DNA of 36,883 nt, taken from positions 1-36,883 of the forward strand of contig NZ_QNFZ01000269.1 in assembly GCF_003313395.1 (NCBI RefSeq), in the 5' to 3' direction. The DNA comes from Nonomuraea lactucae (GTDB lineage Bacteria; Actinomycetota; Actinomycetes; Streptosporangiales; Streptosporangiaceae). Every line of letters begins with the position of its first letter. Within the stretch, counting starts at the first letter, position 1. The translations under genes and the position numbers were made by a program. Below the pieces are notes generated by a model. That model did not search any database and was not told the origin of the DNA. It saw only the letters and a program-made list of their open reading frames with translations. This document shows positions 1 through 36,883 of the stretch, in pieces.

Positions 1-2
1 CG

Positions 3-491
3 ACCGGCCTGCCCGCGTCATGGGCGGCGGCGGTCCGCCAGGCGGCCCGCACCCGGTCGCGGGAGCTGGCCGACGCGGTCGACCGGGCCGTGGGCAGAAC
101 GTCTCTCCACGTGACCCGGCGACCACGCTGGTGGAGTGTCGTCGGCACGCTGCAGTGGCTGATCTTCGCCGCCATGATGGCCGGGGCGCTCTGGCTGGGG
201 GCGCTGTTCGCCATGGACTACCTGCGGTTGCCCGAGCCGCCCGTGCCCACCCTCGGCGTCGTCCCCTGGCCCACCGTGCTGCTCCTCGGGGGAGCGCTGG
301 CCGGGGTGCTGGTGGCCCTCCTGTCGCGGCTGGCCGCCTGGGCCGGCGGACGCCGCCGCGCCCGCCGTACGGCCAGGGCCCTGCGCGCGGCCATCGACCA
401 GGTGAGCGCCGAGTACGTACTCCAGCCCGTCGAGGCCGAACTCGACAGGTACGCCCGCTTCCGCCAGGCCGTCCACCAGGCCCGCGCCTGA
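3..491 (+). CDS. C-terminal part of a YfjP-like membrane GTPase (cut by window edge)
   Basis: The frame is open from base 3, so the gene begins outside the window and an in-frame GTG at 90 is not its start. The visible 162 residues begin with an amphipathic stretch (LPASWAAAVRQAA, then RELADAVDRAV). Two hydrophobic segments follow, around VVGTLQWLIFAAMMAGALWL and PWPTVLLLGGALAGVLVALL, then a basic RRRARRTAR stretch and a helix ending VEAELDRYARFRQAVHQARA. This tail layout is familiar from actinobacterial dynamin/YfjP-type GTPases, where the G domain is N-terminal and the hairpin anchors the protein in the membrane. The G motifs are outside the window, so the family call rests on the tail alone. 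The transposase remnant starts 47 bp after the stop. Confidence 0.65.
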   Translation, partial: TGLPASWAAAVRQAARTRSRELADAVDRAVGRTSLHVTRRPRWWSVVGTLQWLIFAAMMAGALWLGALFAMDYLRLPEPPVPTLGVVPWPTVLLLGGALAGVLVALLSRLAAWAGGRRRARRTARALRAAIDQVSAEYVLQPVEAELDRYARFRQAVHQARA

Positions 492-538
492 CCACTCGCA
501 GCCTCGCTTCGGACGAGGCGGGACCAGACTTCGTTGGC

Positions 539-1393
539 ATGCAGGGTGAATGGACCGGGGAGTCGATCGGGCCGGACGTGTGGACGACCTGCCGGGAGTT
601 GATCCCGGCAGGGAGCGTGTTCGCCTTTTTGGCCGAGCACCGTCAGGTGCTGTTCCCGGCCGAGATGTTCTCTGACATGTATCCCTCGGCCAACGGGCGG
701 CCGAGTATGCCGCCGCAGGTCTTGGCCACGGTGCTGGTACTGCAGGCGCTGTACGGTGTCTCCGACGTTGACGCGGTCCAAGAGCTGCGCTGTGACCTGC
801 GCTGGAAGGCCGCTTGTGGGCTCGGCCTGCACGACACCGCGTTCGATGCGTCGCTGCTGACCTACTTCCGGCGGCGTCTGGCCTGCTCGAGTGACCCCAA
901 TCGGATCTTCGGGCGGGTCAAGCGGGTGGTCGCGGAGACGGGGGTCCTGGCCGGCAGGCAGCGGCGAGCGCTGGATTCCACCGTGCTGGACGACGCGGTG
1001 GCCACTCAGGACACCGTCACCCAGATCATCGCTGCCATCCGCCGGGTTATCCGTGAGGTGCCGGGCGCGGCCGAGGCCGCGGTGGCCGGTTGTAGCGCTC
1101 ATGACTACAAAGACCCGGGCAAGCATCGCATCGCCTGGCACGATCAGGTCGCACCTCAGGCGCTGGTGGATGCGCTGGTGGGTGACGCGGTCCGGCTGCT
1201 GGCCGGCCTTCCCGCCCAACCGCTGGGCGAGCGGGCCGCGAACGCGGTCGGCCTGCTGGCCCTGGTCGCTTATCAGGACGTCGAGCCTGCCGAGGACTCC
1301 GACGGCTGCGACGGCCGGTGGCGGATCGCCCGGCGGACCGTGCCGGATCGGGTGATCTCCACTGTCGATCCTGAATCCCGGCATGTGCACAAG
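539..1393 (+). pseudogene. IS1182-family transposase, 5' part only
   Basis: The reading frame begins MQGEWTGESIGPDVW and runs through the DUF772-type N-terminal domain (LFPAEMFSDMYPSANGRPSM, then DLRWKAACGLGLHDTAFDAS, then LLTYFRRRL). The next block is RALDSTVLDDAVATQDTVTQ. The first catalytic-region block, VISTVDPESRHVHK, follows at about 1345-1392. Up to there it reads as a normal actinobacterial IS1182-type transposase of about 285 residues; full-length members are usually 450-550. After HVHK the plus frame becomes unrelated proline/arginine-rich sequence, and the expected next block is found on the opposite strand. The enzyme has therefore lost its DDE catalytic part and cannot be active. 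No terminal inverted repeats could be assigned. Confidence 0.85.
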
Positions 1394-1450
1394 AACCCGC
1401 ACCCGTCTCCGGCTCGACCGCCAAGTGGGCCTTGTAGCCGTCCTGGTGGC
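1393..1450 (-). mobile_element. Inverted internal fragment of the same transposase
   Basis: Read on the minus strand, 1449 down to about 1400 translates as HQDGYKAHLAVEPETG. In IS1182-type transposases this block immediately follows the DP-x-ARHVHK-TRTR block that ends on the plus strand at 1392. The two neighbouring halves of one motif region are thus head to head with a breakpoint near 1393. This is the signature of a local inversion inside the transposase gene. The sequence upstream of HQDG on the minus strand (beyond 1450) does not match transposase, so the recognisable inverted part is only about 55 bp. Confidence 0.7.
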
Positions 1451-1879
1451 CCCCGCACGGCGCAACTGGGTGCCCTGCGCGTCCTCGTCACCACTGCGAG
1501 CCGACTCGGCCACCGCCCGCCGCCCGCCCGTGACGGCAAGCTCGACCAACCGGCGTACCCGCCACAGCGGGGAGTCCGCCAGAGCATCCATACCGACCTC
1601 GGCGCCGCCGGAAAGCGGCGGGAACGCGCCAGCAAGCGGACGGCACGCGTCGGTAGGCGGCGGAAACGCGTCAGGAAGCGGTGCGAAGGCGCTGGGGCGC
1701 GGATGGCACGCGTCCGGTGGCGGAAGGTGGGAGCCTTGCAGCCGGTCATACCCGAGGTCCGCGTGGCCTCCCCATTCAGAGGGAAGGCGAAGCGTCCGCT
1801 CGGCACCCGGCACGGGCCCGACCGCGTGCGGGCGCAAGGTGGCCGCCCGGTCGGGATCCACCCGGCCGACCACGCGCAC
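1451..1879 (-). other. Unrecognised coding-like remnant with proline-rich heptad repeats
   Basis: A minus-strand frame with strong GC3 bias runs from GTG near 1879 to about 1451. It includes a block of 7-residue repeats (DACHPRP, SAFAPLP, DAFPPPT, DACRPLA, GAFPPLS). Beyond them comes DALADSPLWRVRRLVELAVT and then ESARSGDEDAQGTQL, after which it runs out of frame into the inverted transposase piece. I do not recognise a family. It may be a fragment of a host gene caught up in the rearrangement, or fortuitous open frame in GC-rich DNA. No convincing start signal or ribosome binding site is visible. Confidence 0.3.
1608..1733. repeat. Six imperfect 21-bp tandem repeats
   Basis: Six consecutive 21-bp units start at 1608, 1629, 1650, 1671, 1692 and 1713. 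Most follow the pattern TC-G-AAGCGG-----ACGCG, for example TCGGTAGGCGGCGGAAACG then CG. The units are divergent, so the array is old. Because 21 is a multiple of three, it adds 7-residue units to any frame that crosses it; on the minus strand they are the proline/alanine-rich heptads of the remnant above. Confidence 0.75.
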
Positions 1880-1914
1880 GACCAGACCCGGACAGGACGC
1901 CAGACGCCGCAGGT

Positions 1915-2105
1915 TCGCGGTCGCCGCTCAACTGGCCGCCGCCCTCACGGTTGAGGCCGACCGCCGGAGCCGCGACGTGTTCGGACGGCTGACCGATCCC
2001 GGCACCGATCGGTACGCGTGGGCATGGCTGGCGGCCGCGACTCACCTGGCGGCGACCGAACGGGCCTTGGTCCAGGCATCCTGGCGCGCCGACGAGGATT
2101 GGTGA
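1915..2105 (+). pseudogene. 3' end of an unrecognised gene
   Basis: A plus-strand frame ending at 2105 encodes AAQLAAALTVEADRRSRDVF, then GRLTDPGTDRYAWAWLAAAT, HLAATERAL and a C-terminus ADEDW. It is helix-rich with normal high-GC3 codon use, and looks like a genuine protein tail. No start is visible and the upstream part of the frame is low-complexity. I do not recognise the family. From 2106 to 2273 nothing further could be supported. Confidence 0.3.
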
Positions 2106-2273
2106 TCAGCTGGCATCCAGTCCGGCTTATCACTCCAGAGCATCGGTAGAGCGCGAGCCCTGGCCGTAGTCCGCGGTGGTCCAGGCACACGGTCGGCGTC
2201 GCGCACCGTGGAGCGGACCTGGTGCGTCCACATCCCGGGGCGGCTGGATCCGGCCACGACGGCCGGGGGGCTG

Positions 2274-4151
2274 TCAACGAGGCCGGAGTGACTCGTTGGC
2301 TTCCGCGGCCGCGGCGTGGGCGAGCGGCTCGCAGCCGGCGCGCACTGCGGCCTCCATGCCACTCCTTTCCGGCGGGTCCTGTGCCTCGGGGGGTTGCGCT
2401 CGGAGAAAGTCGAAATCGCATCCCCGGTCCGCCTGGCTCACGTGCCGGACGTACAGGCCGCGGTAACCCCGGCGCGGGACGGGCGGCGCGGCAGGGCGGT
2501 CCGACGCTCGCCGACGCAGTTCCTCGTGGTGGACGAGCAGGTCAGGCGTCCGGCGGTGACGTCGAGGAGGATGGGGTCACCGTCGCGCACCAGGCTGAGC
2601 GGGCCGCCGGCCGCCGCCTCGGGGGCCACGTGCAGCACCACCGTGCCGGACGCGGTCCCGCTCATCCGCCCGTCGGAGATGCGCACATGTCGCGCACTCC
2701 CGCGCGGTAAAGGTTGGCCGGGATCGGGATCGCGCCCGCCTCCGGCATGCCGGGCGCCCCGATCGGGCCGACGTTACGCAGGACCAGGACACTGTCCTTC
2801 GTCACGGGGAGTGCGGGGTCGTCGATCCGCGCCCGAAGGTCGTCCAGACCGTCGAAGACCACGGCCGGTCCGACGTGCCCGTCGAGTTCCGGGGTGGCGG
2901 CGCTGCGCTTGATGACCCCACCCGAAGGAGCGAGGCTGCCCCGCAGGACGGCGATGGCACCGCGGGGGTCGATGGGGTCGGTGCGGGGGCGCAGGGCTGG
3001 ACCCTCGGCGGCCGGCAGGTCGCGGACGATGTCGCGCCAGGTCGTCGCGCCTGCGGTCGGCCTGTCCAGGTGCATCACGTCGGCAAGTTCCCGTACCACG
3101 GCTGGGACTCCGCCTTCCCGTTCGAGCTCCTCCAGACTGTGGGGGCCGTTGGGTCGTACCCGTACGAGCGTGGGGGTGGTCTCACTGATCCGCCGCAGTT
3201 CGTCCATCGGAACGTCGATGTCGGCGCGTCCGGCGAGCGCCTGGAGGTGAATGGCGGCGTTGGTCGAGCCGCCGACGGCGCACACCAGCCGCCATGCGTC
3301 GTGCAGTGCCTCGCGGGTGACCAGGGTCCGGGGGGCGGGGCCGCGCCGGGCGGCTTCGACCGCACGCCGGCCGGTCGCCTCGGCGACCGCCAGGCGCTGG
3401 GGTGAGGCAGCGGGCAGGAGGGCGCTTCCCGGCAGGGCGAATCCGAGGATCTCGGCGACCATGGCCAGTGTGACCGCGGTGCCCAGAACGTTGCAGACGC
3501 CCGGGGTGGGGCTGAGGCAGCCCTCCAATCGCGCCCAGGCGTCGTCGTCGATCCTGCCGGTGCGGCGTTCGTCGGCGAGCCGCCAGGAGTCGTCGATGGT
3601 CAGCGTCTGTCCCCGCCAGCCACCTGCGGCGCGGTGGCCGGAGCCGAGGGACAGGGCAGGCTTGCCGGCGCTCAGCGCCCCCACCAGCTGGGCTGCCACC
3701 GTCTTGTCGCAGCCGTTGAGCAGCACGACGGCGTCGATCGGCGAGGCTGTGATCATCTCTTCGACGTCCATCGCCATCAGGTTGCGCAGCAGCATGGTGG
3801 TCGGGTGCACCAGTGCCTCGGAGAGCGAGATCGTCGGGAACTCCAGGGCGATCCCGCCGGCGTCGGTGACTCCGCGTCTGACCGCGGAGGCGAGGTCGCG
3901 GGTGGGCAGGTTGCACGGATTGAGCTCGCTCCAGCTGGTGCAGATTCCCACTACGGGCCGTCTACGCACCTCCTCGGCGGTCAGGCCCCCGGAGCGCAGG
4001 AAAGTCCGGGCTGCGAAGCCTTGGTCCCCGTCGAGCCGGGCGCTGGTGGTCGGGGCGGCGGAGTACCGCCCGTCACCGGTGCCCGGCGCTGGGAACCGGT
4101 GGTGTCCGATGTCCGCTCTTCCTGTTCGGAGGCGGCTGCTGCACTCGTCAC
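2274..4151 (-). pseudogene. IlvD/Edd-family (sugar-acid or dihydroxy-acid) dehydratase, three frameshifts
   Basis: The central frame (3969 to 2662) is a clear IlvD/Edd dehydratase: RPVVGICTSWSELNPCNLPT near the start, LSEALVHPTTMLLRNLMAMD, the cluster-binding NGCDKT, then CNVLGTAVTLAMVAEILG and VGGSTNAAIHLQALAG. At the C-terminal signature the frame reads VRDM then stops 7 codons later, whereas adding one base after ATG (about 2683) gives VRISDGRMSGTASGTVVLHV, the expected signature. A second missing base near 2547 switches to a frame ending LYVRHVSQADRGCDFDFL, the normal tail. At the 5' end the best start is GTG at 4149-4151 with AGGAG upstream, but it needs a third one-base correction (about 4070) to join ARLDGDQGFAARTFLRSGG. 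A fallback GTG at 3969 (after GAGGAG) gives a shorter N-terminus. The last frame stays open to TGA at 2274; its last 27 codons may instead be the start of a truncated next gene (AAAGGAG, ATG at 2357). It lies downstream of livM. Family substrate classes: dihydroxy acids or aldonic acids. Confidence 0.8.
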
Positions 4152-4233
4152 GTCGTCCTTCTCCTGGAGGTGGTTGTCGAACGTCACTCGCGACCGTGAG
4201 ATGCCGCGGGCCTCGCCAGGCGGCGGTCGCCGG

Positions 4234-5289
4234 TCAGGTTCGTGTTTCGGGGCGCGCTGTTCCCTGGTGCCCGTGGACCCGTCGGGCGACAGGGAAGATC
4301 GCCAGCCCGCTCCGGCGGTCCAGCGTTCCCCACAGTCCGCGGGGCAGGTACAGCGAGACGGCGATGGCGGCGGCGCCGACGATGACGAGGTACCAGACGC
4401 CGCTCTGCGCGAAATACTTGTCGAGCAGGAAGTACACCAGGGCGCCGATCACCGGCCCCTCGACGGTGCCGATACCTCCGATGACCACCATGAAGATCAT
4501 CAGGGCGGAGTACTGCACACCGAAGATCTGGCCCGGTGACGCCACGCCCAGGCCGTCGACACAGATCACCGCCCCGGCGGCGGCGCAGCCGGCGGCGGCC
4601 AGCACATAGATCACGCGCTTGCCGCGGGTCACGTCGACCCCCACCGAGTTCGCGGCGGTCTCGTCGTCCCGGATGGCCTGAAGGTCCAGCCCGAGGCGGC
4701 TGCGCAGCACCAGGTACGTGCCGAGCACGGCGGCGGCCATGACGCCGAGGGCCAGCCAGTAGGTGAAGGCTCGCCGGAGCAGCGGGTCCTCGGTGACGGC
4801 GGCGAGGCCGCGGCCACCCGCTCCGCCCAGCGAGTCGAATCGGACCACGACCAGGCGCACCACCTCCGCGATCACCCAGGTGCCCACGGCGAAGTAGCCG
4901 CCGCGCAACCGGAAGGCCAGGTAGGACAGGGGCCAGGCGACCAGGGCCACGACCGCCGACACCACGATGGTCCCGGTGTACACGTCGAGGCCGTGGTCGT
5001 TGGCCAGGAACAGAGCATAGGCTCCGAGGCCGATGTAGGCCTGCTGCCCGATGGAGACCATCCCCGCGTATCCGGCCAGCAGGTTCCACATCGAGGCCAG
5101 CGTCACCAGATAGCACAGGGTCACCAGTTCGCTGGTGAGGCCGGGCTCGACGAGGTACGGCAGGCAGGCCATGAGCAGCAACACCAGGATCGCTCCAGCC
5201 GGGCCGGCCGCAGCGGCCCGCCCGCCCCGGCTGATCTCAGGTCGGCGCAGGTCCTCGCCGGGGGTCACGACCGCGGATCGGATGGTCAT
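4234..5289 (-). CDS. livM: ABC transporter permease, LivM type
   Basis: This is a 351-residue inner-membrane permease of the hydrophobic amino acid/amide uptake (HAAT) class. About nine hydrophobic segments are visible, with the LivM features NLLAGYAGMVSIGQQAYIGL, the EAA-like loop LRSRLGLDLQAIRDDETAAN and the C-terminal block VVIGGIGTVEGPVIGALVYF. The start ATG (5287-5289) overlaps the livH stop (ATGA), so the two are translationally coupled; a longer upstream open frame lies inside livH and is rejected. Its partner permease is LivH and its ATPases are LivG and LivF. The substrate cannot be read from the sequence; members carry branched-chain amino acids, amides, urea or small organic acids. 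The damaged dehydratase starts about 80 bp downstream. Confidence 0.92.
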   Translation of the reverse strand: MTIRSAVVTPGEDLRRPEISRGGRAAAAGPAGAILVLLLMACLPYLVEPGLTSELVTLCYLVTLASMWNLLAGYAGMVSIGQQAYIGLGAYALFLANDHGLDVYTGTIVVSAVVALVAWPLSYLAFRLRGGYFAVGTWVIAEVVRLVVVRFDSLGGAGGRGLAAVTEDPLLRRAFTYWLALGVMAAAVLGTYLVLRSRLGLDLQAIRDDETAANSVGVDVTRGKRVIYVLAAAGCAAAGAVICVDGLGVASPGQIFGVQYSALMIFMVVIGGIGTVEGPVIGALVYFLLDKYFAQSGVWYLVIVGAAAIAVSLYLPRGLWGTLDRRSGLAIFPVARRVHGHQGTARPETRT

Positions 5290-6158
5290 GCGAGCACACT
5301 CCTGCCGAACAGGCCCTGTGGCCGGAACACCAATACGAGGAGGAAGACCACATGCCCGGCCAGCAGCGGCAGGTCCGGGGAGATCTGCGCGCCGGCCGAC
5401 TGCGCGACACCGAGCACGAGACCGCCGGCGAGGGTGCCCCACAGGGAGCCGAGCCCGCCGATGACCACGGTCTCGAACGCGAACAGCACGGTGAGCTGGC
5501 CCTCGTAGGGCGTCACACCGCCCTGGCGCATGGCGTACAGGGTGCCGGCGAGGGCGACGGTGACGAGGGAGATCACTGTGGTCAGCGCGTAGATCTTCAG
5601 GTTGTCGACGCCCATCAGCCGGACGACCTCGGGGTCGTCCGCGGTTGCCCGGGTGATCCGGCCGATCTGGGTGCGATGCAGGAACAGGTGGAGGCCGGTC
5701 AGGACGAGGACAGCCGCGACGACGGTGAGCAGCGGGAACCAGCCGATGGCCAGGCCGCCGCCGAGTTCGATGCTCGCCGTGCCGAGCGCGCCGATGTTCA
5801 GCGGCTGCGCGTCGTTGCTGAAGACCTCGGCCAGGGCGTTGGGGATCATAACGGCGATGCCGAAGGTGACCATCATGGGCGCGAGTTCACTCAGCGCCAT
5901 GGCCCGGTCCAGCAGGGTTCGCTGGAGGAGGTAGCCGAGGCCGCCGAGCACGGCCATCGAGACCAGCACCGTCAGCGGCACCGGTACGCCGAGGTGCAGT
6001 GTGGACACCGCGGCGGCGTACCCGCCGAGGATCATCAGGTCGCCGTGGGCGAGGTTGGCGATCCTCATCACCCCGAACATCAGGGAGAGTCCGCCGGCCG
6101 CCATGGCGAAGATCCCGCCCAGCAGCAATCCCTGGAGGATGGTGTTCACCCAGGTCAT
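5286..6158 (-). CDS. livH: ABC transporter permease, LivH type
   Basis: A 290-residue integral membrane permease of the HAAT family, near the usual length. It begins MTWVNTILQGLLLGGIFAMA, followed by the diagnostic SLMFGVMRIANLAHGDLMIL motif, and carries the coupling loop RTQIGRITRATADDPEVVRL, which contacts the ATPase. The C-terminal block VVIGGLGSLWGTLAGGLVLG pairs with the matching block in LivM. The ATG overlaps the livF stop by four bases. It forms the translocation path together with LivM. Confidence 0.93.
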   Translation of the reverse strand: MTWVNTILQGLLLGGIFAMAAGGLSLMFGVMRIANLAHGDLMILGGYAAAVSTLHLGVPVPLTVLVSMAVLGGLGYLLQRTLLDRAMALSELAPMMVTFGIAVMIPNALAEVFSNDAQPLNIGALGTASIELGGGLAIGWFPLLTVVAAVLVLTGLHLFLHRTQIGRITRATADDPEVVRLMGVDNLKIYALTTVISLVTVALAGTLYAMRQGGVTPYEGQLTVLFAFETVVIGGLGSLWGTLAGGLVLGVAQSAGAQISPDLPLLAGHVVFLLVLVFRPQGLFGRSVLA

Positions 6159-6883
6159 GACGTCACCTCCGGTGCGCTCACCGAGGCGGTCCCGAAGTAT
6201 GCCTCGGTGACCTGGGCCCGGGTGAGCGCGGACGCGAGCCCGCTCAGCGCGATCCGGCCTTCGAGGAGGCAGCAGAGCCGGTCGGCCACCGCGAAGGTGC
6301 GCGACAGGTCCTGTTCGACCAGGACGACCGTGGTGCCCGAAGTGCGGATGTCGGGAAGGGCGGCGTAGAGCTGGTCGACGACCACCGGAGCGAGGCCGAG
6401 GGAGACCTCGTCCAGGAGCAGCAGCCGGGGGTTGCCCATCAGGGCGCGGCCGATGGCGACGGCCTGCTGCTCGCCTCCGGAGAGCCGGGCCGCCCTGCGG
6501 TCGCGGCGTTCGGCGAGCAACGGCAGCACCTCGTACACCCCCTTCAAGTCCCAGCGGCCCTTGCGGCCGGTGCCGGCGCCGACCCGTAGGTTCTCCTCAA
6601 CGGTGAGCGAGGGGAACAGCCGTCGCCCCTCGGGGACCAGGCCGATCCCCGCTCGGGCGCGCCGGATGTCGGACAGGTCGGCTATGTCCGCGCCGTCGAA
6701 GCGGATGCTCCCGCGGAAGGGCCGCAGCGACCCGGCGATGATCCGCAGCAGGGTGGACTTGCCGGCCCCGTTGGCTCCCACCAGGGCGAGAAGCTCCCCC
6801 TCTGCGACGTGCAGGGATATGGCGAACAGCGCCTGGAAGTCGCCGTACCCGGCGTCGACCGCGTGGAGTTCGAGCCCTGTCAC
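6155..6883 (-). CDS. livF: ABC transporter ATPase, LivF type
   Basis: A 242-residue nucleotide-binding subunit. The Walker A motif is GANGAGKST (residues 37-45), the LivF-typical VPEGRRLFPSLTVEENL follows, the ABC signature is LSGGEQQ (134-140), and Walker B is LLLLDE with the LGLAP sequence after it. The chosen GTG start at 6881-6883 overlaps the stop of livG in a GTGA, giving MTGLELHAVDAGYG, the normal LivF beginning; the open frame extends further upstream only through livG. It works as a heterodimer with LivG under the LivH/LivM permease. Confidence 0.93.
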   Translation of the reverse strand: MTGLELHAVDAGYGDFQALFAISLHVAEGELLALVGANGAGKSTLLRIIAGSLRPFRGSIRFDGADIADLSDIRRARAGIGLVPEGRRLFPSLTVEENLRVGAGTGRKGRWDLKGVYEVLPLLAERRDRRAARLSGGEQQAVAIGRALMGNPRLLLLDEVSLGLAPVVVDQLYAALPDIRTSGTTVVLVEQDLSRTFAVADRLCCLLEGRIALSGLASALTRAQVTEAYFGTASVSAPEVTS

Positions 6884-7629
6884 GCGAGCGCACCTCCCAG
6901 GTAAACCTCGGCCACCTCGCGGCTGGCCAGCACCTCTTCCGGTGAGCCGTCGGCGACGATCCGGCCGAATGCTAGGCAGACCAGCCGGTCGACCACCTGC
7001 ACCAGGGCCTTGACGACATGTTCGATCCACATGATCGTGACGCCGGCCTGCTTGAGTGACAGCACGGTGGAGACCAGTTCGTCGGCCTCGCCTTCGGTGA
7101 GGCCGCCCGCGATCTCATCGAGCAGCAGCAGCTGCGGCGAGGTGGCCAGCGCCCGGGCCAGTTCGAGCCGCTTGCGGCCGAGCAGCGGCACGGCGCCGGC
7201 CATGGTGTTGGCGGCGCTGAGCAGGCCGGTGGCCTCCAACGAACGTAGGGCCTGCGCCGCGGCGTCCCTCCCGCGCAGGCCGGCGCCGCGTTCCGCGGCG
7301 ACCAGCACGTTCTCGAAGACCGACAGGTCGCCGAAAGGGCGGGGAATCTGGTGTGAGCGTCCGATCCCCCATCGGCATCGCCGCGCGGCGGAGGTGTGGG
7401 TGACGTCGCGGCCGGCCAGCCGCACCGTGCCGCGGCTGACCTGTCCGGTCCCGGAGACGGCGTTGATCAGTGTGGACTTGCCGGCCCCGTTGGGTCCCAC
7501 GATGCCCACGGCCTGGCCTGGCGGAATCGCCAGGCTCACATCGTCCAGCACCCGCAGAGTGCCGAAGCTGACGGCCAGATGCTCGACCTCCAGCAACGGC
7601 CCTCCGCGGGTACGCGCACCGTCTCTCAC
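6880..7629 (-). CDS. livG: ABC transporter ATPase, LivG type
   Basis: A 249-residue ATPase with Walker A GPNGAGKST (45-53), the LivG-type GIGRSHQIPRPFGDLSVFEN region, Walker B LLLLDEIAGGL and the switch histidine in WIEHVVKAL. The start is taken as GTG 7627-7629, whose GTGA overlaps the livK stop; the longer upstream open frame is antisense-like sequence within livK. One oddity is the signature region: where LSxGQQ would be expected it reads PLLGRKRLELARAL. The LSxG core is thus reduced, so ATP-sandwich contacts may depend more on the canonical signature in LivF. Confidence 0.9.
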   Translation of the reverse strand: MRDGARTRGGPLLEVEHLAVSFGTLRVLDDVSLAIPPGQAVGIVGPNGAGKSTLINAVSGTGQVSRGTVRLAGRDVTHTSAARRCRWGIGRSHQIPRPFGDLSVFENVLVAAERGAGLRGRDAAAQALRSLEATGLLSAANTMAGAVPLLGRKRLELARALATSPQLLLLDEIAGGLTEGEADELVSTVLSLKQAGVTIMWIEHVVKALVQVVDRLVCLAFGRIVADGSPEEVLASREVAEVYLGGALA

Positions 7630-8954
7630 AGCTGCTTCGCCTTGCCGTCGAGCTTGAGGGTCGGCACCAGCGAGTTGCTGACCACCTTGAGCTCGAAGCT
7701 GCCGTCGGCGCGCCTCACCCACTGCGTACCGACGCCCGCCGTGGTCGCGACGTTCTTCACCGGGTTCGCCGCGCCGCCTCCCTGCCAGGTGAGGTGGCCG
7801 ACCACGGTGTCCAGCGTCGTCCGACTGAGACACTCGGCCACCGCCTCCCGGTCCTTGGGGTCCGCCCTGGTCAGCACGCTCTGGGCGACCTCGAACAGCG
7901 CGTGGTTGAACCCCAGGCCCTGATTCCACTTGCGGCCCCTGGACAGCGGTGACCTCTCATAGCCGTCGGCGAGCTGCTGGGCGGTCTGGCCGGTGATCGT
8001 CGAGGAGAACGGGAACGCGGGAAGCCAGAACGTCGCGACGCACAGCCCGTCGCCGAGGCCGTTGGGCAGGGCGGCGACCGAGGTCTCGAACAGGACCGCT
8101 TTGGAGATCGTGGCGACCTTGGGTTGGAAATTCTGCTGGGACGCCTGCGTCCAGAAGGTGGAGAAATCCGGCGGGGCGGGGACGCCGGCCAGGATCTCCA
8201 CGCCTTCCTCCTTGAATCGGGCGATCACCGAGGAGAAGTCCTTGGTGCCGTTCTCGTACGCTCCCGGGTCGACGATGGTGAACCCTCCGACACCGGTCTG
8301 TGCCCGATACCCGGCCGTCTTGTCGCGGAACGCGGCGCCGTCGGAGTCGTTGGGCCAGAGAACTCCCACCTTCTTGTTGGTGTCGAAAAGCCGCCACATG
8401 TCGGTCTCGATCCGGGCCAGCCCCTCGATACCGCTGTTGAAGTGGAAGGTGTACTTGAACGTCTTGGTCGCCGAGCCGCCCCGGCCGAAGAAGAACGCCT
8501 GCCAGGGCTCTATCGTCGAGACGCAGGGCACGCCCTCGCTCTCGCACTTCTCCGCGACGGGGTGCACGGTGTCCGGGGTCGTGGTGGCCAGCATCAGGTC
8601 GACGTTGTGCCGTGTGATGAGCTCACCGGCGATGCCGGCCGCCCGTTGCGGATCGGAGCCGGTGTCCCGGTCGAGTATCTCCACCGAGTACGTCTTCCCG
8701 CCGTACGTGAGGCCCTTCCCGAACCGCGCCCGGACCTGCTCCAGGATGTAGGCGTCACCTTCGGTGAACGCCGCGAAGGCGCCGGTGCGCGGGCTGACGT
8801 AGCCGATCCTGATGGTGGAGTCGGAGGACTGTCCCGATTTCTTGAGCCCGCCCGCGCAGGCGGACAGCAGGGGTGCGGCACCGACCGCGGCGGCGCCGAA
8901 CCCCAGCGCGCGCAGGACCGTACGCCTGGCGGGCTGACTCTCGTTGTGTTGCAT
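7626..8954 (-). CDS. livK: ABC transporter substrate-binding lipoprotein, LivK/HAAT type
   Basis: A 442-residue extracellular binding protein. The N-terminus has a twin-arginine-like ARRTVLRALGFG, a hydrophobic core and the lipobox LLSAC, so it is probably exported (possibly by Tat) and lipidated. The mature part begins STIRIGYVSPRTGAFAAFTE and shows type I periplasmic-binding features: GKTYSVEILDRDTGSDPQRA, LMLATTTPDTVHPVAEKC and KKVGVLWPNDSDGAAF. The overall shape is close to amide/urea or aromatic-acid binding members rather than classical LivK. The ATG is preceded by AAGGGAGC. It is the first gene of the transport set, 134 bp after the RidA-like gene. Confidence 0.9.
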   Translation of the reverse strand: MQHNESQPARRTVLRALGFGAAAVGAAPLLSACAGGLKKSGQSSDSTIRIGYVSPRTGAFAAFTEGDAYILEQVRARFGKGLTYGGKTYSVEILDRDTGSDPQRAAGIAGELITRHNVDLMLATTTPDTVHPVAEKCESEGVPCVSTIEPWQAFFFGRGGSATKTFKYTFHFNSGIEGLARIETDMWRLFDTNKKVGVLWPNDSDGAAFRDKTAGYRAQTGVGGFTIVDPGAYENGTKDFSSVIARFKEEGVEILAGVPAPPDFSTFWTQASQQNFQPKVATISKAVLFETSVAALPNGLGDGLCVATFWLPAFPFSSTITGQTAQQLADGYERSPLSRGRKWNQGLGFNHALFEVAQSVLTRADPKDREAVAECLSRTTLDTVVGHLTWQGGGAANPVKNVATTAGVGTQWVRRADGSFELKVVSNSLVPTLKLDGKAKQL

Positions 8955-8958
8955 GCAA
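8949..8958. promoter_or_regulatory. Perfect 10-bp palindrome across the livK start codon
   Basis: TTGCATGCAA spans the start ATG of the binding-protein gene (8952-8954). A protein or RNA contact here would cover translation initiation. It could equally be chance. Confidence 0.2.
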
Positions 8959-9088
8959 GGCTCCCTTGGAGGGTGTGTCCGGGGTTTCTCCGCAGACAGG
9001 CGGGTTCGAGGTTCCGAAACGAGGGCCGCGGCGGTGGTGTGTCAGCGGGTGGACGTGCCTCCCCCCATGTGGGGCCCTACCGTGTCGT

Positions 9089-9463
9089 TCACGGCGCGTT
9101 CACCACTGCCAGCGCGTCGATCTCGACGAGCAGGCAGTCGGGCAGCCCCACGTAGACGGTGGTCCGCGCCGGGTACGGCGCGGGCACCGCACGCTCGTAC
9201 ACCTCGTTCATGGCGGCGAAGTGGGAGGTGTCGGTGAGGTAGACACGCATCATGACCACGTCGTCCATGCCGGCGCCGCCTTCGGCGAGCACCGAGGCGA
9301 CGTTGGCGAGCACCTGCTCGGTTTGCTCGGCGACCGTGGGGCCCGCCACCTCGCCGTCGGCGCCGACGCCGATCTGGCCGGCCACCGCCAGGATGTTCCC
9401 CTTACGAACGCCAAGGGACAGGGGCACCGTCGCGGGCGCGGTTCCGATCGTCTTCCTGCTCAT
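9089..9463 (-). CDS. RidA/YjgF-family protein
   Basis: A 124-residue member of the RidA (YER057c/UK114) family, near the usual 120-130 residues. Recognisable parts are VRKGNILAVAGQIGVGADGE, EQTEQVLANVASVLAEGGAG, the conserved DVVMMRVYLTD, NEVYERAVPAPYPARTTVYV and the end VEIDALAVV. True RidA hydrolyses reactive enamines/imines and has a key arginine in the segment RTTVYVG; that arginine is present. Other subfamilies have unknown ring or ester-linked roles. The ATG overlaps the esterase stop in ATGA, and the position inside a catabolic block suggests a pathway-specific role, such as clearing a reactive intermediate. Confidence 0.9.
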   Translation of the reverse strand: MSRKTIGTAPATVPLSLGVRKGNILAVAGQIGVGADGEVAGPTVAEQTEQVLANVASVLAEGGAGMDDVVMMRVYLTDTSHFAAMNEVYERAVPAPYPARTTVYVGLPDCLLVEIDALAVVNAP

Positions 9464-10671
9464 GGTTTCTCCTCCTCGGTGAATCGGTGGTGCTGCCGCC
9501 AACCCGGGTCCCCCGTGGCCGCGAACCGCACCCACGCCTGGTGCACTCGCCTGGCCAGCGGCTCCGGAACCTCGGGGCCGAGCAGGCCACCGGGCCGGCA
9601 CAGCTCGGGAAGGTGCGTGGTTTCGAACACGAACGGGAGCTCTACGGTGTGGCAGGCCCCGTAAGGGCCGGCACGCCAGTCGAACTCGTAGGTGCGGGCC
9701 CTGCCGTGGCGTTCGGCGAGAGCGCGGCTGCCGTCGCGGAACAGTGCGTCGATGGCCGGCGCGTCGATGCCGGGACCCGCGTAGAGGTTCGACTCCTGGG
9801 AGTTCCCGCCCACCAGTAGTTCGACGTCATGGATCACCGCCGGTTCGTCGGCCACGATCCCGAAGGCCGACAGTCCCGCGAGCGCCACCGGCGCCAGCGC
9901 GGCCGTCGCCGCGACCAGCCGCTCGTCGTCGACCTTCGCGAACGCGTCGACCGTGGGGTCGATGCCCAGATGCGCGGCGAGCGCTTTCGTGGTGGCGGCG
10001 CTCTGCCGGCGGGTCAGCAGGGCCAGACCGCCGCTCTGGCTGATCGCACGCCGGAAGAGCCCTTCGGCCTCGGGTACGCCGAGCAGCGCGCTGACGATCA
10101 TCGCGCCGGCGGACTGGCCGAACAGGGTCACCTCGTCGGGGTCACCGCCGAATCCGCCGATGTTCTCCCGGACCCAGCGCAGCGCCGCCACCACGTCGAG
10201 CAGGCCCCGGTTGGCGGGGGCGCCCGGAAGGACCAGCCAGCCGGCCGCGCCCAGCCGGTAGTTCAACGTCACCAGGACCACGCCGTCCCGCGCGAACGAC
10301 GATCCGTCGTACATGGGTGCCCGGCCCGTCCCGAAGACGAACGCTCCGCCGTGCACGAACACCATGACCGGGGCCCGTCCGGACGTCGAAGGGGTCCACA
10401 CGTTCACCGTCAGGTGGTCGTCGCCGCGCGCCCAGCCCGGCCCCGTCAGGGGGGTGAGATCCAGTGCCCCCAGCGGTCGCCGGGGCGGCACCGGCGCGGT
10501 GGGTCCTGGCGTGCGGGCGTCCCTGACCCCTTCCCACGGCGCCGGTGGCGCCGGCGCGGCGAACCGTTCGGCGTTCACCGGCGGTGCGGCGTAGGGAATG
10601 TTCCAGAACATCTCGGGCCCGCCGCGTACCTTGCCCGCCGATGTGGCGACGATCACTGGAACGCGGCCCAC
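9460..10671 (-). CDS. Type-B carboxylesterase
   Basis: A 403-residue alpha/beta hydrolase of the type-B carboxylesterase (PnbA-like) family, shorter than the usual 480-520. It has the oxyanion-hole motif HGGAF (107-111), the nucleophile elbow GQSAG with Ser187, a probable acid residue in GGNSQESNLYAGPG and the catalytic histidine in GACHTVELPFVF. It has no signal peptide, so it should be cytoplasmic. The GTG start at 10669-10671 lies inside the end of the upstream hydrolase gene (19-bp overlap), and its stop overlaps the RidA-like start. It probably opens an ester substrate brought in by the Liv-type system; the substrate is unknown. Confidence 0.88.
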   Translation of the reverse strand: MGRVPVIVATSAGKVRGGPEMFWNIPYAAPPVNAERFAAPAPPAPWEGVRDARTPGPTAPVPPRRPLGALDLTPLTGPGWARGDDHLTVNVWTPSTSGRAPVMVFVHGGAFVFGTGRAPMYDGSSFARDGVVLVTLNYRLGAAGWLVLPGAPANRGLLDVVAALRWVRENIGGFGGDPDEVTLFGQSAGAMIVSALLGVPEAEGLFRRAISQSGGLALLTRRQSAATTKALAAHLGIDPTVDAFAKVDDERLVAATAALAPVALAGLSAFGIVADEPAVIHDVELLVGGNSQESNLYAGPGIDAPAIDALFRDGSRALAERHGRARTYEFDWRAGPYGACHTVELPFVFETTHLPELCRPGGLLGPEVPEPLARRVHQAWVRFAATGDPGWRQHHRFTEEEKP

Positions 10672-11546
10672 TCATGAATGGCGAACCCGCCGCCGTCTCG
10701 GCGTACCTCGGCCGCGGCCGCCCCGGGGAAGTGCGCCGGCAGCACCAGCGCGTTGTTGTCGTGTGCCCATCCCAGTACGCGGCGGCGCGTGTCGCGGGCC
10801 TGCGACTCCTCCTCGTCGAAGCACGGGCTGAGGTCGGGTTCGGCGATCTGCACGGGGCTGTGCAGCAGGTCACCCACGAACACCGCGCGATCGGAGCCCG
10901 ATCGCAGCGTCACGATCGAGGAGCCGGGGGTGTGCCCCGGTGCGAGCTCGACGCGCAGCAGCGCGTCGATGTCGTGGTGGTCGTCCCACAGCTTCACCTG
11001 GCCCGCCCGGTGGACGGGAGCGACGCTGTCCTCGAAGACGTTCTGCATCGCGCGCCCGGAGCGTGTGCTGTGCCCGTTCTCCGGGTTCCAGTAGTCGAAC
11101 TCGGTCCGGGAGATCAGGTAAGTGGCGTTGGGGAAGGTGGGCACCCACTCGCGTCCGGCGAGCCGGGTGTTCCAGCCCACGTGATCTCCGTGCAGATGCG
11201 TGCACACAACGGTGTCGACGTCCTCGGGGCGCACCCCGGCGCGGGCGAGGTTTCCGATGAAGTCGGTGGCCAGATGACCGAATACCGGTACATACGGGCG
11301 TTCCTTGCCGTTTCCCGGCCCCATGTCGATGAGGATCGTTCTGCCATCGCTGCGCACGACCCAGGTCTGCATCGCCGTGAAGATCACGTCGGACCCGGGC
11401 TCCCAGAAGTCCGGGGTCAGCCAGTCTTCATGGGCTGACCACAGCGCACGATCACTGTCCGGAAAGACCGCTTCTCGCGGAAACGGCATGACGGCCACCT
11501 CGACCACCCGGGTGATCTCGACGGCTCCCAAAGTGACGGAATCCAT
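10653..11546 (-). CDS. Metallo-beta-lactamase-fold hydrolase
   Basis: A 297-residue MBL-fold enzyme with the di-metal motif HLHGDH (117-122), the histidine of PGHTPGS (205), the bridging aspartate in VFVGDLLH (226) and a final histidine in VLPAHFPG (272). The layout resembles lactonase/AHL-lactonase-like and other soluble MBL hydrolases. ATG 11544-11546 (MDSVTLGAVEITRV) was chosen because the homologous core starts here; a GTG 30 bases upstream is possible. No strong ribosome binding site is visible. It is the first gene after the LAL regulator and overlaps the esterase gene by 19 bp, so the two hydrolases are probably co-translated. Confidence 0.88.
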   Translation of the reverse strand: MDSVTLGAVEITRVVEVAVMPFPREAVFPDSDRALWSAHEDWLTPDFWEPGSDVIFTAMQTWVVRSDGRTILIDMGPGNGKERPYVPVFGHLATDFIGNLARAGVRPEDVDTVVCTHLHGDHVGWNTRLAGREWVPTFPNATYLISRTEFDYWNPENGHSTRSGRAMQNVFEDSVAPVHRAGQVKLWDDHHDIDALLRVELAPGHTPGSSIVTLRSGSDRAVFVGDLLHSPVQIAEPDLSPCFDEEESQARDTRRRVLGWAHDNNALVLPAHFPGAAAAEVRRDGGGFAIHEWAAFQ

Positions 11547-11584
11547 GCCGGCGAGTGTGCGCGGCGAGGCGACCACACCGGTAT

Positions 11585-11598
11585 CAGTAGCGTTACTG
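11585..11598. promoter_or_regulatory. Dyad upstream of the hydrolase gene, possible operator
   Basis: CAGTA-GCGT-TACTG, a perfect 5-bp dyad, lies about 40 bp upstream of the MBL gene start in the 81-bp gap after the LAL gene. It is a plausible binding site for the adjacent LuxR-type regulator, but no second copy was found to support it. Confidence 0.3.
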
Positions 11599-11627
11599 CA
11601 CCTACGCCGGCGCCATGCGATGCTCCC

Positions 11628-14264
11628 TCAGCCCTGCGCCGCGGAGGGCAGGGGCGGGTCGGCCGTGCGTCCCGTCCGAGAGCCGTCGACCAGGTCGCGC
11701 AGCTGAGCTCGTGTGGTGATGCCCAGCTTCGGATAGCTGCGGTACAGATGAGAGGCGACCGTGTGCGGGGACAGAAACAGGTGTTCGGCGATTTCGCGGT
11801 TGGTCAGGCCGCGTGCCGCGAGCCGGATGATGTGCTGCTGCTGAGGCGTGAGCATGGTGAGCGCCTCGGGGGTGGCGGGCTGGGTGTCGACTCCGGCCGC
11901 GCGAAGCTCCTCCTGGGAGCGTTCGGCCCAGGGCCGTGCGCCCAGGCGTTTGAAGGTCTCCGCGGCTGCGAGAAGTTTGGGCCGGGCCTCGGCGATACGT
12001 CGCTGGCGGCGCAGCCACTGGGCGTACTCGAGCATGATGACCGCGCGTTCGAACGGCCGTTGCTCGCCCGCCGGTTCGTCGAGGGCGGCCTCGAAGTGCG
12101 CCTCGACGTCCTCTAGGCCGAGCAGAGCCCTGCTTCGGTGGAGCCGCATGCGAATATGTGGTGAGGCGTCGCCGGACAGGCGTTTCGCCGCGCGATCGAT
12201 GATGTCGACCGCCTCCTGCCGGTGTCCGGTGCGGACCGCGGCGGCCGAGAACTCGGCGAGGGCGGCGTAGGAACAGTAGTAGTGGACGGGTCGGCCGTCG
12301 TCGGTGAACTGCGAACGGAACTGCGTATAGGCCGTCTCGTGGTCTCCGTCGGCGACCGCTGTCATGCCCAGCGCCCAGCGCGCCTGGGCGGCGACGGCGC
12401 GGCTGTGCAGCGGGTCGATGGACCGCAATGCCTGTTCGGCCAACGCCCGCGCGGTGGGGGTGTCGCCGGTCAGAGCGAGCGTCGCGGCTTCCAGCGCCAT
12501 CGCGGCCGCACCCAGGTGGGCGAGCCCCGCCTCGTCGGCCAGGGACCGCGTGTCCGCCGCTACGAGCCTCGCCTGCGCCCAGCGGCCGTGGTCGAGATAG
12601 GCCCAGCCGGACGCGCAACCCAGCTTGGCGGGAAGCCGGCCGGTGGCGCGCCACCGGTGCAGGGCATCGTCGAAGATCCGCACAGCGAGCGAGGTCTCAT
12701 CCAGCATCCATGCCATCGTGCCGAGCGCCATCAGCCGCCCGGGGTCCCCGTCGGCGGCGCTCACCAGGGTGGACAGGCGCGCGGCCATCTCGGACCTGTG
12801 TTCGAACGGGTCGGTCACCACCGCCGTCCACGGGTCGCCCGCGGCCTGGCGGTACACCGTCGCACGCATCTGTTCGTCGCCGGAGTAGAAGGCGACCACA
12901 GCGGCCGATGCGCAGGCCTCGCCGGCACTGGCGGGATCACGGGCGGACTCCTCGAGCAGCGAGTAGGCCCTGTCGTGTTGGGACGTCAGCGTGAGCACCT
13001 GCCCGACTCTGAGCGCGGCCGCCGCCAGCGGCGACGGTTCGTCGGTGACTGTCGCGACCCGGCTCGCGAGCCGCTCCACCCAGGAGGGTTGTCCGGTGAA
13101 CAACGCGTCGCCCGCGGCGAGCACCAGACGGCGGGCACGCTCGTGCGGCGTCGTGCTCAGTTCCGCGGCACGTTCCAACGCCGTGGCCGCCGCGCTGTAG
13201 CCGCCACGCAGCCGGGCGGTGGCGGCGGTGTCCTCCAGCGTGGTGGCCACGGTGTCGTCGGGGCCCCGCGCGGCCGCGGCGAGATGCCAGGCACGCCGGT
13301 CCGGCTCGGAGCGCAGCAGGTCGGCGAGTTCCAGGTGTGCCCTGCGCCTGGTCTCCAGCGGGGCGCGGTGGTAGACCGCCGATGCCGCCAGGCTGTGGCG
13401 GAAGCGGAGGCGTGTCCCGGTGATGCGGATCAACCCGGACCGCTCCGCGGGCGCCAGCGCCTCGGCGTACCTGGTGGTGACCAGATCCGAGGTCTCCGCC
13501 GCGGCGAGCAGCAGCGCGTGCCGGGTCGCGGCGGGCAGCGCGTCGAGGTCGGCGGCGAAGATCCGTTCAAGACGCTCGGTCGGCGGAAGCACGTCCACGT
13601 CGGTGTCGGTGGTGTCCGCCCGGGCGAGTTCGATCAGGGCCAGAGGATTGCCGGCCGCCTGGCTGAGGATGAGTGCACGGCGCCGTTCGCCGGGCGGACG
13701 GGGCTGGGCGTCGAGCAGCAGGTTGGCGGCCCGCCTGTCAAGCGGCCCGAGTTCGAGGGTCGGAAGTCCCGGCAACGCCGCCTGTTCCCGAGTGGCGGCG
13801 AGTACCGCAAGGGGCTCCTCGCCGATACGCCGGGCGGCGAAGGCCAGCATTTCGCGGGAGTCGGCGTCGAACCACTGGACGTCGTCGGCGACGACGAGGA
13901 CCGGGGTGTGCTGGGCGAGTCCGGAGAGCAGCTCGAGCACCGCGACGCCGATGATCAGCCGGTCGGGGGCGGTGCCGCCATCGACAGAGCCGACCGCTGT
14001 TAGCAGGGCCGAACGCTGCCGCGGGGACAGTGCGCCGGCCTCGTGCAGCACCGGGCGCAGTAGCTGGTGGAGTGCGGCAAAGGGGATGTTGGTCTCGTTG
14101 GGCGCGCCGTCCGCCCGCAGTACACGGCGCCCGCCCGACGCCCTCAGGGCGGCGAGTTCGAGCATGGTCGACTTGCCCGACCCCGCCTCGCCGGTGAGCA
14201 CCAGACTGCCGCTGGCCAGGGCGAGGACCGCGGCGGCCTCTCGGTCCCTGCCAACCATCGTCAT
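11628..14264 (-). CDS. LAL-family (large LuxR/MalT-like) transcriptional regulator
   Basis: An 878-residue regulator, the normal size for LAL proteins. It opens with the STAND-type ATPase: VGRDREAAAVLALASGS, Walker A GEAGSGKST, and Walker B-like VLVVADDVQWFDADS. A long alpha-helical TPR-like middle follows. The C-terminal HTH is LTPQQQHIIRLAARGLTNRE, IAEHLFLSPHTVASHLYRSY, KLGI (about residues 805-850). Proteins of this type bind a small effector, oligomerise with ATP and activate nearby genes. It sits directly upstream of, and on the same strand as, the hydrolase-RidA-Liv block, so it is the likely activator of that block. The start ATG at 14262-14264 lacks a clear ribosome binding site; the ATG two codons later is equally possible. 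Confidence 0.92.
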   Translation of the reverse strand: MTMVGRDREAAAVLALASGSLVLTGEAGSGKSTMLELAALRASGGRRVLRADGAPNETNIPFAALHQLLRPVLHEAGALSPRQRSALLTAVGSVDGGTAPDRLIIGVAVLELLSGLAQHTPVLVVADDVQWFDADSREMLAFAARRIGEEPLAVLAATREQAALPGLPTLELGPLDRRAANLLLDAQPRPPGERRRALILSQAAGNPLALIELARADTTDTDVDVLPPTERLERIFAADLDALPAATRHALLLAAAETSDLVTTRYAEALAPAERSGLIRITGTRLRFRHSLAASAVYHRAPLETRRRAHLELADLLRSEPDRRAWHLAAAARGPDDTVATTLEDTAATARLRGGYSAAATALERAAELSTTPHERARRLVLAAGDALFTGQPSWVERLASRVATVTDEPSPLAAAALRVGQVLTLTSQHDRAYSLLEESARDPASAGEACASAAVVAFYSGDEQMRATVYRQAAGDPWTAVVTDPFEHRSEMAARLSTLVSAADGDPGRLMALGTMAWMLDETSLAVRIFDDALHRWRATGRLPAKLGCASGWAYLDHGRWAQARLVAADTRSLADEAGLAHLGAAAMALEAATLALTGDTPTARALAEQALRSIDPLHSRAVAAQARWALGMTAVADGDHETAYTQFRSQFTDDGRPVHYYCSYAALAEFSAAAVRTGHRQEAVDIIDRAAKRLSGDASPHIRMRLHRSRALLGLEDVEAHFEAALDEPAGEQRPFERAVIMLEYAQWLRRQRRIAEARPKLLAAAETFKRLGARPWAERSQEELRAAGVDTQPATPEALTMLTPQQQHIIRLAARGLTNREIAEHLFLSPHTVASHLYRSYPKLGITTRAQLRDLVDGSRTGRTADPPLPSAAQG

Positions 14265-14393
14265 AGCGAGATGCTAGCTCCAACTGTGGTGACGCGACTT
14301 CTGCCCGGGAGTAAGGGGCGCCCCGAACCGGATGGTACATGTACGAATTGCGGACCGGGTGCCGGCGGTCGCCCGGTGGATCACCCCGGTGCC

Positions 14394-16238
14394 GGAGCGC
14401 TCCTGGTGAAGTCGGGTCACGGGTTGGCCGTTGTGCTGCGGGAGGCGGTGGCCGGCCCAGTGCGTGTGGTGGCCACCCTCCGCTCGGTGTTCCTCGACGA
14501 TCTACGGACTCTCCCCGGCCTGACAGGCATACCTCTGGACACCTACGTGTTGGGCCCGTTGGACAAGGACATGCTCCGCCTGGCCATCGAAGGACCGGCG
14601 CAGATCGCAGGGCTGCGGATCGAGCCGGAACTGGTGGCCGCCTGGTCGCCGACACCGGCGGCGGAGAGGCCCTGCCGCTGCTGGCCTTCACCCTCCAGCA
14701 GCTCGTCGAGGGTCTGTCGCGTGGCGAAGCCCTCTCGGCGGACCGGTACGACAGCCTGGGCGGAGTCCACGGCGCCCTGGCCAGGCGGGCGGACGCCGCG
14801 CACGCCACGGCCATCACGCGCAGCGGTCTCAGCGGTCAGCAGATCCTGGCCGGCCTGGTGCGGCTGACCGCTCTCGACAGCGCCGGGCGGCACACGCGCC
14901 GCCGCATCGGCTACGCCACCCTGCCGGACCGGTTGCAGGCCGCCGCGGACGTCTTCGTCGACCACCGGCTGCTCACGACCGCCCCCGACGAGCACGGCAC
15001 CTGGATCGCGGTGGCCCACGAAGCGATGCTCACCGCCTGGCCCCCGTTGGCCAACGCGATTTCCGAGCGTGCTGTCGCCCTGCACACCGCGCGGTCCGTG
15101 GAGCAAGCCGCCGGCGACTGGATGAACGCCGGCCGACCCGAGCTTTTCCTGTGGGACGCGGAACGGGTCGGCGCCACCGTGACGAATCTGACCCTTCCCG
15201 GTACCCCTGCCGATGAGGCACCCTCGATCGTCGACCTGGCCCCTGAAGCACGCGCCTTCCTGATCGCGAGCCGCGAGCGCGCCGCGGCGACCGCCCGAAC
15301 TGGCCTTCAGCCCCGCCGGGCGCGTCCTGGCCACCGCCAGCTTGGACAAGACCGTAATCTTGTGGGACATCACCCACCCCTCCAAACCACGCCTGCTCGG
15401 CCCCCGCTCAGCGCTCACGCCAGGGGAGTGGAGGGTGTGGCCTTCAGTCCCAACGGTCACACTCTCGCCACCGGCGGCGCGGACAATACGGTGATCCTGT
15501 GGGACGTGGCCGATCCCACCCGCCCGCGGCGACGCGGGCCACCGCTGAACGGCTACACGCTGGACGTGCATTCCGTGGCGTTCAGCCCCGATGGCCGTAC
15601 GCTGGCCACCGCGAGTGCGGACAACAAGGTGGTCCTGTGGAACGTCTCCCACCCCGCTCGGCCCCGCCGGCTCGGCAGGCCGTTCACCGGCCACGCCGAG
15701 TCGGTGCGACCGGTGGCGTTCAGTCCGGACGGACGCATCCTCGCCGTCGCCGGCTCGGACAGCATCTACAGCGGCGTGGGCAACCACTCGGTGATCCTTT
15801 GGGACGTCACCGATCCCGCCACCCCCCGCAAGTACAGCCCACCCCTGACCGGCCATAAGAGCCCCATACATGCCATGGCGTTCAAGCCTGGCGGCCGATC
15901 CTGGCCAGCGCGGACACGAGCGGCGCAGTGATCGTCTGGGACGTCGCCGATCCAGCGGCCCCCCGCCCGCTCGGCCGCCCGTTCACCGCGTACTCCGGCT
16001 GGGTGTTCTCCCTGGCGTTCCGTCCCAAGGACGGTCACACCCTGGTCACCGGAGGCTGGAACGGCGCCGTGATCCTGTGGGACGTGACCGACCCCGCCCA
16101 CGCCAGGGAGATCAGCCGCGCGCCGACCGGCCACATCAACGCGGTCGACGACGATGACTGGCAGCCGAACACGGTTGAGGCGGTCGCCTTCAGCCCCGAT
16201 GGTCGCACCATGGCCACCGCCGGCGAGGACAAGAACCT
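14394..16238 (+). pseudogene. STAND NTPase-WD40 protein, decayed
   Basis: The remnant starts inside an nSTAND NTPase domain (VRVVATLRSVFLDDLRTLPG, LGPLDKDMLRLAIEGPAQIA); its Walker motifs are missing. One missing base near 14640 moves the frame to RLVADTGGGEALPLLAFTLQ and the winged-helix-like region down to LIASRERAAATAR. The usual membrane/linker region (commonly over 100 residues) is absent, and WD40 repeats follow directly (ELAFSPAGRVLATAS, near 15300). Two more one-base losses, in a C-run near 15404 and near 15898, are needed to read the repeats through. Six full WD-type units (FSPDGR-LATAS-D-VILWDV) and a seventh broken one end at GEDKN (about 16235). The intact protein would be a large signalling or defence-type NTPase. 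It is divergent to the LAL gene. Confidence 0.85.
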
Positions 16239-16245
16239 GTCGGGG

Positions 16246-16599
16246 TTACGGCGTATTCAGCGCCGCGTCGATGGCTGCGCCATTGCGCTCCAGCCATGGC
16301 TCGCGCCGCTTGATCTGGTCACCGACGCCCTCATCCCATATCCTCGCCCAGCCGCCGCTCCCGCGTCGATGCCGAGGAACCGCGGAGCGCCCCCGAAACC
16401 GATCTCCTCCAGATAGCGCAGCAGCGCGTGGACGAGCGGGGCATTGGGGCCGACCGGCCGGCGCACCCTGTCGCCCACACGCGCGACCCCCCTCGGTGAC
16501 GTCACCGCCGACGAGCGGGATCTCGGGATGGGGCTCGGGGGATTCGACGTACGCGAAGGAGTTCATCCTCTCTTGGGGGTCGTCAGCATCGGTGAGCAT
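16246..16599 (-). pseudogene. Aminoglycoside-phosphotransferase-like remnant, internally deleted
   Basis: On the minus strand MNSFAYVESPEPHPEIPLVG, GDVTEG, then after a frame change ARVGDRVRRPVGPNAPLVHA and LLRYLEEIGFGGAPRFLGID match the N-terminal lobe of APH/choline-kinase-like phosphotransferases. The frame change lies in a six-G run (about 16490-16495); five G would restore it. The sequence then jumps, again in another frame, to RIWDEGVGDQIKRREPWLER and NGAAIDAAL, which resembles a C-terminal tail. The catalytic loop (HGD-x-x-x-x-N) and DxD are absent, so roughly 150 residues are missing. Not functional. The C-terminal assignment is my weaker inference. No gene was found from 16600 to 16796. 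Confidence 0.6.
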
Positions 16600-16796
16600 C
16601 CCCGCAGTATCACGACATCGTCAGCGTCTGCCAACCGAATACCCGAGTCGCGCATCGCGGGACACATCGGGAAACGTTCACTTCCGCTCTGGGAAGCGAT
16701 CTTAAGAAGGCTCGGCTGGTGTCGGGCCGCTGGCGGAGCAGGGAAAGCGCGCCGCTGGCATGGCGAAGCACAAGTGATCGTCTCCGGCGACGGCTT

Positions 16797-17594
16797 TCAT
16801 GCGACTGTCCGCTGGCCCTCGGCGAGGCGGCCCCACACTGCTACAACAGCGATGGAGATGACGAGCAACGCGACACTTCCGGCGATGTCGAGCACGTAGT
16901 GGTTCCCTGTGGTGAGCACGACTGCCGCCATGCCCAGCGGGAAGATCCACGGTAGCAACGCCAATCGCGGATGGGAGCCGCGCAGCGCGAACCACGCGGC
17001 GTATCCGCACCACAACGACCATCCCACATGCATGCTGGGCATTGCAGAAAACAGGTTCCGGCCGCTGCTGAGGTCTCGTGTGGCATGGCCGCTGCCCAGG
17101 ATGTCGTGCTCGGCAATGATGTCGACGATGCCCGGTAGGGCGAACCGTGGGGGCGACATGGGCAGCGCCCAGAAAACGGGCAGCACGAGGAGGGTCATCA
17201 CGATGAGGGTCCGGCGGACCCTGACGTAGACCTCGGCATGCTGGACGAAGACCCACACCAGCACACCGATGATCACGATGTAGTACAGGCGGTAGTAGGA
17301 CACCGCCGGCTGGATCAGGGCCGGATGGCCGCTCAGCCACTGGTTCGCCCCCAACTCGATGTCCAGGTGCAGGGCGCGCTCGATGGACTGCAGGATCAGA
17401 GCGTTGGCGGTGGCGGCCGCGACGTCCTTCCCGGCGGCGGCATGGAGCCGCGAGAAGATCAGGATCACCAGTAGCAGGCCGGCCACTTCGACGAGCGGGG
17501 CGGGGCGCCCGCCCACTTTTCCGACCTGTACGGCTGACCGGGCACGGGCAGCCAGACGCGATAATAGGCCAGCGGCCACCTCAGGCGGGCTCAC
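16797..17594 (-). CDS. PAP2-superfamily membrane phosphatase/phosphotransferase
   Basis: A 265-residue membrane protein with about six hydrophobic segments (for example VEVAGLLLVILIFSRLHAAA, YYRLYYIVIIGVLVWVFV, TLIVMTLLVLPVFWALPMSP). Phosphatase motifs are in the late part: FSAMPSMHVGWSLW (the SxxH motif) and TTGNHYVLDIAGSVAL (the HxxxD motif). This pattern is the PAP2_3/Aur1-like group, which act on lipid phosphates or transfer inositol-phosphate-type head groups at the membrane. The GTG start at 17594 was taken for lack of a better one. It is intact although flanked by remnants on both sides; its substrate is unknown. Confidence 0.85.
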   Translation of the reverse strand: MSPPEVAAGLLSRLAARARSAVQVGKVGGRPAPLVEVAGLLLVILIFSRLHAAAGKDVAAATANALILQSIERALHLDIELGANQWLSGHPALIQPAVSYYRLYYIVIIGVLVWVFVQHAEVYVRVRRTLIVMTLLVLPVFWALPMSPPRFALPGIVDIIAEHDILGSGHATRDLSSGRNLFSAMPSMHVGWSLWCGYAAWFALRGSHPRLALLPWIFPLGMAAVVLTTGNHYVLDIAGSVALLVISIAVVAVWGRLAEGQRTVA

Positions 17595-17608
17595 GGGGTC
17601 ACACTAAC

Positions 17609-17821
17609 TCACCCGCTTCGGCATGGGCCGGGCCACGGGAACCGCCCCACCACCGGCGACAGTCGATTCTCATCAGTGACGGTCATCTCCCGCGCGTCGA
17701 GACCGCCTGGAGTGTGCCAGCAGCTGACATGTGCACCAGGGGGTGAGGCCAGGTCGCGCGCCACCTCCGCACAGTTGGTGTCGTAGGTCTCCTTCGTGTT
17801 CTTCTGACGTAATCGCGTCAT
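17609..17821 (-). CDS. Small hypothetical protein, weakly supported
   Basis: A 70-codon frame from ATG 17821 encodes MTRLRQKNTKETYDTNCAEV and then ARDLASPPGAHV. The segment DTNCAEVARDL resembles the NCVEVA core of DUF397 proteins, which are common beside helix-turn-helix regulators in actinomycetes, but the expected VRDSK part is missing. Codon bias is moderate. It could be a decayed DUF397 gene or a chance frame. It ends 14 bp upstream of the PAP2 gene on the same strand. Confidence 0.3.
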   Translation of the reverse strand: MTRLRQKNTKETYDTNCAEVARDLASPPGAHVSCWHTPGGLDAREMTVTDENRLSPVVGRFPWPGPCRSG

Positions 17822-17998
17822 TTCCCAGGTCGACCGGCCGACGGCCTACTCCCAGCTGCGTCGCTTTCGGGGCGGCGGTTAGCGGGCGGCGGTGGTCTGG
17901 GGCCGGCCCGAGATGGTGTCCAAGGCAATGGGGAACGTTCGCCCGTCGGCCACCCGGATCTCAACCGAACTCGGCCCCGTCGCAGCGCTCTGCCTCCC

Positions 17999-18184
17999 AT
18001 GCGGACCGGCGACTGGCTGCTCAAGGTGGGTTCGCGGGTCGCGGGCACGTTCGAGGATCCGGATGTCGCGGTGAAGTGGTTGCGCGAGCAGTACGAGCTG
18101 GTGAGAGGCACGCTGCTTCATCCGGAGCGGGTAGGTGTGGAGGAGCGGTTGGAGTGGCCGGATGATTGTGGCTCCATGTCGCTG
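17999..18184 (+). other. Unrecognised coding remnant
   Basis: From ATG 17999 a plus frame reads MRTGDWLLKVGSRVAGTFED, then PDVAVKWLREQYELVRGTLL and HPERVGVEERLEW. This is a plausible soluble protein segment with good codon bias. After about 18165 the frame runs on without plausible protein into sequence antisense to the LysR gene, so the 3' part is lost. I do not recognise the family. Between 17822 and 17998 nothing convincing was found. Confidence 0.3.
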
Positions 18185-18240
18185 CCGCAACTCGCCAAGG
18201 CCGGGTCCGGGGGCCGGGAGGCCACCCGGCAAAGGGGATG

Positions 18241-18259
18241 GGGGGAGCTCGGCTCCCCC
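18241..18259. terminator. Strong hairpin between remnant and LysR gene
   Basis: GGGGGAGC-TCG-GCTCCCCC forms a perfect 8-bp GC stem with a 3-base loop, about 55 bp after the LysR stop. There is no clear U-run, as is common for actinomycete terminators. It may act in both directions. Confidence 0.45.
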
Positions 18260-18313
18260 GTCGGGCGTCTTTCGCGCGCAGCGCTGGCGTGGCGAGGGCA
18301 ATGCCTTGGGGGT

Positions 18314-19354
18314 TTAGGGGGTTTTGAGGGGGTCTGCGGTGGTGTGGAGGGTGTCGAGCAAGGGGGCGAGGAGCGGGTGGGATTCGGCGCCTCGACGGAC
18401 GGCGGCGAAGACGCGGCGTTCCGGGCCGGGCGCGGGGCGTACGACGATCCCGGAGGGTGCCATGTCGCGCAGTGCCAGCCGGGGTACGAGCGCCACCCCC
18501 GCGCCCGCGGCCACCAGCGCGACCACGGCCCGGAAGTCGTCCGAGCAGTGTGCGAATCTCGGCGTGAAGCCCGCCTGCTCGCAGGCGAAGGCGATCACGT
18601 CGTGGACCGGGTTGCCCGGGTACGGGCCGATCCAGGTCTCGCCGCCCAGGTCCGACAGTGTCAGCGTGTCCAGTGCCCCGGATGCGTCCGAAGCCCCCAC
18701 CGCCCCCAGCGTCCACGCGGGTGACGAGCCGAGCAAGGGCTCTGGGCTGGGGGCGGGCGATGGGCCGGGTGTGGACGGTGGCCCGGACATGCCGCTGGGA
18801 AGGGGCGTGGCGATGGGATGGTCGCCGGGGAGGACCAGGTCGAACGGCTCCGCGTACAGGGGGAGGCGCGACAGGCGGCGGTCGGCGGCGTCCGGGGCGC
18901 CGCGATACTCGACCGCGATCGCCAGGTCCGCCTCGCCGTCGAGGAGCATGGCCAGGCCCTGGTCGCCCTCCGCGTCCCGTACGCGGACCTGGAGGCCGGG
19001 CGCCTTCTCGCGGAGGGTGGCGATGGCGGGCGCGAGGACGGCGCTGATCGCGGTGGCGAAGCAGGCCACGGTGATCTCACCCGCCTCGCCGGTCGTGTAG
19101 GCGGCGACCTCGGCCTGGGCGCGTTCGAGCTGGGCGAGCACCTCGTTCGCGTGGCGCAGCATGATCTTGCCCACGGCCGTGAGGCGAACCCCGCGGCCGT
19201 CGCGGGTGAAGAGGCGGTGGCCCACCTCGTGTTCGAGCGCCACGAGCTGCTGCGACACGGCCGACGGGGTCAGGTGGAGGGCGGCGGCCGCGGCGGTGAC
19301 CGTGCCGTGGTCGGCCACCGCGCGCAGCGTGCGCAGGCGCCGCGTGTCTATCAC
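18314..19354 (-). CDS. LysR-family transcriptional regulator
   Basis: A 346-residue LysR regulator, longer than the usual 290-310. The N-terminal winged HTH is typical (MIDTRRLRTLRAVADHGTVT, then ALHLTPSAVSQQLVALEHEV). The effector domain begins near residue 93 (EITVACFATAISAVLAPA) and includes VVALVAAGAGVALVPRLAL. The extra length is an insert at about residues 183-229, rich in Pro, Ser and Gly (GMSGPPSTPGPSPAPSPEPL), lying within the effector-binding domain. The start is GTG at 19352-19354. It lies 73 bp downstream of kbl on the same strand; its targets may be kbl-tdh or elsewhere, as LysR genes are more often divergent from their targets. Confidence 0.9.
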   Translation of the reverse strand: MIDTRRLRTLRAVADHGTVTAAAAALHLTPSAVSQQLVALEHEVGHRLFTRDGRGVRLTAVGKIMLRHANEVLAQLERAQAEVAAYTTGEAGEITVACFATAISAVLAPAIATLREKAPGLQVRVRDAEGDQGLAMLLDGEADLAIAVEYRGAPDAADRRLSRLPLYAEPFDLVLPGDHPIATPLPSGMSGPPSTPGPSPAPSPEPLLGSSPAWTLGAVGASDASGALDTLTLSDLGGETWIGPYPGNPVHDVIAFACEQAGFTPRFAHCSDDFRAVVALVAAGAGVALVPRLALRDMAPSGIVVRPAPGPERRVFAAVRRGAESHPLLAPLLDTLHTTADPLKTP

Positions 19355-19427
19355 GCAGTGAGGATATCCAGGCGCCCCAAATACCAGGGCGCACTGTCAT
19401 CCACCCCAGGCCATCCCGGGGCGGTGG

Positions 19428-20596
<1,169 letters not shown>

Positions 20597-20597
<1 letters not shown>

Positions 20598-21625
20598 CAA
20601 ACGCTCCAATCCAGGATGACTTTGCCGGTGCGGCCGCTCGCGGCGGTGTCGAAGGCGGCGTCGAAGTCGTGGTACGCGAACCGGTCGGTGATCACGGGGG
20701 ACAGGTCGAGTCCTTTCTCCAGCAGGACCGACATGTTGTACCAGGTCTCGAACATCTCCCGGCCGTAGATGCCCTTGATGGTGATCATGGAGGTGACGAC
20801 GGTGGCCCAGTCGACGGCGAACTGCTCGGCCGGCAGCCCCAGCATCGCGATCTTCCCGCCGTGGGTCATGTGCGCGATCATGTCGCGCATCGCCTGCGGG
20901 TTGCCCGACATCTCCAGGCCCACGTCGAAGCCCTCGCGCATGCCCAGCCGGCGCATCCCGTCGGCGATCGGGGCGCGGGCGACGTTGAGCGCCAGGCTGA
21001 CGCCGAGCTTGGCGGCGAGTTCCAGCCGCTCGTCGCTGACGTCGGTGATGACCACGTTGCGGGCGCCGACGTGGGTGGCCACCGCGGCGGCCATCAGCCC
21101 GATCGGGCCGGCGCCGGTGATCAGCACGTCCTCGCCGACCAGCGGGAAGGACAGCGCGGTGTGCACCGCGTTGCCGAACGGGTCGAAGATGGCGGCCACG
21201 TCCGGGTCGACCGGCACCCGGTGCACCCACACGTTGGCCGCGGGCAGGCTCACGTACTGGGCGAACGCGCCGTCGCGGTGCACGCCCAGGCCGATGGTGT
21301 TGCGGCACAGGTGGCGGCGGCCGGCCATGCAGTTGCGGCAGGTGCCGCAGACCAGGTGGCCCTCGCCGCTGACCAGGTCGCCGACGGCGACGTTGTCCAC
21401 TCCGGGGGCGGTCTGGACGACTTCGCCGCTGAACTCGTGTCCCACGATGAGGGGAAGCGTCAGGGTGTGGCGCGCCCAGTCGTCGAACTTGCGGATGTGC
21501 AGGTCGGTGCCGCAGATCCCGGTGCGCAGCACCTTGATCAGCACCTCGCCGGGCCCGAGTGTGGGCTCCGGCACGTCGACCAGCCACAGGCCGGCCTCCG
21601 CCCTCTCCTTGACCAGCGCTTTCAT
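20597..21625 (-). CDS. tdh: L-threonine 3-dehydrogenase
   Basis: A 342-residue zinc alcohol dehydrogenase-family enzyme that oxidises L-threonine to 2-amino-3-oxobutyrate with NAD+. The catalytic zinc ligands are visible (Cys38 in [10 protein letters not shown]; His63-Glu64 in GHEFSGEV), and so is the four-cysteine structural zinc site ([16 protein letters not shown]: Cys93, 96, 99, 107). The Rossmann motif is GAGPIGL (171-177), and [17 protein letters not shown] is diagnostic of Tdh. The start ATG follows a G-rich GAGGGGGGA site. It is the first gene of tdh-kbl and is divergent from the ROK gene across about 180 bp. Confidence 0.95.
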
Positions 21626-21745
21626 GACCTGAATCCCCCCTCATCGAACCTAACGCACTGTGCCCCTTCCCCCCGGGACGTGTCCATCGAGGGATTCTTA
21701 AGTGCCCCCACAGCTCCGCTTCACGCCGCGCCCCTGCCGGACGGA

Positions 21746-21773
21746 TTACACAACCAAGTTCGTTAAGTAAGAT
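21746..21773 (+). promoter_or_regulatory. Putative ROK promoter with overlapping operator-like site
   Basis: TTACAC and TAAGAT with a 16-bp spacer look like -35 and -10 elements. The stretch TTAAGTAAG (21763-21771) overlaps the -10 and recurs, with one change and on the other strand, after the ROK gene. If TAAGAT is the -10, transcription starts near 21780, which supports the GTG start at 21805. Confidence 0.35.
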
Positions 21774-21804
21774 GACGGGTCGGACGGCTGACATGGAGGT
21801 CTCG

Positions 21805-22938
21805 GTGCGACAGCAGAGCGGCGACGCCTCCCTCCTGCGCAGGCTCAACTCCGCCGCGATCCTGCGCATCCTGCGCGAGGCGGATGTCGTGACGTTGAGC
21901 GAGCTGGCCAGGGCGGCCCGAGTCTCCAGACCGACCGCCGAAGTGATCGTCGAGGACCTGCTGGCCGAGGGCTGGGCCGAGGAGTGCGGTGAGGAGCCGG
22001 GCGACCGCCAGCGTGGCAGGCCCGCCAAGAGGTTCAGGTTCCGCGCGGCGGCCGGGCACGTGGCCGGGGTGGGCATCGGGGGTTCCTCGCTGCGCGCCAT
22101 GGTGGCCGACCTCAACGGGACGATCGTCGCCGGCCGCCGGGTGCCGGCCCACACCGCGCTGTCCGTCGCCGAACGGCTCGACGCCGTCGCCGAGCTGGTC
22201 GTCGCCGTCGCGGCGGAGGCGGGCCTGTCCGTGCCCGACCTCGCCGCGGTCGGAGTCGGCACCACAGGCGTGGTCGACGGGGCGGGCCGGGTCGTCAAGA
22301 GCGTCGTCCTGCCCGGCTGGACCGGCCTCGATCTGCAGGGCGAGCTGAGCAGGCGGCTTCCGGCGCCGGTGCTGGTGGAGAACGACATGCGCCTGGCCGT
22401 CATCGCCGAGCACTGGCGGGGCGAGGCGCGCGGGCTCAACGATGTGATCTACCTGTTCACCGGCGACCGGCTCGGTCTCGGCCTGCTGATCGGCGGCCGG
22501 CCGCACCGCGGCGCGCACGCCGCCTCCGGGGAGATCGGGCGGCAGGCGGGCGACCACTGGCTGGCCTTCAAGCACGTCGCCGACTACGCGATGGCGGTGG
22601 AGCCGGGGGAGTTGCGCTCGCACCGGCAGGCGGCCGAGTTCGCCATCGCCCGCGCCCGGGCCGGCGACGAGAAGGCCGCGCTGGCCGTCAGCGGCTTCGC
22701 GCGCCACCTCGGCGAGGGCCTGCTCACCGTCGTCAACCCGCTCGATCCCGAGATGGTGGTGGTCGGCGGCAGCCTGGCCAGGGCCGGTGACCTGATCGTC
22801 GCCCCCATCCAGGCGTACTTCGACGAGACCTGTCTCTACCCGCCCCGGGTGGTGCCCTCGGGCCTGGGGAGCGACTGCATCACGGTGGGGGCCGTCAGGT
22901 GGGCCCTCGATCACGCGGACACCCACCTCTTTTCGTAG
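21805..22938 (+). CDS. ROK-family transcriptional repressor
   Basis: A 377-residue regulator with an N-terminal winged HTH ([40 protein letters not shown]) and a ROK sugar-kinase-like domain ([53 protein letters not shown]). The zinc-binding CxCGxxGC cluster of classical ROK proteins is missing after SGEIGR, so this is a divergent, probably kinase-inactive sensor. I prefer GTG 21805, which has GGAGG at 21795-21799 five bases upstream; ATGs at 21772 and 21793 are in frame but lack a site. It precedes a sugar ABC importer on the same strand and is its likely local regulator. Confidence 0.88.
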
Positions 22939-22942
22939 AGGG

Positions 22943-22951
22943 CTTAGTTAA
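22943..22951. promoter_or_regulatory. Second operator-like site before the sugar importer
   Basis: CTTAGTTAA is, on the opposite strand, TTAACTAAG, one base different from the TTAAGTAAG at the ROK promoter. It lies in the 147-bp gap upstream of the binding-protein gene, which also holds an AT-rich stretch near 23010-23035 that probably contains the promoter. Confidence 0.3.
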
Positions 22952-23085
22952 TTCGGTCACGAAGCTGTCACGAAGAGGTCGCTGACGCGCATCTTCTGCG
23001 AGATCATGCTCATTTATCTATAGTTGTTTTCATAATTGAGCGCTATCTTCCAGTCACTCGTACAGACCCGACAGATGGGGACGAC

Positions 23086-24345
23086 ATGACAGGGAAGACG
23101 TGGGCGCTGGTATGCGCCGGTGCGCTCGTGGCGGGACTCGCGGGATGCTCCTCGTCTGACGGGGGAGCGTCCGGCGGCAAGGTCACGCTGACCTATGCCT
23201 ACTGGGACAACGAGAACCAGGGCGCGGCGATGACCAAGATCGCCCAGGAGTTCACCAGGACGCACCCGAACATCGAGGTGAAGCTCCAGTTCACGCCGAA
23301 CAAGGAGTACTGGACCAAGCTGCAGACCGCCGCCGCGGGCGGCACCGCGCCGGACGTGTTCTGGATGAACGGGCCGCGCATCGGCCTGTACGCCTCGCAG
23401 GGCGCCCTCCTGCCGATCTCCGACCAGGTCGCCAGGGACAAGGTCGACATGGGCAAGTACCCCAAGTCGCTGGTCGACCTCTACACCCTGGACGGCAAGC
23501 GGTACGGCATCCCGAAGGACTTCGACACCATCGGCCTCTGGTACAACAAGGATCTCTTCGACGCCGCCAAGGTGAAGTACCCCGACGCGTCGTGGACCTG
23601 GGACGACGTGCGCGCGGCGGCCAAGAGGCTGACCGACCCGGCCAAGGGCGTCCACGGCATCGGGGCGATGGCCTGGCCGCAGGAGCTCTACTACAACACG
23701 ATCTTCCAGGCCGGCGGCTACGTCATCTCCGACGACAAGAAGAAGTCCGGCTACGACGACCCGGCCACCATCGAGGGGCTCAGGTTCTGGAAGGACCTGC
23801 TCGACCAGAAGGTGTCGCCGACGGTCCAGCAGATGACCGACAACGACCCCATCGAGATGTTCAAGAGCGGCAAGCTCGCCATGTGGTACGACGGCTCGTA
23901 CGACGCCCCGCAGTACGCCAGGACCGAGGGCCTCGACGCCGACGTCGCGCCGCTGCCCGCCGGCCCCAAGGGCAAGGCCACCGTCATCCACGGCCTGGCC
24001 AACGTCATCTACGCCAAGACCGAGCATCCCCGGGAGGCCTGGGAGTTCCTGAAGTTCCTCGGCTCGGAGCAGGCTAACAAGATCCAGGCCGAGTCGGGCG
24101 CGGTGATCCCGGCCTACGAGGGCCTGCAGGACTCCTGGGTCAAGTCGATGCCCGAGCTCAACCTCCGGGCGTTCATCGACCAGCTCCCGGACGCCAGGCC
24201 GTACCCGGTCTCGAAGAACACCGCCGCGTGGTCGGCTCCGGAGGTCGACGCGATCACCAAGGCGTTCTCGGACGGCCAGGACGTCGAGGCGGTCGCCAAG
24301 CAGTTCGCGGCGACCATGAACGCGGCCCTGTCGCAGGAGAAGTGA
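23086..24345 (+). CDS. Sugar ABC transporter substrate-binding lipoprotein
   Basis: A 419-residue family-1 extracellular solute-binding protein. The signal peptide ends with lipobox LAGC (Cys21), followed by a short Ser/Gly linker. The mature part starts VTLTYAYWDNENQGAAMTKI. It also has KLQTAAAGGTAPDVFWMNGP, KRYGIPKDFDTIGLWYNKDL, FKSGKLAMWYDGSYDAP and EHPREAWEFLKFLGSEQANK, all typical of carbohydrate-binding members. It delivers a sugar or oligosaccharide to the two permeases downstream. Its last codons form the first part of the 15-bp repeat, and its TGA overlaps the permease GTG start. Confidence 0.92.
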   Translation: MTGKTWALVCAGALVAGLAGCSSSDGGASGGKVTLTYAYWDNENQGAAMTKIAQEFTRTHPNIEVKLQFTPNKEYWTKLQTAAAGGTAPDVFWMNGPRIGLYASQGALLPISDQVARDKVDMGKYPKSLVDLYTLDGKRYGIPKDFDTIGLWYNKDLFDAAKVKYPDASWTWDDVRAAAKRLTDPAKGVHGIGAMAWPQELYYNTIFQAGGYVISDDKKKSGYDDPATIEGLRFWKDLLDQKVSPTVQQMTDNDPIEMFKSGKLAMWYDGSYDAPQYARTEGLDADVAPLPAGPKGKATVIHGLANVIYAKTEHPREAWEFLKFLGSEQANKIQAESGAVIPAYEGLQDSWVKSMPELNLRAFIDQLPDARPYPVSKNTAAWSAPEVDAITKAFSDGQDVEAVAKQFAATMNAALSQEK

Positions 24346-24404
24346 GCGCAGGAGAAGTGAGCGCCGGAGACGTGAGTGCTGGAGACGTGAGCGCCGGAGA
24401 AGTG
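24332..24404 (+). repeat. 15-bp tandem repeat carrying repeated GGAG and GTGA
   Basis: About five copies of a 15-bp unit (GGAGAAGTGAGCGCC pattern) run from the last codons of the binding-protein gene into the permease gene. GTG codons recur every 15 bases at 24342, 24357, 24372, 24387 and 24402, all in the permease frame. In the binding-protein frame the first four give TGA. Each unit thus holds a start, a stop in the other frame and a Shine-Dalgarno-like GGAG. The encoded peptide is VSAGE/D repeated four times. Confidence 0.85.
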
Positions 24405-25343
24405 GGCACGGTCGAGAGGGCGGCGGTCACCGGGAGGGTGGCCGCCCGCCGCGCCCGTCGCCGCGGGTTGCGCGACCGCGAGTGGCTCTGGGGCTATGCG
24501 ATGATCGCGCCGCTCGTGCTCGGGCTGGGCGTGTTCTACCTGTGGCCGGTCGCGCAGTCGGTCTACTACAGCTTCACCGAGTGGACGCTGTTCGGCGACG
24601 CGACCTGGGTGGGGCTGCGAAACTACGAGCGGCTGTTCGCCGACCCCGCCAACGCCAAGGCGCTGAAGAACACCTTCCTGTACGGCGGGCTGAGCCTGCT
24701 CGGCATCCCCCTGTCGATCGGGGTGGCGGCGCTGCTCAGCACCAGGGGCCTGAAGCTGGTCTCGTTCTACCGGACGCTGTACTTCCTGCCGGTCGTCACG
24801 ATGCCGGCCGCGGTCGCGATGATCTGGTCCTGGCTCTACAACGGCGACTACGGGCTGATCAACTACCTGCTCTCCCTCGTCGGCATCCGCGGCACGTCCT
24901 GGATCGCGAACCCGTCCACCGCCCTGTACGCCATCGTCGCCGTGGGCATCTGGACGCAGATCGGCTACAACGCCGTCATCTTCATGGCGGGACTGCAGTC
25001 GATCCCGGACCAGCTCTACGAGGCGGCCGCCCTCGACGGCGCCGGCCGGGTCAGGCAGTTCTTCAAGGTCACCCTGCCACTGCTGTCGCCGAGCGTCTTC
25101 TTCGTCTCGGTGCTCGGTGTGATCAACGGCCTGCAGATGTTCGACCTCATATACCTGCTGTTCCGCAGGGGCAATCCCGCACGGGAGGAGACGCAGACCG
25201 TGGTGTCGCTCTTCTTCACGCGAGCCTTCGAGGAGGGCGCCAAGGGCTACGCGGCCGCCATGGCCGTGGTGCTCATGGTCATCACACTGGCGCTGACCGT
25301 CGTCCAGTTCCGCATGCAGAAGAGGTGGGTGCACTATGCGTAA
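24342..25343 (+). CDS. Sugar ABC transporter permease 1
   Basis: A MalF/UgpA-type permease of 333 residues if it starts at the first GTG (24342, GTGA overlap with the upstream stop). Four more in-frame GTG codons at 15-base steps are possible starts. After a repetitive and then arginine-rich N-terminal tail (VAARRARRRGLRDREWLWGY) come six hydrophobic segments (first MIAPLVLGLGVFYLWPVAQS). The coupling EAA loop is YEAAALDGAGRVRQFFKVTL, and the C-terminus has ARAFEEGAKGYAAAMAVVLM. It pairs with the following permease. No ATPase gene is present, so a shared MsiK/UgpC-like ATPase elsewhere probably powers it. Confidence 0.92.
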   Translation: MSAGEVSAGDVSAGDVSAGEVGTVERAAVTGRVAARRARRRGLRDREWLWGYAMIAPLVLGLGVFYLWPVAQSVYYSFTEWTLFGDATWVGLRNYERLFADPANAKALKNTFLYGGLSLLGIPLSIGVAALLSTRGLKLVSFYRTLYFLPVVTMPAAVAMIWSWLYNGDYGLINYLLSLVGIRGTSWIANPSTALYAIVAVGIWTQIGYNAVIFMAGLQSIPDQLYEAAALDGAGRVRQFFKVTLPLLSPSVFFVSVLGVINGLQMFDLIYLLFRRGNPAREETQTVVSLFFTRAFEEGAKGYAAAMAVVLMVITLALTVVQFRMQKRWVHYA

Positions 25344-26148
25344 CGGTCGCCTGTGGCCCGTCCACCTGGTGCTCGCGGTCGGGGCGGCGGCGATGGTGAC
25401 GCCGTTCTTCTGGCAGGTGCTCACCTCGCTGAAGACCTTCACCGAGTCGACCAGGATGCCGCCGGTCTGGATCCCGTCGTTCGAGTGGTCCAACTACGCC
25501 GAGATCTTCGACGAGAGCCCGTTCCTCCGGCAGTTCGGCAACACCGTGGTGATGACCGCCGGGCGGACGCTGGCGCAGCTGCTCTTCTGCTCGCTGGCGG
25601 CGTACGCCTTCGCCCGGCTGCGCTTCCCCGGCAGGAACGTCGTCTTCATCGCGCTGCTGTCGGTGCTGATGGTGCCCGGCCAGCTCTTCCTCATCCCGCA
25701 GTATCAGATCATCCAGGGCCTGGGCTGGCTCAACACCCTCCCCGGTCTGATCGCGCCCGGCATGTTCAGCGCGTTCGGCACGTTCATGATGCGGCAGTTC
25801 TTCATGACCCTGCCCCGCGAGGTCGAGGAGGCCGCCCGGCTGGACGGCGCGGGCCCGCTGCGGATCTTCTGGAGCGTGATGCTGCCGCTGGCCAGGCCGG
25901 GGCTGCTCGCGCTCGGCGTGCTGACCGTACTGTGGTCGTGGAACGACCTGATGTGGCCGCTCATCGTCAACACCGACCCCGAGCAGATGCCGCTCTCGGC
26001 GGGCCTGTCTGCCCTGCAGGGCGAGCACATGACCGACTACCCCGTCCTCATGGCCGGATCGCTGATGGCCAGCGCGCCCATCGTCGTGCTATTCGTGATC
26101 ATGCAGAGGCAGCTGATCCAGGGCATCGCGTTCACCGGCTCGAAGTGA
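25336..26148 (+). CDS. Sugar ABC transporter permease 2
   Basis: A 270-residue MalG/UgpE-type permease, the usual size, overlapping permease 1 by 8 bp. It has six hydrophobic segments starting LWPVHLVLAVGAAAMVTPFF, the motif WSNYAEIFDESPFLRQFGNT, an EAA loop EEAARLDGAGPLRIFWSVML, and LTVLWSWNDLMWPLIV near the end. It completes the membrane channel. The next gene starts 42 bp later with an AAGGA site. Confidence 0.93.
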   Translation: MRNGRLWPVHLVLAVGAAAMVTPFFWQVLTSLKTFTESTRMPPVWIPSFEWSNYAEIFDESPFLRQFGNTVVMTAGRTLAQLLFCSLAAYAFARLRFPGRNVVFIALLSVLMVPGQLFLIPQYQIIQGLGWLNTLPGLIAPGMFSAFGTFMMRQFFMTLPREVEEAARLDGAGPLRIFWSVMLPLARPGLLALGVLTVLWSWNDLMWPLIVNTDPEQMPLSAGLSALQGEHMTDYPVLMAGSLMASAPIVVLFVIMQRQLIQGIAFTGSK

Positions 26149-26190
26149 CATCGCCGGTGCGGTCCGCCGTACCGCTCTGAAAGGACACAC

Positions 26191-27366
26191 GTGGAAGACC
26201 TGCGCATCGGAGTCGTCGGTCTCGGTCTCCGTACCAGCCTCGCCCTCACCGCGCACAGGCCCGGCCGGGGAGCGGTCGTGACGGCGCTCTGCGACTCCGA
26301 TCCGGCAGTGCTCAAGCGCCAGGCCGGCCTCTTCGAGGCGGCGTTCCTGACGGACGACCACCGGCGCCTGCTCGACCGGGACGACGTCGACGCCGTCATC
26401 GTCATGACGCCCGACGACACCCACGAGCGCGTCGCGATCGACTGCCTGGAGGCGGGCAAGGCCGTCTACCTGGAGAAACCCCTCGCCATCACCGTGGAGG
26501 GCTGCGACCGCGTCCTGCGCGCCGCCCGCCGTACCGGGACCAGGCTGTACGTCGGGCACAACATGCGGCACATGGGCGTGGTCCGGCTGATGCGCGACAT
26601 CATCCGGCGCGGCGTCATCGGCGAGCCCAAGACCGTCTGGGTGCGCCACTTCGTCTCCTACGGCGGCGACTACTACTTCAAGGACTGGCACGCCGACCGC
26701 ACCCGCACCACGGGCCTGCTGCTCCAGAAGGCGGCACACGACCTCGACGTGATCCACTGGCTCGCCGGCGGCTACACCACCAGGGTGAACGCCCTCGGCG
26801 ACCTGATGCTCTACGGCGACCTGCCGCGCCGCGAACCCGGCACGCCGAGGCCGGAGGGATGGCTGCGCGACTTCGACTGGCCGCCCACCCGGCACACCGG
26901 CCTCAACCACGTCGTGGACGTCGAGGACGTGTCGGTGATGAACATGCGCCTCGACAACGGCGTCATCGCCGCCTACCAGCAGTGCCACTTCACCCCCGAC
27001 TACGTGCGCAACTACACGGTGATCGGCACCGAGGGGCGGCTGGAGAACTTCGGCGACCGCCCCGGCGACACCGTCAAGGTCTGGAACACCGGCCCCACCG
27101 AGTACCGCGCCGACGGAGACGTCGCCTACCGGGTTCCCGACGCCCACGGCCCGCACGGGGGCGCGGACGCGGCCATCGTCACCGAGTTCGTCAGGTTCCT
27201 CAGGGAGGGCGGGCCCACGGACACCTCGCCGGTCTCCGCCCGGATGAGCGTGGCGGCGGGATACATGGCCACGATGTCGCTGCGCGACGGCGGCATGCCG
27301 TACGACGTCCCGCCCCTCGACCCGGAGCTGGTCGCGTACTTCGACGGCGGCCAGGTGACCGGCTGA
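26191..27366 (+). CDS. Gfo/Idh/MocA-family oxidoreductase
   Basis: A 391-residue NAD(P)-dependent dehydrogenase. The N-terminal Rossmann motif is VVGLGLRT (a variant of GxGxxG), the conserved EKP (95-97) carries the catalytic lysine, and YVGHNMRHMG and LLQKAAHDLDVIHWLAGG match the family core; the His in AAHDLDVIHW is the usual active-site residue. GTG 26191 with AAGGAC ten bases upstream is the start. Members oxidise sugars, inositols, aminosugars or their derivatives. The position right after the importer suggests that it acts on the imported sugar. A hairpin follows directly. Confidence 0.9.
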   Translation: MEDLRIGVVGLGLRTSLALTAHRPGRGAVVTALCDSDPAVLKRQAGLFEAAFLTDDHRRLLDRDDVDAVIVMTPDDTHERVAIDCLEAGKAVYLEKPLAITVEGCDRVLRAARRTGTRLYVGHNMRHMGVVRLMRDIIRRGVIGEPKTVWVRHFVSYGGDYYFKDWHADRTRTTGLLLQKAAHDLDVIHWLAGGYTTRVNALGDLMLYGDLPRREPGTPRPEGWLRDFDWPPTRHTGLNHVVDVEDVSVMNMRLDNGVIAAYQQCHFTPDYVRNYTVIGTEGRLENFGDRPGDTVKVWNTGPTEYRADGDVAYRVPDAHGPHGGADAAIVTEFVRFLREGGPTDTSPVSARMSVAAGYMATMSLRDGGMPYDVPPLDPELVAYFDGGQVTG

Positions 27367-27367
27367 C

Positions 27368-27387
27368 TCCTGGATGGGGCTCCAGGA
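27368..27387. terminator. Hairpin terminator after the sugar operon
   Basis: TCCTGGA-TGGGGC-TCCAGGA gives a perfect 7-bp stem with a 6-base loop, starting two bases after the oxidoreductase stop codon. There is no U-run, but the place is right for ending the sugar operon before the next module. Confidence 0.6.
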
Positions 27388-27398
27388 CTGGAAACACC

Positions 27399-27433
27399 GT
27401 TCTAACTGTGCAACACTGTTGCAGGATTAGAAC
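27399..27433 (+). promoter_or_regulatory. Nested perfect palindrome abutting the small-gene start
   Basis: Two concentric dyads: outer arms GTTCTAA (27399-27405) and TTAGAAC (27427-27433), inner arms TGCAACA (27409-27415) and TGTTGCA (27417-27423) around a single C. The outer right arm ends on the base before ATG 27434. This is a strong operator candidate for a self-regulated module. The only Shine-Dalgarno-like bases (AGGA, 27423-27426) fall between the arms, so a bound regulator would block both transcription and ribosome access. Confidence 0.75.
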
Positions 27434-27688
27434 ATGGTCGGTCGAGGAAGACATCAGCACAACGAGATCAACGCGGCGCTAAAGGCCATCCGCGCGATCA
27501 ACAGCACCTTCACCGTCGAGGAGGATCACAACGGGCACCGCTGGGGGTGGATCACTTGCGCGTGCAAGGACGCTCCGTTTGCGATCAACAGCACGCCGCG
27601 CAATCCCGGCGTCCACGCAAAGCAAATCCGGAGATGGGCTGGGCGACATGGCATGTGCGTGAGCGGCGATCGAGAGGAGACCTCATGA
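27434..27688 (+). CDS. HicA-like small protein, putative toxin
   Basis: An 84-residue basic protein: MVGRGRHQHNEINAALKAIR, a beta-like EEDHNGHRWGWITCACKDAP, then INSTPRNPGVHAKQIRRWAG and RHG. The arrangement of helix, GHxWG strand with cysteine, STPRNP and a His/Arg helix is like HicA-related dsRBD-fold RNases seen in actinomycetes, where a conserved histidine is catalytic. It is short, the first gene of a two-gene overlap operon, and sits behind a nested palindrome; these are all toxin-antitoxin traits. Function is inference; the residue that would act as the catalytic His (perhaps His35) is not proven. Codon bias is weaker than in the flanking operons, fitting recent acquisition. Confidence 0.7.
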   Translation: MVGRGRHQHNEINAALKAIRAINSTFTVEEDHNGHRWGWITCACKDAPFAINSTPRNPGVHAKQIRRWAGRHGMCVSGDREETS

Positions 27689-28206
27689 CTATCTGGGACT
27701 TTCGGGTCATGCTCAACCGGCAGCCGGACTCTGCCGAGTTCGATCAGCTCATGGAGGCCGGAATGGATGACTGTGCGCTGGTCGGAGGCTCGGAGCCATA
27801 CTTCATGTGCGATCGTGAAGCGGGCAGCCTCCTTGAGGCGATCATGTCCGTGCTGCTCCAGATCAGGACCGTCGACGGGCTCTGGGCCGTGGGCGTGGGG
27901 CATGACGACGCGGTGACGCTGGGCGACGCGGCGCGGCGGCATGGCGGGCGGACGCAGGCCAGCATGCGGCAGCTGGCGAGCGGCCAGCGGGGGCCCGGCG
28001 GGTTCCCGCCGCCGCTCGTCGAGGCCGACAACATCAGCGTCTACTCCTGGGGCGAGATCTCCGAATGGCTCCGCAGCCGGATGGGCGATGACATCCCGCG
28101 GGTCGACCGCGACATCGCGCTGGCCGACGCGGCTGTCAAGCTGGCCTGCCGGGCGCGGGCCACGCATCGGGAGTCCCAGGTGCGCCGCCTGCTCGAAGTG
28201 GCCTGA
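27685..28206 (+). CDS. HTH protein, putative antitoxin/repressor partner
   Basis: A 173-residue protein whose ATG overlaps the stop of the small gene (ATGA). The N-terminal 75 residues (MTIWDFRVMLNRQPDSAEFD, MEAGMDDCALVGG, FDR-like MCDREAGSLLEAI) form an alpha/beta domain unlike HicB. The C-terminal half holds a helix-turn-helix: VTLGDAARRHGGRTQASMRQ, LASGQRGPGGFPPPL, then SVYSWGEISEWLRSRMG, a MerR/excisionase-like pattern. It fits a DNA-binding partner that neutralises the first protein and binds the palindrome. The family occurs in actinomycetes as uncharacterised DNA-binding proteins. It is convergent with the SPFH gene, 25 bp away, with a small CGCC-TTCG-GGCG hairpin between. Confidence 0.75.
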   Translation: MTIWDFRVMLNRQPDSAEFDQLMEAGMDDCALVGGSEPYFMCDREAGSLLEAIMSVLLQIRTVDGLWAVGVGHDDAVTLGDAARRHGGRTQASMRQLASGQRGPGGFPPPLVEADNISVYSWGEISEWLRSRMGDDIPRVDRDIALADAAVKLACRARATHRESQVRRLLEVA

Positions 28207-28231
28207 CCGCCTTCGGGCGTGCGGTGTCCGG

Positions 28232-29314
28232 CTACCGTTCCTGGCGGTCCTTGTCGGTCTCGGGGTTCAGCTCGGGGAACGGCGACGGCTCGGGTGTGCC
28301 CGGGGCGAGCTGGCGGGGGCCGTTGGGGCTCTCCGCCTCCTGGGCGTCCGCGACCGCCTCGGCCGCCGCCTCCGCGGCCTTGGCGATCTCCTCGTCCATC
28401 TCCGCGCTCTCCGGGATCTCGTCGCGGGTGGCCGTGGACCTGGGCAGGGCCTCGGTGAACGCCTTGGAGACGCCCTGCAGGGCCGAGGTGACCTCGCTCG
28501 GGATCACCCAGAAGGTGTTGCCGGAGCCCTGCGCGAGCTGGGGCAGGACCTGCAGATACTGGTAGGCCAGCAGCTTCGGGTCGGGGTCGTTGCGGTGGAC
28601 GGCCTGGAACACCTGGTCGATGGCCCGCGACTGGCCCTCGGACTCCAGGATGGCGGCGGCGCGCTGGCCTTCGGCCCGCAGGATGCGGCTCTGCTTGTCA
28701 CCCTCAGCCGTGAGGATCTGCGACTGGCGCTGCCCTTCGGCGTTGAGGATGGCGGCCCGCTTGTCGCGCTCGGCCCGCATCTGCTTCTCCATCGCGTCCT
28801 TGATGGTCTTGGGCGGGTCGATGGCCTTTATCTCGACGCGGTTGACGCGGATCCCCCACTTGCCGGTGGCCTCGTCGAGCACGCCGCGCAGTTGGCTGTT
28901 GATGGTGTCGCGGGAGGTGAGCGTCTTCTCCAGGTCCATGGAGCCGACCACGTTGCGCAGCGTGGTGACCGTGAGCTGCTCGACCGCCTGGATGTAGTTG
29001 GCGATCTCGTAGGCGGCCGCCCGCGGGTCGGTGACCTGGAAGTAGAGGACGGTGTCGATCTCGACGACCAGGTTGTCCTCGGTGATGACCGGCTGCGGGC
29101 GGAAGGACACGACCTGCTCACGCAGGTCGATCATCGGGTAGACGCGGTCGATGTACGGGATGACAAAGTTGAGTCCGGGCTTGAGCGTCCGGTGGTATCG
29201 GCCGAGGCGTTCGACGTTGCGCGCTCGGGCCTGGGGAACGATCCGCACGGCCTTGAGCACGGTGATCATCGCGAGGACTATGACGAGCAGCCCGACCACC
29301 AACAGCGGATCCAT
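28232..29314 (-). CDS. SPFH-domain (stomatin/prohibitin-like) membrane protein
   Basis: A 360-residue protein with an N-terminal anchor (MDPLLVVGLLVIVLAMITVL), an SPFH domain (VERLGRYHRTLKPGLNFVIP, REQVVSFRPQPVITEDNLVV, LRNVVGSMDLEKTLTSRDTI) and a coiled-coil of AEG-containing repeats (ILNAEGQRQSQILTAEGDKQ and on). The tail is acidic, Pro- and Ala-rich. ATG 29312-29314 is chosen because GGGAG is five bases upstream; GTG 29320 is two codons earlier. Such proteins form membrane scaffolds that organise proteases or lipid domains. It is paired with NfeD, a standard partner. Confidence 0.93.
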   Translation of the reverse strand: MDPLLVVGLLVIVLAMITVLKAVRIVPQARARNVERLGRYHRTLKPGLNFVIPYIDRVYPMIDLREQVVSFRPQPVITEDNLVVEIDTVLYFQVTDPRAAAYEIANYIQAVEQLTVTTLRNVVGSMDLEKTLTSRDTINSQLRGVLDEATGKWGIRVNRVEIKAIDPPKTIKDAMEKQMRAERDKRAAILNAEGQRQSQILTAEGDKQSRILRAEGQRAAAILESEGQSRAIDQVFQAVHRNDPDPKLLAYQYLQVLPQLAQGSGNTFWVIPSEVTSALQGVSKAFTEALPRSTATRDEIPESAEMDEEIAKAAEAAAEAVADAQEAESPNGPRQLAPGTPEPSPFPELNPETDKDRQER

Positions 29315-29316
29315 GA

Positions 29317-29748
29317 TCACTCCCTGGGGTAAACGAGGGCTGTGGCCCCTTCGATCTCAATGATGTCGACGGTCGCCCCGGTGGGGATCACCAGGCTCTC
29401 GTCGTAGGCGCGGGCGGACCATTCCTCGCCCCCGATGCGGATCCTGCCGTCGCGCCCCGTGACCTCCGAGACGACGTAGGCGGGCTTGCCCAAGAGGGCC
29501 TCCACGCCGAAGCGCTGAAGTTGTGGCTGGCGGACGTGGCGTACGGCGATCGGCCGGACCACGAACAGGCCGGCGGTCGAGGCCAGGGCGAACACCAGCA
29601 ACTGCAGGGGAACGGGCAGGCCGACCGCGGCGCCCGCCGCGGTCAGGAGAGCGGCGGCACCGAGCAGCCCGAGCGAGGCGGTGAGGGTGAAGATCTCCGC
29701 TACGCCGAGGACGATCGCGAGGATCACCCAGATGATCCATTCATCCAT
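29317..29748 (-). CDS. NfeD-family membrane protein
   Basis: A 143-residue short-form NfeD protein: MDEWIIWVILAIVLGVAEIF and two further hydrophobic segments, then an OB-fold domain (LLGKPAYVVSEVTGRDGRIR, GGEEWSARAYDESLVIPTGA, VDIIEIEGATALVYP). The WSARA and VIPTGA motifs are typical. It lies two bases upstream of the SPFH gene, the usual operon arrangement, and probably forms a complex with that protein at the membrane. Longer upstream open frame is disregarded because MDEWIIW is the usual N-terminus. Confidence 0.93.
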   Translation of the reverse strand: MDEWIIWVILAIVLGVAEIFTLTASLGLLGAAALLTAAGAAVGLPVPLQLLVFALASTAGLFVVRPIAVRHVRQPQLQRFGVEALLGKPAYVVSEVTGRDGRIRIGGEEWSARAYDESLVIPTGATVDIIEIEGATALVYPRE

Positions 29749-29822
29749 GCTCCGGCCCTCCTGACAGGACAACGGGCCTGTGTGCGCGACTGGTTCCCCC
29801 CACCTCCTACGGTATCCCCGAT

Positions 29823-31118
29823 TCACCGCTGTGGCAGGGGCGGAGACGGTGTAGATCGCATCTCGTCGCGGGCCGGCGCCGGGGTGCGCAGCGCGCTGCC
29901 GAGCACCCAGTCTTCCCACGAGAGCTGCCAGAATCCCCAGCCGTTGTCCCACGCGAGCTCGCGGTCGGTGCCGGTGATCGTCACCGGGTCGCCGCGCAGG
30001 GAACCGGCGTAGAACCAGGCCGCCTGGTCGGGCCGGGAGTTGATGCAGCCGTGGCTGACGTTGACCGTGCCCTGGGCCCAGAGGTTGTTCTTGGCGTGCA
30101 CGTACTCGCCGCTGTTGGAGATGCGGACCGCGTGGTCGATCATCACGTCGTAGTAGCCGGGCTCGCCCTTCTCACGGCCCGGGGAGACCATGCGCACGGG
30201 GTTGCCCTTGTCCATGGTCAGGTGGACGCCGCTGGTCGTGGTGTATTCGCGGGTGGTGGCCATGCCGGCGCTGATCGCCATGCGCTGCGCGACCCTGCCG
30301 TCGCGCCGGACCACCATCTGGTGGGTGCGCGTGTCGACGGTGCTGGTCTGCTCGCGGCCGACGGCGAAGGTGAACGAACGGTCGGCGGTGCCGTACACGC
30401 CGGGGGCGGAGCGGACACCGGCAAGGTGGGCGGTGACCGTGACCTGATGCCGGGCGGGCCAGAACTCCTTGGTGCGGTAGATCGCCTGCGTGTCGCCGAC
30501 CCACCGCCAGGCCCCCTCGACCGGCTCGGCGGCGCCCGCTCCTTCCTCGACCGGCTTGGCGGCGCTGGTCCCCGGACGGTCGTCGCCGGGCGCCCGCCGC
30601 GCGGCCGTCCGCACCTCCAGCGCGCGCTCCACGGCCGCCTTGTCGCGCACGGGCGTGTCGAAGTTGAGGATGATCGGCATGCCCACCCCCACGGTCTCGC
30701 CGGGCAGCGGGACCGCCGAGGCGACCCCGAACGTGTGCCCGGGCTCCCGGGTGCGGAAGCGGCCCACGGCCACCGTCGAGGGGGCGCCGGGACGCGTGGC
30801 GGTGGCGGTCACCGTGTGCTCGGCCCCCGGTTTCAGCGCCCAGTCGGAGCGCCAGGTGGTGCGGGCCGCGTCGAGACGGCCGGGCACCGGCACGCCGCCC
30901 GCGTACGCGAGCACGCTGGCGAGCGTGCCCCCTCGCGCCTTGACCACCATGCCCCGGTCGGTGCGGGCGTCCTTGGCGTCGAAGGCGGGCCAGACGCGGA
31001 CGGCGGGCGGCACGGGCGGGGGTGGCTGCGCGGTCACCGAGCCGCAGCCCGCGGTCGAGACAACACTCAGAACGGTGACAACAAGGGCAACGTGAAGGGC
31101 CACCGCCGCGCGCCGCAT
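29823..31118 (-). CDS. L,D-transpeptidase lipoprotein
   Basis: A 431-residue secreted cell-wall enzyme. The signal peptide ends in lipobox STAGC (Cys25). Two Ig-like regions follow (about 40-125 and 130-255), the second carrying a hydrophilic linker (ARRAPGDDRPGTSAAKPVEE). The YkuD domain ends with the catalytic motif SHGCIN (Cys358) preceded by HAKNNLWAQGTVNV. The layout matches mycobacterial LdtMt2-like enzymes that make 3-3 peptidoglycan cross-links. The C-terminal tail (WDNGWGFWQLSWEDWVLGSA) is also typical. It is probably monocistronic. Confidence 0.92.
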   Translation of the reverse strand: MRRAAVALHVALVVTVLSVVSTAGCGSVTAQPPPPVPPAVRVWPAFDAKDARTDRGMVVKARGGTLASVLAYAGGVPVPGRLDAARTTWRSDWALKPGAEHTVTATATRPGAPSTVAVGRFRTREPGHTFGVASAVPLPGETVGVGMPIILNFDTPVRDKAAVERALEVRTAARRAPGDDRPGTSAAKPVEEGAGAAEPVEGAWRWVGDTQAIYRTKEFWPARHQVTVTAHLAGVRSAPGVYGTADRSFTFAVGREQTSTVDTRTHQMVVRRDGRVAQRMAISAGMATTREYTTTSGVHLTMDKGNPVRMVSPGREKGEPGYYDVMIDHAVRISNSGEYVHAKNNLWAQGTVNVSHGCINSRPDQAAWFYAGSLRGDPVTITGTDRELAWDNGWGFWQLSWEDWVLGSALRTPAPARDEMRSTPSPPLPQR

Positions 31119-31187
31119 CTCACTCCTGCTCTCCTGGAAGGGAAGACCAGGGTATCGAGGAGTGATGACACAAGCACGCTGGGTGAT

Positions 31188-32291
31188 CTACACGATGGTT
31201 CCGGAAACCTCCCCCAAAGTGACGTCCCCGGCCGTCGCGCGGATGGTCACGGTGTCGCCGTCCTCCAGGAATGTCCTGGTCTCGCCGCTCGCCAGCTTGA
31301 TCGGATCGTTCCCGTTCCAGGTGAGCTCGATGAGGGAGCCGCGCTCCTCACGCCGTGGCCCGGAGATGGTGCCGCTGGCGAACAGGTCGCCGACGCGCAG
31401 CGAGGCGCCGTTCACGGTCATGTGGGCGAGCATCTGGTCCGGCGTCCAGTACATGCCGGAGTACGGCGGGCGGGAGACGACCTCGTCATTGATCGACACC
31501 TCGACCGTGATGTCCAGGCCCCAGTCGTCCCGCCTGCGCAGGTAGTCGAGGGGCTCGGGGTCCTGCGCGCGGCCGGGGATCCGCGGCAGCGCCTCCAGCG
31601 GCGTGATCCACGGCGAGATGGAGGTGGCGAACGACTTGCCCAGGAACGGCCCGAGGGGGACGTACTCCCACGCCTGGATGTCGCGCGCGCTCCAGTCGTT
31701 GACCAGCGTCACCCCGAACACGTGGTCCTCGAACGCCCCGGCCGGGGATCCGAGCTCGGACGGCACGCCGACCACGAATCCCAGCTCGGCCTCGATGTCG
31801 AGCTTGGCGCACGGCCCGAACACGCCGGCCTTCAGCTGTCCGCGCGGCCGCTTCACCGGCGTGCCGGACACGACGATCGTGCCGGACCGGCCGTGGTAGC
31901 CGACGGGCAGGTGGCGCCAGTTGGGCAGCAGCGGCTCGGCGTCAGGCCGGAACATGCGGCCGAGGTTGGAGGCGTGGTCGAGCGAGCAGTAGAAGTCGAC
32001 GTAGTCGCCCACCTCGATGGGCAGGTGCATGGTCACCTGGTCCAGCGGGATCAGGTGGGCCCCGGTGACGGACAGGTCGCCGGTCAGCTTCTCCTGGATC
32101 AGCGCCCTGGTGTCGTGCCAGGCGGCACGCCCCCGGGCCATGAACGGGTTGAGCGTGGGGGCCGCGAACACCTCGTCGTGCAGCGCGGCGGCCAGGTCGA
32201 GCACCCGGTCGCCGTAACGCACCCCCACTCTGGGCGCCTGGCCCTGCCGGGAGAACACCCCGTAGGGCAGGTTGGCCACTCCCCAGCTCAC
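31188..32291 (-). CDS. fahA: Fumarylacetoacetase
   Basis: A 367-residue FAH enzyme, slightly shorter than the usual 400-430. It hydrolyses fumarylacetoacetate to fumarate and acetoacetate, the last step of tyrosine/homogentisate degradation. Clear motifs are VGDYVDFYCSLDHASNLGRM, PVGYHGRSGTIVVSGTPVKR, LDIEAELGFVVG (metal glutamates), VTLVNDWSARDIQAWEYVPL, GPFLGKSFATSISPWITPLE and DLFASGTISG. The GTG start (32289-32291) overlaps the stop of the preceding gene, so it is coupled to it. No isomerase (maiA) is present in the window; a maleylacetoacetate isomerase elsewhere or a thiol-dependent route may supply it. Confidence 0.95.
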   Translation of the reverse strand: MSWGVANLPYGVFSRQGQAPRVGVRYGDRVLDLAAALHDEVFAAPTLNPFMARGRAAWHDTRALIQEKLTGDLSVTGAHLIPLDQVTMHLPIEVGDYVDFYCSLDHASNLGRMFRPDAEPLLPNWRHLPVGYHGRSGTIVVSGTPVKRPRGQLKAGVFGPCAKLDIEAELGFVVGVPSELGSPAGAFEDHVFGVTLVNDWSARDIQAWEYVPLGPFLGKSFATSISPWITPLEALPRIPGRAQDPEPLDYLRRRDDWGLDITVEVSINDEVVSRPPYSGMYWTPDQMLAHMTVNGASLRVGDLFASGTISGPRREERGSLIELTWNGNDPIKLASGETRTFLEDGDTVTIRATAGDVTLGEVSGTIV

Positions 32292-33076
32292 ACGTCCTCC
32301 TCGATCAGGCCGAGCGCCCGCAGGTCGGCCACGGGGGCGCTGGTGTTGCACGAGCCGTAGCTCACCAGCAGCCGGCGGGCGCGCTCGGCGGTGTCGGTCG
32401 GCACGGCGAGCGCGAACTGCACGATGCGGCCCACGTCGGTGGTGCGCAGGGCGACGGCCGGGTCGCGCTGCTCCACGGCCTCGCAGGTGGCCAGCACCAG
32501 ATTGAGGAACCCGTGGCGGTCGACGCCGAGCGAGGGGTCGAAGTGGCGTACGGCGTGGTGCAGCCCGGCGGTGGCCTTGAACGGGATCCCCCGTTCGACG
32601 CAGGACCGGATGAACGCCGCGAGGTGCTCGACCGGCGGGAAGGCGTCGGCGCTCAGGCCGCCGCAGCGCACCTTCAGCCCGACGCCGTCGGGCACGTCCC
32701 CGGTCACCCGCCGCGCCGGCACCTCGACGAAGAGCCGCACGTCCGGGGGCAACCGCCCGGCCAGCCGCCGGGCCAGGGCGCCGACCGACATGTCGTCCGG
32801 CAGGCGCATCTCCACGATGTCGACCGGAAGGTCCTCGAAGGGCGGGATGTCGGGCACGTCGATGATGAGGCCGATGCGCTGGGGCACGAAGCTCTCGCGG
32901 CGCAGGCCGTCGAGGCGGCTGGCCGGGCACAGGAAGCGGTGGGTCAGCACCTGGCTGCCCCGCTCCTGGTCGCGCCGGTGGCGGGCGAGCGCCTCTTCCA
33001 TGTGCAGGGACGTCGGCGGGAACAGGCCCGCGTCGTCGACCAGTGCTGTGTAGAGGTTCGCGGTGCGTACGCTCAT
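32288..33076 (-). CDS. Uncharacterised protein between hmgA and fahA
   Basis: A 262-residue soluble protein with no signal peptide or membrane segment. I do not recognise a named family. The sequence alternates strands and helices like a TIM barrel: QRIGLIIDVPDIPPFEDLPV, VDIVEMRLPD, VRLFVEVPAR, VGLKVRCGG, then a striking PFKATAGLHHAVR (Lys167, His173-His174). Lys and His-His in such a position suggest an active site, perhaps metal or Schiff base. Its ATG overlaps the hmgA stop (ATGA) and its stop overlaps the fahA GTG, so it is locked in the homogentisate operon. An inferred role is the missing isomerase step or an accessory function. Confidence 0.75.
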   Translation of the reverse strand: MSVRTANLYTALVDDAGLFPPTSLHMEEALARHRRDQERGSQVLTHRFLCPASRLDGLRRESFVPQRIGLIIDVPDIPPFEDLPVDIVEMRLPDDMSVGALARRLAGRLPPDVRLFVEVPARRVTGDVPDGVGLKVRCGGLSADAFPPVEHLAAFIRSCVERGIPFKATAGLHHAVRHFDPSLGVDRHGFLNLVLATCEAVEQRDPAVALRTTDVGRIVQFALAVPTDTAERARRLLVSYGSCNTSAPVADLRALGLIEEDV

Positions 33077-34242
33077 CGTGACCACGTCCAGGCGTATCCG
33101 GGGTCCTCGCAGGCCAGCGCGGCCTGGCCGAGGTCGAGCGGCCGGAAGGTGTCGACCATCACGGCCATCTCGCTGGTGGTGGTGACGCCACGGGCGACCG
33201 CGTCGATGACCGCCTCCACCGCCCCGGGCTGCGGCCCGTGGGTGAAACCGGCCGGGTGCAGCGAGACGGAGCCGATGTCGATGCCGGACCCCTTGCGCGC
33301 CGTGTAGTCGCCGCCCACGTAGAACATGAACTCGTCGGAGTCGACGTTGTGGTGGTTGTAGGGGATCGGCACCGAGTCCGGGTGGAAGTCGAGCGGGCGC
33401 GGGCAGAACGAGCAGACCACGAACCCCGGCCCCTCGAACGTCTGGTGCACGGGCGGCGGCGCGTGCGTCTTCTTCACGATCGGCTCGAAGTCGTCGATGT
33501 TGAAGGCGTACGGGTAGAGGTAGCCGTCCCAGCCCACCACGTCGAACGGGTGGTTGCGGTAGACCAGCCTGGTCAGCCCGCCCCGGGTGCGCACCAGGAC
33601 CGGCACCTCCTCGCCCTCGACGGTGTACGGCTCGGCGGGGGCGCGCAGGTCGCGTTCGCAGTACGGGGCGTGTTCGAGGAACTGCCCGTACTGCGACAGG
33701 TAGCGCTTCGGCGGCCTGATGTGCCCGGTGGCCTCGATGGCCAGCACGTTGACCTGCCCCTCGGGCACCCAGCGATGGATGGTGCCGGTCGGGATGACGA
33801 CGTAGTCGCCCTGCCCCGCCTCGATGACGCCGTACGTGGACTCGAACCTCGCCCGCCCGCTCTGCACGTACACGCACTCGTCGCCCATCGAGTTGCGGTA
33901 GAGCTCGCTCGGCTGGTCGCTGGTGGCGTACGACAAGCGGACGTCGCCGTTGGCCGCGAGCGTCATGCGGCCGGTCACGAGGTCACCGGCGCTGCGCAGT
34001 TCCTGGGTGCGGAAGTGGCGCGGGGAGAGCGGAACGTTGGGCTCCAGGCGGGTCTCCGCAGTGGGGGTGACCGCCTCCGCCTTGACGATCGCCGTCGGGA
34101 GGTGGCGGTGGTAGAGGAGTGACGAGTCGGACGAGAAGCCCTCCTCGCCCATCAGCTCCTCCGCGTACAGGCCGCCGTCGGGCCGCCTGAACTGCACGTG
34201 GCGCTTGCGGGGCACTTCGCCCACGACACGGTAGTACGGCAT
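33073..34242 (-). CDS. hmgA: Homogentisate 1,2-dioxygenase
   Basis: A 389-residue member of the non-haem iron homogentisate dioxygenases (bacterial enzymes 370-450). It opens homogentisate to maleylacetoacetate. Typical parts are MGEEGFSSDSSLLYHRHLPT, NSMGDECVYVQSGRARFEST, IPTGTIHRWVPEGQVNVLAI, RNHPFDVVGWDGYLYPYAFN and the C-terminal metal-site region SVSLHPAGFTHGPQPGAVEA. Iron ligands are expected in the HPAGFTHGP region and the preceding glutamate (DSDEFMFYVGG). The ATG is preceded by GGGAGG at five bases. It leads the hmgA-unknown-fahA operon. Confidence 0.95.
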   Translation of the reverse strand: MPYYRVVGEVPRKRHVQFRRPDGGLYAEELMGEEGFSSDSSLLYHRHLPTAIVKAEAVTPTAETRLEPNVPLSPRHFRTQELRSAGDLVTGRMTLAANGDVRLSYATSDQPSELYRNSMGDECVYVQSGRARFESTYGVIEAGQGDYVVIPTGTIHRWVPEGQVNVLAIEATGHIRPPKRYLSQYGQFLEHAPYCERDLRAPAEPYTVEGEEVPVLVRTRGGLTRLVYRNHPFDVVGWDGYLYPYAFNIDDFEPIVKKTHAPPPVHQTFEGPGFVVCSFCPRPLDFHPDSVPIPYNHHNVDSDEFMFYVGGDYTARKGSGIDIGSVSLHPAGFTHGPQPGAVEAVIDAVARGVTTTSEMAVMVDTFRPLDLGQAALACEDPGYAWTWSR

Positions 34243-34256
34243 ACCGCCTCCCAGCC

Positions 34257-34273
34257 TGTCCGTTTATCGGACA
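34257..34273. promoter_or_regulatory. Perfect dyad in the hmgA leader, likely IclR operator
   Basis: TGTCCG-TTTAT-CGGACA is a perfect 6-bp inverted repeat with a 5-base centre, 15 bp upstream of the hmgA ATG and just upstream of its ribosome binding site. IclR-family operators are commonly 15-17 bp imperfect palindromes of this form. A TATAGA -10-like element lies just upstream (minus strand, near 34286-34291), so a bound repressor would sit at or downstream of the transcription start. Confidence 0.6.
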
Positions 34274-34320
34274 CTTGCGTCCTCTATATGTAAATACCGT
34301 CGTCCATTGCCTCGGAGATG

Positions 34321-34950
34321 TCAACCCAGCGCGTCGGCCAGCTCCGCCGCCGCCTCGACCACGCGTGTGCCCGCCGTCTCGTCCAGCGGGCCGAACGTCA
34401 CCACCCCCACCGACGCCTCCAGCCATGGCAGCCCGGTCACCGGCGCGGCGATGCCCCGGGCTCCCTCCTGCAACTGCCCCTCCGTCACGAGATAGTCGGC
34501 CCGCCCCTCCCGCAGCGCCAGGATCGCCAGGCCCGCCGCGCCTTTCGTCAGCGGATGGCGCGAGCCCTCCCGGTAGGCCACGTGCATGTGGGTCCACGAC
34601 GGTTCGACCACCGCCACGGCCAGCCCGTCGTCGCCCTCGGCCACGGTCAGGTGAGCGGTCGCGCCCACCTGCTCGGCCAGCCGCCGCAGCGCGGGCAGCG
34701 CCGCCGCGCGCAGCAGCGGTTGCACGGCCTGGGCCAGGACCAGCACCCCGAACCCCAGGTGCACCCGGCCTTCGGCGTCACGCCGTACGAACCCCTCGCT
34801 CAGCAGCGTGGTGAGCAGGCGGTAGACCACGGGACGGCTGAGCGACAGCTCGGCGCTCAGCTCGGTCGGTGTGCGCCCGCCCTTGCCGTCGGCGAGCAGT
34901 CTGAGCAGGCGGAGCCCGCGCTCCAGTGTCTGGGCGGATTCGGCGGCCAT
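34321..34950 (-). CDS. IclR-family transcriptional regulator
   Basis: A 209-residue IclR regulator, somewhat short of the usual 240-260. The N-terminal winged HTH is clear (QTLERGLRLLRLLADGKGGR, TPTELSAELSLSRPVVYRLL), followed by a helix and the effector domain (TAHLTVAEGDDGLAVAVVEP, YREGSRHPLTKGAAGLAILA, GARGIAAPVTGLPWLEASVG). The start ATG 34948-34950 (MAAESAQTLERG) was preferred over a longer open frame that runs into the neighbouring gene. It is upstream of hmgA on the same strand with 78 bp between, and is the likely regulator of the homogentisate operon. Confidence 0.9.
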   Translation of the reverse strand: MAAESAQTLERGLRLLRLLADGKGGRTPTELSAELSLSRPVVYRLLTTLLSEGFVRRDAEGRVHLGFGVLVLAQAVQPLLRAAALPALRRLAEQVGATAHLTVAEGDDGLAVAVVEPSWTHMHVAYREGSRHPLTKGAAGLAILALREGRADYLVTEGQLQEGARGIAAPVTGLPWLEASVGVVTFGPLDETAGTRVVEAAAELADALG

Positions 34951-35032
34951 GAACCGATTATCTATGCGTGAGGCCGAGGTAACCCTCCGCGCCGACGGGG
35001 TAAGAAGGAGGGAGGCCGACCGGGGGGTACAG

Positions 35033-35629
35033 ATGCGGACAATCCTCACCGCTGTGCTGCTCGCGTGCGCCGTGATCCCTGGAATGTCACCCGCCCACCG
35101 CGTCCCCAGGCCCGACCCGCCGCCCGCCCACGTCGTGGTCGACACCTTCTACGTGACCGTGGGCATCGAGGTGCACGACCGGCTGGTGCCGTACGAGGAC
35201 GACGTCGCCGTCGGCGCCACCACCCTCGCCCCCGGGGTCGAGCTCGACAGGGAGGGCAACCTGCGCGGCAGGCCGCAACGCCCCGGCGTCTTCGCCACCC
35301 CCGTCCGGCTCTGCGACAAGGGCCACTGCGTCGAGCAGCGCGTCACGGTGATCGTCTACGACTACGTGAGCTGGAGGCCCCGCCTGCTCACCTTCCTGGG
35401 CAGGGTGGGCATCCGCCTGGACGGTGAGATCGGGGTCGACGGCGCACCGACCGGGGTGCTGCCGACGTACACGGTGACCAACGCGAGCAAGCTCCCCCGC
35501 GGCATCTCGATCGGCCCCGACGGGCAGGTGGGCGGCATCCCCATCCTGTCGGGCGTCTCCCGGGTTCCGGTGCGGATCTGCGTGGCGGGCAACTGCTCGG
35601 GCGTGGTCGTGACGGTGATCGTCGTCTGA
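35033..35629 (+). CDS. Small secreted protein with two Ig-like (He_PIG-type) domains
   Basis: A 198-residue protein with a signal peptide (MRTILTAVLLACAVIPGMSP) and two homologous segments. Each reads as a putative-Ig repeat: LAPGVELDREGNLRGRPQRP, GVFATPVRLCDKGHCVEQRV; and LPRGISIGPDGQVGGIPILS, GVSRVPVRICVAGNCSGVVV. Both carry a C-x4-C pair, likely two disulphides. There is no lipobox or catalytic motif. It is probably an extracellular binding or adhesion-like protein. ATG 35033 follows a G-rich GGGGGG site. It lies 82 bp from the divergent IclR gene. Confidence 0.75.
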   Translation: MRTILTAVLLACAVIPGMSPAHRVPRPDPPPAHVVVDTFYVTVGIEVHDRLVPYEDDVAVGATTLAPGVELDREGNLRGRPQRPGVFATPVRLCDKGHCVEQRVTVIVYDYVSWRPRLLTFLGRVGIRLDGEIGVDGAPTGVLPTYTVTNASKLPRGISIGPDGQVGGIPILSGVSRVPVRICVAGNCSGVVVTVIVV

Positions 35630-35668
35630 CCCTTGCGGCGGGCAGCGCGCAGCGGACACGGTGGTGCC

Positions 35669-36796
35669 ATGAAAACGGTCATTGTGGTCGGAGCGGGCAT
35701 CTGGGGGGCGTCGCTGGCGTTGCGGCTGGCCGAAACCGGCTGGCGGGTCACGCTGGTCGAGCAGCACCTGCCCGGACACGTACGGCAGGCGAGCGCGGGG
35801 GAGACCCGGCTGCTGCGCTGCTCCCACGGCATTGACGACTGGTATGCCCGGATGGCCTGGAAGGCGCGGGACGCCTGGCGGCGGCTGGGCGAGCGGGCCG
35901 GGGAGGAGCTCTACCATGAGGCCGGCCTGATGTGGTTCGCCGGCACGCCGGACGGCTGGGAGAGCGCCAGCGCCCGAGTCCTGAAAAATCTGGACATTCC
36001 GTGTGAGGTACTGGATCCGGCCGACGGCGCCCGGTTCTTCCCCGAGTTCCGCGGCGACGACCTCAGCTTCCTGCTCTGGGAGCCGAACTCCGGCGTGATC
36101 CGGGCCAGGAGGGCGACCCAGGTGACCGCCAGGCTGGCGGCGGCGGCCGGGGTGCGCCTGGTGCGGGCGCGGGCCGTGCCCGTGACAGGGGAGGCCGCGC
36201 CGTACGAGTGCGCGGTCGACCTGGGCGGCGAGGTGCTGCGTGCCGACCGGGTGGTGTGGGCGTGCGGCGCGTGGCTGCCCGAGCTGTTCGACACGCCGCT
36301 GACCGTGACCAAGCAGGACACCGTGCACTTCGCGGTGCCCGCCCCGTGGACCACCCCGGGCGTCCCCGCCTGGGTCGACTACGACGCCTCCGCCTACGGG
36401 CACGGCGACGTGGACGGGGTGGGCATGAAGGCCACCTCCGACGCGCAGGGGGTGCCGTACGAGCCGGAACACGGCGAGCGGATCGTGGACGCGGCCAGCG
36501 TGGAGCGGAGCAGGGGCTACCTGCGGCGCAGGTTCCCGTCCCTGGCCGGGGCGCCGGTTCTCTTCAGCCAGGTGTGCCAGTACGCGCTCACCCCAGACAC
36601 CGAGTGGATCGTCGCCGAGACGTCTCCGGGGGTGTGGCTGCTCGGCGGCGACTCCGGTCACGGCTTCAAGCACGCGCCGGTGCTGGCGGAGTACGTGGCG
36701 GGCGTGCTCGACGGCGGTTACGAGCCGGAGCCGAGGTTCGGGCTGCATGAGCGGGTGCCCGCGCGCGGGCTGCGTACGAGGGGGGACATCCGGTAG
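35669..36796 (+). CDS. FAD-dependent amine oxidase, sarcosine oxidase/MTOX type
   Basis: A 375-residue DAO-fold flavoenzyme, the size of monomeric sarcosine oxidase and N-methyltryptophan oxidase. The N-terminal dinucleotide fold is VIVVGAGIWGASLALRLAET followed by LVEQHLPGHVRQASAGETRL. The C-terminal block is GGDSGHGFKHAPVLAEYVAG. A cysteine (Cys303) in SQVCQYALTPDTEWIV aligns with the residue that binds FAD covalently in sarcosine oxidases, so covalent flavin is likely. VDGVGMKATSD has the lysine used for oxygen activation in that family. It oxidises a secondary amine (N-methylated amino acid or similar) to imine with hydrogen peroxide release; the substrate is unknown. It has 39 bp upstream and its own start. 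Confidence 0.88.
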   Translation: MKTVIVVGAGIWGASLALRLAETGWRVTLVEQHLPGHVRQASAGETRLLRCSHGIDDWYARMAWKARDAWRRLGERAGEELYHEAGLMWFAGTPDGWESASARVLKNLDIPCEVLDPADGARFFPEFRGDDLSFLLWEPNSGVIRARRATQVTARLAAAAGVRLVRARAVPVTGEAAPYECAVDLGGEVLRADRVVWACGAWLPELFDTPLTVTKQDTVHFAVPAPWTTPGVPAWVDYDASAYGHGDVDGVGMKATSDAQGVPYEPEHGERIVDAASVERSRGYLRRRFPSLAGAPVLFSQVCQYALTPDTEWIVAETSPGVWLLGGDSGHGFKHAPVLAEYVAGVLDGGYEPEPRFGLHERVPARGLRTRGDIR

Positions 36797-36832
36797 GGCC
36801 CCGGACGTCCCGCAAGGCGGGGACATCCCTTA

Positions 36833-36868
36833 GGGCGGGGGGATCCGGTTGGGCGGGGGGATCCGGTT
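36833..36868. repeat. Two identical 18-bp G-rich direct repeats
   Basis: GGGCGGGGGGATCCGGTT occurs twice in tandem (36833-36850 and 36851-36868), followed by a partial GGGCG. Looser forms (GCGGGGACATCCCTT, GGGGGACATCCGGTA) lie just upstream to 36780, so the array probably grew from the end of the oxidase gene. Four-G runs could form a G-quadruplex. The window ends inside this region. Confidence 0.7.
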
Positions 36869-36883
36869 GGGCGTCAGTCCGGA

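Follow-up and report, generated by a model that had tools for sequence, protein, structure and literature searches.

What kind of module is formed by two short, overlapping genes that lie directly behind a palindrome in Nonomuraea lactucae? In the stretch of 36,883 nucleotides that we analysed (hereafter, the window), gene A (27,434–27,688, plus strand) starts with ATG and encodes a basic protein of 84 residues (computed pI 9.5), and gene B (27,685–28,206, plus strand) encodes an acidic protein of 173 residues (pI 5.0). The initial annotation had described them as a translationally coupled two-gene module, and both open reading frames as well as the coupling were confirmed: the end of A and the start of B share the four bases ATGA, and this overlap is kept in 15/15 Nonomuraea loci with an unbroken A. 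The median dN/dS was 0.29 for A, taken over the 100 of 105 pairs in which dS was below 2, and 0.25 for B, where all 105 pairs were used; the locus L025, where A is broken, was left out of both the dN/dS and the overlap counts. Both genes are under purifying selection, and A–B is a real, maintained pair in Nonomuraea.

When the two proteins were compared with PADLOC-DB, A of the window matched PDC-M06A (E = 1.1e-9) and B matched PDC-M06B (E = 1.5e-10), as did 12/12 members of the A family and 16/16 members of the B family. The likeness to PDC-M06 thus extends to both window genes, with B next to A, but the window proteins match much more weakly than the best members do (1.1e-9 against 1e-37 for A; 1.5e-10 against 2.5e-19 for B), which marks the Nonomuraea branch as divergent. 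PDC-M06 is entered in PADLOC-DB as a candidate two-gene phage-defence system without a description, and neither the name nor a mechanism was found in the literature searched. These profile matches show that the pair has an existing catalogue entry, PDC-M06, which the initial annotation had missed, and that the window holds a divergent member.

The AlphaFold2 model of A (pLDDT 74, moderate) consists of a helix at residues 4–22, strands at 26–33, 36–42 and 49–52 and a helix at 58–75. This alpha-beta-beta-beta-alpha order of elements is that of HicA, and the structural scores to HicA are weak. HicA 6g26_F had the top probability among the 50 Foldseek matches listed (0.75, TMt 0.62, E = 0.53), and in VIA-align the Z score of A against HicA was 4.3, below those of unrelated rows (up to 6.1). 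A comparison of profiles gave a score of 22.5 for A against HicA (P = 5.5e-4), which none of 200 column shuffles reached (maximum 14.7), over a match that covers only 25 columns with 30% probability; two halves of the HicA set score 171 against each other on the same scale. The score was 22.8 when the Nonomuraea rows were omitted, and A against HicB gave 13.9. The A profile was built from 25 rows, the broken A of L058 being left out, and the HicA profile from 22 of 25 fetched loci (L086, L091 and L093 were dropped at the stage of compiling the loci, with no test applied). The Pfam model of the HicA toxin, PF07927, had no match in A of the window at E ≤ 5 and none in the 12 A members at E ≤ 1; elsewhere in the genus it matched weakly in 2/55 genomes and exceeded its cut-off in 0/55.

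The profile alignment also points to a particular residue. His35 of A, which is invariant in 12/12 members and lies in the predicted beta1–beta2 turn between strands 26–33 and 36–42, aligns with the His of the GSH motif of HicA, and Gly34 is one place off the essential Gly of HicA. As described for the Burkholderia pseudomallei HicA in PMC3969222, His24, in the beta1–beta2 turn, is required for toxicity. The HicA-like fold pattern that the initial annotation had assigned to A, and had proposed to check by structure prediction, is therefore largely right: A is modelled as a remote HicA relative with a predicted HicA-like fold. The link to HicA with His35 named as the candidate catalytic residue would be a new contribution.

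Protein B looks quite different from the usual partner of HicA. Its AlphaFold2 model (overall pLDDT 72) starts with a beta-alpha-beta-beta-alpha-beta domain of ferredoxin-like order (about residues 1–74; block pLDDT 86–94 over residues 1–70), which is followed by a winged helix-turn-helix (HTH) at about 77–133, predicted with low confidence (pLDDT mostly below 60), and by C-terminal helices. In this prediction the order of elements differs from the partial RNase H fold of HicB. Against a profile of HicB N-terminal domains (20/20 loci used, matched part only), B scored 11.8, below shuffled controls that reached 21.9, and a Pfam scan of the 16 B members at E ≤ 1 contained no HicB family. Taken together, the profile, the Pfam scan and the predicted ferredoxin-like plus winged-HTH architecture indicate that B is not HicB, in line with the earlier description of a protein with an HTH and no visible HicB fold.

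We next consider the region upstream of A. The proposed operator is a 35-bp palindrome at 27,399–27,433, centred on 27,416, with the concentric arms GTTCTAA/TTAGAAC and TGCAACA/TGTTGCA; it overlaps the proposed −10 element and its last base lies just before the ATG of A, as was noted when the sequence was first read. Pairing at 14 of the 17 positions is the maximum among all 36,849 35-mers of the window and is reached once. The inner 15-bp core TGCAACACTGTTGCA (27,409–27,423) has a single occurrence in the 8.67-Mb genome, even allowing one mismatch. With the window alone the significance was marginal: when the 75 bases upstream of A were searched for their best 25-mer, the fraction against 1,000 shuffles was 0.044. 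Conservation across Nonomuraea is the stronger evidence. Among 16 Nonomuraea genomes including that of the window (15 distinct sequences), 14 carry the core unchanged and two differ from it at one base, 9 of the 17 pairs are invariant, and the outer arms vary between genomes and are mostly still paired. With G–T counted, 86.3% of the palindrome cells pair, against 20.9–43.3% when the partner is slid by 1–3 bases. Of 500 shuffles, 9 were equal or better in the number of paired cells, 3 in the covariation score, 17 in the cells changed on both sides (7 observed), 51 in the number of pairs with both sides changed (3 observed) and 220 in the pair types; the covariation is modest.

A candidate −35 element at 27,388–27,393 (plus strand; CTGGAA here and TTGGAA in most relatives) belongs to a conserved upstream block and, at a distance of 17–18 nt, precedes CAACAC/AACACT within the palindrome. 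Because a consensus scan of 27,300–28,300 found no sigma-70-type promoter, we only infer this −35 assignment. Since some of the palindrome pairs are G–T, we kept in view that the palindrome might act as an RNA hairpin in place of a DNA operator; against this, the inferred transcription start falls inside the palindrome, which makes a hairpin less probable. The terminator that had been placed between the upstream operon and the pair was not recovered: a scan of 27,300–28,300 found no intrinsic-terminator-like site, and the 7-bp inverted repeat TCCTGGA/TCCAGGA after the upstream gene has no T run behind it.

Palindromes were also seen by eye upstream of A in distant relatives. In a shuffle test of nine distant loci plus the window (the A start of L028 is approximate), the fractions ranged from 0.006 to 0.835 over the ten loci and the upstream palindromes of the nine distant loci were mostly near chance, and we do not claim operators there.

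The two genes differ in their translation signals. A strong Shine-Dalgarno sequence for B, AGAGGAG, is present inside the end of gene A (27,673–27,679, plus strand), and its duplex with the anti-Shine-Dalgarno sequence was calculated at −13.0 kcal/mol, compared with −4.1 kcal/mol for A. The means were −11.8 kcal/mol for B and −2.9 kcal/mol for A, and B was stronger in 17/17 loci, a count that takes in the broken L025 as well as L004, which comes from another family, and is confined to this operon. Leaderless mRNAs are common in actinomycetes, and the weak Shine-Dalgarno sequence of A could also be a sign of a leaderless mRNA.

Within the genus, the profile of A found matches in 19/55 Nonomuraea genomes, 15 of which carry A and B as immediate neighbours with the same orientation. 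One of the 19 genomes, G398 (Nonomuraea aurantiaca; its contig is that of L025), shows A spread over two frames and an intact B; in G400 a diverged A is found with B at another place; one genome has fragments of both genes and one a weak A match without B. In L025, the split of A over two reading frames covers positions 5,001–5,251 and the adjoining B is intact.

The module adjoins an SPFH/stomatin-like gene (28,232–29,320), which is found in 55/55 Nonomuraea genomes. It follows B in 8 of the 10 loci of the first set, the other two ending at a contig edge, and in 5/5 further Nonomuraea loci; we regard it as a fixed neighbour that is not obviously part of the module. Upstream of A, an oxidoreductase gene was seen in 9/10 loci, either adjoining or within 3 kb, and was absent from the 5 kb of L023. 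Among the best 30 of the 55 SPFH loci, the pair is present in 8. Two loci, L119 and L120, end near the site and have their pair on another contig, while in L099, L108, L110, L116 and L122 the oxidoreductase gene lies about 80–550 bases from the SPFH gene and no A or B could be detected. The flanking loci compared gave no sign of mobility of the pair within the genus. The constant SPFH neighbour and the sites where the oxidoreductase and SPFH genes stand without the pair indicate that the locus was lost, or gained, at one site in the genus. At another of these 30 SPFH loci (L123, 2,656–2,814), a C-terminal remnant of B (64% identity, residues 120–172) without A lies beside the SPFH gene, a decayed module.

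Outside the genus, PDC-M06A matches were detected in 13/296 genomes of the phylum, the genome of the window included. B lies just downstream in 8/8 of the non-window matches with E < 1e-10, and four weaker matches have no B. Together with the 15/19 genomes of the genus, this bears out the conserved gene order and co-occurrence for which a profile search across actinomycetes had been proposed. A search of the class from the side of B found matches in 14/394 genomes: 6 with an intact A upstream, 2 with a diverged A, 1 with an A fragment and 5 without a recognisable A. L015, one of these five, is itself a doubtful B; A was not found beside B in L009, L010, L011 and L013. In L058, one of the eight strong matches in the phylum, A contains a stop and B is whole. 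The pair is also carried by Cronobacter, Vibrio, Streptomyces and Picosynechococcus plasmids, and a plasmid of M. intracellulare has A over two reading frames (L030, 3,733–3,995) with an intact B. Two E. coli plasmids, L027 (CP057419.1, 3,956–4,513) and L032 (NZ_CP074008.1, 3,959–4,576), have B without a recognisable A upstream, and the neighbours of the latter resemble those of the Cronobacter locus L026 and of SSU5-type phage-plasmids. It is possible that B of these two plasmids is an orphan antitoxin.

We found no intact strong A without B. The counts of A without B and of B without A come from overlapping samples, in which A and B were sought within the locus flanks. In L059 (1,223–1,591, minus strand), another of the eight strong matches in the phylum, an intact A is followed by a B that is reduced to the N-terminal domain, corresponding to just the first 75–81 residues of related B proteins; no sign of the HTH part was seen within the 3.2-kb locus. 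This short B may be a naturally minimal antitoxin, or its gene may have been truncated.

Phages carry the pair as well. The A and B proteins of the window had no match in 50,697 phage records by tblastn, and pattern scans of viral contigs derived from the profiles confirmed no relative. Starting from more distant members, the Cronobacter B reached Salmonella phage SSU5, Escherichia phage Cyrano and Gordonia phage Horus (in Horus over half of the B length), and the A proteins of Cronobacter and L007 reached SSU5 and Cyrano; the pair is present in both SSU5 and Cyrano. The A–B order in SSU5 and in Cyrano (CYRAN_51/CYRAN_50) is the same as in the window, but there the genes belong to mobile phage-plasmids and do not overlap, and the name HicB comes from annotation, whereas B of Nonomuraea is not HicB. 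Where PMC9928086 deals with toxins that adjoin a recognised or predicted antitoxin, the Cyrano relatives are given as a HicA toxin and a putative antitoxin HicB; if our assignment of B is correct, the label HicB on the phage-plasmid relatives would be doubtful.

The toxin-antitoxin layout that the initial annotation had proposed is supported by the gene overlap, the linkage of A and B and the palindrome before A, and we think it fairly probable that A–B is an autoregulated, type II toxin-antitoxin-like module in which A is a remote HicA-type toxin and B its antitoxin and repressor. In such a module A would be a small dsRBD-like protein in which His35, in the beta1–beta2 turn, acts in RNA cleavage, and the ferredoxin-like N-terminal domain of B would hold A. 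The winged HTH of B would bind the 35-bp palindrome over the promoter and the A start and repress the operon, and translation would keep B in excess, with a weak Shine-Dalgarno sequence for A and a strong one for B overlapping the A stop. Once B is lost, for example upon phage attack or loss of the element, A would be freed and growth would stop; the module is possibly anti-phage.

The occurrence of B beside a broken or missing A, with no intact strong A found without B, is the pattern expected of a toxin with its antidote. In L059, the short B is consistent with an N-terminal domain that binds the toxin, but its lack of the HTH means that autorepression by B is not universal. This makes the autorepression step less secure and leaves the toxin-antidote interpretation, and our estimate, as they were. 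We counted against the module that in Nonomuraea it occupies one chromosomal site beside the SPFH gene.

The closest described arrangement is class 3 of HicAB, with an HTH-type HicB, as presented in PMC10865869. The likeness consists in a toxin-like gene that comes first, a putative HTH antitoxin that comes second, a palindromic operator, which is a proposed one in the window, and, on the side of A, the predicted HicA-like fold and the aligned His; the difference is that the putative antitoxin of the window has a predicted non-HicB fold and that A has no match to PF07927. Section 5 of PMC10865869 lists 14 contexts of HicA, none with a partner like B. We propose tentatively that the pair represents a distinct toxin-antitoxin class with members in actinomycetes and cyanobacteria as well as on proteobacterial plasmids and phage-plasmids. 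Its toxin would be a remote HicA-type RNase, and the antitoxin holding it, of ferredoxin-like plus winged-HTH architecture, would have no relation to HicB. If so, the B genes without A on E. coli plasmids would be antidotes against the A of another element, and, should they neutralise it, would offer a small model of toxin-antitoxin warfare between mobile elements. To the PDC-M06 entry our analysis adds the proposed link to HicA, the evidence against B being HicB, the difference in translation signals and an operator-like palindrome that is unique in the genome. PDC-M06 can thereby be put to the test as a proposed HicA-type toxin, with one His named as candidate catalytic residue, that is paired with a non-HicB antitoxin and a single exact operator-like palindrome.

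A different reading is that A and B form a two-protein, nucleic-acid-binding regulator without toxicity, in which an Lsr2-like A and a B of the excisionase/AlpA type control their own operon and perhaps others. All 16 B members match PHROG 2620, "excisionase and transcriptional regulator" (E = 1.4e-11 for B of the window), and B is annotated in SSU5 records as an AlpA-like or excisionase-type regulator. For A, matches to the Pfam family Lsr2_DNA-bd (E = 0.0033; 17.2 bits, with the cut-off at 26.9) and to Lsr2-like PHROG families (E = 0.11–0.12) are weak. However, the Pfam match spans 17 residues and occurs in 1/12 A members, and on this count we rejected an Lsr2-like DNA-bridging protein as the main reading of A. 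With a single genomic copy of the core palindrome, no regulon is visible, and the broken or missing A genes beside B, together with the Shine-Dalgarno contrast, fit a toxic A better. We therefore consider a non-toxic regulator unlikely.

The pair could also be a phage-defence effector and sensor instead of a classical toxin-antitoxin system, with B sensing infection, activating the effector A and also regulating expression. Both genes fall in PADLOC candidate families, and the extra ferredoxin-like domain of B could sense a ligand, as ACT and PII domains are among its weak Foldseek neighbours. In addition, a weak match to mad1, a gene of the MADS defence system, was seen in 3/16 B members (best E = 0.00087). 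The PADLOC listing is, however, a nomination and not a test, and a B that persists beside a decayed or missing A fits an antidote, not an activator, so that we regard such a role as quite improbable. An ordinary HicAB module with a diverged HicB antitoxin, to which the annotation of the Cyrano relatives would point, is at odds with the HicB profile score of B, which is below its shuffled controls, and with the Pfam scan of the 16 B members, and is very improbable.

Two further observations concern the surroundings and the wider relatives of the toxin-antitoxin-like module. On the M. intracellulare plasmid, a VbhA-type antitoxin gene and a MazEF-type pair lie near B (L030, 1,468–7,444), forming a cluster of toxin-antitoxin genes. 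In L014 (532–1,203) and L012 (922–1,215), a diverged A-like domain with the pattern HP...SDH.[WF]G...C...SGRGGE precedes a B-like gene, suggesting from the sequence pattern that A may belong to a wider superfamily; in L014 the A-like domain continues into a long coiled-coil-like tail.
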